Positions 1 through 63,319 of a DNA stretch of 63,319 nt are shown here, piece after piece (position 1 is the first letter of the stretch; each line of letters begins with the position of its first letter). Source of the stretch: Ilumatobacteraceae bacterium (GTDB lineage: Bacteria; Actinomycetota; Acidimicrobiia; Acidimicrobiales; Ilumatobacteraceae); contig JAFMJR010000003.1 in the NCBI GenBank assembly GCA_017853385.1, positions 1-63,319 on the forward strand, given 5' to 3'. Both the position numbers and the translations under genes were made by a program. Under the pieces are notes generated by a model. That model was not told the origin of the DNA and did no database searches. It worked only from the letters and a program-made list of their open reading frames with translations.

Positions 1-127
1 CTATCTGCGTGACGATGTCGCGGCATTCGCGGTTTTCTTCGAGCATTGCTTGAATGCCTCGAATTTGGCCTTCTATTCGACGAAGCCGAAGGGAGAGATC
101 TGCTTGCACTTCTGGTTGAATTTCCAT
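1..127 (-). CDS. CsoR/FrmR/CstR-family (DUF156) transcriptional regulator, N-terminal part only (runs off window edge)
   Basis: Reverse strand of 1-127 reads MEIQPEVQADLSLRLRRIEGQIRGIQAMLEENRECRDIVTQI, the typical RLRRIEGQIRGIxxML...C helix of the CsoR family. Not in the ORF track (truncated). Confidence 0.85.
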   Translation of the reverse strand, partial: MEIQPEVQADLSLRLRRIEGQIRGIQAMLEENRECRDIVTQI

Positions 128-756
128 TAATCAGCCTTTCTGGCGATGATCTGAACAACTGAAGCACGTCCTGTGTGTCCAGTTCCTTCAATTACATCTC
201 GTTCTATTTCTTGACCAAGTTCAATCGTAAGTGGAGACAATTCTGTAAGTAGGTCATGGAGTTCCATCGTGAGAGAAGCATCTTGAGGCCCACCTGTACC
301 TCGACCAACTTGGGCTGGTGTGTAAGCCTCTAGAAGAAACACTCCACCGGGTTTTAGGGCTTTTACTACCCGTCGATGTAGATCCTCTCGAATGTTTTGT
401 GGCATATGCGCAAAAATTGAGACAATTGCATCCCATCGGTTTTCACCTAAGTCGAAATTTGATAGGTCTGCCGATTCGGCAGATACTTCGACGTTTCTCT
501 CTAATGCAAGACGCTTGGTTTTTATTGGACCTTGCGTGCTGAGATCAACGCTCCAAGTTGCGCGTCCAGTTGTTGCAATAAATACTGAATTGCGTCCTTC
601 ACCATCGGCGAGGCACAGGACCGATCCAGCAGGGAGACGATCAATATTTTGTTTTAGGAAATCATTGGGCTCTTTGCCATACATGTAATCATTTGAACCA
701 TAACGCTCGTCCCAGAATGAGCCGGGATTAGGTGCGTCACTCAACGGCTGAACCAC
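127..756 (-). CDS. Class I SAM-dependent methyltransferase (TehB-like)
   Basis: FWDERYGSNDYMYGKEPNDFL...VLCLADGEGRNSVFIA...GGVFLLEAYTPAQ; stop overlaps the CsoR-like start (TAATG). True start may be the TTG near 745. Confidence 0.85.
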   Translation of the reverse strand: MVQPLSDAPNPGSFWDERYGSNDYMYGKEPNDFLKQNIDRLPAGSVLCLADGEGRNSVFIATTGRATWSVDLSTQGPIKTKRLALERNVEVSAESADLSNFDLGENRWDAIVSIFAHMPQNIREDLHRRVVKALKPGGVFLLEAYTPAQVGRGTGGPQDASLTMELHDLLTELSPLTIELGQEIERDVIEGTGHTGRASVVQIIARKAD

Positions 757-905
757 TTCTTCTTTGCGGTTTTTCCGGAAGTTGATTCAGAGCCGCATTG
801 GCAGCGTTGTGATTGGGGTAAATGCCCAAGAACTTGTTCTACGTGGGCTCCGCAACCTGCCCAAGTTGCCTTCTTGCATGTTCTACATTCGATTTGTCTA
901 CACAT
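741..905 (-). CDS. Small Cys-rich putative zinc-binding protein (54 aa)
   Basis: Not in the ORF track. Reverse strand gives MCRQIECRTCKKATWAGCGAHVEQVLGHLPQSQRCQCGSESTSGKTAKKKWFSR*. CxxC, TWAGCGxHV and RCxC look like a small conserved family; it overlaps the start of the methyltransferase. Confidence 0.7.
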   Translation of the reverse strand: MCRQIECRTCKKATWAGCGAHVEQVLGHLPQSQRCQCGSESTSGKTAKKKWFSR

Positions 906-919
906 ACCCCATAGGGTAT
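904..919. promoter_or_regulatory. Candidate CsoR/CstR-type operator palindrome ATACCC-CATA-GGGTAT
   Basis: Perfect 6-bp inverted repeat with 4-bp spacer between divergent units; 24 bp upstream of ATG 944, and overlapping the start of the small minus-strand ORF. Confidence 0.6.
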
Positions 920-943
920 CCTAAGTGCATGGAAATCGCAAAT

Positions 944-2323
944 ATGTTCTTCCGGCAGTACTACTTACAGTGTCTGTCACACGCCAGCTACCTCATTGGC
1001 GATAGAACATCGGGTAAGGCTGTTGTGGTTGATCCGCAAAGAGATGTACAGCAATACATTGACGATGCGCGATCAGAGGGTTTGTCGATTACTTCAGTAT
1101 TTGAGACGCACTTTCACGCTGATTTTCTTTCTGGACATCTTGAACTCGCTTCACAAGTTGGTGCTGAAATCATTTATGGTCAGGCCGCGGACGGAAGAGT
1201 CGACTTCCCAATTCGCATCATGAAGCATGGCGAGCATTTGTCATTGGGCCAAATAGACCTAGAAGTATTAGAAACTCCAGGTCATACTCCCGAATCAGTG
1301 TGTATCGTCATTCGCCCACAAGGGCCATCTACTGAACCTTACGGAGTGTGCACTGGCGACACATTGTTTATTGGAGATGTTGGACGACCAGATTTGCTTT
1401 CGGCCGTCGGATTTTCTGCTGATGATCTTGCGCACCAACTTTATGAATCGCTACATACAAAATTGATGGCGTTGCCTGATGAAACGAAGGTGTATCCAGC
1501 TCACGGCGCCGGGTCGTCTTGTGGCAAGAATCTTTCAACAGAGACAGTTTCCACGATTGGTGAACAGAGGAAAACCAATTACGCCTTGGCTCCAATGTCG
1601 GTTGAACAATTCGTAGATGCGGTAACTCAGGGGCAATCGGTTGCACCTTTATATTTCTTATTTGCAGCAAACAAAAATCGCCAGGCTCATGAGTTATTTA
1701 ATGAAACCAGACAGGTCACAAAACTTTCGCTGCAAGATGTGTTGAAAGCTCAGCTAGATGGTGCAGTTGTGATTGATTCTCGCGATGATATGTCTTTTGC
1801 AGCAGGGCACCTTCGTGGCTCTGTAAATGTTGGTCTTACGGGGCGATTCGCGGAATATGTAGGTGAAGTAATGGAGCCAGGTACACCAATCGCATTGGTG
1901 TGTGACCCTGGCACTGAAGATGAAGCTGCAATGCGTCTTGCACGCATCGGATTCGACAATGTTGTTGGCGCACTTCATGACCCGATACGCATTTTTTTTG
2001 AAAACCCGGAAATTGTTGAGCGTCAATCGCGACTTTCGGTTGATGCTTTCAATCAGCGACTTGCAACAGTGAAGAATATTTCACTTGTTGACATTCGAAA
2101 TCTTGGAGAAGTAGAGCTGGGGACTATCCCAGGATCACGACATATCAGCCTTCCATCGTTGCTGAAACGTATGAATGAACTTGAAAAGAATGATCCAATT
2201 GTTGTGTTTTGTGCGGGTGGATATCGATCGTCTATCGCTTCAAGTTTGCTGAAGTTGCATGGTTTCAAAGATGTCAGCGATGTGATTGGCGGTTACTCTG
2301 CCTGGGCGAATTCGCAGTCGTGA
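944..2323 (+). CDS. MBL-fold hydrolase fused to two rhodanese domains (CstB-like persulfide dioxygenase/sulfurtransferase architecture)
   Basis: MFFRQYYLQCLSHASYLIGD...ETHFHADFLSGH (MBL); VVIDSRDDMSFAAGHLRGS (rhodanese 1); VVFCAGGYRSSIASSLL (rhodanese 2 active-site loop). ORF track starts at 764, but the N-terminus suggests 944 or 929. Confidence 0.85.
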   Translation: MFFRQYYLQCLSHASYLIGDRTSGKAVVVDPQRDVQQYIDDARSEGLSITSVFETHFHADFLSGHLELASQVGAEIIYGQAADGRVDFPIRIMKHGEHLSLGQIDLEVLETPGHTPESVCIVIRPQGPSTEPYGVCTGDTLFIGDVGRPDLLSAVGFSADDLAHQLYESLHTKLMALPDETKVYPAHGAGSSCGKNLSTETVSTIGEQRKTNYALAPMSVEQFVDAVTQGQSVAPLYFLFAANKNRQAHELFNETRQVTKLSLQDVLKAQLDGAVVIDSRDDMSFAAGHLRGSVNVGLTGRFAEYVGEVMEPGTPIALVCDPGTEDEAAMRLARIGFDNVVGALHDPIRIFFENPEIVERQSRLSVDAFNQRLATVKNISLVDIRNLGEVELGTIPGSRHISLPSLLKRMNELEKNDPIVVFCAGGYRSSIASSLLKLHGFKDVSDVIGGYSAWANSQS

Positions 2324-2931
2324 GCGCTGAGCAACATTGGGATAGCGCATATTCAGGCAAAGGCGTCAATGAACGATCCTGGAGTGAATCAGGCGATAGT
2401 GATGCGCTGATCGAATTCGAATTTGCACAATTAGGTTCCGATGCTGCGGTAATCGATGTTGGCGGAGGCGCCTCTACCTTTGCCAAATTGCTGCAGATTC
2501 GCGGGTATAAGAATCTTGCAGTGCTCGATGTCTCACAGGTTGCTTTGCGCGAAGCTAAGGAATCTTTTGGAAATCGTGCGGCAGAAGTCGAATGGATCGT
2601 GTCAAATATTTTGAATTGGGAGCCCACGCGTAGTTATGCATATTGGAACGATCGCGCAGTGTTTCATTTTCTTACAAAAAGCGAAGACCAGCAGAAGTAT
2701 GTAGAAAAGGTCTCGCAGGCGACAGAGGCTGGTTCACATATTGTGATTGCAACGTTTTCTCCCGAAGGTCCTGAGTCGTGTTCTGGTCTTCCTGTGCAGC
2801 GTTGGACTCAGGAAGCCTTAGCCAGTCTGTTCTCAGATACTTGCTCATTATTGCGCTCAGGTAAACGCGACCACATAACTCCGTGGGGTTCAACTCAATC
2901 GTTTAGCTGGGTGCACCTAATTCGAAACTGA
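2320..2931 (+). CDS. Class I SAM-dependent methyltransferase
   Basis: GTG at 2320 overlaps the upstream TGA (GTGA). [23 protein letters not shown]...[17 protein letters not shown]. Confidence 0.8.
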
Positions 2932-3810
2932 AACGGAATGGTGCGATGTGCAACGCGGCGCAGGGTTCTTTTCAAAGCAAGGTTCGCACAGCAAGATTCG
3001 TTTCCTGCAGTCGCTCAGTTCGCAGTTGTGAAAATGATTGGTTGGAGCAGAGCAGTAGTCGCATTCGCCAATGACGGAGGCTGATGGGCTGAATTCAAGA
3101 TTCAGTCGCGCGTCAAACACATAGAGCGATCCTTCCCAGAGCCCTCGGTCGCGAAACTTTTCGCCGTAGCGAACAATTCCACCCTCGATTTGGTAAATCT
3201 CTTTAAAGCCTCTGTTCTTCATGATGAGTGAAAGAACTTCGCATCGAATTCCACCAGTGCAATAGGTGATCACCGGCTTGTCTTTGATGTGGTCGTACTT
3301 TCCACTCTCGAGTTCGGCAATGAAGTCGCGCGTGGTTTCGGTTTGCGGAACTATTGCGTCTCTGAACTTTCCGATCTTGGCCTCAAATGCATTGCGACCA
3401 TCAAAGAAGACAACATCATCTCGAGAGGCAACCAGTTCGTTTACCTCTTCGGGTTTGAGGTGAATACCGCCTCCGACAACTCCATTTTCATCAACAACGA
3501 TTTCATCGGGTACTCCGAAAGTGACTATTTCGCTTCGCACCTTTACCTGTAAATCAGGAAAATCTTCTTTACCACCATCGGACCATTTGAACTCCATAGT
3601 TTTAAATGCGGGGAATTCGCGGGTGACCCGGATGTACTTTTTGACTTTGTCAATTGGTCCGCCAACTGTTCCGTTGATGCCGTGTTTGGAAATGAGTATG
3701 CGACCATGCAACCCAAGGCTTTCGCACAATGTGCGTTGCCACAAGCGAATCGCGTCAGGGTCACCTAACGGAGTGAACTTGTAATAGAGCAGGATTTTTG
3801 ACGTAGTAAT
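2917..3810 (-). CDS. trhO: Rhodanese-family tRNA uridine hydroxylase (TrhO/YceA)
   Basis: [30 protein letters not shown]-terminal Cys cluster. Homology continues upstream of the ORF-track start (3744): [25 protein letters not shown], reaching an ATT codon at 3810 with an in-frame TAA just upstream. Confidence 0.85.
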
Positions 3811-3847
3811 GCTTTGAGTTTATACGCTGTAAATATGGCGATTCCTC

Positions 3848-4336
3848 ATGAGTGAATTTCAAATTCGCGCAATGACAGAAGTGGATCTTCCTGTCGTATG
3901 GCAGATCAATCAAGAAAATGTTCCTGCTGTTGGTGATGAAACTTTGGAAGCGCTTACCGAAATCTTTCAGCAATCAGGCATTGCGTTAAGTGCTGTTGCG
4001 GGTGATCGTGTGATTGGGTTTTGTTTGGTCCTAGACCCCGGCCAGAAATATGAGAGTCCGAATTACACCTATTTCTGCGAACGGCTTGACGATTTTGTCT
4101 ATTTAGACAGAGTTGCGGTCACGGGTGAGTTTCAAGGAAAAGGGGTAGGTGCAGCGTTGTATCGCCATGTTGAGCAGTCAACAGATGCCCAATGGTTTGC
4201 CCTTGAAGTAAACACAAAACCTCGCAACGAAGGATCGCTACGTTTTCATGGTCGCGAAGGATTCGTGCAAATGGAAGAATTAGAAACCAGACCAGGAAAG
4301 ATGGTGAGTCTGATGGTCAAGAAATTGAAGGGATGA
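3848..4336 (+). CDS. GNAT-family N-acetyltransferase
   Basis: FQIRAMTEVDLPVVWQINQENVP...VAVTGEFQGKGVGAALYRHVEQ. Confidence 0.8.
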   Translation: MSEFQIRAMTEVDLPVVWQINQENVPAVGDETLEALTEIFQQSGIALSAVAGDRVIGFCLVLDPGQKYESPNYTYFCERLDDFVYLDRVAVTGEFQGKGVGAALYRHVEQSTDAQWFALEVNTKPRNEGSLRFHGREGFVQMEELETRPGKMVSLMVKKLKG

Positions 4337-5100
4337 ATATCAAGATGTCGAAAGTTGCCGTAATTACCGGAGCCGCACAAGGTATTGGTCGCCGCACTGC
4401 TCAGGTGCTCAATGAGCAGGGGTGGTCTCTTTTGTTGCTTGACCTGCAGCAAGTCGATACATCGGACTATTCATCGGCAGTCGCTCTCACTGGAGATATT
4501 GCGAGTGAGCAATTTGTCGAGTCTTCTGCTGCGACCTGTCTTGAAAAGTTTGGTCGTATTGACGCTCTGGTCAACAATGCCGGAATTTCGTGTATCAGTT
4601 CGGCGCTCGATACATCGGCTGATCTTTACCGAAAAGTCATTGACGTGAATTTGGTTGCACCATTTCTTCTTGCCAAAGCGTTTGGCCGTTCAATGGTCGC
4701 TGCTGGTTCTGGATCTGTAGTCAATGTTGCATCTGTTGCTGGTTTGCAAGGTGTCGCCGACCGTTCTGCCTACAACGCGAGCAAGCATGGTCTTATTGGT
4801 CTTACTCGAACCCTGGCTGTTGAGTGGGGTGCCAAAGGTGTGCGAGTCAATGCAGTTTGCCCTGGATGGGTGAAAACCGAAATGGATCATAAAGATCAAG
4901 CGGGTGGCAGTTACAGCGATGCCGACATCATGGATCATGTGCCTATGGGGCGCTTTGCAAAACCTGATGACATTGCTCAAGCAATAGCTTTCCTTTGCGA
5001 TTCTTCTAAGTCAGGGTTTATTAATGGAGTTGCACTACCGGTAGACGGTGGTTGGACTGCCGATGGATCCTGGCAGTCTTTGCGATTGAAGCATCGCTAG
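4333..5100 (+). CDS. SDR-family oxidoreductase
   Basis: AVITGAAQGIGRRTA, LVNNAGIS, SAYNASKHGLIGLTR, C-terminal VDGGWTADGS. Confidence 0.9.
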   Translation: MNIKMSKVAVITGAAQGIGRRTAQVLNEQGWSLLLLDLQQVDTSDYSSAVALTGDIASEQFVESSAATCLEKFGRIDALVNNAGISCISSALDTSADLYRKVIDVNLVAPFLLAKAFGRSMVAAGSGSVVNVASVAGLQGVADRSAYNASKHGLIGLTRTLAVEWGAKGVRVNAVCPGWVKTEMDHKDQAGGSYSDADIMDHVPMGRFAKPDDIAQAIAFLCDSSKSGFINGVALPVDGGWTADGSWQSLRLKHR

Positions 5101-6398
5101 TGGGCGAAAGTTCTGATCTCAACAGATTTGAACGAGTGCTAGGTCTTCGCCACCTCACGGCGAGTGGTATCGGCGTCATTATTGGCGCCGGTATTTATGT
5201 ACTGCTTGGACCGGCTACGCAGGCAGCAGGTGCATTGGTGTGGGCGTCATTCTTGATTGCTGGTTTGTTGAGTGCAATCACTGCCTTTAGTTACATGGAA
5301 CTCGCATCAATGTTTCCGAGTGCAGGCTCAGAGCACGAATTTGCCCGACAAGTGTTTCCTCGATGGGTGTCCTTTACTGCTGGTTGGGCCATGACCCTGG
5401 CTCTTATTGTTGCTGCGCCAACAGTTGCGCTTGGTTTTGCGCGATACCTCCAGATTTTTATTGACATCGACGTTCGTGCTGGTGCACTAGGACTTCTTTT
5501 GTTGGTGTCCTTCATTGCAGTGAGTGGAATGAAGCGTGCATCTTGGCTGGTTATTGCGTTGAGCACAGTTCAGGTCGGCGGTCTAGTGCTCGTCATCATC
5601 TTGGGAGCAGACCATGTGGGTGAAGTCAATTTGCTGCAAGGAAATGGATTATCTGGAGTCATTGCTGGATCGGCTCTGATTTTTTTTGCATTTATTGGTT
5701 TCGACGAAGTAATCACACTTTCTGAAGAAACTATTGATGCTCATCGCACAGTGCCACGGGCGTTGCTGCTAGCTCTAGCAATTTCAACTCTGTTGTACGT
5801 CTGTGTTGCTGTGGTCAGTGTCAGCGTGCTTGGCGCAGATCGATTGGCGTTGTCGCAACAGCCACTCACCGATGTGATGCAAGATGCTGTTGGTGGGGTG
5901 GCGGTAAATATCGTTGCGGTTATTGCTTTAGTGACCACACTGAACACCACTCTTTTGGTGGTAACAGCGTCGTCGCGAATGATGTTTGGCATGGCTTCAA
6001 AGGGCGATTTGCCCCAGTGGTTTCAAACTTTGCGAAATAGAAGATCACCACGAAACTCGGTTCTTGCCACATTGGTGGTTGCCTGCTCGTTGCTGTTCAT
6101 TGGTGATATTCATCAACTTGCAGCGTCAACCGACGCCCTGATCTACCTCATGTTTCTATTGGTAAATGTGATTGTCATCATGCTTCGCATCAAGAGGCCT
6201 AATGACAGCCGACCTTTTCGCATTCCTGGAGATTTTGGGAAAGTGCCACTACTTCCAATTTTCGGAATCGGCGTAACGCTGCTTATGGCTTCACAGCTCG
6301 ATTTGCGAAGCGTAATTCTTGCCGCTGTACTCACGGCGGCTGGCCCAGTGTTGTTTGGTGTAGTAAGAATGAGTTATGGCAAACAAAGAACAAAATAA
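5100..6398 (+). CDS. APC-family amino acid permease
   Basis: LGLRHLTASGIGVIIGAGIYVLLGPATQAAG; multiple TM segments; GTG start overlaps the upstream TAG. Confidence 0.85.
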   Translation: MGESSDLNRFERVLGLRHLTASGIGVIIGAGIYVLLGPATQAAGALVWASFLIAGLLSAITAFSYMELASMFPSAGSEHEFARQVFPRWVSFTAGWAMTLALIVAAPTVALGFARYLQIFIDIDVRAGALGLLLLVSFIAVSGMKRASWLVIALSTVQVGGLVLVIILGADHVGEVNLLQGNGLSGVIAGSALIFFAFIGFDEVITLSEETIDAHRTVPRALLLALAISTLLYVCVAVVSVSVLGADRLALSQQPLTDVMQDAVGGVAVNIVAVIALVTTLNTTLLVVTASSRMMFGMASKGDLPQWFQTLRNRRSPRNSVLATLVVACSLLFIGDIHQLAASTDALIYLMFLLVNVIVIMLRIKRPNDSRPFRIPGDFGKVPLLPIFGIGVTLLMASQLDLRSVILAAVLTAAGPVLFGVVRMSYGKQRTK

Positions 6399-6477
6399 GA
6401 ACAGCAACCAGAAAAAGGAAGCAAAGCTCACTCTGAAAGAGAAGCGCGCTAAGAAAGCTGAAAAGAAGAAGGCTTAG
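6376..6477 (+). CDS. Very small Lys-rich basic protein (33 aa)
   Basis: ATG at 6376: MANKEQNKNSNQKKEAKLTLKEKRAKKAEKKKA*. Below ORF-track length cut-off; overlaps the permease 3' end. Confidence 0.45.
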   Translation: MANKEQNKNSNQKKEAKLTLKEKRAKKAEKKKA

Positions 6478-7142
6478 TTCTTCTTAAAAATCACTACACG
6501 ACCTTTGTCGCCGTGGTGTTCGCTACCTTCACCATAAATATCAACCTCTTCGTATTGAGGTTTGGTGATGGTCTTATTGTTGACCGCTTCGGTAATTGCT
6601 GAAGCGAAGTCATCGTTTTCCCAGTGTTGGCTATTGACGCCAACCACAATGGTTGCCCCCGACCTGCAAACGCAGAGCAGGTCAATAAGTTCGTAAGCGC
6701 CAAGATGACCAATGGTGAACGCACCAACACTTACTAAAAAATCGAAATAATTGGCTGCAAAGTAAATAGTTTCTGTCAGGTCTGCTTCGTGCAACTCTGC
6801 GTATACCTTGGTTCCATCCGCACGCAGTTTTCCTTGAGCAACTTCGAGCATTGCGGGAGAAATATCTACTCCTTCAATTTCGCATTTCGGGCGAATCTTG
6901 GCGATGGATTCCCCTAATGCACCGGTTCCGCATCCCACATCAATCACGGTGAAGGAGCGGTCTTCGGGCATGTGCTTGGCAAGCACTTGAGCAATCTTGT
7001 CTGGGTAGACGTACTTGGTTTCTTCTACGAAAGTCTTGTCATAGGTGGCTGCCCAGCGTCCATATAGGTCACGGTTGTCATCTGGGGTCACCACGTTGTA
7101 TGCGTCTGCAAGGGTGATCTTGCTCTTGGATTTTTCGCTCAC
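6474..7142 (-). CDS. SAM-dependent methyltransferase
   Basis: YGRWAATYDKTF...FTVIDVGCGTGALGESI. Confidence 0.85.
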   Translation of the reverse strand: MSEKSKSKITLADAYNVVTPDDNRDLYGRWAATYDKTFVEETKYVYPDKIAQVLAKHMPEDRSFTVIDVGCGTGALGESIAKIRPKCEIEGVDISPAMLEVAQGKLRADGTKVYAELHEADLTETIYFAANYFDFLVSVGAFTIGHLGAYELIDLLCVCRSGATIVVGVNSQHWENDDFASAITEAVNNKTITKPQYEEVDIYGEGSEHHGDKGRVVIFKKN

Positions 7143-7207
7143 ACGATTATTGTAACTGCATGGGCTTCTGAAGAATCAGGCCATAGTTGCTGTGGGTTGG
7201 GGGAATA

Positions 7208-8084
7208 CATGTTGTTGCCAAATGTTGTTCAAACAGCAGTGGAACAGTTTCGCGACGAGGGTTATGCGATCGTTCGCGGTTTTTTCCAGGGCCCCGAGTT
7301 GGAAGAGCTGCAGAGAAAAACTGCTGAGTTGCGGGAGATCGCTTTGCAACATCCAGTTACCTATAAGCACGGAAATCTCACATACGAAATTTTGCCAGAA
7401 GAATATTTTGGCAAGAGATACGTCATTCAGGCCTATTGGTTTGCCTGGGCGGACAAGTACTTCGACTCGTTTCGCAGTAATGCGAAGTACCTTCAATTGC
7501 TTGAGCCGCTTATTGGCAACAATGTCAAGCAAGTTACTCAGCAAATTCACTGGAAGCCACCAGGGGCAAAACTGACCGGATATCGCTTTCATCAAGATTT
7601 GCGCTTTCGCGAAAGTCGCGAATCGTATGAAGACGTCGTTCGCGATACGGTCACCATGGGTTTAGCCATTGATCGAGCCACGCCTGAGAATGGTTGTTTG
7701 AAGATTGTTCCTCGTAGCCACACGCTTGGCTACCTTGGGCTTTCCGATAACGGTGATGGCCAGTTAATGAAAGGTGTAACGCAAGACGATGAACTTGTAG
7801 GAGTTGGCATTCAGCCATCGCAGGTCATTGATGTGGTGCTGGAGCCAGGCGATTTGGTCGTGTGGGGTCTCATGACTGTGCATGGGTCCTTGCCAAATGA
7901 ATCGCAACTTGAACGCGCATTTGCTATTTCAAGCTACGTTCGCGGCGACACCTCGCAACGCGGTGAGTGGACCTTTAAAGATGGTGTGCCACAACCACTA
8001 GGCGATACTCCACAACTGTGCAAGAACGAAAAGTTGTTCAACAATTTGGAACCTCATTACGACGCGACCAAGTGGTTTCTCTGA
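7208..8084 (+). CDS. Phytanoyl-CoA dioxygenase (PhyH)-family protein
   Basis: FRDEGYAIVRGFFQGPELEEL...YRFHQDLRF...GCLKIVPRSHTLG...HGSLPNES. Confidence 0.8.
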
Positions 8085-8098
8085 ACTAACCTCACAGC

Positions 8099-8881
8099 AT
8101 GATTAGCGACACTCTCATTACATCGGCATTAGTCATCGTTGGTTGCATGGTGGGAATGTGGTTATTGAGTGTGATCCTGAAGAATGCCTCAATTGTCGAC
8201 ATTTTCTGGGGGTTAGGGTTTGTCATCGTTGCTTGGGCAAGCGCCATTCAGGTGGATTCAATCTCTCCAGTGGGCAAGGTTCTCGTCTCCCTTGTCAGCC
8301 TTTGGGGGCTCAGGCTTTCAACATATTTGTGGATTCGTAATCACGGTAAGCCTGAAGACTTTCGTTATGTTGCAATGCGCAAGCATTACGGCCCAAAGTT
8401 TGTGTACATCAGTCTCGTCACGGTGTTTTTATTGCAGGGCTTGATCATGATGATTGTGTCACTACCTGTTCAAATTGGTGTGGCTGATAGCGACACAAGC
8501 ATCTCGGCGTTGTCTGTAATCGGCATTGCCATATTTGCATTGGGTATCTTTTTTGAAGCAGTTGGCGACTGGCAGCTAGCCGCGTTTAAGCGAGATGCGA
8601 ATAATGCAGGCAAAGTGATGCAAACAGGGCTATGGAAATACACCCGGCACCCGAACTATTTCGGAGACGCATGCGTGTGGTGGGGAATTGGAATTATTGC
8701 CTTGGGAGCAAGTTGGGGCTGGGTAGGGCTAGTTGGAAGTTTGCTCATGAACATTTTCCTCGTTCGTGTTTCGGGGGTCCCAATGCTGGAGCGTTCAATG
8801 TCAAAACGTCGACCTGGTTACGAAGAGTACAAACAGCGCACCAGCAGTTTTGTCCCGCGCCCGCCTAAGAAAAATATTTAG
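8099..8881 (+). CDS. DUF1295-family membrane protein (isoprenylcysteine methyltransferase/steroid reductase-like)
   Basis: NASIVDIFWGLGFV...LWKYTRHPNYFGDACVWWGIGI...RRPGYEEYKQRTSSFVP. Confidence 0.85.
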   Translation: MISDTLITSALVIVGCMVGMWLLSVILKNASIVDIFWGLGFVIVAWASAIQVDSISPVGKVLVSLVSLWGLRLSTYLWIRNHGKPEDFRYVAMRKHYGPKFVYISLVTVFLLQGLIMMIVSLPVQIGVADSDTSISALSVIGIAIFALGIFFEAVGDWQLAAFKRDANNAGKVMQTGLWKYTRHPNYFGDACVWWGIGIIALGASWGWVGLVGSLLMNIFLVRVSGVPMLERSMSKRRPGYEEYKQRTSSFVPRPPKKNI

Positions 8882-8905
8882 CGCGGGTTGCGTCCGCGCA
8901 GTTTT
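8870..8905. terminator. Candidate bidirectional intrinsic terminator between convergent genes
   Basis: GCGCGG-GTTGCGT-CCGCGC stem (8881-8899), TTTT on the plus-strand side and TAAATATTTTT on the minus-strand side. Confidence 0.5.
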
Positions 8906-11163
8906 GACCACTCACCAAATTGGGTGAGTGATGCAACCGTTGAGCCAATTGACTCCGGCGGAACTGGGTGGCTGATTAGATAACCCTGCGCCTTTGCACA
9001 GCGCAATTCAGCTAGTGCTTGTAGTTGGCGCACACTTTCTACACCCTCAGCAACCATGTCAAGGCCTAAGGAATCACCCATCGCAATGATCGTGCGCACA
9101 AGCGATCGTGCGCCTAAATCATCTGCAACGCCATGTACAAAGGATCGGTCAATCTTGAGGCGTTGAATTGGAAACTTTTGTAACAGCGAAAGCGAAGAGT
9201 AACCGGTGCCAAAATCGTCAATGGCAATTCGAACTCCAATAGCGCACAACTTGGTCAGGGTTTCTAGGGCTTGATCGGGTTGCGCAATCATGACGCCTTC
9301 GGTGACCTCAAGCCATAACTGTTCTGGGGCAATATGTGAGCGAAGCAATGCTTCATGCACTACAGGGACAAAATTTGGGTCGTGAAGCTGACGCGGGCTC
9401 ACGTTCACCGACATGGTGGCTTCACGGCTACAAATGCCTTCGTTGATCCAGCCGCGTAGGTGGGTGAGAGCCTCAAGAAGTGCCCACGCTCCGATTGGAA
9501 CAATGGTTCCCGTTTCTTCAGCAATGGGAATGAATTCAGCGGGCGAAATGATGCTGCCGTCGTCACGGGTCCAACGCATAAGTGCTTCAAAACCGACAAC
9601 GTCACCCAACTCAACATCGACAATTGGCTGATGAACAAGTCTTAGCTCTCGTCGTTCAAGTGCGCGGTAGAGCGCTGTTTCAACGGAAAGGCGTTGGGTT
9701 ACTCGCTCAAGCATTGATTCATCGAAAATTGCAACACAATTTCTCCCTGCATCTTTCGCGCGATACATGGCTGTATCTGCATGACGCAACAGATCATCGG
9801 CGGTTGCCGAAATGCCTTTTTGAAATGTGGCAACACCAATACTGGTCGACACAAATACATCTCCCTGTCGCAGCGACAGTGGTTCGTTGAAGCTATTCAA
9901 GATGGTGTCAGCAACGATCATGGCATCGCTGGCGCCACGAGTGCCTGGGTCAAGAATCACAAATTCATCCCCTGAAATACGACCAACAATGCACCTTTGC
10001 GGAAGGGCATTGCGCAAGCGTTGGGCAACAGCAACAAGCACATTGTCACCAGCTTGGTGGCCGAGAGAATCGTTGATGTTTTTGAAACGGTCAACGTCAA
10101 TGAAGAGCACTGTTGGGTGTCGTTGATCTTGTTCCGCGAATTCAAGTGCGTTTTGCACATGTGACAACATCAGGCTTCTATTTGGCAACCCCGTAAGAGC
10201 ATCGGTTTGTGCCGAATGAATCAAAGTCCGTTGCATTGATGCATTAGTTCGCACTGCATGAATTACACGAGCGGTCACAGCAATAGTGAGTACGAAAACT
10301 GAAACAGCGCGAACAGTGCGGTCAACGCTGTCGGCGGCTTCGGTAAGAGCAAGCACAACCACTGGAATTGTGAGCGCAGCAGTAGTGACAATTAATCGCC
10401 CAAGAAGCGGTCGCTGCGTGCGGACAGAACCATGTTCGGTAATCGTTGAAATTGATTGATGCACAAACGCGGCCGAGCACAGAAACAAGCACAGTACGTA
10501 AGCGGCATTGATGAACTGTTCATCCAGTTCCACGCGACCGGAGTCGTTCGCGGCGTAGAGGAAATCACCTAGAAGAGTAAATGTAATTGCGCCTGCAATA
10601 AGCCAAACGGCGGGTGTGCGATCTGCATCTCCAAATAACAATGTTGCGAGCGAAAACAGAACGACTGAGCTAAACGCCAGCGTCGCTCCCTGAATTCCGG
10701 TTACAACAACAGATGAAGTGCTGGCGTCAAATGTTGGTTGTAAAAAAATTACCCAAATCAAAAACCATGAACCAAGAGCAACAATCAAGCCATCACCGAG
10801 CACGCTGAGCGGGTCGTTTCCGATCCGGCGGCGAATAATGAGCAAAAGTCCACCTGCGAGTGTTATTTGAACAACCAGAAACAACGATTCAGGAACTGCT
10901 TGCAAGGAAGCCGTGTCAAGGTTGTTGTCCAAAATCTGAGCGATTGTTGATGCGGTAGCAATAACGAATAGGGCTGGCCACAGCAGACGATCAGGCTTGT
11001 TGAACTTGGCAGAAATCGCGAGGAACACAACAATCTGGACCGTTGCTGCCAGATAGGCGAAATTGCTAAATGACGAAGAACCGCTGAGAGCAACGCATGC
11101 AGAAAGCGCTACGCCGACGCCGGCAAGTACCCAAGAAAGGCGTGAAATAGGCGCAGAATTCAC
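8878..11163 (-). CDS. Membrane-anchored GGDEF-EAL protein (cyclic-di-GMP turnover)
   Basis: N-terminal TM helices; DALTGLPNRSLM...GRISGDEFVIL (SGDEF); FEALMRW, NVSPRQL, IDDFGTGYSSL, LKIDRSFV, AEGVES. Confidence 0.92.
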   Translation of the reverse strand: MNSAPISRLSWVLAGVGVALSACVALSGSSSFSNFAYLAATVQIVVFLAISAKFNKPDRLLWPALFVIATASTIAQILDNNLDTASLQAVPESLFLVVQITLAGGLLLIIRRRIGNDPLSVLGDGLIVALGSWFLIWVIFLQPTFDASTSSVVVTGIQGATLAFSSVVLFSLATLLFGDADRTPAVWLIAGAITFTLLGDFLYAANDSGRVELDEQFINAAYVLCLFLCSAAFVHQSISTITEHGSVRTQRPLLGRLIVTTAALTIPVVVLALTEAADSVDRTVRAVSVFVLTIAVTARVIHAVRTNASMQRTLIHSAQTDALTGLPNRSLMLSHVQNALEFAEQDQRHPTVLFIDVDRFKNINDSLGHQAGDNVLVAVAQRLRNALPQRCIVGRISGDEFVILDPGTRGASDAMIVADTILNSFNEPLSLRQGDVFVSTSIGVATFQKGISATADDLLRHADTAMYRAKDAGRNCVAIFDESMLERVTQRLSVETALYRALERRELRLVHQPIVDVELGDVVGFEALMRWTRDDGSIISPAEFIPIAEETGTIVPIGAWALLEALTHLRGWINEGICSREATMSVNVSPRQLHDPNFVPVVHEALLRSHIAPEQLWLEVTEGVMIAQPDQALETLTKLCAIGVRIAIDDFGTGYSSLSLLQKFPIQRLKIDRSFVHGVADDLGARSLVRTIIAMGDSLGLDMVAEGVESVRQLQALAELRCAKAQGYLISHPVPPESIGSTVASLTQFGEWSKLRGRNPR

Positions 11164-11270
11164 TTGGCAAACGGTACAGCATCCCTTTTCAGTAACAGAG
11201 GATGGGTTAGCGTTTAAGCAGGGCGGAGAACCCTAAGGCTGCTTTTGCGGCCTGTTTTGGAGTTCCCATA

Positions 11271-11877
11271 CATGTTCGTTACCCGCCACTCTCCAGTTAC
11301 CGATTCGGTACTCAAGGATCAGTTGTGGACCCTGTATGCGCGTGCATATTCGCGCACCGCCGAAGAAGAAGTAACGCATGAAATGCTCGACCGAATTGAA
11401 TTCAATGACCAGCTTTCTGATGCCACCAATCGTGCTTGGGTGGTGTGGGAAGACAATTTGCCGGTCGCGATGACATTGATTGCAACCGATGTAAGGCGAA
11501 CGCGTTGGCTGAGTGAGCACTATTTCAAAAAGAATTATCCCGATCAGTTTGCTCAAAATCGAGTGCATTACGTGGTCTGGGCTGTTGTTGACCCTGCGTA
11601 TGTGACCAAAGGCGTGAGCATGTTTATGGCTAGGCAAGCCATGGCGGTTGAGGCACGTGAAGGATCGCTACTGGTGTTTGATATGCCAGAGTCCAATCAG
11701 CCACACGCTGAAGGTGGCGCGGCAGAACTGATGCATCGCATGGCACGACAGGTTGGAGGGGCAAGTCTGCTTCCGTTAACTGTGCAGCGCTATTACGCAC
11801 TTGACTTCTCGCAGTCAAAAGTTGAAACACAAAATACGGCCGAATCAACGGCGCAATCAGTATCTGAACTGGCTTAA
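11271..11877 (+). CDS. Hypothetical protein (possibly acyltransferase-fold)
   Basis: ORF 11245-11877, likely start ATG 11271 (MFVTRHSPVTDSVLKDQLWTLYARAYSR...). No confident family. Confidence 0.65.
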
Positions 11878-11910
11878 ACACCAATAAATCCCGCTAGATT
11901 TGTCAGCGGT

Positions 11911-12855
11911 ATGGGAGTCACGTTTGTTGTGCCTGGCGCACATCTCATGAGCGGGCTTCTTGGTGAGCGTGATGAGCACCTGCGTTTCATTGAAAATGAA
12001 TTTGAAGATGTAGCCATTCGTGTTCGTGGCAATGAAGTCTCCATTTCTGGCCCTCAGGCCGATGTAGTTGCGAGACTGTTCGAAGAGTTGACTTCGTTAT
12101 TGCAGCGCGGAGAATCACTGGATAGGTCAGTGCTTTCACGTTCCATCGTGATGGTTCAAGCAAACGAAAAGCCAAGCCAAATTTTGACTGCGGATATTTT
12201 GCGCACGAGCAGCGGCAAAAATGTACGCGCCAAGACATCGGGCCAGCGCAAATATGTAGAGGCGATTCGCGACAATGTGATCACTTTTGGTATCGGACCT
12301 GCTGGAACTGGAAAGAGTTGGTTGGCAGTTGCCATGGCAGTGCTTGCGCTTAATCAAAAGCGTGTGCAGAGAATCATTTTGACTAGACCAGCAGTTGAAG
12401 CAGGCGAGAGGTTGGGGTTTCTCCCAGGAGACTTGACGGCGAAGATTGATCCGTATTTGCGCCCGTTGTATGACGCGCTTCACGACATGGTTGGTGCCGA
12501 AACTGCAAAAATATATTTGGAAAAGCAAATTGTTGAAGTTGCTCCACTTGCCTTCATGCGTGGTCGCACCTTAAACAACAGTTTCGTCATTTTGGACGAA
12601 GCTCAAAACACCACTCCAGAGCAAATGAAAATGTTCCTCACACGCATTGGTTTTGGTTCAAAGGTTGTTGTTACCGGTGACACCACTCAGGTTGACGTTC
12701 CAGATGGTCGCAGTGGGTTGCTTGGCGTAGAGCGCGTGTTGACTGGAATCAAGGACCTGACGTTTGTGCATCTAGACGCAAATGATGTGGTCAGGCACAG
12801 AATCGTTGCCGACATTGTTGCTGCCTATGAAAAGCAAGTGCCATCACATGGCTGA
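11911..12855 (+). CDS. phoH: PhoH-family ATPase
   Basis: ITFGIGPAGTGKSWLAVAMAV...FVILDEAQNTTPEQMKMFLTRIGFGSKVVVTGD. Confidence 0.93.
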   Translation: MGVTFVVPGAHLMSGLLGERDEHLRFIENEFEDVAIRVRGNEVSISGPQADVVARLFEELTSLLQRGESLDRSVLSRSIVMVQANEKPSQILTADILRTSSGKNVRAKTSGQRKYVEAIRDNVITFGIGPAGTGKSWLAVAMAVLALNQKRVQRIILTRPAVEAGERLGFLPGDLTAKIDPYLRPLYDALHDMVGAETAKIYLEKQIVEVAPLAFMRGRTLNNSFVILDEAQNTTPEQMKMFLTRIGFGSKVVVTGDTTQVDVPDGRSGLLGVERVLTGIKDLTFVHLDANDVVRHRIVADIVAAYEKQVPSHG

Positions 12856-13450
12856 TTCTCGACCGGGTAGTTCCAAACCAAGACGCATTGGTGGCGATGG
12901 CGAAATAGAAGTGTTCATGGCAGATGAGCAAACAGATGTATTGCTCGACCTATCAAGATGGCAAACACTTGCACAGCAGGTGCTTCGTGCAGAAGGTGTC
13001 AAAGGTTCCAGCGAACTTACGGTGATGTTCATCGATGAAAGCACGATGGCCGAGATGAATAAGCAATACATGGGGAAGTCATACGCAACCGATGTGTTGT
13101 CGTTTCCGCTCGATGCCGTAGAGGCGACACGCACTCCCGGGCCTGGAGCCATGTCAAAAAGTCCAGAACCTTCTCCGCTTGATGTGTCAGATCTTCCGCT
13201 GCTTCTTGGCGATGTAGTGATCTGCCCAAGTGTTGCAATTGCTCAGGCCCCCCGTCATGCAGGCAACGTTGATGATGAAATAGCATTGTTACTTGTACAT
13301 GGAATACTTCACGTTCTTGGGAACGATCACGACACCCCTGAAGCCGAAGCAGCAATGCATGCGCTGGAACGTAAGCATCTTGAGGCCTTTCACTGGGGCC
13401 ATGAAACTCCCGTCGGCTTTCGACACATTCAAGAAGTAGAGAATTCATGA
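12848..13450 (+). CDS. ybeY: rRNA maturation endoribonuclease YbeY
   Basis: HGILHVLGNDHDTPEAEAAM metal motif; MNKQYMGKSYATDVLSFPLD; directly downstream of phoH. Confidence 0.92.
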   Translation: MADSRPGSSKPRRIGGDGEIEVFMADEQTDVLLDLSRWQTLAQQVLRAEGVKGSSELTVMFIDESTMAEMNKQYMGKSYATDVLSFPLDAVEATRTPGPGAMSKSPEPSPLDVSDLPLLLGDVVICPSVAIAQAPRHAGNVDDEIALLLVHGILHVLGNDHDTPEAEAAMHALERKHLEAFHWGHETPVGFRHIQEVENS

Positions 13451-14727
13451 TCTTTGCGAAAACACCAACAGCAATTGATTATTGGATGCTCATTGCAATT
13501 GCAGCCATCTTGGTGGTGCTCATTTTCTTGTCGCTTGCAGAAATGAGTCTCTCTCAACTCACTAAACCACGTGCCGCAGCTTTGGCAGAAAAGGGTGCGA
13601 AGTCTGGCAAGGCTCTAGTTCGATTAGCTGCTGAGCCAACGATGTGGGTGAACCCGCTATTGCTCACGGTCAATGTTTGTCAAACGGTGCAAGCAACACT
13701 TATGGGAATAGTTTCTGGCCGACTATTTGGCCCTGCTGGTGTTGCGGTAGGTGTGGTCATCAACGTGATGCTGTTTTTCGTACTTGCTGAAGCTGTTCCA
13801 AAAACTTATGCACTGTTAAACCCAGTGCGAGGGGCAACCACAACTGCTCGACCCGTTTCTTTGTTGGTTCGCTTTTGGCCTTTGCGAGCTGCTTCAACGG
13901 TGTTGATCAAGTTGACCAATGTCATTGTGAAGGGCGAAGGATTAAAGCAAGGCCCATTTATTGGTGAACAGGAATTCCTTGGCATAGTTGAGGCTGCCGC
14001 ACAGGACAGTGTCATCGAACATGAAGAGCGCGAACTCATTGAGTCAATTATTGAATTTGGCGACACCGTAGTGCGAGAGATCATGGTGCCCCGCCCTGAT
14101 GCGGTGTTCATTGATAGCGATCTCACTATCACGCAAGCTTTAGACAAAGCAGTGGAAGACGGTTTTAGTCGACTGCCCGTTCTGCGTAAAGATGACGACG
14201 ATGTAGATGACGTGATCGGAATCGTTTACGTAAAAGATTTAGTTATCGCAGAACGAAAGGGAGATGGAGCTTCTCCAATAACTCCGCTCATTCGCGAGGT
14301 TGAAGTGGTGCCTGAAAACAAGCTTGTTGCAGATCTCATGCGCAGCATGCAGGCGAACAAATTCCACATGGTGATGGTCGCTGATGAATACGGAATCATT
14401 GTGGGTCTAGCAACGCTTGAAGACTGCTTAGAGGAATTGGTCGGTGAGATTGTTGACGAACACGACGATGAGGACCTTTCGCTGCAAACGCTGCCAAACG
14501 GTGACTATTTGGTCATCGGTTCAATGCCGATATCTCGACTAAACGACGAGCTGGAAATGAAAGTCCCGGAAACCGAATATGACACCATCGGCGGGTTCAT
14601 TTTCGGCATGCTTGGGCACGTGCCAGTGCAAGGTGAGTCGGTGGACTACGACGGTTGGAGAATCAGCACCGAGCAACTTGATGGTCGTCGCATCCAACAA
14701 GTTCGCATCAGCGCCATTACCGCATAA
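13447..14727 (+). CDS. Hemolysin/CorC-type CNNM + CBS domain transporter
   Basis: VREIMVPRPDAVFIDSDLTITQA...ADEYGIIVGLATLEDCLEELVGEI; N-terminal TM domain. Confidence 0.9.
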   Translation: MIFAKTPTAIDYWMLIAIAAILVVLIFLSLAEMSLSQLTKPRAAALAEKGAKSGKALVRLAAEPTMWVNPLLLTVNVCQTVQATLMGIVSGRLFGPAGVAVGVVINVMLFFVLAEAVPKTYALLNPVRGATTTARPVSLLVRFWPLRAASTVLIKLTNVIVKGEGLKQGPFIGEQEFLGIVEAAAQDSVIEHEERELIESIIEFGDTVVREIMVPRPDAVFIDSDLTITQALDKAVEDGFSRLPVLRKDDDDVDDVIGIVYVKDLVIAERKGDGASPITPLIREVEVVPENKLVADLMRSMQANKFHMVMVADEYGIIVGLATLEDCLEELVGEIVDEHDDEDLSLQTLPNGDYLVIGSMPISRLNDELEMKVPETEYDTIGGFIFGMLGHVPVQGESVDYDGWRISTEQLDGRRIQQVRISAITA

Positions 14728-14744
14728 CGACTATCGTCGGGCGA

Positions 14745-15494
14745 ATGGACATTTCGCTTAACGGAAAAGTTGCGTTGATCACTGGCGGATCTCGAGGAAT
14801 TGGTTTGGCAATTGCCAAATCATTTGCAGAATCTGGTGCAAAAGTAATGATCACATCGCGCAAGGAAGACGCCCTGGCAAAAGCTAAAGCAGAAATTGGC
14901 GGAGAAACCGAATTCATTGCTGGCAATGCTGGTGACACAGTTTTTGCAAAGGATTGTGTTCAATCAACGATTGAGCGATTCGGAAAAATTGACATTTTTG
15001 TAAATAACGCCGCAACAAATCCGTATGCGGGTCCAACGCTGGATGTAAGCGAAGGGCAGTTTGATAAGACATTTCAAGTGAACCTACGTGGACCGCTGTT
15101 TTGGTGTTCACAAGTGTGGAGTCAATGGATGCGTGAAAACCCCGGTGTCATGATCAATATTGCTTCGGTTGGTGGATTGCGTGCCGAGGGCAGTCTTGGT
15201 GTGTACAACTTGACTAAAGCAGCCCTCATTCATCTCACTCGACAGCTGGCAGGAGAGCTTGGCCTCACTCGCGTGGTTGGTATTGCACCAGGATTAGTTA
15301 AAACCGACTTTGCTCAGATGCTTGTAGATAATTATGGAGATTCACTCGCAAAGCGTCTGCCTCGTAAACGGCTCGGAGAGCCACAAGACATTGCGAATCT
15401 TGCAACTTTCCTTGCCTCTGATGCCGCAAGCTGGATTACTGGTGAGACTTATGTAATTGACGGTGGAGCTGGGGTTGCTTCTGGTGCAATGTGA
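14745..15494 (+). CDS. SDR-family oxidoreductase
   Basis: ALITGGSRGIGLAIAKSFAESGAKV...FVNNAATNP...YVIDGGAG. Confidence 0.9.
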   Translation: MDISLNGKVALITGGSRGIGLAIAKSFAESGAKVMITSRKEDALAKAKAEIGGETEFIAGNAGDTVFAKDCVQSTIERFGKIDIFVNNAATNPYAGPTLDVSEGQFDKTFQVNLRGPLFWCSQVWSQWMRENPGVMINIASVGGLRAEGSLGVYNLTKAALIHLTRQLAGELGLTRVVGIAPGLVKTDFAQMLVDNYGDSLAKRLPRKRLGEPQDIANLATFLASDAASWITGETYVIDGGAGVASGAM

Positions 15495-16708
15495 TTTCGA
15501 ACTTCGCGAAACAGTGTTGGACCACCAATAGCAAGTGCGCTTAGACAGATTACTGCTGCAACGATAAACGGCATCCTTAAATTTGTTGCATAAGCGATTT
15601 GGCCGCCAATTAACGCGCCAATTCCAATAGAACCGGTTCCGATAAATCGATACACGCTATTCACACGGCCGAACAACTCAGAGGGAATTACTCGCTGACG
15701 AAGCGAGACCGTAACCACATTCCACGTTGTTCCTGCAAGCCCCATGAGTGATGCAGCAATTGCAATAGCCCAAACATATGGAAAGAAAAAATAGATAATT
15801 CCGACAAATCCAAAAACAAAGTACGAGTAAATGATTGATTGCGCGACACCCAGTTTCTTTGCAATGCGATCACCTAGTAAGCCGCCAAGTATTGAACCAA
15901 TCGCAGTGAGTGCAAGCAGGAAGCCGTAAGCCCTTCCGGTTACGCCCAGTTCTTCTGCTGCATATTTCACGAAGATTGCATCACCGAACATCGCAGTCAT
16001 ATTGGTGATACCAAGCATGATGGCCAAGGTGCGAATCAGCCGGTTGTTCCACAGCCATGCAAGTCCTTCCTTTAGGTCTGCCAAAAAAGTCGGTTGTTGA
16101 ATATTGGTGGATGCATCTGGGGCATCCTTTTTGGGCAAGCGAATGCTGGCTACCAGCACTGCGGCAAGTGCAAAAGATGCAGCATCAACTCCGAAAGGAA
16201 CCCCAACGGCAACAACAAAGGCCCATGCTCCAAGAGGTAATCCGATGAAGGTGTTTGTAATGAGCTCAAGGCTCGACAGCCTGCCGTTGGCTTTTTCTAG
16301 AAGACGTTCCGGGACGATTTGGGGGAGAAAGGCTTGTGCCGACATATCAAAGATCACTTCGCAACACCCAACGCCAATCAGAATCACCATAAATGTCCAG
16401 ATGGAAAGGGAGCCGACCGCAGCAGAAATTGCGATGATGCCAAAGAGAATTGCCCGAATGATGTTTGCTACCACCATGAGCTTTCTTCGATCAAAGCGGT
16501 CGATGTACACGCCAGCAGGTAGCGACAGAACCAACCATGGAATCATTGAGCTAAAACTCACTCCCGCAATCAGTCGTTCGTCAGACGTAAGGGACAGGGT
16601 GAGCAGTGGGGCTGCGGCATGAACCATGCCGTCACCGATGTTTGAAACTCCACTTGCAACAAATTGACGCCAGTAATTCGAAGGCAATCGGGTTTGATCT
16701 TGGTTCAT
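15449..16708 (-). CDS. MFS transporter
   Basis: Twelve-TM-like hydrophobic ORF; AGVYIDRFDRRKLMVVANIIRA; overlaps the convergent SDR 3' end by 46 bp. Confidence 0.85.
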   Translation of the reverse strand: MNQDQTRLPSNYWRQFVASGVSNIGDGMVHAAAPLLTLSLTSDERLIAGVSFSSMIPWLVLSLPAGVYIDRFDRRKLMVVANIIRAILFGIIAISAAVGSLSIWTFMVILIGVGCCEVIFDMSAQAFLPQIVPERLLEKANGRLSSLELITNTFIGLPLGAWAFVVAVGVPFGVDAASFALAAVLVASIRLPKKDAPDASTNIQQPTFLADLKEGLAWLWNNRLIRTLAIMLGITNMTAMFGDAIFVKYAAEELGVTGRAYGFLLALTAIGSILGGLLGDRIAKKLGVAQSIIYSYFVFGFVGIIYFFFPYVWAIAIAASLMGLAGTTWNVVTVSLRQRVIPSELFGRVNSVYRFIGTGSIGIGALIGGQIAYATNLRMPFIVAAVICLSALAIGGPTLFREVRNHIAPEATPAPPSIT

Positions 16709-17820
16709 TTGAGACCTTTCAATGCCTGAATGTCAATTTTTCCTAGAGATGTGAGCGGGAAGTTTTCTACGATGCGTAATTCGGTGGGCGCGCAATATGC
16801 AGGCAGTTGGTCTTTAACAAAGGCGCGAACGACGTCAAGTGTTACCTCGTCTGAGTCAGTTGTCGCCCAGGCGATAACACGTTGACCCCAATCGTCGTCT
16901 GGCATTCCTCTTACAACCACCTGTGAAATTCCTGGCATTTTTGAAATGATTTCTTCGACTGCAAGAGGCCATACATTTTCACCGCCGGTAATGATCATGT
17001 CGTCGCTGCGCCCGAACACATGCAGATTTTCGTTTTCAAATGTTCCGCTGTCACCAGTGTGATACCAACCTTGTTCATCAATTTTGGATGGCGAGTCGAG
17101 GTATCCGCGAAATAGCGATGGACTTCGTAACAGAATCTGCTGCGAAACGATTTGAATTTCTACGGAGTCGAGTGGAATTCCGTTATAGGCAATTCCTCCA
17201 AGGGTTTCTGTCATTCCGTACGTTGTAATTACGTTCTTCGGTAAATCTGGAGGAGCAGCAGACCCGCCAAGCAATATGCAAGAAAACTTTGATGGGTCAA
17301 TGCGCTTAAATGCAGTGGGAACTAGCGAAGTGTGAGTCGCTCCATTTTTCGCGGCTTGTTCTACAAGAGCCGATTCGAATTTTGGTTGGATGGTAATTGG
17401 GTTACCAATCTTGATTGACCTTGCAACAATGCTGAATCCGGCAACGTGAGAAACTGGGAGGCACAGCAACCAATGAGATGAACTGTCGATACCAAGGCGG
17501 TTGGCTGTCATTGCTAGGTAGGCATCAATTGAGCCGTGAGTGTGAATGACTCCTTTTGGCGTCCCTGTTGAACCACTCGTTGCAATTACCAATGCGTCGC
17601 CCGATTTCGTTGGCGATGATTCAGAAAAGAGGTGTTGGACTCCATCAGAATCGACAAGCTCAGCCGGTTTGAACTGGCCAATGAGGCGTTGCTTGGCTGC
17701 ATGCGGTAGACGCTGATCGATAGGGAAAACTGCATCTCCGCTTTCCCATGCTGCTTGCACCCGTTCAACAAATGCCTGTCCTGCCGGCATGTCGAGTGCA
17801 ATAAGCCGATTCACGGTCAT
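16705..17820 (-). CDS. menE: o-Succinylbenzoate-CoA ligase-like AMP-dependent synthetase
   Basis: IATSGSTGTPKGVIHTHGS, TYGMTETLGGIAYNG, GWYHTGDSGTF, DDMIITGGENVWP; adjacent to menA. Confidence 0.85.
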   Translation of the reverse strand: MTVNRLIALDMPAGQAFVERVQAAWESGDAVFPIDQRLPHAAKQRLIGQFKPAELVDSDGVQHLFSESSPTKSGDALVIATSGSTGTPKGVIHTHGSIDAYLAMTANRLGIDSSSHWLLCLPVSHVAGFSIVARSIKIGNPITIQPKFESALVEQAAKNGATHTSLVPTAFKRIDPSKFSCILLGGSAAPPDLPKNVITTYGMTETLGGIAYNGIPLDSVEIQIVSQQILLRSPSLFRGYLDSPSKIDEQGWYHTGDSGTFENENLHVFGRSDDMIITGGENVWPLAVEEIISKMPGISQVVVRGMPDDDWGQRVIAWATTDSDEVTLDVVRAFVKDQLPAYCAPTELRIVENFPLTSLGKIDIQALKGLK

Positions 17821-17854
17821 CAGCGTAGGCGTTGAAAGGTGCGACACTAGTGAG

Positions 17855-18742
17855 ATGCAAAAACAGCCAAGTGGAGTACAACTGTGGATTTTGGGTGCGC
17901 GACCTCGAACATTGCCCGCCGCATTTGTTCCAGTGTTTGTTGCAGTTGGTCGCGCAATATCGCAAGACGTTGCTGAGACAAAGATGTGGTTAGGGGCGTT
18001 TTGTGCTTTGGTCGTCAGTGTTGCTTTGCAAGTTGGGGTGAACTATGCAAACGATTATTCAGATGGAATTAAGGGCACAGATAATCAGCGAGTAGGTCCG
18101 CTGCGATTAGTCGGATCGGGACTGGTTCCAGCAAGAAATGTGAAGATTGCAGCCTTCATCGCATTTGGTGTCGCCGCGGTGTTCGGCCTATTTATTGCCT
18201 TGGCAACATCTCTTGCATTGATACCAGTTGGCATTTTGTGTATTGCCGCAGGTTGGTTGTACACCGGTGGCCCTAAACCATATGGATATTTGGGGTTCGG
18301 CGAATTATTTGTATTTGTATTTTTCGGTCTCGTTGCAACGTGTGGTTCGGTGTACGCCATAACTCAAACCATTGATGGAGTTACATGGATGGCTGCTTGT
18401 GTTGTAGGCCTATTGTCGTGTGCGCTCCTAGTAGTCAACAATCTTCGCGATATTCCTGGAGACACTCAAGCAAATAAGAAAACTTTGGCAGTTCGCATAG
18501 GAGATGCCAAAACTCGCCAAATGTATGTTTCTATGTTTTTAGTGGTTGCAATAATGCTCATTGGTTTATCAGTAACCGATGCTTCGGTTTTGATCTCATT
18601 GTTTGGCTTGTTGGCCGCAATTCCAGCTATTAAAGCCGTGCTTTCTGGCGCAAAGGGAAGAGACCTCATCCCTGTGCTCGGCGCAACAGGAAAGGCGCAA
18701 TTGATAGTTGGTCTACTGCTTGCTGTTGGTTTGGCTATCTAG
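17855..18742 (+). CDS. menA: 1,4-dihydroxy-2-naphthoate polyprenyltransferase
   Basis: MQKQPSGVQLWILGARPRTLPAAFVPV...NYANDYSDGIKGTDNQRVGPLRLV. Real start near 17855 rather than 17789. Confidence 0.92.
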   Translation: MQKQPSGVQLWILGARPRTLPAAFVPVFVAVGRAISQDVAETKMWLGAFCALVVSVALQVGVNYANDYSDGIKGTDNQRVGPLRLVGSGLVPARNVKIAAFIAFGVAAVFGLFIALATSLALIPVGILCIAAGWLYTGGPKPYGYLGFGELFVFVFFGLVATCGSVYAITQTIDGVTWMAACVVGLLSCALLVVNNLRDIPGDTQANKKTLAVRIGDAKTRQMYVSMFLVVAIMLIGLSVTDASVLISLFGLLAAIPAIKAVLSGAKGRDLIPVLGATGKAQLIVGLLLAVGLAI

Positions 18743-19474
18743 CCACTCATTAACGATTTCGCAAAAACTTGATGGCGTTTCTGTGTGCACGGCATGACCT
18801 GCATTAGGCACAACTGCAATCTCAGAAGTAGGGATCAGACTGTGCATTTGCTCGGCTAGACCTACAAATTTCTTATCGAGCTCGCCAGCAACAATAAGCA
18901 CAGGAATACGAATACGGTGTAGTTCGCCCCACAACGGTTGTTGACTTCCTGTTCCGCAAAGGCGAAGACTGCTGGCAAGCGAGGTGGCAGTGTTACGCAT
19001 ACGGTCTGCGATTTCTTCCTCGCTGAACAATGAATTCGCAAATAGGGGTTGTTGTACCCATTCGCGAATAAACGACTCGCTTCCTTTGTCTTCTATTGAG
19101 CAAGCGAGTGCCTCATCTTGCAATTTGCGATCAATTCGCTCTTGGTCATCAGAGATTCCAGCAGTTCCACTCACCAGCACTGCGCCGGTAAAAGCGTCAG
19201 GGTGTTGCAATACAGCATGAAGTGCGATGCGGGCTCCCATGCTGTATCCAATTACGGTGCTGCCTGCAGATATTTCAGCTACAGCATTACCTGCTTCAAC
19301 AAGATTGAGTGATACTCCCTGAGATGCACCATGGTCAGGAGCGTCGATAAATATTTTGGTTCCACCATGAATGCCGGACGCGGGTTTCTTCCAAGAATTG
19401 CCAGTTTGAGTGAATCCATGGACGAAACATAAACGAGGGTTTCCTGATCCTTGGCTTGTGAACTGCAACTTCAT
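18713..19474 (-). CDS. menH: Alpha/beta hydrolase, MenH-like (SHCHC synthase)
   Basis: CFVHGFTQTGNSWKK...VIGYSMGARIALHAVLQHP...NAGHAVHTETPSSF; in the men cluster. Confidence 0.8.
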   Translation of the reverse strand: MKLQFTSQGSGNPRLCFVHGFTQTGNSWKKPASGIHGGTKIFIDAPDHGASQGVSLNLVEAGNAVAEISAGSTVIGYSMGARIALHAVLQHPDAFTGAVLVSGTAGISDDQERIDRKLQDEALACSIEDKGSESFIREWVQQPLFANSLFSEEEIADRMRNTATSLASSLRLCGTGSQQPLWGELHRIRIPVLIVAGELDKKFVGLAEQMHSLIPTSEIAVVPNAGHAVHTETPSSFCEIVNEWLDSQTNSKQ

Positions 19475-20121
19475 GAATTTGCGTGCATTCGCTCAAGAAT
19501 GCGCTCAAACATCTCTACATCTTGAGCGCCTGGGACAGACCATTGTCCATTAATGATGAAAGTTGGGACTGCGGTTACGCCGTATTCGGTTGCTTGTGCG
19601 ATTTCGTTTTGCACTTCAGTCACGAGTTCATCGCTTTCAAGAAATTGTCGCGCAACGGTTTCGTCAATGCCGGTTTCAACTGCACAAGAAACGAGCACTG
19701 CGGTGTCGGCGATATTTTGTCCATCCGTGAAATATGCTTTCATCAAACGCTCTTTCAACAGTATTTGTGTGGCGCTTCCATGATTGATTAGCGCAAAGGC
19801 AAGTAAGCGGTGCGCTGTAAAGGTGTTTGCGCGTAAGGCAACATCCATGTTGAAATCAATATTGTCTTGGGCTGCAACGTTAGTTACATGTTGCAAAATC
19901 TCTGCCGCACGTTGCTCGCCACCAAATTTCTTGGCGTAGGCATCTTTGGCGTAGGTCGTCTCGGTGCTCGATGCGGTTGGGTCCAGCTGGAATGGCTTAA
20001 AGCTGTAATCCACCTGAATATCGATTCCACGAGCCTGAAGGCGAGAAATTGCGGTCTCAAATCGACGTTTTCCAATAAAACACCAAGGACATATGACGTC
20101 GGAGAAGATTTCGATGCGCAT
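19471..20121 (-). CDS. DsbA/FrnE-family oxidoreductase
   Basis: MRIEIFSDVICPWCFIGKRRFETAISRL (CPWC); start near 20121, not 20292. Confidence 0.88.
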   Translation of the reverse strand: MRIEIFSDVICPWCFIGKRRFETAISRLQARGIDIQVDYSFKPFQLDPTASSTETTYAKDAYAKKFGGEQRAAEILQHVTNVAAQDNIDFNMDVALRANTFTAHRLLAFALINHGSATQILLKERLMKAYFTDGQNIADTAVLVSCAVETGIDETVARQFLESDELVTEVQNEIAQATEYGVTAVPTFIINGQWSVPGAQDVEMFERILERMHANS

Positions 20122-20140
20122 AGATGCCACGATAGAGGGG

Positions 20141-21871
20141 ATGGCTTCGTCTCCCGCAACTACGGCAACCTTTTGCGCGACTCTCGTGGACGAGTGGGTG
20201 CGGCTGGGTGTGAAACACGCTGTTGTGTCGCCTGGGTCACGAAGTACGCCAATGGCAATAGCTCTCGCCAACCATCCGCAGATTTCAATCAATGTGTTTC
20301 ACGATGAACGATCTGCAGCGTTTGCAGCTCTCGGCATTGGGCTTGAGTCGCACGTTCCAGCAATCCTGCTGTGCACATCGGGAACTGCAGCAGCACATTT
20401 TTTCGCCGCAGTAATCGAAGCCAATTACGCACATATACCCATGATTGTCTGCACGGCAGATCGTCCTCCAGAGTTGCAGGGTGTTGGTGCTCCGCAGACC
20501 ATTGACCAAACACAGTTGTATGGCAAGTATGTAAGAAAGTTTTTTGATGCAGGCGTCGCAGATGACTCGAATCGTTCAAAATGGAGATCGTTTGCACGTG
20601 AAACGTTTTCGTCAACAGTCGGGGTGAATCGCGGCGCATGTCAGGTGAATTTGCCATTTCGTGAACCACTTGTTGGCGAAGTGGGAGACATTCCTCCAGT
20701 CGATAGTCATTCTCCAGTGCGTGTGGGTGCAGAAATCGCATCTTCGAGTGAGCGAAAAAAACTTAATCTTGCATTGAGGGCTGAAAAAGGAATCATTGTT
20801 GCTGGCAACGGAATTGATCAGCCGCGATTCATTCTTGAGCTGGCGTCGCGCCTGGGTTGGCCAGTACTTGCAGACCCGCGAAGTTTGTGTCGAGTTGCCG
20901 AAAATGAGTCACACGGAGCAGTAATCGTTAGTTGCGCCGATGTCATTCTTCGCAATTCAGGCATCGCTCAAGAGTTGATACCTGAATTTGTTTTGCGCAT
21001 TGGAGATCCTCCGGTAAGCAAAGTTGCCAATCAATGGCTTGCTGCTTGTAAGGCTGAGCAAATTGCTGTTACTAACCAGCCTTCATTAATCGATCCCGAC
21101 AAAGTAGTGACAACTCATATCGTCGGATCCTTTAATGAATTGTTCATGGAGTTAAACCAACTTGTTAGACAGAATCACGACGCCGCGCAAAGTCGTTCGT
21201 CTTGGTTGGCTCAATGGTCCAGCGCCGAAGAAAAATCTCGCAATGCCATAGATTCAGTATTTGCGAAACAGATATCGGAATCATCTCCGTTGACCGAACC
21301 GTTAACGGCAGTCACGGTGTTGGATGCACTTCCATCGGGTTCGCGGCTTGTCGTTTCATCGTCAATGCCTGTTCGAGACCTTGAGTGGTTTTCGCCCCCG
21401 AGAAATGGAATAAGGGTGTATAGCAACCGTGGAGTAAATGGAATCGACGGTGTGGTTTCAACCGCAGTAGGTATTGCGATTGCATCTTCAGTAAAAACAG
21501 CACTCATCATTGGAGACGTTGCCATGTTGCACGACAGCAACGGACTACTCAACATTATGAAGCGAAATATTGATATGAAGATTGTGGTCGTTGATAATGA
21601 AGGGGGAGGAATATTCTCATTCCTCCCACAATCGCAGTTGCTAGAGCAATCGCAATTTGAATTGTTGTTTGGAACACCTCACGAGGTCGATTTCCAAGCG
21701 TTGGCAACGGCGCACGGGGTGCCATTTGCGTTGGCATCAAATGCGTCGGAACTCCGCGATCTACTGAACCGGGCAGGTACGGGAATCATTGGCGTTCGTA
21801 CAAATCGCATGCAAAATGTTGTTGATCACAATTATCTGTATGACGCTGTTTCGCAGGCTTTAGCGAAATAG
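20141..21871 (+). CDS. menD: SEPHCHC synthase MenD
   Basis: HAVVSPGSRSTPMAIALANHP...LLCTSGTAAAHFFAAVIEA...GGGIFSFLPQ. Confidence 0.93.
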   Translation: MASSPATTATFCATLVDEWVRLGVKHAVVSPGSRSTPMAIALANHPQISINVFHDERSAAFAALGIGLESHVPAILLCTSGTAAAHFFAAVIEANYAHIPMIVCTADRPPELQGVGAPQTIDQTQLYGKYVRKFFDAGVADDSNRSKWRSFARETFSSTVGVNRGACQVNLPFREPLVGEVGDIPPVDSHSPVRVGAEIASSSERKKLNLALRAEKGIIVAGNGIDQPRFILELASRLGWPVLADPRSLCRVAENESHGAVIVSCADVILRNSGIAQELIPEFVLRIGDPPVSKVANQWLAACKAEQIAVTNQPSLIDPDKVVTTHIVGSFNELFMELNQLVRQNHDAAQSRSSWLAQWSSAEEKSRNAIDSVFAKQISESSPLTEPLTAVTVLDALPSGSRLVVSSSMPVRDLEWFSPPRNGIRVYSNRGVNGIDGVVSTAVGIAIASSVKTALIIGDVAMLHDSNGLLNIMKRNIDMKIVVVDNEGGGIFSFLPQSQLLEQSQFELLFGTPHEVDFQALATAHGVPFALASNASELRDLLNRAGTGIIGVRTNRMQNVVDHNYLYDAVSQALAK

Positions 21872-21874
21872 TGC

Positions 21875-23068
21875 TTACGGGCGAACAATCGCTGCCAACA
21901 TTGCTTGCAGCTTCGCTTGTGTTTCCGTTAACTCATCCAAAGGTTCGCTGTCGGCAACAATTCCACCACCTGCAAAGAGCCGTGCAATAGTTCGAGTCTC
22001 ATTCAGTTGAGCGCACCGAATGGCAACCGCAAAAACTCCATTGCCTTGTTGATCGCACCAACCGATTGCGCCACCATATTTATCTCGACTCATACCTTCG
22101 TTGTTGGCGATGAGGGCAAGTGCTTTGCCGCGTGGGAATCCGCCAAGAGCCGGTGTTGGCGACAGTGCCATTGCAGCATCAAGTACATGAATATGCGGCT
22201 GAGAAAGTTTCCCGATCAATCGAGTGCCTAAATGCTGAACATTTGCAACTTGCACTATTGAAGGCTGCGCTTCCCAATCCAAGTAAGAACAGTGGGGAAG
22301 CAATGTGTCGTGCACCATGTCAATTACCACTCGATGTTCGACTTGGTTTTTTGTACTTGCCAAAAGTTTCTTGGCGAGTGATGCATCGGTCTCTGGATCT
22401 CCAGTGCGCGGAGTAGTACCGGCTAGCGGGTGGCTTGAAATTTCATCGCCATAGATCGAGACCAGAAGTTCAGGCGAAGCCCCAATGAATCCGTCAAATG
22501 AAAAGCGATAACTAGACCCAAACGAGGCACGAAGTCGAAGTAGCACGGAGTGAACATCGATCGGTATATTTGATTCAACGATCACGTCGCGGGCTATTAC
22601 CGCTTTGGTGATATCTCCTTGTTGTACGGCCTTGCGTGCAGCGTCTACTGCGCTTAAGTATGTGTCGACTGAAACGCCTTCGTGAACATTGAACGAGGCA
22701 TGTGACGGTTTCGGAGGGTTTGAGGACAAATCGGGAACCTGAGCATCATCAATCAGCGTCACCCAGGTTTCACCGCTTTGGGTTTTGCAAATGGTTACTG
22801 ATGGGATAACAAAATCGGATTCATGTGAAGAATCAAACGGGATCGCACCAAACATGATTGGGCCCACACCAATTGGGCAGTCCAAGGTTTCATGGTCAAT
22901 GTTGGCAAGCATTTCTCGTATATGCCTTGCATCGCCGCGGGCGCTTACTCCTCGAGCAGCAAAACCAACACCGTCACGAACAAAAAGTAGACCATCGCCA
23001 CGCGCAAAGTCGTTGAGATCAACTGTTTGATCAGTGATTTGAGAAAGTGGAAACGACCGGGCTTTCAC
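21875..23068 (-). CDS. menF: Isochorismate synthase
   Basis: HPLAGTTPRTGDPETDASLAKKLLASTKNQVEHRVVIDMV...PTPALGGFPRGKALALI...YGGAIGWCD. Confidence 0.92.
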   Translation of the reverse strand: MKARSFPLSQITDQTVDLNDFARGDGLLFVRDGVGFAARGVSARGDARHIREMLANIDHETLDCPIGVGPIMFGAIPFDSSHESDFVIPSVTICKTQSGETWVTLIDDAQVPDLSSNPPKPSHASFNVHEGVSVDTYLSAVDAARKAVQQGDITKAVIARDVIVESNIPIDVHSVLLRLRASFGSSYRFSFDGFIGASPELLVSIYGDEISSHPLAGTTPRTGDPETDASLAKKLLASTKNQVEHRVVIDMVHDTLLPHCSYLDWEAQPSIVQVANVQHLGTRLIGKLSQPHIHVLDAAMALSPTPALGGFPRGKALALIANNEGMSRDKYGGAIGWCDQQGNGVFAVAIRCAQLNETRTIARLFAGGGIVADSEPLDELTETQAKLQAMLAAIVRP

Positions 23069-23076
23069 GAGTAGCC

Positions 23077-23790
23077 CTACTTTTTCGTAGCGTGCATCAA
23101 TTGAGTGAGTCCGCCGGACAATTGCTCGTGACGAACGTGTTCAAAGCCTGCTTCTTCCAACATGCGAACAAGTGCTGCAGGCTCTGGCAGGTAGGCAACA
23201 CTTTTTGGTAGATAGTTGTATGCAGCACGGTTGGAGAGCAAGCCACCTATGCGGGGAACTACTTTTCCAAAGTAGATCGAGTTACCCCAGCGAATGATTG
23301 GGTTTGTTGGCGTACTTACGTCGAGCAACGCAATTCGGCCACCTGGTTTGACGACTCGGCTGATTTCATGAAAAAAGACACCAAGATCAACAAGGTTGCG
23401 AAGGGCGAATCCGCATGTGACTCCGTCTACCGATGCAGTAGCAATAGGAAGACGCAAAATGTCGGCTTGAACACGGGGAGCATTGCTGTGATCGGCTGCC
23501 AGCATGCCAAAGGACATGTCAAAAGAAAGTGGCAGAAGTCCGGCCTTTCTCAGATCGATACAGAGGTCTCCAGTTCCACTTGCGAGGTCGAGAACTCGTG
23601 CGCCGCGGCTTAATGCCAGTTTTCGCACCGCAATCTTGCGCCAGCGCGTATCTAGGCGAAAAGTCATGATGCGATTTACTAGGTCGTAGCGAGGTGCAAT
23701 CGCGTCAAACATGTTCTGCACGACCTTGGCTTTTGCCTCACCTTGAGGCAGATCTGTGGTGTCCCATGTTGCCTTTTCAGAATTGCTCAC
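23077..23790 (-). CDS. menG: Demethylmenaquinone methyltransferase (UbiE/MenG)
   Basis: MFDAIAPRYDLVNRIMTFRLDTRWR...VLDLASGTGDLCIDL. Confidence 0.93.
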   Translation of the reverse strand: MSNSEKATWDTTDLPQGEAKAKVVQNMFDAIAPRYDLVNRIMTFRLDTRWRKIAVRKLALSRGARVLDLASGTGDLCIDLRKAGLLPLSFDMSFGMLAADHSNAPRVQADILRLPIATASVDGVTCGFALRNLVDLGVFFHEISRVVKPGGRIALLDVSTPTNPIIRWGNSIYFGKVVPRIGGLLSNRAAYNYLPKSVAYLPEPAALVRMLEEAGFEHVRHEQLSGGLTQLMHATKK

Positions 23791-23870
23791 CTCGTCAGGT
23801 TACGTCAATCTCGGCAATACTTAATGGTTGAGCTTGTTGCTTTGTTGTCAAGCCTGTAGTTGGGGGACTC

Positions 23871-25091
23871 ATGATTGATTTTTCGTTTTCACCAGAAATT
23901 GAGGAAGTACGTCTCAAAGTACGTGCGTTTATGGATGAACAGGTTCGTCCAAAATGGGAGTCAATTGATCAGAACGATCGTTCAGCTGTAGTCAAGACCA
24001 TCGTTGAACTACGCAAACTTGCGCAAGAAGATTGGAAACTGTGGTTGCCACATATGCCTGCTGAATGGGGTGGCATGGGTCTTGGACCAACAGCAATGGC
24101 AGCGGTATCGGCCGAGGCTGCCAAAGTGAGTATCGGTCCATATGTGTTGAATGCTCAGGCCCCTGATGAAGGCAATCAGCACACGTTGTTGCATTGGGCT
24201 ACGCCAGAACAAAAAGAGAAATACTTGCGGCCGCTCTGTGAGGGTAAAAAGCGTTCATGTTTTGCCATGACGGAGCCAGAGGTTGCCGGCAGTGATCCAA
24301 CACTCATCAAAACGTTTGCCTACAAAGACGGGGATGAGTGGGTAATAAATGGACATAAGTGGTTTATCTCAGGTGCACGCGGCGCACATTTTGCGCTGCT
24401 AGTTGCTCGTACCGAAGAAGATCCAGATCTTCCACAAGCAGCAAACTCGTGTTTCATCGTTGACATACCTAGCGAGGGTTGGAACATCGTAAGAGATGTT
24501 GAAACCATGTCTGGCGGTCACAATCATTGCGAAATAGAAATTAAGGATTTGCGAGTTCCGAACGAGAACATGTTGGGTGGTCGCGGACAAGGCCATCTTC
24601 TCGGCCAGTATCGTCTTGGCCCAGCGCGCTTGGCACATTGCATGCGTTGGATCGCACAAGCCGAAACTGCGCTCGACATGATGGTCGCTCGTGCACTCGA
24701 GCGATACTCGCACGGTTCGCTACTGGCAGAAAAGCAAGGCATTCAGTGGCTCATTGCAGATTCAGCAATGGAGATGTACCAGGGAAAACTGATGATTTTG
24801 CACGCTGCATACAAGATTGAGCATGGAATGGATTTCACGAGTGAAGTAAGTATGACCAAGCACTTTGTGGCAAACAGTTTGTGGAGAATTATTGATCGTG
24901 CAATTCAAGTTCACGGCGCATTGGGATATAGCACGGACACGCCGCTTGCAGGTATGTTGCAGCAGGCCAGGTGGAGTCGTTTCGCCGATGGAGCAGATGA
25001 AATACATCAAATGCGAATTGCGCAACGCACAATTTCTGCATACAAAGATTTCGGTACAACGAAGAAGGCGACAGGAGACTTGCCATTATGA
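23871..25091 (+). CDS. Acyl-CoA dehydrogenase family protein
   Basis: CFAMTEPEVAGSDPTLIKTFA...INGHKWFISGARGA...QVHGALGYSTDTPLA. Confidence 0.92.
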   Translation: MIDFSFSPEIEEVRLKVRAFMDEQVRPKWESIDQNDRSAVVKTIVELRKLAQEDWKLWLPHMPAEWGGMGLGPTAMAAVSAEAAKVSIGPYVLNAQAPDEGNQHTLLHWATPEQKEKYLRPLCEGKKRSCFAMTEPEVAGSDPTLIKTFAYKDGDEWVINGHKWFISGARGAHFALLVARTEEDPDLPQAANSCFIVDIPSEGWNIVRDVETMSGGHNHCEIEIKDLRVPNENMLGGRGQGHLLGQYRLGPARLAHCMRWIAQAETALDMMVARALERYSHGSLLAEKQGIQWLIADSAMEMYQGKLMILHAAYKIEHGMDFTSEVSMTKHFVANSLWRIIDRAIQVHGALGYSTDTPLAGMLQQARWSRFADGADEIHQMRIAQRTISAYKDFGTTKKATGDLPL

Positions 25092-26053
25092 ACAAGCGTG
25101 ATATCACTTTTGGCGTGTTCATGCCACAGGGCTGGAAAATGGAGCTCGTTGGTATTGAAAACCCGGTTGAAAAATGGAATGCGGCCGTAGATATTGCAGT
25201 AACTGCCGAAGAACTCGGATTTGATTCCATTTGGGTTTACGACCACTTTCATAATGTTCCGCGCCCTGCCCATGAAACGGTCTTTGAGTGTTGGACGGTG
25301 ATGGCAGCAATAAGTCAGCTGACAAAGCGAATTCGATTGGGTCAAATGGTGGGCTGCAACTTGTATCGCCCGCCAGCACTGCTCGCAAAAATCACCAGCA
25401 CGCTCGATGTCATTTCGGGCGGCCGTTTGGACTGGGGTATTGGCGCCGGCTGGTATGAAAACGAATGCAGAGGATACGGATATGAATTTCCCGTTCCGAA
25501 GGACCGCATTGCCATGCTTCGCGAAAGTGTTGAAATTGTAAAGATGATGTGGTCTCAAGAAGAAACCACATACGACGGCAAGTATTACCAACTTGTCCGC
25601 GCTAACTGCGACCCAAAGCCGTTGCAGTCACCTCGTCCGCCAATTTGGATTGGAGGAGGTGGAGAGCAATTGACTCTGCGGGTCGTTGCGCAACATGCCG
25701 ATTATTCAAACTTCGGTGGCACTCTTGAAGATTTCGCCCGCAAAGTTGAGATCTTGAAAGGTCATTGCGAAAAAGTTGGTCGAGACGAATCAGAGATACG
25801 AAAGACCACATCGGGTGAAATACTTATTCGCGATACTGAAAAAGAACTTCGTGAATTTCAAATTGCCAGCGGACGCGGAGATCAGTTTGAGCAATGGAGC
25901 AAAGCAAACTTTGTAGGAACACCTGACCAGGTGGCCGAGCGTATAGATGCCTTCGTTCAAGCAGGCTGCAGTGGATTCATTCCTTGGTGCGTTGACTATC
26001 CCGACAAGCACACGCTGAATGAATTTGCAAAAATTATGAAGTCGTACCGCTAA
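25088..26053 (+). CDS. LLM-class F420-dependent oxidoreductase
   Basis: DSIWVYDHFHNVPRP...TSTLDVISGGRLDWGIGAGWYENECRGYGYEFP; ATGA overlap with the upstream ACAD. Confidence 0.9.
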   Translation: MNKRDITFGVFMPQGWKMELVGIENPVEKWNAAVDIAVTAEELGFDSIWVYDHFHNVPRPAHETVFECWTVMAAISQLTKRIRLGQMVGCNLYRPPALLAKITSTLDVISGGRLDWGIGAGWYENECRGYGYEFPVPKDRIAMLRESVEIVKMMWSQEETTYDGKYYQLVRANCDPKPLQSPRPPIWIGGGGEQLTLRVVAQHADYSNFGGTLEDFARKVEILKGHCEKVGRDESEIRKTTSGEILIRDTEKELREFQIASGRGDQFEQWSKANFVGTPDQVAERIDAFVQAGCSGFIPWCVDYPDKHTLNEFAKIMKSYR

Positions 26054-26057
26054 TTAT

Positions 26058-26513
26058 TTAGTAGTAGTGACGGAAAATAATTTCAGCAACACATGAAGGC
26101 TTAGTAGCGCCTTCGCATTCAAAAGTGGTTTCTAAGACAACCTGAGCGCCACCGGCAATTTCCGTTGCTTCAAGAAGTTTCACGCCTGCACGTAAGCGGG
26201 CTCCCACTGGAACCGGCGCCATGAAACGCACTTTGTTGGTTCCGTAGTTGACTCCCATCTTCACGCCTTCAACTTTCCAGATTTGCCCGATTAACACCGG
26301 TGCAAGTGACAGCGTGAGATAACCATGCGCAATGGTTTGGCCAAATGGTCCGCTTTTTGCTCGTTCGGTGTCCAAGTGAATCCATTGATGATCGCCGGTT
26401 GCATCGGCAAAAAGTTGCACCTGTTCTTGGGTGACGGTGATGTAATCGCTGTATCCCAAATGCTGGCCAACATGTGCCATGAGATCTGCTTGGTCCTTGA
26501 TGATGGTTGTCAT
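26058..26513 (-). CDS. MaoC-family dehydratase (R-hydratase-like)
   Basis: LFADATGDHQWIHLDTERAKSGPFGQTIAHGYLTLSL. Confidence 0.9.
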   Translation of the reverse strand: MTTIIKDQADLMAHVGQHLGYSDYITVTQEQVQLFADATGDHQWIHLDTERAKSGPFGQTIAHGYLTLSLAPVLIGQIWKVEGVKMGVNYGTNKVRFMAPVPVGARLRAGVKLLEATEIAGGAQVVLETTFECEGATKPSCVAEIIFRHYY

Positions 26514-26564
26514 GTACTCAGTGTGGCAGACCAGTACGACCAAATGCGAACTAGCGGGTACGGG

Positions 26565-26963
26565 TTAGTGAAACCAGACTTTTTGGTGCGACCGACTTTG
26601 GTTGTGCAGAAGCAGTGCACAAAGCGCGACATCAAAGACCACATTCAGGAACGAATATGGAACAAGCGTTCTATGAACGATGAGATTGGAAACAAAAGGC
26701 GAGAAGGCTGCCACTAGGGCTATGGCGTACCCAATTTTGAGTTCATTGGCCATGAGTAAGCCGCCGAGTGCATGCGCAGCAATGACCACAATTCCATAGA
26801 TTGGGCCAAAGGTGTACACCGTACGTATGTATCCAATTTCCATTTGGGTATCCATGAAATTGGCGAGAGCGAAAAAGCCATTGATATACAAAAGCCATGT
26901 CGCAATTTGCAAAGTTTGTGGCTGCATGCGGTCAAACCACTTTTTGAAATTGATGTTCTGCAC
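26565..26963 (-). CDS. Small membrane protein of unknown function
   Basis: 132-aa ORF with several hydrophobic segments. Confidence 0.6.
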   Translation of the reverse strand: MQNINFKKWFDRMQPQTLQIATWLLYINGFFALANFMDTQMEIGYIRTVYTFGPIYGIVVIAAHALGGLLMANELKIGYAIALVAAFSPFVSNLIVHRTLVPYSFLNVVFDVALCALLLHNQSRSHQKVWFH

Positions 26964-26994
26964 CTTTTCATTCTTGCAGACCTAGCCTGTTGTT

Positions 26995-27834
26995 ATGCGT
27001 TCAGGCTTTGTTTCCTTGGTTGGGCGTCCAAATGTTGGCAAGTCCACTTTGGTGAATGCTCTCACGGGAACAAAAGTGAGCATCGTTTCGGATAAGCCGC
27101 AAACCACCCGAACTCGAATTCGCGGTGTGGTCACACATGACGAATATCAGATCATTTTCGTTGATACTCCTGGGTTGCATAAAGCTGTGAGTGCGCTGGG
27201 TGAAAAAGTAAACGCAACTGCCCTTGAATCAACCAAAGATGTTGATGTGGTGTGTCTTGTGATTGACGCAACTCAGCCGTTCGGGAAGGGCGATCAGTGG
27301 GTGGCGAATCACATTGATATGTCTAAGGCTGTTGTTATTTTGAACAAAATTGACAGAGCTTCGCCACAACAAATTCTGAAGCAGTTGACAAAACTCAGCG
27401 AGTTGGGTGCCCGCGACTATTTCCCTGTTAGTGCAAAAACGGGTGATGGTATTGCTCAACTGAACGCCCACTTGGGATCGCTTTTGCCCGAAGGTGAACA
27501 GTTGTACCCAGCGGAGATGACGACCGAAACTTCCCCTGGTGAATGGGTTGCAGAACTTGTGCGTGAACAATTGCTTGCGATCACATTTGACGAATTGCCG
27601 TACTCCATAGCAACTCGGGTCACTGAGTGGGAAGACAACAAGGTTCGCTGTGAGATCGTTGTGGAACGTGACAGCCAAAAAGGAATGGTTATTGGAAAGG
27701 GCGGCCTCGTATTGAAGCAGGTGGGTACGGCCGTCCGGAAGCAGTTACCCAAAGGAACGTTTTTGGAACTTGCTGTAGTGGTTGATAAGAACTGGCAGCA
27801 ACGTGCAGATCGAGTTGAGCGACTGGGTTATTAA
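26995..27834 (+). CDS. era: GTPase Era
   Basis: VSLVGRPNVGKSTLVNALTGTK...FVDTPGLHK...NKID; C-terminal KH motif VIGKGGLVLKQVGTAVRKQL. Confidence 0.95.
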   Translation: MRSGFVSLVGRPNVGKSTLVNALTGTKVSIVSDKPQTTRTRIRGVVTHDEYQIIFVDTPGLHKAVSALGEKVNATALESTKDVDVVCLVIDATQPFGKGDQWVANHIDMSKAVVILNKIDRASPQQILKQLTKLSELGARDYFPVSAKTGDGIAQLNAHLGSLLPEGEQLYPAEMTTETSPGEWVAELVREQLLAITFDELPYSIATRVTEWEDNKVRCEIVVERDSQKGMVIGKGGLVLKQVGTAVRKQLPKGTFLELAVVVDKNWQQRADRVERLGY

Positions 27835-27843
27835 CGCAACTGT

Positions 27844-28452
27844 TTACGATGTGACAAGCATTTTGTAATCGTCAAACGTAACTGGAATTCCCGCTCCAGC
27901 AATGTCTCCTCGTCCACGTGGTACGCCAATTGGTTTGCCAGCAACGCTGAATGTCACTTGTCCAATACCAGGTTGGCTGGTAAGAGTGAGCACAATTTGC
28001 GCAATCGCAAGTCGCTGTTCGCTTGGTTTGACTAGATCTAGATATCCACGCTTTGCGTTGACATTGGCAACACCGCCGTCAACTTCCACAGTTGCTGAAA
28101 AATTTGTGGGAAGCAATGTAGTGACACGTGTGTGTGCTGGGTCGGGTAACCCGGCGATGAGCGCGGCAAAAACAGCTTGAGGGTCTGTTGGGGATGGAAT
28201 TTCAAGCCGAACTCGAACCATCCCAGCAGATTTAATGAAATAAAAGTCGGCCTGCTCGTAAGCGGCTCCAGCAATGGTTGTTTGGACTGCATATGGAATG
28301 GTCGTAGCGGGAATTGTCGTTTCAGGAGAATTCAGATCAAACGGAATGCTGTTTGGATTCACTTCAACAAATTCACCTGATTTTGGAACAGCGCAAGACG
28401 CCGTGACGCTTGCAAGAGCTACAACGAAAACCGACAACTTTGCAGATTTCAT
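27844..28452 (-). CDS. Lipoprotein with GerMN (LpqB-like) domain
   Basis: Signal with lipobox-like SVTASC; FYFIKSAGMVRVRLEIPSPTDPQAVFAALIAGLPDP; follows the histidine kinase. Confidence 0.75.
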   Translation of the reverse strand: MKSAKLSVFVVALASVTASCAVPKSGEFVEVNPNSIPFDLNSPETTIPATTIPYAVQTTIAGAAYEQADFYFIKSAGMVRVRLEIPSPTDPQAVFAALIAGLPDPAHTRVTTLLPTNFSATVEVDGGVANVNAKRGYLDLVKPSEQRLAIAQIVLTLTSQPGIGQVTFSVAGKPIGVPRGRGDIAGAGIPVTFDDYKMLVTS

Positions 28453-29870
28453 GAGACTGGTCCAATTTTAGGAAACGTGAAAGAAAATACGGCCCCACCC
28501 TCTGGAGAGCTGTCAACTGTCACCGCGCCGTTCATTGCACGAGCGTGTTCTTGCACGATTGCAAGTCCTAGTCCACTGCCCGTGCTGTTTCGCGATGCCG
28601 TGCCGCGAGCGAAACGATTAAAGATGTTATTTCGCTCGCTAGCCGCAATACCGGGGCCAGAGTCGTGAACCGAAATAACAAATGTCTCATTGTTGAGGAC
28701 TAGTGAAACGCGATTTGCGCCTCCTGCGTGGTCGCGCGCATTTTCAAGCAAATTGACTAGCACGCGTTCTATTCGCCGACGATCAAGTAGGCACTCATCT
28801 TCTCCTGCGGTTTCTCCATCGCTTGAAGCCACAGAAGATCGATATTCAATATTCCCAAATCCATAGCGGTTCATTATTCGCACAATGAGATCATTGAGGC
28901 GAACTATTTCGTTTTCAGATTCTTCTGCTTGTGCATCTAAACGAGATAACTCAAGTAAGTCCAGAACGGTTCGATCAAAACGTTCAATTTGCTTTTTCAT
29001 AATGTCAATAGCTTGTTGATTGCGTTCCGAAAACTCTGATCTGCGAGCGATCAGTACTTCCGAGGCTGCTGCAAGTGCAGTAACGGGTGATCGCAATTCA
29101 TGGCTGACGTCACTCGCAAAGCGTTGCTCTCGTTCAATTCTCTCTTGAACAGCGTTAGCCATTTCGTTAAATGAAGTGACTAATTGTTGAAGATCCGCAT
29201 CGTCTTCATGGTCTAGACGTGTGTCAAGTCCACCAGTCGCAATTTTGTTGGCAGCTAGAGCCACTCGAGTTAGCGGCCGCAGAACATTTTGGCTCATAGA
29301 GAATCCAAGCACACCTGCGGCACCGGTAATGAGAACTACACCAATGATCAACGTAATTTGAATTGTGCGAAGTGTGTTTTCTACATCTGACACTGGAAAG
29401 GCTTCAAAGTAATGAATGCCAATAGATGGAACTGCAACACCAATTGCCTCGTACGGTTTTCCCTCAAAGACAAAGCGTTGACGCCCAGTTCGATTATTGA
29501 GCGTTTCGGAAAGTAGCTCTGGGGGAAGATTCGATTGAGTGAATCTCAAAGGATCTTGCGCGTAGTACAGCTCTCCCTTCCCAGGGCGTGCATCGATCTG
29601 TACAACAGCGAATCCATCTTGTTCCGTGCGAATTTGGGTAATGAGTTCAGCGACGTTGGTTCCGTCGGTTTCTACGAAACTGCGCATCAGTTGCGCATTG
29701 TTGAAAGCCTGTCGCTGTGCAACTTCAGAACGTTGACCTAATAGATATGAACGAGTGCTTGCAAAGGTGACAATGCTCAGTGCGACTGCGGCGGCGAAAG
29801 CTGCGAGACCAAAAAACAGAACCATTCGTTGACGGATGCTGAGTCGTAATGGCAGGGAGGACCTTGGCAC
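28449..29870 (-). CDS. Membrane sensor histidine kinase (MtrB-like)
   Basis: HAMP region, FASDVSHELRSPVTALAAASEVL H-box, NLLENARDHAGGANRV, DSGPGIAASERNNIFNRFARG. Likely GTG start at 29870. Confidence 0.88.
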   Translation of the reverse strand: MPRSSLPLRLSIRQRMVLFFGLAAFAAAVALSIVTFASTRSYLLGQRSEVAQRQAFNNAQLMRSFVETDGTNVAELITQIRTEQDGFAVVQIDARPGKGELYYAQDPLRFTQSNLPPELLSETLNNRTGRQRFVFEGKPYEAIGVAVPSIGIHYFEAFPVSDVENTLRTIQITLIIGVVLITGAAGVLGFSMSQNVLRPLTRVALAANKIATGGLDTRLDHEDDADLQQLVTSFNEMANAVQERIEREQRFASDVSHELRSPVTALAAASEVLIARRSEFSERNQQAIDIMKKQIERFDRTVLDLLELSRLDAQAEESENEIVRLNDLIVRIMNRYGFGNIEYRSSVASSDGETAGEDECLLDRRRIERVLVNLLENARDHAGGANRVSLVLNNETFVISVHDSGPGIAASERNNIFNRFARGTASRNSTGSGLGLAIVQEHARAMNGAVTVDSSPEGGAVFSFTFPKIGPVS

Positions 29871-29902
29871 TGTTACAGCATGGCAGTAAATAGGTGAGAC
29901 CG

Positions 29903-29945
29903 GAACCGGCGGGACCCAAGGGGGAGCATGAGTGCCCGCCGGTTC
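29903..29945. repeat. Perfect 11-bp inverted repeat GAACCGGCGGG / CCCGCCGGTTC with 21-nt loop
   Basis: Left arm 29903-29913, right arm 29935-29945, in the intergenic region between the divergent kinase and response regulator genes. Confidence 0.85.
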
Positions 29946-30040
29946 GATAGGGCAAATTCTGCTCGGTGAATGTGACAAAACCCGTGAATTTGTGTGCGTT
30001 TTATGTAACAATTTCGCAAAATCGGGCAGACTTCTAGAGC

Positions 30041-30733
30041 ATGTTCACGCTGTTGTTTGTGGAAGATGATGAATCCATCCGCACCGCATTACGCCTTGCC
30101 TTGGAAGATGAGGGATACAACGTGGTTGAGGCTGCAGACGGAGAATCTGGAATAGCCCTGTTTAACCAGATCGCGCCAGATTTAGTGCTGTTAGATCTAA
30201 GGCTTCCAGACATTTCTGGCTTTGAGGTTTGCCGTGCTTTGCGTCGCACAAGCATCGTTCCCATCATCATGGTTACTGCACAAACAGACACGACCGATTT
30301 GGTTAATGGATTTGATGCAGGTGCAGATGACTATGTGACTAAGCCAGTCGTGCCAAAAGAGTTAACGGCGCGAGTAAGGGCTGCATTACGTAGAACTCAG
30401 TCCAACGAGTCTTCCATTTCAGCCAATAAATCATTGAGCAAAATTGGCGACATTGAAATTGATCGCACATCAAGCATCGTGCGAAAAGGTAGCGCTGAGA
30501 TTTCACTTACAAAAACGGAATATCGGTTGCTTATTGAATTCGCAGATCATCCAGGAATGGTGTTGTCGCGCGACCAACTGCTGGAGCGGGTATGGGGTTA
30601 TGAATATCTTGGCGACTCTCGTCTTGTTGATGCACACGTTCGCAGGCTGCGCGTAAAAATTGAAACTCTTCCAGAAGAACCACAAATGATCGTGACGGTT
30701 CGAGGGATGGGTTATCGACTTATTCCGCAATGA
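30041..30733 (+). CDS. OmpR/PhoB-family response regulator (MtrA-like)
   Basis: FTLLFVEDDESIRTALRLALEDEGY...LVLLDLRLPDISGFEVCRAL...DDYVTKP; C-terminal wHTH ...VDAHVRRLRVKIE. Confidence 0.9.
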   Translation: MFTLLFVEDDESIRTALRLALEDEGYNVVEAADGESGIALFNQIAPDLVLLDLRLPDISGFEVCRALRRTSIVPIIMVTAQTDTTDLVNGFDAGADDYVTKPVVPKELTARVRAALRRTQSNESSISANKSLSKIGDIEIDRTSSIVRKGSAEISLTKTEYRLLIEFADHPGMVLSRDQLLERVWGYEYLGDSRLVDAHVRRLRVKIETLPEEPQMIVTVRGMGYRLIPQ

Positions 30734-30738
30734 AAAAA

Positions 30739-32637
30739 TTATTTTGAAGCAAAGAAGTTGGCTACATCGTCAAATTGAATGGTGCGCTTCATTGGGGGAA
30801 GAGTAGATACAAGCTGCTTTCCGTATCCCTTTGTGGCTAGTCGCGGATCCAGAATTGCAACTACTCCAGAATCTTTTCTCGACCTAATGAGACGTCCTGC
30901 CGCTTGGGCCAATTGTGTTGCAGCAAGTGGAATATCAATTTCGTTAAATGCACTTCTACCTACCTCGTCGCGACGCGCACTCAAGAGAGGGTCGTCGGGC
31001 CGAGGAAACGGAATTTTGTCGATGATGACAAGGCTCAATGTTTGGCCAGGTACATCGACGCCTTGGAAAAAACCCGCTGTTGCAAATAGGCAGGAGGATT
31101 CTTCCTGTGCAAATGCATCCACCAGTGCCATCTTTGGTAGGTCGTCCTGTCTCCAAATTTTGAATTCAAGTCGCCTAGCCATTTCGTCGGCAGCCTGGTG
31201 CATTGCGCGATAAGTAGTGAAGAGTGCAAGGGTTCTTCCGTTTGCAGCATTGATGAGATGCTCAATTTCATCCAGTACGGCTTCATCGCGTCGCGGATCA
31301 TTTGGCGCTGGTAAGTGTTTTGCGCAATACAACACCGCAGAATTTTCGTAATCAAAAGGACTTCCAACGTCAATCGAGTCAATTTCGTCGTCGGTGAGCC
31401 CGATTCGTGCTGGCAGCGCTAGTGGGATTGTGGCGCTAGCAAGAATTGCCGTGCGCTTAGACCAAATTCCCTCACGCAATGAAGGGCCTACGTTGAGCGG
31501 TGCAAGTTCAAGGGTTGGCCGATCTTTCGAACCACTCACAAAAGCAACGGTGCGCGAGCCAGCGGTTAAGGAGCCGTCTATTACCTCTACAAGCCGAGTG
31601 CTCAGTGTTTGGCCGCGCAAAATTCGTTGCTTGGCAGATTCGTCAGAAGTGTTGACGGCTCGCAAACCTGCAATGGCCTCATCAAGTTTGAGTCGCAGAC
31701 GATTGAGCACATCTTGAATGTCATCTGGCAGAGGGAGAGGAATGCGCTTATCAAGGTGTTGCGCAATGAGTCCACCGAATTCGTTGCCAATCTGTTGAAG
31801 CGACCCGGACATCGCATCATCGCGAACAATCGCGCGTAGCGCACTATTGACATGGTTGATGCTTCCAGGGCTTATCGACATGCTCACTGATGAACTCATG
31901 ACATCTTCAAGCTGATGTGCCTCATCAAAAATGACGACTTCGTGTTCCGGGAGTAATGCGCCATCGGTTGCGACGTCTAGACCATAAATATGTGTATTGA
32001 CAACTACCACGTCAGCGACTGAAGCAAAGTCACGCGCGCGTTCGGCGAAGCACACATCTCCTGAAGGGCACCGACTTGCACCGGGACACTCATCGCTACC
32101 GATGCTGACTTGTTTCCATGCCATGTCGCGTGGAGTCCACGTTAAATCTCCAGCGTCACCAGTGGAAGTGTCTTCCGACCATTTCACCAACTTGTCAATG
32201 TCGCTTTGAACCTGAGGAGAGAATTCATCTAGATCGAGCTTGTGGTGTTTAGGTTCTTGAATTTCAGAGATTCGCTGGGCGCAAAGATAATTATTTCGAC
32301 CCTTCAGCACGGCCCAATCAATTGATCTACCGATTATGGGTTCTAATGCACTAGCAAGAAGTGGTAAATCGTGTTTTGCTAATTGATCTTGCAACGCTTT
32401 TGTGTATGTGGAGACCACAACACGCTTGCCAGAATTGATGGCTGGTACCAAATACCCAAGGGTTTTGCCAGTGCCTGTGCCAGCTTGAACAATGAGGTGT
32501 CGTTTATTTTCAATTGCTTGCGATATGGCTTCAGCCATAGCTATTTGTCCAGATCTCTGCTCTACGTTTGGCAGAGTGTCAATTACTGATTGCAGCAATG
32601 AAGCAACATCATGCTGATGGTGGTTTTCAACTCCCAT
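30739..32637 (-). CDS. dinG: DinG-family ATP-dependent DNA helicase
   Basis: LIVQAGTGTGKTLGYLVPAI...VVIFDEAHQLEDVMS...AAGRLIRSRKDSGVVAILD; four-Cys region CAQR...CPGASRCPSGDVCFAE. Confidence 0.9.
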   Translation of the reverse strand: MGVENHHQHDVASLLQSVIDTLPNVEQRSGQIAMAEAISQAIENKRHLIVQAGTGTGKTLGYLVPAINSGKRVVVSTYTKALQDQLAKHDLPLLASALEPIIGRSIDWAVLKGRNNYLCAQRISEIQEPKHHKLDLDEFSPQVQSDIDKLVKWSEDTSTGDAGDLTWTPRDMAWKQVSIGSDECPGASRCPSGDVCFAERARDFASVADVVVVNTHIYGLDVATDGALLPEHEVVIFDEAHQLEDVMSSSVSMSISPGSINHVNSALRAIVRDDAMSGSLQQIGNEFGGLIAQHLDKRIPLPLPDDIQDVLNRLRLKLDEAIAGLRAVNTSDESAKQRILRGQTLSTRLVEVIDGSLTAGSRTVAFVSGSKDRPTLELAPLNVGPSLREGIWSKRTAILASATIPLALPARIGLTDDEIDSIDVGSPFDYENSAVLYCAKHLPAPNDPRRDEAVLDEIEHLINAANGRTLALFTTYRAMHQAADEMARRLEFKIWRQDDLPKMALVDAFAQEESSCLFATAGFFQGVDVPGQTLSLVIIDKIPFPRPDDPLLSARRDEVGRSAFNEIDIPLAATQLAQAAGRLIRSRKDSGVVAILDPRLATKGYGKQLVSTLPPMKRTIQFDDVANFFASK

Positions 32638-33319
32638 TGGTCAACTTGATGGCGTTATCAATCTCATGTTCATCAAAATCTGGCCAAGTGCGTTCGGTGA
32701 AGTAGACCTTTGCTCCACAAATTTGCCACAACATGAAATTAGAAATACGTGATTCCCCCGATGTGCGAACAACAACGTCTACTGGTGGCAAGTCGGGTGC
32801 GTACAAATTTTGGTTAATTAGATCCCGCGTCACCTGTGACGGAATTCTTGAATGATTGCGTGCTCGATCCGCAGCTCGAAGAAGCTCTGCACGACTGCCA
32901 TAATCAAATGCAACGGTAAGCACCATTCCTGTGTTGTGTGCCGTGTCGGCAATTGCTTGTTCAATAGCACGTTGGATAAATCCTGGAGTCTTGGACCCTG
33001 GCTCGTTAAACGGTCTGCCGATCCATTGAATTCGCACATTGTTGGCGTTGAGTTCTTCTATGCGACCAAAGAGGCGTTTGTGAAGCGACAGGATGTGTTT
33101 TACCTCGGCGGGTGGTCGCACCCAGTTTTCTGTTGAAAAGCCAAAGACGGTTAGGTGACTTACATTGCGCTTTGAGCAAACTCGCACAACTTCTGCAAGA
33201 TTTTCTTCACCGGCCGTATGCCCTTCTGTGCGGGGAAGACCGCGACGTTTAGCCCAACGACCATTGCCGTCCATAATGCAGGCGATGTGTACCGAGCGGG
33301 TACTTGCCTGCAAATCCAT
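32627..33319 (-). CDS. uppS: cis-Prenyltransferase (UppS-like), C-terminally short
   Basis: HIACIMDGNGRWAKRRGLPRTEGHTAG, LTVFGFSTENWVRP, VVRTSGESRISNFMLWQ, YFTERTWPDFDEHEIDNAIKLTNGS*; no C-terminal RxRRFGG segment. Confidence 0.93.
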   Translation of the reverse strand: MDLQASTRSVHIACIMDGNGRWAKRRGLPRTEGHTAGEENLAEVVRVCSKRNVSHLTVFGFSTENWVRPPAEVKHILSLHKRLFGRIEELNANNVRIQWIGRPFNEPGSKTPGFIQRAIEQAIADTAHNTGMVLTVAFDYGSRAELLRAADRARNHSRIPSQVTRDLINQNLYAPDLPPVDVVVRTSGESRISNFMLWQICGAKVYFTERTWPDFDEHEIDNAIKLTNGS

Positions 33320-33367
33320 GCGGACACCTTACTGAAATTGGCTACGACGGCGTGCGACAATGGTGGC

Positions 33368-33937
33368 GTGGGAATTGAATCAACACTCCATCACGTGCTT
33401 GTTGTTGGTGGAGGAGTTGAGCAATGGGAATCACTCAGTGTCGAAGAATGGCAAAAGTATTTAGCGGTGCTCCGAAATGCTGTTGAGCATGTTGGGGCGA
33501 AGTGGCTGACGATTTACCCGCATTCTGGTGTGACCAAATCAATGAGCTCCGAGGATCTCTTGCAGAGAATCGCAAATTCTGTAAGTGGTGTTGTGAGCGA
33601 GAGCAAGGTGATCGTGCAAGGCGCCACGACGATCGTTTTTGATGCTTGTGCAGACGGCCGTGACAGGTTTGTGCGTGCAGTGAATGCACTTGGTGATGGA
33701 AACATCAAGGAAGAGAAACTGGCGCAAGCGATTCTGCACCCAGCGATTGGTGAACCCGATCTTGTAGTGATATTTGGTGCACCCGATCAATTGCCAAAGT
33801 CGCTTGTCTGGGAGTTGGCGTACAGCGAGTTGGTGTTTTTACAAACTCAGTGGCCGCAATGTAACAGCGAAGATATTGAACTTGCGATAAACGATTTTCA
33901 GCGTCGTGATCGTCGATTTGGCGGTGTTGATTCATGA
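33368..33937 (+). CDS. Divergent cis-prenyltransferase paralog, predicted non-catalytic (NgBR-like)
   Basis: HHVLVVGGGVEQWESLSVEEWQKYLAVLRNAVEHVGAKWLTIYPHSG aligns by eye to the UppS N-terminus without MDGNGRW; EPDLVVIFGAPDQLPKSLVWELAYSELVFLQTQWPQCNSEDIELAINDFQRRDRRFGGVDS aligns to the UppS C-terminus. In-frame GTG at 33368 is the likely start. Confidence 0.75.
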   Translation: MGIESTLHHVLVVGGGVEQWESLSVEEWQKYLAVLRNAVEHVGAKWLTIYPHSGVTKSMSSEDLLQRIANSVSGVVSESKVIVQGATTIVFDACADGRDRFVRAVNALGDGNIKEEKLAQAILHPAIGEPDLVVIFGAPDQLPKSLVWELAYSELVFLQTQWPQCNSEDIELAINDFQRRDRRFGGVDS

Positions 33938-34653
33938 CGCTGTATCGCGATAAAGGAATAGTCCTTCGTAGTTACAAGTTGGGCGAGTCTGACCGAATTG
34001 TTGTTGTGATGACTGAAAACCATGGCAAGGTTCGTGCAGTCGCCAAAGGAATTCGCAAAACAAAGTCGAAAATAGGTGCTCGACTCGAACCAATGAGTCA
34101 TGTTGACATTCAGCTGTATCGGGGTAGAGAACTCGACACCGTTTCACAGGTGGAACTCATTGATTCATCTGCGCGACTGCACAACAAGTTGGATAAGTTG
34201 ACCCAAGGTATGTCAATGCTTGAAGCAGTTGACCAAATTGCCGAAGATCGCGAACCGTCTCCGCATCTGTATCGAATGCTGCAGGGAGCTCTCAATACGT
34301 TGATGGAGCAAGAGTCGCCAGTGATGCTTGCGGCCTTTTACTGGAAATTGCTTGCTGCGGAGGGGGTGCGGCCACAGGTGGATGCTTGTGTTGGCTGCGA
34401 TGCTCGTTCTGAATTGGTTGCCTTCGACATCTTCCACGGCGGCGTGCAGTGTCGCTCATGTCGGACTGGAATCTCCATTTCGGTATCGGCGCTTGAATTG
34501 TTGCAGCAGGTGCTTGGAGGTCAATTGATGAATGCATTGGCTCAACCAGAATCGCCAGCAAGTTTTGAGATCTCTCAGTTAGCAACGCAAGCGATGGAGC
34601 ACCACATAGAACGAAGACTCCGTTCAGTGGCAATGTTCAGCCCCCGTCACTAG
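33934..34653 (+). CDS. recO: DNA repair protein RecO
   Basis: MTLYRDKGIVLRSYKLGESDRIVVVMTENHGKVRAVAKGIRKTKSKIGARLEPMSHVDIQLY; CVGC...CRSC zinc motif. Confidence 0.93.
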   Translation: MTLYRDKGIVLRSYKLGESDRIVVVMTENHGKVRAVAKGIRKTKSKIGARLEPMSHVDIQLYRGRELDTVSQVELIDSSARLHNKLDKLTQGMSMLEAVDQIAEDREPSPHLYRMLQGALNTLMEQESPVMLAAFYWKLLAAEGVRPQVDACVGCDARSELVAFDIFHGGVQCRSCRTGISISVSALELLQQVLGGQLMNALAQPESPASFEISQLATQAMEHHIERRLRSVAMFSPRH

Positions 34654-34673
34654 TGGGGTTGTAGCCTGTATGC

Positions 34674-35981
34674 ATGCCTGCGAGTGATCTAGAGCAAATT
34701 GTCAACCTCTGTAAGCGCCGTGGGTTTGTGTATCCAAGTGCCGAGATTTACGGAGGGTTCCGATCTTCGTATGACTACGGCCCGCTTGGGTCGTTAATGC
34801 TGCGAAACGTAAAAGATGCCTGGGTGCGCAGCATGGTTCAGCAGCGCGACGATGTGGTGCTTATTGACGCCGCAATCCTTGGTCCACCTCAAGTATTTGA
34901 AGCAAGTGGACATCTTGCCAATTTCAGTGATCCGTTAGTTGACTGCACGGTGTGTAAGAAGCGCTTTCGTGAAGATCAGCTAGATGCGCGCGACTGCCCA
35001 CAAAAAATGAAGGGTTGCAATTTCACTGAAGCCCGTGCATTCAATTTGATGTTTCAAACACATGCAGGCCCGGTTGAGGGCGAAGGCGCAACTGTGTATA
35101 TGCGTCCAGAAACTGCGCAAGGCATGTTCGTCAACTTTGCCAATGTGCTGCAAACCTCTCGCAAGAAGCCACCATTTGGCATTGCCCAGGTTGGTAAGAG
35201 TTTCCGCAACGAAATCACACCAGGCAACTTCATATTCCGAACGCGCGAATTCGAGCAGATGGAAATGGAATTTTTTGTTCCACCAGCAGAAAGTGCAAAG
35301 TGGTACGAATATTGGTGCGAGAACCGCATGCAGTGGTACATCGACTTGGGTATACCAGCAGACATGTTGAGGCTTCGCGCCCACGATGCAGACGAGCTAT
35401 CACATTATTCAAGTGGTACCAGCGACATTGAGTTCAAATTTCCTTGGGGTTGGGGAGAGCTTGAAGGTATTGCGCAGCGAACCAATTTCGATCTCAATCG
35501 ACATGCAGAATTCTCAAAGCAAAAGCTCGATTATTTCGATCAAGCAACGAACGAGCGTTACGTGCCTTATGTTGTCGAACCTGCTGCAGGTGCTAATCGC
35601 ACGATGGCTGCGTTTTTATTGGCCGCTTATGACGAAGATGTTGTCAACGATGAGCCAAGAACTGTTCTGCGTCTGCACCCACGCTTGGCGCCGTATCAAA
35701 TTGCGATTCTTCCTCTGTCAAAGAAAGATTCGTTAACGCCTCTTGCAGATTCCATATTCAGTCGTCTGAGCAAGCGCTACTACTGCGACTACGACGAAAC
35801 TCAAGCAATTGGCCGCCGCTACCGCCGCCAAGACGAAATTGGTACTCCGTACTGCATTACCGTTGACTTTGATTCGCTTGAAGATGGGCAGGTAACCATT
35901 CGCGAGCGCGACACGACACAGCAAGAGCGTGTAAGCATTGATCAATTGGAAGTAATTCTCGAACAAAAATTGGGTTTCTAA
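34674..35981 (+). CDS. glyS: Glycyl-tRNA synthetase (class II)
   Basis: LCKRRGFVYPSAEIYGGFRSSYDYGPLGSLMLRNVKDAWVR...MRPETAQGMFVNF...GKSFRNEITPGNFIFRTREFEQMEMEFF. Confidence 0.95.
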   Translation: MPASDLEQIVNLCKRRGFVYPSAEIYGGFRSSYDYGPLGSLMLRNVKDAWVRSMVQQRDDVVLIDAAILGPPQVFEASGHLANFSDPLVDCTVCKKRFREDQLDARDCPQKMKGCNFTEARAFNLMFQTHAGPVEGEGATVYMRPETAQGMFVNFANVLQTSRKKPPFGIAQVGKSFRNEITPGNFIFRTREFEQMEMEFFVPPAESAKWYEYWCENRMQWYIDLGIPADMLRLRAHDADELSHYSSGTSDIEFKFPWGWGELEGIAQRTNFDLNRHAEFSKQKLDYFDQATNERYVPYVVEPAAGANRTMAAFLLAAYDEDVVNDEPRTVLRLHPRLAPYQIAILPLSKKDSLTPLADSIFSRLSKRYYCDYDETQAIGRRYRRQDEIGTPYCITVDFDSLEDGQVTIRERDTTQQERVSIDQLEVILEQKLGF

Positions 35982-35992
35982 CAGGAGGAATC

Positions 35993-36298
35993 ATGAGCAA
36001 AGTTGCAGTTGCAGTGAAGTTGAAGATCAAAGCGGGACAACGCGACGCTTTCAGCGAAGCCGTGAAGCCAGGTTTGGCCACAGCACAAGGTGAGGCAGGA
36101 ACACTGACCTACATTTTCCATCATGATGGCATGGATGAAAATGTTGTTTGGTTCTATGAGTTGTACGCAGATCAAGCAGCGTTTCAGGCGCACATGGGAA
36201 GCGATGCATTCAAGGAGTTTTCGAAGTCACTTGCAGAATTTATTGATGGTGCCCCAGAATTCAGCTTCCTCACACCTGTTGGCGGCAAAGGGATCTAG
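35993..36298 (+). CDS. Antibiotic biosynthesis monooxygenase (ABM)-domain protein
   Basis: VAVAVKLKIKAGQRDAFSEAVKPGLATAQGEAGTLTYIFHHD...WFYELYADQAAFQAH; good RBS (aggagg). Confidence 0.85.
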   Translation: MSKVAVAVKLKIKAGQRDAFSEAVKPGLATAQGEAGTLTYIFHHDGMDENVVWFYELYADQAAFQAHMGSDAFKEFSKSLAEFIDGAPEFSFLTPVGGKGI

Positions 36299-36301
36299 TT
36301 C

Positions 36302-37078
36302 TTGTATCTCGACAAGATCGTCCTGAGCCATCGGCAAAACTTGCTGCACGAGAATCGTGATCTGGATGTCCTTGTTAGTCAAGCCAGTCAGTTGCCGTCA
36401 GCGCGTGGATTCATTGATCGCCTAAAGCAGGATTCAGTTAATTCGCTTGCGGTGATTGCTGAAATAAAGCGGAAGTCGCCGTCAAAAGGCGAACTCAACT
36501 CTGATCTTGATGCTGCAGTGCTTGCAGAGCAATATTGGCGTGGTGGAGCATCATGTTTATCAGTGCTTACCGATGTTGATTTTTTTGGGGGATCAGTAGA
36601 CGATCTCGTGCAGGCACGAAGTGCCACAACGCTTCCCGTAATCCGAAAAGATTTTACAGTTTCAGAGTTCGACGTTGTAGATGCCAGATTGATGGGGGCT
36701 GACTGTGTGCTTCTGATCGCTGCCGTTCTCAGTGACACTGAATTGCAGAAATTCCATCGATTGGCAACTGATATAGGTCTAGACGTGTTGGTTGAAACGC
36801 ATGATGAGCAGGAATTGGATAGAGCATTGAATGTTGGTGCAACAATGATCGGCGTCAACCAGCGTGACCTCATGACGTTTCAAGTGGATCATGAACGAGC
36901 CGAACGTATGGCTACTCAAATTCCTCAACACGTTGTACGAGTTGCAGAATCTGGTGTGCGTGACCGTGGTGATGCGCAACGTCTTCGAGACGCAGGATAT
37001 GACGCAGTGTTGGTGGGAGAGTCAATTGTGACTTCGGGCGATCCTGTGCATTCGGTTCGCGATTTGATGGTGGTGTGA
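36302..37078 (+). CDS. trpC: Indole-3-glycerol-phosphate synthase
   Basis: VIAEIKRKSPSKGELNSD...LSVLTDVDFFGGSVDDL...VIRKDFTV...GVNQRDLMTFQVD...VAESGV. Confidence 0.93.
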   Translation: MYLDKIVLSHRQNLLHENRDLDVLVSQASQLPSARGFIDRLKQDSVNSLAVIAEIKRKSPSKGELNSDLDAAVLAEQYWRGGASCLSVLTDVDFFGGSVDDLVQARSATTLPVIRKDFTVSEFDVVDARLMGADCVLLIAAVLSDTELQKFHRLATDIGLDVLVETHDEQELDRALNVGATMIGVNQRDLMTFQVDHERAERMATQIPQHVVRVAESGVRDRGDAQRLRDAGYDAVLVGESIVTSGDPVHSVRDLMVV

Positions 37079-37081
37079 TTC

Positions 37082-37690
37082 ATGTTTGTGAAAATCTGCG
37101 GTATTACTAACGAGCAAGATGCACTTTTGGCTGTTGCGTTAGGTGCAGATGCTTTAGGTTTTGTGTTCGCGCCAAGTCCGCGTCAGATATCGCCAGCGCT
37201 AGCTCGAGATATTGCAAAACGTTTGCCACCTGAGATCATCACAGTTGGTGTGTTTAGAAACGAACTGCCGACAAGGGTTGTTGAAGTAGTGAATGAGGCA
37301 AGATTGAATGGCGCGCAGTTGCACGGTCAAGAAAGCGAAGCGATGACGGCTGAAGTTGCTGCTCATTGTCGTTTCGTCATTAAGGCGGTTGTTGCGGGCT
37401 CACCTGAGGCTGCGCGGGCAGATGGTTTTGCAGCCGATGCAGTGTTGGTTGACGGTTTGCATCCTGGTTCAGGCGTCGCATACGACTGGGAATTGTTGCG
37501 TGATCTGCCAACAAATATTCGGGTCATGCTGTCGGGCGGGCTCACCCCAGACAATGTTGCTGCAGGTATTTCGCAGGTGCGCCCTTGGGGTGTAGACGTG
37601 AGCAGCGGGGTAGAGAAATCTCCTGGTCTGAAGGACGCGGTGAAGATGCGTCACTTCATTACAAATGCTCGAGATGCGGTGCTCGGCTAG
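37082..37690 (+). CDS. trpF: Phosphoribosylanthranilate isomerase
   Basis: [35 protein letters not shown]...[14 protein letters not shown]...[16 protein letters not shown]. Confidence 0.94.
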
Positions 37691-37724
37691 TCAAGACTTA
37701 CTGATCTGCAAGTACATTAGAGCC

Positions 37725-38876
37725 ATGTTGACAACCCCCGGAGTCGATGGTCGCTTCGGCGAATTTGGCGGACGATTTGTTCCAGAAACACTTGTTCCTG
37801 CGTGTCAGGAATTAGAAGCTGCTTTTCATGATGCATGGGGCGATGACGCATTTCGTAAAGAACTTAATGATTTGCTTCGTGACTACGCCGGTCGTCCTTC
37901 GATTCTGACTGAATGTCACAATTTGGGTAAACAACTGGGTATCCGTTTGTTGCTCAAGCGCGAAGACCTCAATCACACCGGTTCTCACAAGATCAACAGT
38001 GTGCTGGGCCAGGCTCTGCTTGCTAAGCGCATGGGTAAAAAACGCATCGTTGCTGAAACCGGTGCAGGTCAACATGGAGTTGCATCGGCGACTGCAGCTG
38101 CTCTATTAGGCCTCGAATGCAAGGTGTACATGGGTGAGGTCGATGTCGAACGACAAGCGCTTAACGTGTTTCGAATGCGTCTGCTTGGAGCAGAAGTTGT
38201 CCCTGCAAAGTCTGGAAGTCGCACGCTGAAAGATGCAGTGAATGAAGCGATGCGTGACTGGGTGGCAACTGTTGAATCGACTTATTACGCAATTGGTTCG
38301 GTCATGGGCCCGCATCCATATCCGTATATGGTTCGTCAATTTCAAAGCGTGATCGGAGACGAGGCAAATGCCCAATGTCGAGCATTGCTTGGAACGGACC
38401 CAGACGTTGTAGTCGCGTGTGTTGGTGGTGGTTCAAATGCAATTGGAATCTTCTCGGGTTTTGTTGATACTCATGCCCGTTTGATTGGGGTAGAGCCTGC
38501 AGGTGGTGCTGCGGTTGGTCGCGGTGTGCCTGGTGTTGTTCACGGCATGCGTAGTTATCTCATGCAAGATGAATATGGTCAGGTGCAAGAAGCACATTCA
38601 ATAAGCGCAGGTCTTGATTATCCAGGTGTTGGACCAGAGCACTCGTACTTGGCGTCAATTGGCCGTGCTGAGTATCCAAGTGTTACCGATGCCGAAGTAA
38701 TCGAAGGATTTCAGTTGCTTGCGAAAAGTGAGGGAATCATTCCAGCTCTTGAATGTGCTCACGGTGTGGCATGGATTTCACGTGAAGCCCCGAATATGCA
38801 AGGTAAGACAGTGTTGATGAACTTGTCCGGTCGAGGAGACAAAGACGTTGCCCAGATGATGGATATTTTGGGCTGA
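37725..38876 (+). CDS. trpB: Tryptophan synthase beta chain
   Basis: [18 protein letters not shown]...[44 protein letters not shown]. Confidence 0.96.
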
Positions 38877-38879
38877 ACA

Positions 38880-39677
38880 ATGTCGGTTTCTCACGATGGA
38901 TTGTTAGAAAGCCACCTTCGGGCACAGCGAAGTAGTGGAAGAAAACTTTTAGTTCCCTATATCACTGGTGGTTTTGCAGGTTGGACGGATGCGGTTCGAG
39001 CAGCAGCAGCGAACGGAGCAGATGCAATTGAGATTGGTCTTCCGTTTTCTGACCCCGTAATGGATGGGCCAATGATTCAACTTGCATCTGAACAAGCCCT
39101 TGCCCGTGGCGCTAACCCAACATCAATTTTGAATGAGTTACGTACCATCGAAGTTGATATTCCTTTGGCGGTGATGTGTTACTACAACACTGTTCATTCA
39201 GCTGGAAATGAGCGCTTTGCCCACTCATTGAAAGATGCTGGAGTAAGTGCTGCAATTGTTCCAGACTTGCCGCTTGAAGAGGCATACGAATGGTGTGCGA
39301 ATGCTGATGATGCAGGAATTGAAACTGTCATGCTTGCTGCTCCAACAGCACCGCAAGAGCGACTGCCACGAATTCTTGAGCGTTGCAACGGCTTTGTTTA
39401 TGCCGTTGGACTGCTTGGTGTAACTGGTGAACGCGACGAGTTGGCAGGCACCGCAACAAAGCTTGCAGCGCGCCTGAAGGCACTCACTGACACTCCTGTT
39501 CTCATCGGTGTTGGTGTGTCTAATGCCGAGCAAGCCGTTGAAGCCTGCACGGTTGCTGATGGTGTGGTGATGGGGGCTTCAGTAATGCGCAGACTGGTTG
39601 AACACGATGCCGACGCGGTTGGCGAATACATCGGCGAGGTACGCAAAGCACTCGATGCCCACGTGGCGATGAAGTAA
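38880..39677 (+). CDS. trpA: Tryptophan synthase alpha chain
   Basis: LLVPYITGGFAGW...IEIGLPFSDPVMDGPMIQLASEQAL. Confidence 0.95.
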   Translation: MSVSHDGLLESHLRAQRSSGRKLLVPYITGGFAGWTDAVRAAAANGADAIEIGLPFSDPVMDGPMIQLASEQALARGANPTSILNELRTIEVDIPLAVMCYYNTVHSAGNERFAHSLKDAGVSAAIVPDLPLEEAYEWCANADDAGIETVMLAAPTAPQERLPRILERCNGFVYAVGLLGVTGERDELAGTATKLAARLKALTDTPVLIGVGVSNAEQAVEACTVADGVVMGASVMRRLVEHDADAVGEYIGEVRKALDAHVAMK

Positions 39678-39686
39678 CTTGTTTTC

Positions 39687-40139
39687 ATGTTGAAAGAAGG
39701 AACTCAAGCGCCTGCAATTGAATTGCTTGATCAATTTGGCAAAAAACATTCGTTGGCAAAGTATGCAAAGCGAAAAGTCCTGGTGTATTTCTATCCAAAG
39801 GCAGACACGCCTGGGTGCACTCAGCAATCCTGTGGGTTGCGAGATATCGCAGATCAGATTGGGCGCACTGCAATCATCGGTATCAGCCCAGATCTACCAG
39901 CGAAACAACTAAAATTTGATGAAAAATACGGTCTCGGTTTCCCGTTGCTATCTGATGCAGATAACAAGGTTGCCAAAGCCTTCAAGGTGTGGAAAAAGAA
40001 ATCAATGTATGGGCGCGAATACATGGGTATTGAACGCTCAGCGTTCCTCATCGGATCAGATGGAACAATCCTGAAGGCTTGGTACAAAATTTCTCCTAAA
40101 GACACTCCTGTGAAATTGCTGGAAGCGTTAGGCAAATAG
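39687..40139 (+). CDS. bcp: Peroxiredoxin (Bcp/PrxQ type)
   Basis: VLVYFYPKADTPGCTQQSCGLRDI. Confidence 0.92.
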   Translation: MLKEGTQAPAIELLDQFGKKHSLAKYAKRKVLVYFYPKADTPGCTQQSCGLRDIADQIGRTAIIGISPDLPAKQLKFDEKYGLGFPLLSDADNKVAKAFKVWKKKSMYGREYMGIERSAFLIGSDGTILKAWYKISPKDTPVKLLEALGK

Positions 40140-40564
40140 TGTCGTTTCCAAAACCAACCGACTTAATTGCGCATCGTGATCCATTTATCTTTGTTGATCA
40201 AATAACTGAACTCACTCCTGGTGTATCAGCCACAACAACATGGAAGTTGACGGGAGAGGAGTGGTTTTTTGCGGGCCATTTTCCTGGACGGCCAACTCTT
40301 CCGGGTGTATTGATGTGCGAGGCGATTGCGCAAACAGGAGCCTTGGCAATAGTGAGTGACCCAAAGTTTGCTGGCAAGCTTCCTCTGTTTGGCGGTCTTG
40401 ATGGCGCACGGTTTAGGCGTCAGGTTTTGCCTGGAGACACTCTTGAACTCACTGCAAATATTGGAAGAATGTCGGCTCGTGCTGGCAAAGGAAGCGGCGT
40501 AGCAAAAGTTAACGGTGAAATTGCTTGTGAGTGCGAATTGTTGTTTGTCGTTGTTGACGAGTGA
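40139..40564 (+). CDS. fabZ: 3-hydroxyacyl-ACP dehydratase FabZ
   Basis: HRDPFIFVDQITELTPG...FFAGHFPGRPTLPGVLMCEAIAQTGA. Confidence 0.92.
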   Translation: MSFPKPTDLIAHRDPFIFVDQITELTPGVSATTTWKLTGEEWFFAGHFPGRPTLPGVLMCEAIAQTGALAIVSDPKFAGKLPLFGGLDGARFRRQVLPGDTLELTANIGRMSARAGKGSGVAKVNGEIACECELLFVVVDE

Positions 40565-41749
40565 TTACTTGTAAGGCGCAATAATCACTGAGCCATTGTG
40601 ACCACCAAATCCAAAGTTGTTGGAAATGGTTGGGCCTGGTTCCCATGGTCTTGCTTTGCCTGTTACAACGTCAATGTTCATGTCTTCGCTAATCGATGTT
40701 GTACCTGCTGTTGGTGGAATCAGCTTCTTTTCCATGCTCAATAACACTGCTGCGGCTTCGAGGGCTCCGGCAGCACCAAGAGGGTGACCAGTTACGCCCT
40801 TGATTGAAACAACCGGAACTGAATTCTTGCCAAAGACAGACTCAATTGCTTGTGCCTCTGCAGCATCATTAAGTGGAGTGCTTGTTCCGTGAGCATTGAT
40901 CTGTTTGATGTCGCTTGGATGCAGACCTGCATCGTCTAGAGCGAGCTGCATGCATCGAGAAGCGCCAACTCCACCAGGTGATGGTGCAGTGATGTGGTGA
41001 GCGTCTGCATTGCTTGCTGCTCCAACAATTTCGGCGATGATTGTTGCACCGCGCGCTATTGCCAAATCCATACGCTCAAGAACAAACACTGCAGAGCCTT
41101 CGCCCATAATGAAGCCGTCGCGAGTTGCATCAAATGGCTTGCTTACAAGCGTTGTTGACAATGCAGTCATATTGCTAAAACCAGCAAGCGCAGTGATGGT
41201 TGCTGCACTCTCGGCGCCACCTGTTATCACCGCATCGCAGCGGCCCCATGCAACAAGACGCGCTGCATTGCCAATTGCATGAGTGGCTGCAGCACAAGCA
41301 GTGCAAATCGTCTCGGCTGGACCTTGGAATCCGTAGCGCATGGAAATTGCCGCACCTGATGCATTCGACATCATCATGGGAACAAGGAATGGAGAGACTC
41401 TGCGCTCACCCTTTTCTACGCGTGTAATGACATTTTCTTCAAGTGTTCGCAAACCACCAATGCCGGTTCCGAAAATGGTTCCGATTCGAGCATGGTCGTA
41501 GGGAAGTTCGCCAGATTGAGCAAGGGCTTCGCCTGCCGCAGCCAAAGCGAATTGCTCGCATCGGTCAGAACGACGTGCGTCTTTGGGATTGTCGAAATAG
41601 GGAAGTGGATCCCAATTTTCAATTTCTATTGAGCGCGCACCACTGAAGCCTGGGCCAAGTAGACCCGACCAAAATGCTTCTTTGCCAATTCCGCATGGCG
41701 CAACAACGCCATAGCCAGTAATGGCAACGCGATGTCCTGCTCCTTGCAT
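40565..41749 (-). CDS. fabF: 3-oxoacyl-ACP synthase II
   Basis: ICTACAAATHAIGNAARLV, NAHGTSTPLNDAAEA, GVTGHPLGAAGALEAA, NNFGFGGHNGSVI. Confidence 0.94.
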   Translation of the reverse strand: MQGAGHRVAITGYGVVAPCGIGKEAFWSGLLGPGFSGARSIEIENWDPLPYFDNPKDARRSDRCEQFALAAAGEALAQSGELPYDHARIGTIFGTGIGGLRTLEENVITRVEKGERRVSPFLVPMMMSNASGAAISMRYGFQGPAETICTACAAATHAIGNAARLVAWGRCDAVITGGAESAATITALAGFSNMTALSTTLVSKPFDATRDGFIMGEGSAVFVLERMDLAIARGATIIAEIVGAASNADAHHITAPSPGGVGASRCMQLALDDAGLHPSDIKQINAHGTSTPLNDAAEAQAIESVFGKNSVPVVSIKGVTGHPLGAAGALEAAAVLLSMEKKLIPPTAGTTSISEDMNIDVVTGKARPWEPGPTISNNFGFGGHNGSVIIAPYK

Positions 41750-41770
41750 AAGCCGGTGGCTATTTCGGGC

Positions 41771-42010
41771 TTATTTAACTTTTGACGTTACGAGTGCGAA
41801 GGCTTTGCCTACGGTGTCAACGCCTTCAAGATCTGATTCAGGAACTTCAATCCCGAATTCTTCTTCCAAAGCCATGACGAGCTCAACCAAGTCGAGGCTG
41901 TCTGCATCGAGGTCATCGCCAAAGCTTGCCTCTGGAGTGATCTTTGATGCGTCAACTGACAAAACGTCTACTGCGCACTTGGTGAATCGTTCAAACAGTT
42001 CCTGGCTCAT
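41771..42010 (-). CDS. acpP: Acyl carrier protein
   Basis: DDLDADSLDLVELVMALEEEFGIEVPESD. Confidence 0.94.
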   Translation of the reverse strand: MSQELFERFTKCAVDVLSVDASKITPEASFGDDLDADSLDLVELVMALEEEFGIEVPESDLEGVDTVGKAFALVTSKVK

Positions 42011-42069
42011 GGTTCTCCTCTTGGGTTTCGTTGCGCAAATACAGTACTACGCGGTGAATGGGAAAAGGT

Positions 42070-42792
42070 TTAATGGCCCATACCAAGGCCACCATCGACA
42101 GGAATTACCGCCCCTGTGATGTATGCAGCGGCAGGACTAGCGAGAAAAGTCACAGCGCCAGCTATTTCGTCAACCGTGCCCATTCTGCCAAGCGGCACCG
42201 CATTTGCTAAATCTTCAAGACGCTTTTCACCCAATGCCGCAGTCATGTCGGTTTCAATTGGACCTGGAGCAACAACGTTGACAGTAATTGAACGCGAACC
42301 CAATTCGCGGGCAAGTGATCGGGCAAGGCCAACGAGGCCCGCTTTGCTGGCTGAATAATTTGCTTGACCAGCAGAGCCAAGTAACGCAACGACACTGGAC
42401 ATCAAAATGATTCGTCCAGAACGAGCGCGAAGCATGCCTTGGGCTGCTCGCTTACACACACGATATGCGGCTGTGAGATTGGCATCAATTACTGATGAGA
42501 AATCTTCTTCACCCATTCGCAGCAACAAACCATCGCGGGTAACTCCGGCATTTGAAACAAGTATCTGCACAGGGCCAAACTTCTCTTCAACTGCAGAGAA
42601 CGCTTGATCCACATCATCACTTTTTGTTACGTCACATTTAACGGAAAAGAAATCTCCTGGTGGGGGCGACGAGTTGTATGTAACAGCAACGTGATCTCCG
42701 AGTGCGGCGAAATGTTTTGCACATGCCAAACCAATTCCGCGCGAACCACCTGTAATGAGAACGACTCGCGGTGTATGAGTTTGTGTTGTCAC
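42070..42792 (-). CDS. fabG: 3-oxoacyl-ACP reductase FabG
   Basis: VVLITGGSRGIGLACAKHFA...LVSNAGVTRDGLLLRM...NYSASKAGLVGLARS; GTG overlaps the fabH TGA. Confidence 0.93.
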   Translation of the reverse strand: MTTQTHTPRVVLITGGSRGIGLACAKHFAALGDHVAVTYNSSPPPGDFFSVKCDVTKSDDVDQAFSAVEEKFGPVQILVSNAGVTRDGLLLRMGEEDFSSVIDANLTAAYRVCKRAAQGMLRARSGRIILMSSVVALLGSAGQANYSASKAGLVGLARSLARELGSRSITVNVVAPGPIETDMTAALGEKRLEDLANAVPLGRMGTVDEIAGAVTFLASPAAAYITGAVIPVDGGLGMGH

Positions 42793-43766
42793 GCTTTCAA
42801 GCCTTTCCCATTCCAACGCAATACCGCGCTAGCGGCAGTCATTCCCGCACCAAAACCAACTACAAGAACCAAATCGCCTTCACGCAAAGTTCTGCCACTC
42901 ATTGCGCCACCATTTGCAGCATCAAATAGTGCCAAAGGAATAGACGCTGACGAAGTGTTTCCGGTTTCATGCAACACCGTGCTGGTTCGATCGGCGGGAA
43001 TACCCAATCGATCACACGCCGCACTGATAATTCGCGTGTTTGCCTGATGGGGAACAATCAATGCAATTTGATCTGCGGTCACTCCTGCAATCTTCATTGA
43101 CTTTTCGGCAGAATCAACCATGATTCGGACTGCACGTCGGAACACTTCTTTTCCGTCCATGTGAATGTTGCCGCCGATTTCGGCGTACAACAGTTCTTCT
43201 GCTGAGCCATCTGCGTCGAGGTCCCAGCCCAGTAGTTCGCTTGGTCCTGTAGTTGCTTCAATTACTGCAGCACCTGATCCATCGGCGAACAGAATCGCGG
43301 TATTTCGGTCAGTCCAGTCAGTAATACGTGAAAGTGTGTCGGTACCTATAAGCAACACTTTCTTGGAACCCATGGCAATCAATCCATGAGCAACAACCAG
43401 TCCATAAACAAAACCTGAACATGCGGCGTTGATGTCAAATGCTCCACAAGAAAGCCCGAGTTCGTGTTGGACTCGAGCTGATGTAGCAGGCACTTGCCGG
43501 TCTGGCGTGGTGGTTGACAACACGAGCGCATCAATTTGGCTGGGATCGAGACCGGCCATTTCCAATGCGAGGCGACCGCTTTCTACTGAAAGGCTCGCGG
43601 TTGATCCGCCAATGTGTCGACGGTGAATTCCTGTTCGTTCACGGATCCATTCATCACTGGTATCCATGGTCTTAGATAAATCTTCGTTTGTAACCACCTT
43701 GTTGGGAAGTGCGGTACCCCAACCGGTGATAACGCCACCTATTGCATGAGCTGGTATTGATGGCAT
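42789..43766 (-). CDS. fabH: 3-oxoacyl-ACP synthase III
   Basis: GWGTALPNKVVTNEDLSK...FDINAACSGFVYGL...VPHQANTRI...ETGNTSSASIPLAL. Confidence 0.94.
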   Translation of the reverse strand: MPSIPAHAIGGVITGWGTALPNKVVTNEDLSKTMDTSDEWIRERTGIHRRHIGGSTASLSVESGRLALEMAGLDPSQIDALVLSTTTPDRQVPATSARVQHELGLSCGAFDINAACSGFVYGLVVAHGLIAMGSKKVLLIGTDTLSRITDWTDRNTAILFADGSGAAVIEATTGPSELLGWDLDADGSAEELLYAEIGGNIHMDGKEVFRRAVRIMVDSAEKSMKIAGVTADQIALIVPHQANTRIISAACDRLGIPADRTSTVLHETGNTSSASIPLALFDAANGGAMSGRTLREGDLVLVVGFGAGMTAASAVLRWNGKGLKA

Positions 43767-43776
43767 GGATAAAACC

Positions 43777-44964
43777 TTAGTGAGTGCGAAGCCAAGCGAT
43801 TGGCTGGTGAGCAGTGACGCGTTCTCCATCTACTGCAATGAAGTTTTGGAGTATGCCCGCAAATGGCGAACGCACTTCACTTTCTCCAACGTGGCCAATA
43901 ATGTGGCCAACGGCAATTGCCGAATTGTTGTGAACGCTATTGACGCGTTGAAATATGCCTGCAGATGGCGATACAACCATGCGCTCTACCGCAAAGAGGT
44001 GCTCGCCTTCATGCGCTGATCCGGGTGGCAATGTTGCGGTTGGTTGCAACGCATCAATCCACTCAATCAGTTTGTCCAGGTCATCAGGTGTTGCAACGCT
44101 GATGGATTTTGAGCCTTCGATCGTGCGCTTTGCCATGCCGGTAAGAACGCCGCCTGGACCCAATTCAATAAAGCCGACGATTCCAGCCTCAGCCATAGTG
44201 AGTAGGCAGTGCTTCCAGCGAACAGGTGAGGACAGTTGTGCGGAAAGAAGTGTTGACCATTCTTCGCCACTGTCATGGGCGCGTGCGTCAACATTGCTCA
44301 CCACAGGAACTTCAATGTCGCGAGGTTTGGCTAAGGCGATTGCTTCACGCAAACGGTCGCGAGCACTCGTCATGTAAGGAGTGTGAAAAGCACCAGATAC
44401 CGGCAACGACATCACGCGTTTTGCGCCAAGTGCCTTTGCTTGCTCACTCGCTTTGGCTACACCATCAACGGAACCCGCAATGACAATTTGCCCAGGAGCA
44501 TTGAAGTTGGCAACCCAAACATCTGAGTCGGCACGTCGGCAGGCAGTTTCAACTTCATCGTCGTCAAGACCGAGCACTGCTGCCATGGTTCCAGGGGATT
44601 CAGCGCCTGCATCGTGCATCGCATCTGCGCGAGCAACTACGAGGCGAACTCCTTCATCAAAACCCAGGGCGCCAGTAGCGGCAAGTGCCGTGTATTCACC
44701 AAGGCTGTGCCCAGCGCACAAACTGGGCTCGATTCCCAAACGCTCAACCGCGTCAAGAACCATGAGCGACGAAACAAAGGTGGTGAGTTGGGCATTACGA
44801 GTGTCTTTTAACTCGTCGGCATCTGCTTCAAGGAGCAATCGGCCCACGTCACGGCCAGCAATGTCTGATGCTTCATCCACAAGTTCCCAGCTCTCATGCC
44901 CAACCCACGGTTGACCCATGCCGGGACGCTGAGACCCCTGTCCAGGGAAGGTGAAAGCAAGCAT
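43777..44964 (-). CDS. fabD: Malonyl-CoA:ACP transacylase with C-terminal biotinyl/lipoyl-like extension
   Basis: MLAFTFPGQGSQRPGMGQ...CAGHSLGEYTALAATGAL (GHSLGE), SGAFHTPYM, ELGPGGVL; then about 85 aa MVVSPSAGIFQRV...VGESEVRSPFAGILQNFIAVDGERVTAHQPIAWLRTH. Confidence 0.92.
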   Translation of the reverse strand: MLAFTFPGQGSQRPGMGQPWVGHESWELVDEASDIAGRDVGRLLLEADADELKDTRNAQLTTFVSSLMVLDAVERLGIEPSLCAGHSLGEYTALAATGALGFDEGVRLVVARADAMHDAGAESPGTMAAVLGLDDDEVETACRRADSDVWVANFNAPGQIVIAGSVDGVAKASEQAKALGAKRVMSLPVSGAFHTPYMTSARDRLREAIALAKPRDIEVPVVSNVDARAHDSGEEWSTLLSAQLSSPVRWKHCLLTMAEAGIVGFIELGPGGVLTGMAKRTIEGSKSISVATPDDLDKLIEWIDALQPTATLPPGSAHEGEHLFAVERMVVSPSAGIFQRVNSVHNNSAIAVGHIIGHVGESEVRSPFAGILQNFIAVDGERVTAHQPIAWLRTH

Positions 44965-45021
44965 GACGGGACAAGCGTAGAACTTCCTGGGGGTCGGTAC
45001 GATGTTTCCCACTTCACTCAA

Positions 45022-45107
45022 GCCCGAGTGGCGGAATGGCAGACGCGACGGACTCAAAATCCGTTATTCGAAAGGGTGTGTGGGTTCAACTCCCACCTCG
45101 GGCACCA
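45022..45107 (+). tRNA. tRNA-Leu (anticodon CAA), CCA encoded
   Basis: GCCCGAG...CTCGGGC acceptor stem, ACGGA-CTCAAAA-TCCGT anticodon arm, long variable arm, T-arm GTGGGTTCAACTCCCAC, then ACCA. Confidence 0.95.
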
Positions 45108-45109
45108 AC

Positions 45110-45439
45110 ATGGACACTCCTACACTCACTGATGTGAATCTGCGTGGAGTTGCCCAGCGGCTCATCGAAAAGCGGCTTCGCCGAAACTCCGAGACTCTGA
45201 AGCAACTTCATATTGAACTTGCTGTGCTCGATGAGCAGCTTGAGGCGCTTCGAGATGATGCTCGTGAAAAGGAACTTCGAAGTTTGGTGTCTGAAACGCC
45301 ACTTGCATTACATGAATTTCGAGACGCCCAGAAACATGTGGACGCTGTTGAAGATCAGTATGCGCATTTGCAAAAATCAATACGTGATTTGACAAAAGAT
45401 CAGGATGATCTGTTGGACAAGCTCGGTAGAAATTCGTGA
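45110..45439 (+). CDS. Hypothetical coiled-coil protein
   Basis: MDTPTLTDVNLRGVAQRLIEKRLRRNSETLKQLHIELAVLDEQLEALRDDA...; ATGA-type overlap region with the next gene. Confidence 0.75.
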   Translation: MDTPTLTDVNLRGVAQRLIEKRLRRNSETLKQLHIELAVLDEQLEALRDDAREKELRSLVSETPLALHEFRDAQKHVDAVEDQYAHLQKSIRDLTKDQDDLLDKLGRNS

Positions 45440-46023
45440 GCAAATCAATTCGTATTGTTGTTGCCGAAGATGAAGCAATCATTCGTCTTGACTTAGTGGA
45501 AACTCTTCGCGAAGAGGGATACGAAGTTGTGGCCGACACGGGTCGCGGTGACACCGCCATTGAGCTCGTGCGGGAACACAAGCCAGATGTCGCAATCTTT
45601 GATATCAAGATGCCTGGCCAAGATGGTCTCGAAGCGGCAAGGGCTGTGTCGGCCGAGAAAATCTGTCCAGTTGTCATGCTTACGGCATTTAGTCAGCGAG
45701 AGGTGATTGAACAGGCGAGAGATGCCGGAGCCCTTGCATATCTCGTAAAGCCATTTCAAAAAACTGACTTGGTTCCTGCGATCGAATTAGCAATTGGTCG
45801 ATTTGCAGAGCTCAAACTGTTGAGCGGCGAGCGCGATGCGCTAGACGAGCAACTGCAGTTACGCAAATTGCTAGATCGCGCAAAGGGTGTCTTGATTGAT
45901 AAGCACCACATGACCGAACAGGCTGCTTTTGATTTCATACAGAAAAGCGCGATGTCATCCCGCTCCAGAATGAAAGACGTCGCTCAAAAAGTGGTTGACG
46001 GCGAACTCACTCCCAATTCGTGA
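45436..46023 (+). CDS. pdtaR: Response regulator with ANTAR RNA-binding domain (PdtaR-like)
   Basis: IRIVVAEDEAIIRLDLVETLREEGYEV...LLDRAKGVLIDKHHMTEQAAFDFIQKSAMSSRSRMKDVA; next to polA-rpsA-coaE as for Rv1626 in M. tuberculosis. Confidence 0.9.
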   Translation: MSKSIRIVVAEDEAIIRLDLVETLREEGYEVVADTGRGDTAIELVREHKPDVAIFDIKMPGQDGLEAARAVSAEKICPVVMLTAFSQREVIEQARDAGALAYLVKPFQKTDLVPAIELAIGRFAELKLLSGERDALDEQLQLRKLLDRAKGVLIDKHHMTEQAAFDFIQKSAMSSRSRMKDVAQKVVDGELTPNS

Positions 46024-46036
46024 TATTGATAACGCT

Positions 46037-48712
46037 ATGAAATTGATGGCGCTCGATGGCAATTCGTTGGCGTATCGCGCGTTTTTTGCCCTCCCGACAG
46101 ACATGGCTACCGCTAGCGGACAAGTAACCAACTCTGTTTACGGCTTCTGCACCATGTTGAACACACTGGTCAAAGACCATAAGCCGGATGGCGTAATTGT
46201 TGTTTTTGATCGTCGAGAAAAAACCTTTCGACATGAAGCGGTTCCTGAGTACAAAGCACAACGCGAGCAGCAACCAGACATTTTGTATCAGCAACTGGAC
46301 ATCATCAAAGAGTTGCTGGTGTCGTTTGGGATTCCTGTTATCGATGCGGCAGGGTTCGAAGGAGATGACCTCATCGCAACAATTGCAACCGAGGCAGAAA
46401 AGAATACAGTCGAACTCATCATCGTGACGGGTGACCGGGATAGCTACCAGCTAGTAAAAGACCCTTTGATTCGGGTTCTGTACAACAAGCGCGGAGTAAG
46501 CGACTATGCACTGTATGACGAAGATGGAATCCTTGAACGCACGGGCGTTCGACCAGTTCAGTATCCCGACTATGCAGCACTTCGAGGAGACCCGAGCGAC
46601 AATCTGGAAGGAGTTCCGGGCGTAGGAGAAAAAACAGCAGCCAAACTCATCAATCAGTACGGAAGTTTGGAGGCGGTGTTTGATGCTGCAGATTTGCAGA
46701 CACCAAAACTAAAGGACTCACTACATGCAAGTAGGGAACGAGTTTTGCGCAATGCAAAGATCATGGTTTTGCGTCGCGATGCGCCGATTGGCATAGACAT
46801 TTTGCAGTCAGCCCCAAAGCCAGATCTTGCCGGACTTCAAAAGTGGTTTGAAACTCTTGAATTCAAAACGATGCTTGCTCGCACCAAGGAAGCATTTGCC
46901 AAGTTCATAACAGATGTTCCCCAATCTGTCGCATCACATACTTCGGAGAGTATTCGAGCGGAGGTTTCCGTTGTTTCGACTGCAGCTCAGGCAATTGATG
47001 CGTTAAAGACAGCCTCGAGCGATCACGGAATGTTCGTTGATGCAAATTGGGTCAATGAATTGACACATGAATTAGACGGCGTGGCCGTGGTGACCGACGC
47101 GCAATATTGCAAGGTCTCGTGGATACCAGCTTCAGTTTTGGAAGACGAAAACGTGCTGGCAGAGGTTAAGCGTGTTGAGGCTGTTTCGGGTCACAACGTC
47201 AAACCCTTTTTGAGGTGGTTACTCCTTCGGGATATTGACGTCTCTCGAGTGGGATTCGATTCAGCAATTGCTGCTTATTTACTCGAACCAGCTCAATCAA
47301 AGCTCAATGCACTTGAAGTTTTGGAGCGTTATACCGACGACCGTATGGATGCGGGGGAAGATTCGACTTTTACAGATGGGCAACTTTCTTTTGATTCATC
47401 AAGTAATTCGAACCAAGCGGTATCGAACTGCGCGTTGGCGGCGGCACGTGTAGTCGCTTCGTTAATGGAAGAAGTTGAGAAGCAGGGTGTATCAGAACTG
47501 TTGAATGCTGTAGAGCTTCCATTGGTTCGTGTCTTGGCGAAAATGGAACACGTTGGAGTACTTGTAGATAAGGCCCAGCTGACAAAGATCAATGATCATT
47601 TGATTCATGAGACAAGACGACTTACCGGCGTGCTGCACGAATTAGCTGGCAAAACATTTAATTTGAATTCGCCAACACAGTTGCGAGAGATTTTGTATGA
47701 AGACAAAAAACTTTCACCTGGCAAGAAAACTAAAACAGGTTTCAGTACGGATGCTGCGACACTTGAGAAGATTCGTGATCAATGGCCTGAATTTATCGAT
47801 CAATTACTTGAATATCGTGAGTTTGAAAAATTGCGAGGCACTTACGGGCAAGGTTTGCTTGATTCCATTTCCGCTGATGGGCGAATACATGCAACGTTTA
47901 ACCAGACGGTGGCTCGCACCGGTCGTTTAAGTAGCGATGCCCCAAATTTGCACAACATTCCAGTTCGATCCGAAGAAGGAAAAGTGTTTCGTACGGCATT
48001 TGTTCCAAGATCTGGTTGCTTGTTTATGGTCGCTGATTACAACCAGATTGAACTCAGGTGCATCGCGCATTTGGCGAATGACCCTGGATTGATAGATGCC
48101 TTCACGCGTGGCATCGACGTGCACAGTGCAACTGCTGCGCGAGTGTTTGGCGTAGATGCCGAAAAGGTCACCAGCGACATGCGATCTCAAGCAAAAATGA
48201 TTTCTTATGGCCTCGCATACGGAATGGAGGCATTCGGTCTCAGTCAGAGATTGAACGTAGGGGTTTCAGAAGCAACTGAAATTCTTGATGCATATTTTGC
48301 GGCCTTTCCAAATGTGAAGAACTACATGGACCGAACCATTGTCGAAGCTCGTGAAAAGGGATACACCGAAACTCTGTTTGGTCGGCGCAGGCAAATTCCA
48401 GAATTGAACAATCCCAATTTCCGAATCCGGCAAGCGGGTGAGCGCCAGGCGATGAATGCTGGTATTCAAGGTTTGGCTGCAGACATATTCAAGATTGCGC
48501 TTGTACGCATTGACAAGGCTCTTGCATCTGCCAAATTGCAAAGCCAAGTTATTTTGCAAGTACATGATGAAGTAATTGTTGAATGTCCAGAGGCAGAACA
48601 AGATGCAGTTAATGATCTGGTTCTACGGGAAATGAAAAATGCCGCAACTCTTCACGTGCCACTTGAAGTGAACGCAGCGTGGGGTGATAGCTGGGCTTCG
48701 GCGAAGGCCTGA
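46037..48712 (+). CDS. polA: DNA polymerase I
   Basis: LMALDGNSLAYRAFFALP...GVPGVGEKTAAKLI...ADYNQIELRCIAHLANDPGLIDAF...LQVHDEVIVE. Confidence 0.96.
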   Translation: MKLMALDGNSLAYRAFFALPTDMATASGQVTNSVYGFCTMLNTLVKDHKPDGVIVVFDRREKTFRHEAVPEYKAQREQQPDILYQQLDIIKELLVSFGIPVIDAAGFEGDDLIATIATEAEKNTVELIIVTGDRDSYQLVKDPLIRVLYNKRGVSDYALYDEDGILERTGVRPVQYPDYAALRGDPSDNLEGVPGVGEKTAAKLINQYGSLEAVFDAADLQTPKLKDSLHASRERVLRNAKIMVLRRDAPIGIDILQSAPKPDLAGLQKWFETLEFKTMLARTKEAFAKFITDVPQSVASHTSESIRAEVSVVSTAAQAIDALKTASSDHGMFVDANWVNELTHELDGVAVVTDAQYCKVSWIPASVLEDENVLAEVKRVEAVSGHNVKPFLRWLLLRDIDVSRVGFDSAIAAYLLEPAQSKLNALEVLERYTDDRMDAGEDSTFTDGQLSFDSSSNSNQAVSNCALAAARVVASLMEEVEKQGVSELLNAVELPLVRVLAKMEHVGVLVDKAQLTKINDHLIHETRRLTGVLHELAGKTFNLNSPTQLREILYEDKKLSPGKKTKTGFSTDAATLEKIRDQWPEFIDQLLEYREFEKLRGTYGQGLLDSISADGRIHATFNQTVARTGRLSSDAPNLHNIPVRSEEGKVFRTAFVPRSGCLFMVADYNQIELRCIAHLANDPGLIDAFTRGIDVHSATAARVFGVDAEKVTSDMRSQAKMISYGLAYGMEAFGLSQRLNVGVSEATEILDAYFAAFPNVKNYMDRTIVEAREKGYTETLFGRRRQIPELNNPNFRIRQAGERQAMNAGIQGLAADIFKIALVRIDKALASAKLQSQVILQVHDEVIVECPEAEQDAVNDLVLREMKNAATLHVPLEVNAAWGDSWASAKA

Positions 48713-48716
48713 CGAA

Positions 48717-49454
48717 ATGTCGAATAACCAACATTGGTTCGAAGATCTTGCAAGTCACATGAAATCTGCATACCTGCGATACTCCTTTACAAAAGGAACT
48801 GTGCAAGAAGTTGATTTCATTATCGAAACTACGCAGGTAAAGCCTGGCGATCGCGTGCTTGACGTTGGCTGTGGGCCGGGTCGCCATAGTTTGGAATTTG
48901 CACGAAGAGGTTTTGACGTTGTCGGTATTGATGTAAGTTCAGAATTCATCACTATTGCAAGCGAACAGGCAAAGTCTGAATCGCTCGGAAGCTGTTCATT
49001 TATAAAATCCGATGCACGTGAACTCGGTTTGCAATTGCAACTGCAGAATTCCTTCGACCTAGCTATCTGCCTGTGTCAAGGTGCGTTCGGTCTGATGATT
49101 GACGATCGTCAAGATATTGACATTTTGAATGGCATCAGATCGTGCTTGACGAGTAGTGGCGTCATCGTTCTTTCTGCTTTCAATGCCTATTTTTCTGTTA
49201 GGCATCATGAAGACGCAACTTTTAATGCGCTGCGAGGCGTAAGTCATGAATCGACCGAGATTCGAAATGAGCAGGGGGAGCCCAAACTGGTTGATTTATG
49301 GACTGGCTGCTACACCCCGCGAGAACTCAGGATGGTGTTCGATAAGTCTGGTTTCGACATCGTGTCAATATCGGGCGTTGAACCAGGCCATTATTCCTCT
49401 GCAGATTGCAGCATCGATCTGCCTGAGTACCTGGTTGTGGCAAGGGCCAGATAG
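48717..49454 (+). CDS. Class I SAM-dependent methyltransferase
   Basis: KPGDRVLDVGCGPGRHSLEFARRGFDVVGIDVS. Confidence 0.88.
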   Translation: MSNNQHWFEDLASHMKSAYLRYSFTKGTVQEVDFIIETTQVKPGDRVLDVGCGPGRHSLEFARRGFDVVGIDVSSEFITIASEQAKSESLGSCSFIKSDARELGLQLQLQNSFDLAICLCQGAFGLMIDDRQDIDILNGIRSCLTSSGVIVLSAFNAYFSVRHHEDATFNALRGVSHESTEIRNEQGEPKLVDLWTGCYTPRELRMVFDKSGFDIVSISGVEPGHYSSADCSIDLPEYLVVARAR

Positions 49455-49483
49455 GCGAGTGGCTGGTAGCGTAATCACCCTGT

Positions 49484-49524
49484 CCTACCGCCGGTAGGGC
49501 CTCTCGCAAGAGAGACCAACTCTC
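49484..49524 (+). promoter_or_regulatory. Structured 5' leader of rpsA (two hairpins, one with competing partner)
   Basis: CCTACC-GCC-GGTAGG; then CTCTC-GCAA-GAGAG-ACCAA-CTCTC, where GAGAG can pair with either CTCTC. Confidence 0.45.
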
Positions 49525-49546
49525 CTATCCACCGAAAGTACACACA

Positions 49547-50854
49547 ATGTCCGACCTTCAAACCATGCAATCCCCACCAATGGGAACCTTCGACTCAGAA
49601 GGAAATTACACACCACGCCAAATTACTGAGCGTGATTTGGCGCAGTCTTTCGCAGATGCAATCAGCGGAACACTCGTAGAACTCAAGGACGGACAACTTG
49701 TTACGGGAACTGTTGTTCGCATCACTCGCGATGAAGTTCTCGTAGAGATCGGTTACAAGACTGAGGGCGTCATTCTTGCTCGCGAATTGTCTATTCGTAA
49801 CGACATTGATCCAAACGAAATTGTGAAACTCGGTGAAAAGATCGAAACTCTTGTTCTCACACTTGAAGACAAAGAGGGCCGCTTGCTCTTGTCGAAGAAA
49901 CGTGCGCAATACGAGCGCGCATGGGGAGACATCGAAAAGGTCAAAGCAGTAGATGGCACCGTTGAAGGTCTTGTTATCGAAGTTGTCAAGGGTGGTCTCA
50001 TTGTTGACATCGGATTGCGCGGATTTTTGCCTGCATCGCTCGTGGAGTTGCGTCGTGTACGTGACCTTGCTCCATACATCGGTCAGCGCATCACTGCAAA
50101 GATTCTTGAACTTGACCGCAATCGCAACAACGTCGTGCTTTCACGTCGCACCTTGCTTGAGCAGAATCAACGCGGAGCCCGTGATGAGTTCTTGACGCAC
50201 CTCAAGGTTGGCGAAGTACGTACCGGCCGTATTTCAAGTGTCGTTGCATTCGGTGCGTTCGTCGATCTCGGTGGTATGGACGGACTCATTCACGTTTCTG
50301 AGTTGTCGTGGAAGCATGTTGACAACCCAACGGCTGTTGTAAACATCGGAGATGAAGTAACGGTCAAGGTTCTTGAAGTTGACATGGATCGCGAGCGCAT
50401 CAGTCTTTCGCTGAAGGCGACACAGCAAGATCCTTGGCAGGAATTTGCTAACGGTCACCAAGTTGGACAACTTGTGTACGGTCGCGTCACCAAGCTGGTT
50501 CCATTCGGTGCATTCGTACAAGTTGGCGATGGAATTGAAGGTCTCGTGCACATTTCAGAAATGTCAGCACACCATGTTGAAGCTCCAGAGCAGGTTGTAA
50601 CTCCTGGCGAAGAGTTGTGGGTCAAGATCATCGATCTTGATTTGGCTCGCCGTCGCATCAGCTTGTCAATCAAGCAAGCTGCCGAAGGTGGAGAGTTGGC
50701 CGAGGAATATCGCGGACAATTCCAAGTTGACGATCAAGGTAACTGGGTTGGTGGAGACGACAGTGCGCGCGAAGCCGCATGGTCTGAATACTTCGACAAC
50801 GCCGCAACCGCAGCGCCGGCTGAAACTGCAGCACCAGAAGCGCCAAGCGCATAG
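49547..50854 (+). CDS. rpsA: 30S ribosomal protein S1
   Basis: Four S1 repeats, e.g. GEVRTGRISSVVAFGAFVDLGGMDGLIHVSELSWKHVDNP, VGQLVYGRVTKLVPFGAFVQVGDGIEGLVHISEM. Confidence 0.96.
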   Translation: MSDLQTMQSPPMGTFDSEGNYTPRQITERDLAQSFADAISGTLVELKDGQLVTGTVVRITRDEVLVEIGYKTEGVILARELSIRNDIDPNEIVKLGEKIETLVLTLEDKEGRLLLSKKRAQYERAWGDIEKVKAVDGTVEGLVIEVVKGGLIVDIGLRGFLPASLVELRRVRDLAPYIGQRITAKILELDRNRNNVVLSRRTLLEQNQRGARDEFLTHLKVGEVRTGRISSVVAFGAFVDLGGMDGLIHVSELSWKHVDNPTAVVNIGDEVTVKVLEVDMDRERISLSLKATQQDPWQEFANGHQVGQLVYGRVTKLVPFGAFVQVGDGIEGLVHISEMSAHHVEAPEQVVTPGEELWVKIIDLDLARRRISLSIKQAAEGGELAEEYRGQFQVDDQGNWVGGDDSAREAAWSEYFDNAATAAPAETAAPEAPSA

Positions 50855-50912
50855 ATCTCTGTTGTTGCGCTCGTCAGGGGGCGAGCGCAACACAGTTATC
50901 TAACCTAGAACC

Positions 50913-51545
50913 ATGAAATTGATAGGGCTCACCGGTGCGATCGGTTCGGGCAAGTCTTCAGTTTCTGCCTTGCTCGCCCGCAAGGGAGCAATTGTCATTG
51001 ATGGTGATGCGATAGCAAAGCAACTTCAACAAAAGGGATCTCCAACTTTGGCGAAACTTGTTGAAGCATTTGGAGAAATATTGCTCCCAAGTGGCGACCT
51101 CGACCGTCAAAAAGTTGCATCAATCGTGTTTAACGATGCTGAGATGCTCAAAAAGTTGAATGCCATTATGCATCCTGCAATCGGGGATGAAATTATGAGG
51201 CGTATCAATGTTGAGATGCCAAGTCAAAACATTGTTGTTCTAGACATGCCATTGCTAGTGGAAAATCCACGTGATGGTATGAGCGCTCTTGTCATTGTGG
51301 ATGTTGATCCCGAATTAGCAATCTCACGGGTAGTTCAATACCGGGGAATGGACGAAGCGGACGCACGACGTCGCATGGCAAACCAGGCAAATCGTGAAGA
51401 TCGGTTGCGCGTTGCTGATCGAGTGATTGATAACAATCAAGGGATTGAGCAATTAGAAGCACAAATTGACGATTTGTGGGATTGGTTCGCAACTCTTGCA
51501 GATGCAAAACCGGGTGCGGGCACACTCACAAAAAAGAGCGCATGA
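50913..51545 (+). CDS. coaE: Dephospho-CoA kinase
   Basis: [38 protein letters not shown]. Confidence 0.94.
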
Positions 51546-51549
51546 CCTG

Positions 51550-53574
51550 ATGAGCGGACAGCGTTTCGAGGTTATTTCTGAATTTGAACCTGCGGGTGAT
51601 CAACCCAAAGCAATCGCCCAACTGTCTTCAGGAATTGAAAGAGGAGATCGATTCCAGACGCTTTTAGGAATTACCGGATCTGGTAAGTCGGCAACTATTG
51701 CATGGACGATTGAGAAGGTGCAGCGGCCTACTTTAATTCTTGCTCCTAATAAGAGCCTCGCCGCTCAGTTAGCGCAAGAAATGAAAGAGTTCTTTCCGAA
51801 GAACAGAGTCGAGTATTTCGTCAGTTACTACGACTATTACCAGCCCGAGGCGTATATTGCATCAAGCGACACCTTCATTGAAAAAGATTCATCTGTAAAC
51901 GATGAGATTGATCGTTTGCGACACTCAGCCACAGCAGCATTGCTCACGCGAAGGGACACAATCGTCGTCGCCTCAGTCAGTTGTATTTATGGCATGGGAA
52001 ACCCTGAGGAGTATCGAGGAAACCTTTTGGAGCTACACGTTGGGGTTGATTATGACCAGCGCAGCATTCTCCGACGTTTGGTAGATCTTCAGTACGACCG
52101 AAATGACATGACGCTTGGGCGAGGAAACTTCAGGGTTCGTGGGGACACTGTTGAAATTCAACCCGCTTATGACGAGACAGTTACACGAATCGAAATGTTC
52201 GGCGACACAGTCGAACGAATAACAATTGTTGATGCATTAACTGGTGAAACGGTTAACGATTTGAGTGAAGTATTGATATTTCCTGCAACGCACTATGTTG
52301 CCGGCGATGAACGCATGCGCAAAGCAGTGCTTGGTATTGAACACGAACTGCAAGTGCGGCTTAAGCAGTTTGAATCCGAAGGAAAGTTGCTGGAAGCACA
52401 ACGCCTCCGCATGCGAACTCAATACGACCTTGAGATGATCGCAGAAGTTGGCTTCTGTAATGGCATTGAGAATTATTCAATGCATATAGATGGACGTTCG
52501 CCTGGAGAGCCACCATTTACATTGCTTGACTATTTTCCAGATGACTATTTATTGGTGGTTGACGAAAGCCATGTGACCATTCCGCAGTTGCACGGACAGT
52601 TCGCAGGTGACAGGAGTCGTAAAGCGACGCTCATTGAGCACGGGTTTCGCTTGCCTTCGGCCGCAGACAATCGGCCTTTGCAATTTGAAGAAGCCATGCA
52701 ACGCATCAATCAGTGCATATTTTTGTCTGCGACACCAGCAAAGTTTGAAATTGAAACCAGCCAGCAAGTGGTTGAACAAATCGTTCGGCCAACCGGACTC
52801 GTTGATCCAGAGGTCATAGTGCGACCGACTAAAGGTCAGATCGATGACATCATTGAAATGGTCAATGGTCGTGTTGAAAATGGCGATCGCGTATTGATCA
52901 CAACCTTGACGAAGAAGATGGCTGAAGACTTAAGCGAATATCTGCTTGAGCAAGGATTAAAGGTTCGATATCTTCACTCAAATATTGACACGGTCCAGCG
53001 AATAGAAATTTTGAGAGCATTGCGATTGGGTGAATTTGATGTACTCGTTGGTATCAACTTGCTGCGAGAGGGATTAGATCTTCCCGAGGTTTCCTTGGTC
53101 GCAATTCTTGATGCAGATAAAGAAGGCTTCTTGCGGAGCGAAACTTCGCTGATTCAGATGATTGGGCGTGCTGCTCGAAACGTAAATGGACAAGTGATCA
53201 TGTACGCAGACAAGCGGACACCATCTATGGACCGAGCAATTGGTGAAACTCAGCGGCGACGTGTGCGACAAATTGAATACAACAAAGAACACAACATCAA
53301 CCCTCAGACCATTCGCAAGGCGGTAGGAGACATACTTTCGGTTTTGCGCCCGTCCGAAGGATCAACACCTTCGTCTAAGGGGGCTCGTCGCGATCGCGAG
53401 AGAGAAAAGGTAGTAAACGAACTTCGTTCCTTGCCTCAACAGGAATTGGGCCGACTCATACAGACCCTTGAGGAAGAGATGAATCTTGCGGCTGCTGAAC
53501 TGAAATTTGAGTATGCGGCAAGATTGCGCGACGAAATAAAAGATTTACGTCGCGAACTTCGTGATGCCAAGTAG
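51550..53574 (+). CDS. uvrB: Excinuclease ABC subunit B
   Basis: [24 protein letters not shown]...[26 protein letters not shown]-terminal UVR motif. Start near 51550, not 51466. Confidence 0.96.
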
Positions 53575-53595
53575 CCATTAACTAGTCTGCTTGGC

Positions 53596-56478
53596 ATGCC
53601 TCCAGCGAAGAAACAGCCTGCATATTCGCCTGGAACCATCAGCGTTCGTGGGGCGCGTGAACACAATCTAAAGAACATCAATGTTGAAGTGCCACGTGAC
53701 AAGCTGATTGCGCTCACTGGTCTATCAGGAAGCGGCAAAAGCAGTTTGGCTTTTGACACGATTTACGCCGAAGGACAGCGTCGATACGTTGAGTCGCTCA
53801 GTGCGTATGCCCGTCAATTTTTGGGACAAATGGACAAACCTGATGTGGACGTGATTGAAGGGCTTTCACCAGCGATTTCTATTGACCAAAAGACTGCTTC
53901 AAAAAATCCTCGTTCAACTGTTGGCACCATCACCGAAATATATGACTACCTGCGGTTGCTGTGGGCGCGAATCGGAGTCCAGCATTGTCCAAAGGACGGA
54001 ATAGCACTTCAGCGGCAAACTCCTCAACAGATTGTTGATCGAGTTTTAGAGTTGCCTTCTGGAACGCGTTTTCAGGTTCTTGCGCCAGTAGTGCGAGGCC
54101 GCAAAGGTGAATACGACACCCTTCTTGGCGAATTGATGGCCCAGGGTTATTCAAGAGCGCGTATTGATGGAAATGTCACCGACATTTCGGAGTTCCTGAA
54201 AAGTGGAAACAAACTTGCTCGTTACGAGCAGCACAGTATCGACATCATCGTTGACCGTCTTGTGCAGAAATCCGGAATCAATCGTCGATTAACAGACAGC
54301 CTGGAAACTGCTCTCAAGCTTGCCGACGGTGTTGCCGGCATTGAGATCATGAGTGGCAAGTCTGATGAACAAGGTGAGATCATCACGTTCAGCCAACACA
54401 TGGCTTGTCCAAAGTGCAGTGCAAGTTTTGAAGAACTTGCTCCCAGAAATTTTTCGTTCAATTCGCCTTATGGTGCTTGTGAAACTTGCTTGGGACTGGG
54501 TACCCGTTACGAGGTAGAAGAAGAATTGGTAGTGCCTGATCCGGAACTTTCAATTCTTCAAGGCGCTATTGCGCCATGGAGATCGGCTCACACTCAATAC
54601 TTTCAGCGCATGCTCGAAGCTGTCGCAGAGGAATACTCAATCCCGCTCAATGTGAAGTGGGAAAAGCTCTCTGATAAGAACAAAAACATCATCATGCACG
54701 GGGCGGGAGATGCCCTGATGGTGAAGTACAAAAATCGATATGGACGATCTCGCGAATACTCAACCTCATATGAAGGCGTAGTTCCGTGGATCAAACGTAG
54801 GCACGAAAGCGCGGAAGGCGATTACTCGCGCGAGCAATTTGAAAGCTACATGCGAGAAGTGCCATGCCGATCGTGCAAAGGCCAACGTCTAAAGCCTTCA
54901 TCTCTTGCAGTAAAGGTGAATGGCAAGAGCCTGAGTGAAGTTTGCGACCTTTCAATTGGAAAGTCGGCAGATTTTCTCAAGGGCTTGAAACTTGGTGATC
55001 GTGACAAGATGATCGCAGAGCGTGTGACTAAAGAAATCAATGCCCGCTTGGGGTTCTTGTTGGCTGTTGGGCTTGATTACTTAACTCTCTCACGAGCTGC
55101 AGCGACTCTTGCAGGCGGTGAAGCCCAGCGCATCCGGTTGGCGAGTCAAATAGGTTCTGGGCTTGTTGGCACCCTGTATGTGCTTGATGAACCAAGTATC
55201 GGATTACATCAACGAGACAACCATCGCCTCATTGAAACCCTTATTCGTTTAAGAGACCTAGGCAATACCGTCATGGTGGTTGAACACGATGAGGACACAA
55301 TTCGGGCTAGTGACTGGATAGTAGATATTGGACCCGGGGCTGGAGAGCACGGCGGGGAAGTTGTGTACAGCGGAATTGTTTCCGGAATCGAAAAGGTCTC
55401 CAAATCGATCACTGGCCAGTACTTAAGCGGGAAAATGTATGTTCCAGTTCCATCGCAACGCAGAAGTCCAAAGAAAGATTGGCTCACTATTCGCGGTGCT
55501 CGTGAACACAACCTGCAAAATCTCACAGCAAAGATTCCACTTGGTCTATTCGTCGCAGTAACTGGAGTATCTGGAAGCGGCAAGAGCACTCTTATTAGAG
55601 ACATTTTGTTGCCCTCTCTGATGCAAAAGATTTACAAGTCGAAGGATGCTCCAGGCAAACACACTGCAGTAGATGGAGTGCAACACCTCGACAAAGTGAT
55701 TGACATGGACCAGTCACCAATTGGTCGTACTCCGCGATCCAATCCTGCAACGTACACGGGTGTATTTGACGACATTCGAAAGCTCTTTGCTGCTACTCCA
55801 GAAGCGAAGGTGCGTGGTTATCAACCAGGTCGCTTTAGCTTCAATGTGCCCGGTGGTCGTTGCGAAGCTTGCTCAGGTGACGGAACTATCAAAATTGAAA
55901 TGGTCTTTCTCCCAGACGTTTATGTTCCGTGCGATGTTTGTAAAGGCGCTCGCTATAACCGAGACACATTGGAAATTGCGTTTAAAGGAAAGAACATTTC
56001 CGAAATACTTGATATGCCAATTTCAGAAGCGGTCGACTTTTTTGCGAATCAGCCCCGTATTGCTCGGCACATGCAAACACTTGTAGATGTGGGCCTTGGT
56101 TATGTACGACTTGGGCAATCAGCGCCAACACTCTCTGGCGGTGAAGCACAGCGTGTAAAACTTGCTGCTGAACTAGCAAAGAGAAGTACTGGTCGCACCA
56201 TTTACTTGCTTGATGAGCCAACAACTGGATTGCATTTTGAAGATGTTCGACGCTTGCTTACGGTGTTAGGTCGTCTAGTCGAATCGGGTAATACCGTGTT
56301 GGTGATTGAACACAATCTGGACGTCATCAAAACTGCCGATTGGATCATTGACATGGGTCCTGAAGGCGGTGACGGTGGTGGTCGAATCGTTGCTGAAGGT
56401 TCGCCTGAAGATGTTGCAAAAGTGAAGGCCAGTTACACAGGGAAATATCTAGGACCCCTGTTGAAGAAGAAGTCGTAG
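53596..56478 (+). CDS. uvrA: Excinuclease ABC subunit A
   Basis: [62 protein letters not shown]; second ATPase half. Confidence 0.97.
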
Positions 56479-56480
56479 GC

Positions 56481-58340
56481 GTGCAACGACCAAGTATCCC
56501 TATTCCCGATTCGCCGGGTTCGTATCAGTTCAAAGATGAGCAAGGCGGAGTGATTTATGTGGGTAAGGCGATCAATCTTCGATCACGTGTAAATAGTTAT
56601 TTCGCAGACCCCGTAACGCTGCATCCGCGTACAGCAAAGATGATGTCAGTTGCTGCGTCGGTTGAGTGGATTGAAGTTCGCAATGAGATTGAGGCGCTCA
56701 TTCTTGAGTACAACTTGATCAAAGAACATCGACCACGATTCAACATTCGTCTCAGAGATGATAAGAGCTATCCATTTCTTGCAATCACAATGGACGAAGA
56801 GTGGCCGCGCGCTGTGGTGATGCGAGGCCGTCGCCGGAAAGGCACAAAATACTTTGGCCCGTATGTCAATGCTTGGGTGATTCGAGACACACTTGAACTA
56901 GTTCTGCGCACATTTCCGGTTCGCACATGTTCGAATGGGGTTTTTAAACAACACAATCGTCTTGGTAGACCGTGTTTATTGTTCCACATTGAAAAGTGCA
57001 GTGGACCTTGTGTCGGAAATGTTGAAATAAGTCAATATCAAAAGTATGTGGCAGATCTGCAGCGATTTCTCAACGGTGATTCTGACGAGATAGTCACCAA
57101 GATCGAAAATGAGATGAAGGAAGCTTCTTCGCTGCAAGATTTTGAACGTGCCGCAAAGTGTCGTGACAGATTGACACACATCAATAAAGCTCTTGAACGA
57201 CAGCAAATGGTTGGTGATCAATCAGAAAACATTGATGTCATCGGAGTCGCAGAAGATGAATTTGAGGCTTCTGTTCAAGTTTTCTATGTGCGACGTGGTC
57301 GTGTCATGGGGAGAAATGGATTCATTCTTGACAAGGTGGAAGATGTCTCGTCTGGCCAACTCATGGATCGAGTGCTCGAAAGCATCTATGGAGATTCACC
57401 ACCGCTAGGTATACCGAAGGAAGTTTTAGTCTCTCAATCTCCGGAAAGCGAAGAAGCGCTTGCGGGTTGGTTGGAGAAAGAGCGGGGAACCAAAGTTGAG
57501 ATTCGTGTTCCCTCAAGAGGGGATAAGAAAGCGCTACTTGAAACTGTGGTGAAGAATGCGAGCGATGAATTTGCTCGCCATCGAATGAAGCGAGCAACCG
57601 ATCACAACAGTCGAAGCCGTGCGCTAACTGAATTGCAAGACTTGCTTAATTTGCCTGAAGCGCCGTTGCGCATTGAGTGCTATGACATGGCTCATCTGCA
57701 GGGTACGCACTACGTGGGAAGCATGGTCGTCCTTGAAGATGGACTGCCTATGAAGCGCGAGTACCGAAAGTTCAAGGTGAAAGATGTGCCGGGTAACGAC
57801 GATTACGCAGCGATGAGAGAGGTGCTTACTCGCCGTCTCTCCGCATATATTTCCGAACGAGATATGCCGATTGAACAGCGTGGAGAGCGGCCTGGGAAAT
57901 TCGCATACCCACCACAGTTAATCCTGGTTGATGGCGGAAAAGGGCAACTTGGTGTGGCTATTGAAGTGATTCATGAATTGGGACTTGAACATGAAATTCC
58001 TGTTGCGTCACTAGCAAAGCGTTTAGAAGAAGTTTTTGTGCCAAATAAAACCGAACCAATTGAAATCCCGCGTAATAGTGACGCCATATTCATGTTGCAA
58101 GTTATTCGAGATGAGGCGCACAGATTCGCAAATAGCTTTCACCGCGAGTTGCGTGGAAAAGCGATGACCAAAGGTGCTCTTGATGGAATTCAGGGACTTG
58201 GTGAGGCAAGAAAGAAACGTTTGCTCGCACATTTCGGCGGAGTGGCTGCGGTGAAGAAAGCTTCGCTTGACAACCTGCTCAACCTTGGTTGGCTTCCAGA
58301 GGCGGTTGCACGCGACATCTTTAACCATCTACACGGGTAA
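56481..58340 (+). CDS. uvrC: Excinuclease ABC subunit C
   Basis: IPDSPGSYQFKDEQGGVIYVGKAINLRSRVNSYF...RIECYDMAHLQGTHYVGSMVVLEDG; C-terminal HhH. Confidence 0.96.
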   Translation: MQRPSIPIPDSPGSYQFKDEQGGVIYVGKAINLRSRVNSYFADPVTLHPRTAKMMSVAASVEWIEVRNEIEALILEYNLIKEHRPRFNIRLRDDKSYPFLAITMDEEWPRAVVMRGRRRKGTKYFGPYVNAWVIRDTLELVLRTFPVRTCSNGVFKQHNRLGRPCLLFHIEKCSGPCVGNVEISQYQKYVADLQRFLNGDSDEIVTKIENEMKEASSLQDFERAAKCRDRLTHINKALERQQMVGDQSENIDVIGVAEDEFEASVQVFYVRRGRVMGRNGFILDKVEDVSSGQLMDRVLESIYGDSPPLGIPKEVLVSQSPESEEALAGWLEKERGTKVEIRVPSRGDKKALLETVVKNASDEFARHRMKRATDHNSRSRALTELQDLLNLPEAPLRIECYDMAHLQGTHYVGSMVVLEDGLPMKREYRKFKVKDVPGNDDYAAMREVLTRRLSAYISERDMPIEQRGERPGKFAYPPQLILVDGGKGQLGVAIEVIHELGLEHEIPVASLAKRLEEVFVPNKTEPIEIPRNSDAIFMLQVIRDEAHRFANSFHRELRGKAMTKGALDGIQGLGEARKKRLLAHFGGVAAVKKASLDNLLNLGWLPEAVARDIFNHLHG

Positions 58341-58349
58341 CATTTTTGC

Positions 58350-59201
58350 GTGGCTGACATTCTGCTCATCGTCGGGTTGTCGGGCGCAGGGCGTTCGCAA
58401 GCCGCAGACGATCTTGAGGATCTCGGTTGGTTTGTTGTCGACAACATGCCAATTGCATTGGTTGACAAGGTCGTTGAGTTGGCAGAAACCGGATCCGAAG
58501 GGTTGCAGCTAGCACTTGTTCTTGGAACGCCTTCAAACCAAACCAATGCAATTGATGTGGTGCAAAGTCTTCGAGATGTAGGTCACCGAGTGCGCATCTT
58601 GTATCTCGATGCTTCGACGCCTGAATTGGTTCGCCGGTATGGAGCAACGCGTCGCAAACATCCACTCGGGAGCTCGACCGTGAGCGTTGAAGAAGCGATC
58701 TTGCAAGAACGACACATGTTGGAACTGGTAAAAGGTGCGGCGGATTTGGTGATTGATACATCGAATCTCAATGTCCATCAATTGAAAGCTCAGATTCATG
58801 ACTTGTTTTCTCCAGTTGATGGAAAAGACGTCATGCAATTAACTATTGAGTCATTCGGATATAAACATGGAATTCCGCTTGATGTTGATCTGGTCTTTGA
58901 CGTGCGCTTTTTGCCCAACCCTCATTGGGACGAAACTCTGAGACCCTTAAGTGGCCTTGATCAACCGGTATCAGAATTTGTTTTGAGACAAGAACTGTCG
59001 TCTGAATTCATAGATCGCATTCAGTCGCTGTTTGCGGTGCTGCTTCCCGCTTATCGCGCAGAAGGGAAGAGCTATTTAACGATTGCTATTGGTTGCACTG
59101 GCGGGCGACATCGATCAGTTGCTATCGCAGAAGAACTAGGCAAGAAATTCGTGGAAATGGGCCAACGCCCACGCGTGATTCACCGAGATATCGCCCGCTA
59201 G
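58350..59201 (+). CDS. rapZ: RNase adapter RapZ / P-loop nucleotide-binding protein
   Basis: LLIVGLSGAGRSQAADDLEDLGWFVVDNMPIALVDKV...GCTGGRHRSVAIAEELGK. Confidence 0.93.
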   Translation: MADILLIVGLSGAGRSQAADDLEDLGWFVVDNMPIALVDKVVELAETGSEGLQLALVLGTPSNQTNAIDVVQSLRDVGHRVRILYLDASTPELVRRYGATRRKHPLGSSTVSVEEAILQERHMLELVKGAADLVIDTSNLNVHQLKAQIHDLFSPVDGKDVMQLTIESFGYKHGIPLDVDLVFDVRFLPNPHWDETLRPLSGLDQPVSEFVLRQELSSEFIDRIQSLFAVLLPAYRAEGKSYLTIAIGCTGGRHRSVAIAEELGKKFVEMGQRPRVIHRDIAR

Positions 59202-59227
59202 ACCCGCGGTTGCTATTGTCGGGCGTT

Positions 59228-60241
59228 ATGGCAAACACTCCAATTCGCGTAGGTATTAACGGGTTCGGTCGCATCGGTCGCAACTTTTTCAGAGCAGTTC
59301 AGGCTTCGCAAGCTCCGATTGAAATCGTTGCTGTGAACGACTTGGGAAACATCAAGACGATGGCCCACTTGTTGAAGTACGACTCAGTTCTTGGCATTCT
59401 TCCTAACGACATCAAAGCAGTTGACGAAGGCATCAGCATTGATGGCAAAGTTCTGAAGGTATTGCAGCACCGTGATCCAAAGGAATTGCCGTGGGGTTCG
59501 CTTGGTGTAGACATTGTGATTGAGTCCACAGGATTCTTCACAGATCGAGACAAAGCCGCAGCACACTTAGATGCTGGAGCGCCGATCGTGATTGTTTCAG
59601 CACCTTCAGCAGGTGCAGATGCAACGTTTGTTTACGGGGTTAATCATGGTGATTTCGATCGCAACAAGCACAAGGTTGTGTCAAACGCAAGTTGCACAAC
59701 CAACTGCTTCGTACCGATGGTGAAAGTGCTTGACGATGCATTTGGTGTTGAAAAAGGTCTGATGACAACAATTCACGCATACACAGGTGATCAACAATTG
59801 GTAGACGGTCCACACAGCGATCTGCGTCGCGCACGTGGTGCAGCGATCAACATCACTCCAACCGGTACTGGTGCAGCGCGTGCAACGAGTCTTGTTCTCG
59901 AATCCATGAAGGGAAAGCTTGACGGGACCTCGCTACGTGTACCGGTTCCAACCGGTTCAATTACAGACTTTGTGGCAGTTCTCAACGCAACTCCATCCAA
60001 AGAAGAGATCAACGCTGCGTTCAAGAAGGCTGCAGACGGAGCGCTGAAGGGTGTCCTTGAGTACACCGATGCTCCGATCGTTTCAAGTGACATCGTTACC
60101 AATCCACACAGCTGTGTATTTGACAGCGACCTCACCATGACCATGGGTAATTTGGTGAAGGTGCTCGGCTGGTATGACAACGAGTGGGGTTATTCGAACC
60201 GTCTCGTTGATTTGACGAAGCACATTGGCTCGACGAAGTAA
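59228..60241 (+). CDS. gap: Glyceraldehyde-3-phosphate dehydrogenase
   Basis: MANTPIRVGINGFGRIGRNFFRAV...VVSNASCTTNCFVPMVKVL...WYDNEWGYSNRLVDL. Start 59228, not 59093. Confidence 0.97.
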   Translation: MANTPIRVGINGFGRIGRNFFRAVQASQAPIEIVAVNDLGNIKTMAHLLKYDSVLGILPNDIKAVDEGISIDGKVLKVLQHRDPKELPWGSLGVDIVIESTGFFTDRDKAAAHLDAGAPIVIVSAPSAGADATFVYGVNHGDFDRNKHKVVSNASCTTNCFVPMVKVLDDAFGVEKGLMTTIHAYTGDQQLVDGPHSDLRRARGAAINITPTGTGAARATSLVLESMKGKLDGTSLRVPVPTGSITDFVAVLNATPSKEEINAAFKKAADGALKGVLEYTDAPIVSSDIVTNPHSCVFDSDLTMTMGNLVKVLGWYDNEWGYSNRLVDLTKHIGSTK

Positions 60242-60250
60242 TTCGTCTAT

Positions 60251-61366
60251 ATGAATCGAGTTCCGGCTCTAGAAGACCTTGGTGACGTATCGGGTAAGCG
60301 AGTTCTTGTGCGCACCGACTTCAATGTGCCAATGGAGGGTCCAGATGACCAGCGGGTGATCACGGACGACTTCCGTATCCGTGCCGCATTGCCAACTATT
60401 GAGTACCTGACAAGTCGCGGTGCACACGTTGTGTGCGCGAGTCATCTTGGTCGCCCAAAAGGTGCACCATCTGCCAAGTACAGCATGGAGCCAGTACGTA
60501 AGAGGCTTGCCGAACTTGCTCCCGGTGTTGATCTTCTTGAAAACCTACGTTTTAACCCAGGTGAAGAAGGAAATGATCCAACTTTCGTTGACGATTTAAT
60601 TCGCGGAATAGATATGTATGTAAATGATGCATTTGGTGCAGCGCACCGTTCACATGCATCAATCGTGGGTCCTCCAAGAACTCTTCCGTCTGCTGCAGGG
60701 CGCTTATTGCATCGCGAAGTTGAAGTTTTGGGTGACATGCGCGAAAAGCCAAAGCGCCCTTTCGTTGCCGTACTTGGTGGTGCAAAAGTGAGCGACAAAC
60801 TCGGTGTGATTGAAGCTTTGCAACAACGTGTTGATGCGTTCATCATTGGTGGAGGAATGTGCTTTACATTTCTCGCAGCTCAGGGTTATCCCGTTGGAGA
60901 TTCAATTTGTGAACGAGATCAAATTGAGACTTGCAAGCAGTTGCTTGCGGGTGGAACACCGATTCACCTTCCAGAGGACATAATCGGCCTCGATGCTCAA
61001 GGTGTGTATCAGACGTTTGGAATCCGTCTTCCTGAAGGCGCAAAGGGGCTTGATATAGGACCAGGATCGGCAGCGGCGTTCACCGACATCATCATGGACG
61101 CACGTTCAGTTTTTTGGAACGGACCGATGGGAATGTTTGAAGATCCACGATTCGCATCGGGTACAAAAACTGTCGCACAAGCTGTTGCCGATACAAAGGC
61201 GTTCACGGTTGTGGGCGGTGGTGACTCTGCCGCAGCACTTGCGCAATTTAAACTTGAATCCGAAGTCGACCATGTGTCAACCGGCGGCGGCGCATCACTT
61301 GAATTTTTAGAACTTGGCGACCTTCCTGGTCTCGCCGCATTGCGAGGAGCACCAAATGCCAGATAG
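60251..61366 (+). CDS. pgk: Phosphoglycerate kinase
   Basis: KRVLVRTDFNVPMEG...HVVCASHLGRPKGAPSAKYSMEPV...FVAVLGGAKVSDKLGVIEAL...VVGGGDSAAAL. Confidence 0.96.
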   Translation: MNRVPALEDLGDVSGKRVLVRTDFNVPMEGPDDQRVITDDFRIRAALPTIEYLTSRGAHVVCASHLGRPKGAPSAKYSMEPVRKRLAELAPGVDLLENLRFNPGEEGNDPTFVDDLIRGIDMYVNDAFGAAHRSHASIVGPPRTLPSAAGRLLHREVEVLGDMREKPKRPFVAVLGGAKVSDKLGVIEALQQRVDAFIIGGGMCFTFLAAQGYPVGDSICERDQIETCKQLLAGGTPIHLPEDIIGLDAQGVYQTFGIRLPEGAKGLDIGPGSAAAFTDIIMDARSVFWNGPMGMFEDPRFASGTKTVAQAVADTKAFTVVGGGDSAAALAQFKLESEVDHVSTGGGASLEFLELGDLPGLAALRGAPNAR

Positions 61367-62144
61367 CACGATTTACCGCAAGCCACTTATTAGTGGCAAC
61401 TGGAAGATGCACAACAATCACTTTGAAGCAATTCAAAGTTTGCAAAAACTTGCATATCTTCTAACAAAAGATGATTACAGCGCAGTGGATGTTTCTGTGC
61501 ACCCACCATTTACCGATATTCGAAGCGTTCAGACATTGATTGATGCAGATGAACTGCGCATTCATCTTGGTGCACAGAACTGTCACTGGGAAGAAAAGGG
61601 CGCCTTCACAGGAGAAGTCGCTGCAGCGTTTCTTGCCAAGCTCGGCGTTCAATATGTCATTGTCGGTCATAGCGAGCGACGTGAGTTATTCGGCGAAACC
61701 GATGTAGATGTTTCTAAAAAGATCACCACTGTTCAAAAATTGAACATGTATCCAATTGTGTGCGTGGGCGAAACGCTTGAAGAGCGTGAGTCTGGAAAGA
61801 CAACAGAAAAAGTGATGGGTCAGGTAAGAGCGGCACTTGTCGGTCGCAGTGTTGATCAAGTGTGCAACATGGTTATTGCTTACGAGCCAATCTGGGCCAT
61901 TGGTACGGGACGTACAGCCTCGGCTGGGGATGCGCAGGCCGTGATTGGAGCCATCCGCGCACAGGTTCAAGAGGTGGCGGGTGAAAAAGCTTCCAGTGCT
62001 ATTCGTTTGCAATACGGGGGAAGCGTGAAGGCCGCAAATATCGCGGAAATAATGGCTCAGCCAGACATCGATGGGGCTCTAGTGGGCGGGGCATCCCTTG
62101 ACCCTGCCGAGTTTGCCCGCATCGTCCAATACCGCAATCGATAG
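61356..62144 (+). CDS. tpiA: Triosephosphate isomerase
   Basis: RKPLISGNWKMHNN...VIVGHSERRELFGE...AYEPIWAIGTGRTAS...LQYGGSVKAANI. Start 61356. Confidence 0.96.
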   Translation: MPDSTIYRKPLISGNWKMHNNHFEAIQSLQKLAYLLTKDDYSAVDVSVHPPFTDIRSVQTLIDADELRIHLGAQNCHWEEKGAFTGEVAAAFLAKLGVQYVIVGHSERRELFGETDVDVSKKITTVQKLNMYPIVCVGETLEERESGKTTEKVMGQVRAALVGRSVDQVCNMVIAYEPIWAIGTGRTASAGDAQAVIGAIRAQVQEVAGEKASSAIRLQYGGSVKAANIAEIMAQPDIDGALVGGASLDPAEFARIVQYRNR

Positions 62145-62182
62145 TGCCATTGAGCCAGCGCTAGTAGCCTTACCTTCACATG

Positions 62183-62242
62183 TCGGGGCAACTTGTCCCG
62201 ATCCAAATGGGTGAAAACCCACCTAATCGACGGGGAGGTCGA
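62183..62242 (+). promoter_or_regulatory. Three-hairpin 5' leader before the terminal substrate-binding-protein gene; Shine-Dalgarno in third loop
   Basis: TCGGGGC-AACTT-GTCCCGA; TGGGT-GAAA-ACCCA; TCGAC-GGGGAG-GTCGA. Confidence 0.45.
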
Positions 62243-62244
62243 GA

Positions 62245-63319
62245 GTGAAGAAAACCAACAAACTCGCTGGAGTTGTTGCTGGCTTCGCAGCGTTGTCACT
62301 GGTAGTGGCAGCTTGCGGTGGCAGTTCATCCAGCAACGAAGGCGCAGCGTGCACAAGCCTTGATGCTTGTGCAACACGTGCCTACGACTACACAGCACCA
62401 GAATCAACCAGCAAAGGTATGACCATTACTTACGACATTGCTCCAGAAGCAGTGTGGGAAGATGGTTCGCCAATCACCGTTGCAGACTTCAAGGCAACTT
62501 GGGATGCTTCGTTGAACACACCTGGTTCATTGTCAACCACTGGTTACGACCAGATCACATCGGTTGAGGCTGGAACAAGTGACAAGCAAGTTGTAGTCAC
62601 GTTGAAGGCTGTGTACGCACCGTACAAAGGATTGTTTGGCTCATTGATCAAGGCCGCTGCTGTTGAAAACACCGCAGACGTGTCTGGTGACTTTGCTGAC
62701 ATGATTCCTTACTCAGGTCGTGCATACAAGATGGAATCATGGAGCAAGGACCAGTTGGTCTACGTTCCAAACGAAAACTACTGGGGTACCGACAAAGCCG
62801 TTACACCAAAGATCGTTATGGTTCCAAAGGCAGACAGCGACACTGAAATTGCGTCAATCAAGGCTGGCGACGTTGACTTCATCTATCCGCAGTACTACCA
62901 GGGCATTGAAGAAGCAGTTGCACAAGACAACATCGCTTCTTCAGTTCAATTCGGTGGTGACTACGAAGCGTTCTACTTCAACCAGAAGTGCGGACCTTTT
63001 GCTGATGACAACTTCCGTGAAGCTTTTTCAAAGTCAATTGACCGTGATGCATTGTTTGCTCAGATCTACACCCCAATTGCTCCAACTGGAACGTTGTTGC
63101 AGTGTGGTCCAATCACCCCTGGTGATTACTGCGTAGGTGATGAGTTTGCTGGAAGCTACGACGCTGAAGGCGCTGCAAAGATCATGGAAGATGCTGGTTG
63201 GGAAAAAGATGCCTCTGGTTACTGGGCGAAGGATGGCGTAGCGCCAGAAATTCGTTGGGTAGTCAACACCGGCAACACCCGCCGCGAAAGCACCCAGGCT
63301 TACTTGATTCCATTGCTGC
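62245..63319 (+). CDS. ABC transporter substrate-binding lipoprotein (oligopeptide/family 5), truncated at window end
   Basis: Not in the ORF track as a complete ORF. GTG start after GGGGAGG: VKKTNKLAGVVAGFAALSLVVAACGGSSSSNEG...YDIAPEAVWEDGSPITVADFKATWD...FREAFSKSIDRDALF. Confidence 0.9.
   Translation, partial: MKKTNKLAGVVAGFAALSLVVAACGGSSSSNEGAACTSLDACATRAYDYTAPESTSKGMTITYDIAPEAVWEDGSPITVADFKATWDASLNTPGSLSTTGYDQITSVEAGTSDKQVVVTLKAVYAPYKGLFGSLIKAAAVENTADVSGDFADMIPYSGRAYKMESWSKDQLVYVPNENYWGTDKAVTPKIVMVPKADSDTEIASIKAGDVDFIYPQYYQGIEEAVAQDNIASSVQFGGDYEAFYFNQKCGPFADDNFREAFSKSIDRDALFAQIYTPIAPTGTLLQCGPITPGDYCVGDEFAGSYDAEGAAKIMEDAGWEKDASGYWAKDGVAPEIRWVVNTGNTRRESTQAYLIPLL

Follow-up and report, generated by a model that had tools for sequence, protein, structure and literature searches.

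A probable heteromeric undecaprenyl diphosphate synthase encoded by two divergent genes in Ilumatobacteraceae

In nearly all sampled genomes of Ilumatobacteraceae, two co-occurring genes replace the ordinary single gene for undecaprenyl diphosphate synthase (UppS): one retains the catalytic motifs but not the C-terminal RxG tail, whereas the other has kept the tail and lost the catalytic residues. Very probably, the products of the two genes are the catalytic and non-catalytic subunits of an undecaprenyl (or decaprenyl) diphosphate synthase that works only as a heteromer, with both the interaction and the activity being inferred. The pair was first seen in the window (that is, the whole analysed stretch of 63,319 nucleotides), where it lies between dinG and recO:

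30739–32637, minus strand: dinG helicase (Pfam Helicase_C_2), start codon overlapping the end of uppS; conserved flank
32627–33319, minus strand: uppS, predicted catalytic subunit, a UppS-type cis-prenyltransferase of 230 aa (PF01255 positions 1–209 of 219)
33320–33367, no strand: intergenic region of 48 bp between the two divergent starts
33368–33937, plus strand: partner, a degenerate cis-prenyltransferase of 189 aa from GTG (PF01255 positions 99–219)
33934–34653, plus strand: recO (Pfam RecO_N/RecO_C), ATG overlapping the partner stop (ATGA); flank kept in split and sister families
34674–35981, plus strand: glyS; conserved downstream flank

A tailless UppS and a degenerate partner that keeps the tail

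The original prediction held that the minus-strand UppS has its catalytic signatures, lacks the C-terminal RxG segment and stops over the dinG start with no remnant downstream, and all of this was confirmed. MDGNGRWA, FSTENW and RTSGESRISNF are present, and the match to PF01255 is strong (2.5e-67; 227.1 bits against a cut-off of 27), yet profile coverage ends at position 209 of 219, that is, without the RxG end. The translated reading frame terminates in WPDFDEHEIDNAIKLTNGS, lacking both the RxG tail and the Tyr/Glu pair that would follow SNFMLW. Its TGA (32627–32629) falls inside the dinG start region ATGGGAGTTGA, the dinG ATG being at 32637, and no in-frame tail remnant was present downstream of the stop in the window. 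Across 110 homologous copies searched in three frames for such a remnant, only seven regular-expression matches were returned, which is chance-like in GC-rich DNA. The catalytic residues showed no variation among 26 relatives. A single-chain AF2 model has the cis-prenyltransferase fold (pLDDT 89.2) with the chain stopping at its last helix (residues 217–228), and the top Foldseek matches are bacterial UppS structures (TM 0.82–0.86). The RxG is absent from all 91 complete catalytic copies in Ilumatobacteraceae, in which the chain ends within 16–28 residues, counting from the first residue of the WPD motif; the hallmark of a homodimeric UppS, an RxG in the catalytic chain itself, is thus unmet.

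The adjacent plus-strand gene had been read as a divergent UppS paralog with dead motifs and an intact RxG, probably starting at GTG 33368, and this reading also held. It matches PF01255 at profile positions 99–219 (6.5e-14; 52.4 bits against the same cut-off), VGGGVEQW, PHSGVTK and GAPDQLPKSLVWE align at the places of the UppS catalytic motifs, and the C-terminal end is NDFQRRDRRFGGVDS (RRDRRFGG). A start at ATG 33218 is conceivable but would overlap uppS, and the alignment of relatives favours the shorter GTG form. The single-chain AF2 model again has the cis-prenyltransferase fold (pLDDT 88.4), beginning at residue 9, and the top Foldseek match is E. coli UppS (TM about 0.61). Both halves therefore belong to the superfamily as judged by PF01255 scores above the curated cut-off together with UppS fold matches. 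All 99 complete partners end in RxRRFGG, and DGNGR, FSTEN and SNF were found in none of them. In one relative (G204:C8, locus L161, around 1950–2420), the partner is broken by N's and a TAG, more likely a scaffold gap than a real pseudogene.

The abrupt end of the short uppS reading frame at the dinG start could point to pseudogene truncation, a frameshift or an assembly artefact. This explanation is all but excluded, as the same end point recurs across independent assemblies, in 91 distinct sequences, no convincing remnant follows it and the catalytic residues are invariant. Chance or assembly error as the source of the pattern was ruled out by the 91 of 91 tailless catalytic copies taken with the 99 of 99 RxRRFGG partners.

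The two genes are divergent in all 110 pairs examined, and a simple promoter and terminator scan of the 48-bp intergenic region gave nothing, with no sigma-70-like promoter. Extra sequence lies between the divergent genes at a few loci (L079, L083 (about 2.3 kb), L113 and L116 (about 0.7 kb)), where both genes are retained. Between era and dinG, the window (27844–30733) carries genes for a Germane-domain lipoprotein, for a histidine kinase and for a divergent response regulator; this block recurs at split-family loci and was not observed at that position in those loci of sister families that were examined.

Partition of conserved positions between the two halves

Alignment columns whose conservation among full-length relatives was 90% or more were scored for retention in each half (threshold 0.9). 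Forty-eight were retained by the catalytic half only, 10 by the partner only, six by both and 13 by neither, a negative association between the halves (P=0.0025, or 0.004 with the threshold set to 0.5). The partner-only columns are Y152, E154, R180, R182, R183, G185, G43, G97, E115 and L132 (partner numbering), and thus include the pair Y152 and E154 together with the tail R180-x-R182-R183-F-G185-G. By alignment, Y152 and E154 correspond to Y211 and E213 of E. coli UppS, and E. coli E213 has been implicated in Mg/IPP binding. The Glu equivalent to E213 is present in 38 of 38 full-length enzymes and 99 of 99 partners, yet in merely 5 of 91 catalytic copies, which mostly have Lys, Ala or Arg. 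The catalytic half thus keeps the catalytic and the FPP/Mg-binding motifs and has lost the RxG tail and the Tyr/Glu pair after SNFLLW; in the partner, the catalytic residues are gone and the Tyr/Glu and RxG patches remain. The division of the Tyr/Glu patch had escaped the original prediction. Human DHDDS has a Cys at the E213 equivalent and NgBR a Glu there plus RLGK; therefore, the same two patches are divided in the human enzyme.

Many conserved positions of the catalytic half are shifted, among them L76I, F79L, L84F, F99W and N139D (window numbering). Such shifts, L76I and F99W for example, could be taken to support a role of the partner tail in chain length or substrate, in which the tail would serve to make a product that is longer or otherwise altered, and an essential, shorter prenol would still come from the short UppS by itself. 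Heteromers are also usually tied to longer chains (PMC7573591, PMC7839719). This reading is unlikely, since the product of the Methanosarcina mazei heteromer is C45–50 and not a long chain (PMC8131916), and no product-length measurement stands behind it.

Distribution and history of the locus

Of the 115 Ilumatobacteraceae genomes that are at least 85% complete, 112 belong to the pair type, so the co-occurrence looked for is borne out; the other three have a single full-length UppS and no partner. Three genomes showed one half only, and each has a contig end at the locus: the contig ends at 24434, just past the catalytic gene, in G236, starts at the partner in G035 and ends at the partner in G029. 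The prediction would have been refuted by a second canonical, RxG-bearing UppS in the genome, or by relatives carrying the partner alongside an RxG-bearing UppS. In the window's own genome (1.5 Mb in 122 contigs, about 90% complete), no PF01255 gene was found beyond the short uppS and the partner. A second canonical copy is likewise absent from relatives of the pair type; among these, the three genomes that consist of a single contig (G012, G019 and G038) have exactly two PF01255 genes each, again the short uppS and the partner. A partner beside an RxG-bearing UppS was found in no relative examined. The window's genome has three PF00953 (MraY-type) genes, and therefore a polyprenyl carrier should be needed.

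These observations bear on a second rival, in which the short UppS alone is a working homodimer and the partner, descended from the old uppS, has a separate role in regulation or scaffolding. In its favour, the RxG-less archaeal MM_0014 is active (PMC8131916) and DHDDS homodimers show weak activity (PMC7573591). It is nevertheless considered unlikely: the partner keeps exactly the patches lost by the catalytic half (99 of 99 copies), a pure scaffold has no need of RxRRFGG or of the Tyr/Glu pair, and the halves occur apart only at contig ends.

In a sample of 298 Actinomycetota genomes, 11 of them Ilumatobacteraceae, partner-profile scores were 184–248 bits within the family and did not exceed 102 outside it, where the matches are ordinary full-length UppS; no partner-scoring gene was found in the about 287 other genomes. 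Restriction to Ilumatobacteraceae is thus shown within the sampled Actinomycetota only, other phyla lying outside the survey. A peptide-pattern scan of a GTDB species collection returned 158 relatives; examination was limited to the 80 best. Eight loci (L061, L064, L065, L075, L079, L092, L094 and L130) carry the full Ilumatobacteraceae-type arrangement despite foreign record titles; with titles such as ‘Bifidobacterium breve', ‘Ferrithrix thermotolerans' and ‘Acidobacteria' on Ilumatobacteraceae-type contigs, these MAGs look mislabelled.

In the sister families of the order, the arrangement is mostly dinG on one strand, followed by full-length uppS, recO and glyS on the other. In split genomes, dinG and the short uppS lie on one strand and the partner, recO and glyS on the other in 71 of 80 named loci; of the remaining nine, three lack only dinG within the stretch available and six lack a visible uppS match (not checked singly). 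By this comparison of gene order, it is the partner that occupies the slot and strand of the ancestral uppS, between dinG and recO, rather than the catalytic gene, a point missed by the original prediction.

Other states exist in the order. G011 has the ancestral gene order with a full-length UppS; in genus g23, both split genes are missing, dinG lies directly next to recO, and the full-length UppS is encoded at another place. A g23-type replacement UppS, away from dinG and recO, was also found in G143 and G186, which represent two other families of the order. This full-length UppS is of a distinct type (SSEYRLSNFFPWHSTYAE, with a tail RRRRKG or RRRMG; L033 6556–7326 (G023), L034, L048 and L050), seen away from dinG–recO in genus g23 and the two other families. 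In g23 it adjoins an open reading frame read by eye as a trans-polyprenyl synthase.

In the UppS tree, the catalytic copies form one clade and the partner copies another. Neither a grouping of native UppS with the catalytic copies (AU P=0.77) nor one with the partners (P=0.87) was rejected, leaving undecided whether the second copy was a local duplicate or an import. A species tree from DinG, RecO and GlyS unites G011 and genus g23 in one clade. The AU test went against monophyly of the split genomes (P=0.035), though long branches are in play, and whether the G011/g23 clade is sister to all split genomes or nested among them is unresolved; its state may be pre-split or secondary, either being possible, and the species tree does not decide. 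The correlation of distances between the halves (rho 0.63) is uninformative, as shared species history would give the same. As inferred, the uppS native to the dinG–recO interval would have decayed into the partner, and a second, head-to-head uppS copy (local duplicate or import) would have kept catalysis and lost its tail.

A heteromeric reading and its relation to known systems

In the heteromeric model, the two halves would form a cis-prenyltransferase dimer with a single working active site. The partner C-terminus is predicted to cross the interface and complete the active site of the catalytic subunit in trans, because of homology to DHDDS/NgBR and to solved homodimers. Its tail would bind the IPP phosphate and aid Mg/pyrophosphate handling, and the inferred product would be the peptidoglycan carrier lipid. 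For human DHDDS/NgBR, trans action of the RxG is established; the C-terminal end of NgBR reaches across the interface, the S2 phosphate is held by the L291/G292 backbone, and R290 lies between the two substrate sites (PMC7573591). Transverse C-terminal contacts occur in homodimeric enzymes too (PMC7573591); the RxG Arg contacts Mg through water in several homodimers, and the RxG Gly nitrogen contacts the acceptor beta-phosphate in some (PMC8131916). The sequence hallmarks of the heteromeric class, an RxG-less catalytic subunit and a co-occurring, catalytically dead RxG homologue, are met.

The possible obligate heteromer of the original prediction is thereby supported by sequence evidence and remains an inference, without physical or enzymatic evidence and with the complex not modelled. 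Three points stand against it. The activity of MM_0014 shows for that enzyme that an absent tail alone is no proof of dependence or inactivity; the faster evolution of the partner (median identity among relatives 41%, versus 68% for the catalytic half) might also fit a looser role; and divergent, non-operonic genes do not guarantee 1:1 synthesis.

Bacterial cis-prenyltransferases are described as homodimeric (PMC7839719, PMC7573591), heteromeric ones being known from eukaryotes (PMC7573591, PMC7839719) and from M. mazei (PMC8131916). No bacterial heteromer was found in the open-access literature searched, which omits most subscription papers. A bolder inference, which we consider likely, is that this is the first bacterial obligate heteromeric UppS. 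In Ilumatobacteraceae, a native homodimeric enzyme would have been turned into a pseudoenzyme that donates RxG, next to a catalytic copy lacking it, with labour split as in the eukaryotic dolichol synthase by a convergence that extends to the same Glu and RxG patches. An essential enzyme and known antibacterial target seems, throughout an ecologically widespread family (freshwater and marine), to have become an obligate heteromer, and annotating the short gene as ‘UppS' overlooks a probable essential partner. As single-gene, split and replaced states all exist among living relatives, the evolution of the arrangement seen in disease-linked human DHDDS/NgBR becomes testable in small bacterial proteins.

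The pair resembles DHDDS/NgBR (Rer2/Nus1 in yeast; CPT/LEW1 in plants) in that the catalytic subunit lacks RxG, the E213-equivalent Glu is on the non-catalytic side and the partner, like NgBR, is a dead relative with RxG whose similarity lies mainly in the C-terminal half. Unlike their eukaryotic counterparts, the partner has no room for a membrane N-terminus and the catalytic chain none for the C-terminal helix-turn-helix of DHDDS. Both halves are nearer to bacterial UppS than to DHDDS/NgBR (178 versus 107 bits for the catalytic half and 81 versus 32 for the partner; phmmer/profile), and therefore their origin is probably independent. The pair would work in a DHDDS/NgBR-like manner and is likely not of that clade by descent, as judged by sequence scores and without a tree including eukaryotic sequences. 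MM_0618/MM_1083 of M. mazei, proposed to make a C45–50 glycosyl carrier lipid (Emi et al. 2019, as cited in PMC8131916), is a prokaryotic heteromer, though archaeal. With homodimeric UppS (E. coli UppS, Mtb Rv2361c and Thermobifida 7CPN), the pair shares the fold, the family, the catalytic residues kept in the catalytic half and the RRFGG tail of the partner; in those homodimeric undecaprenyl or decaprenyl diphosphate synthases one gene supplies all the residues, whereas in Ilumatobacteraceae two proteins each carry a subset.
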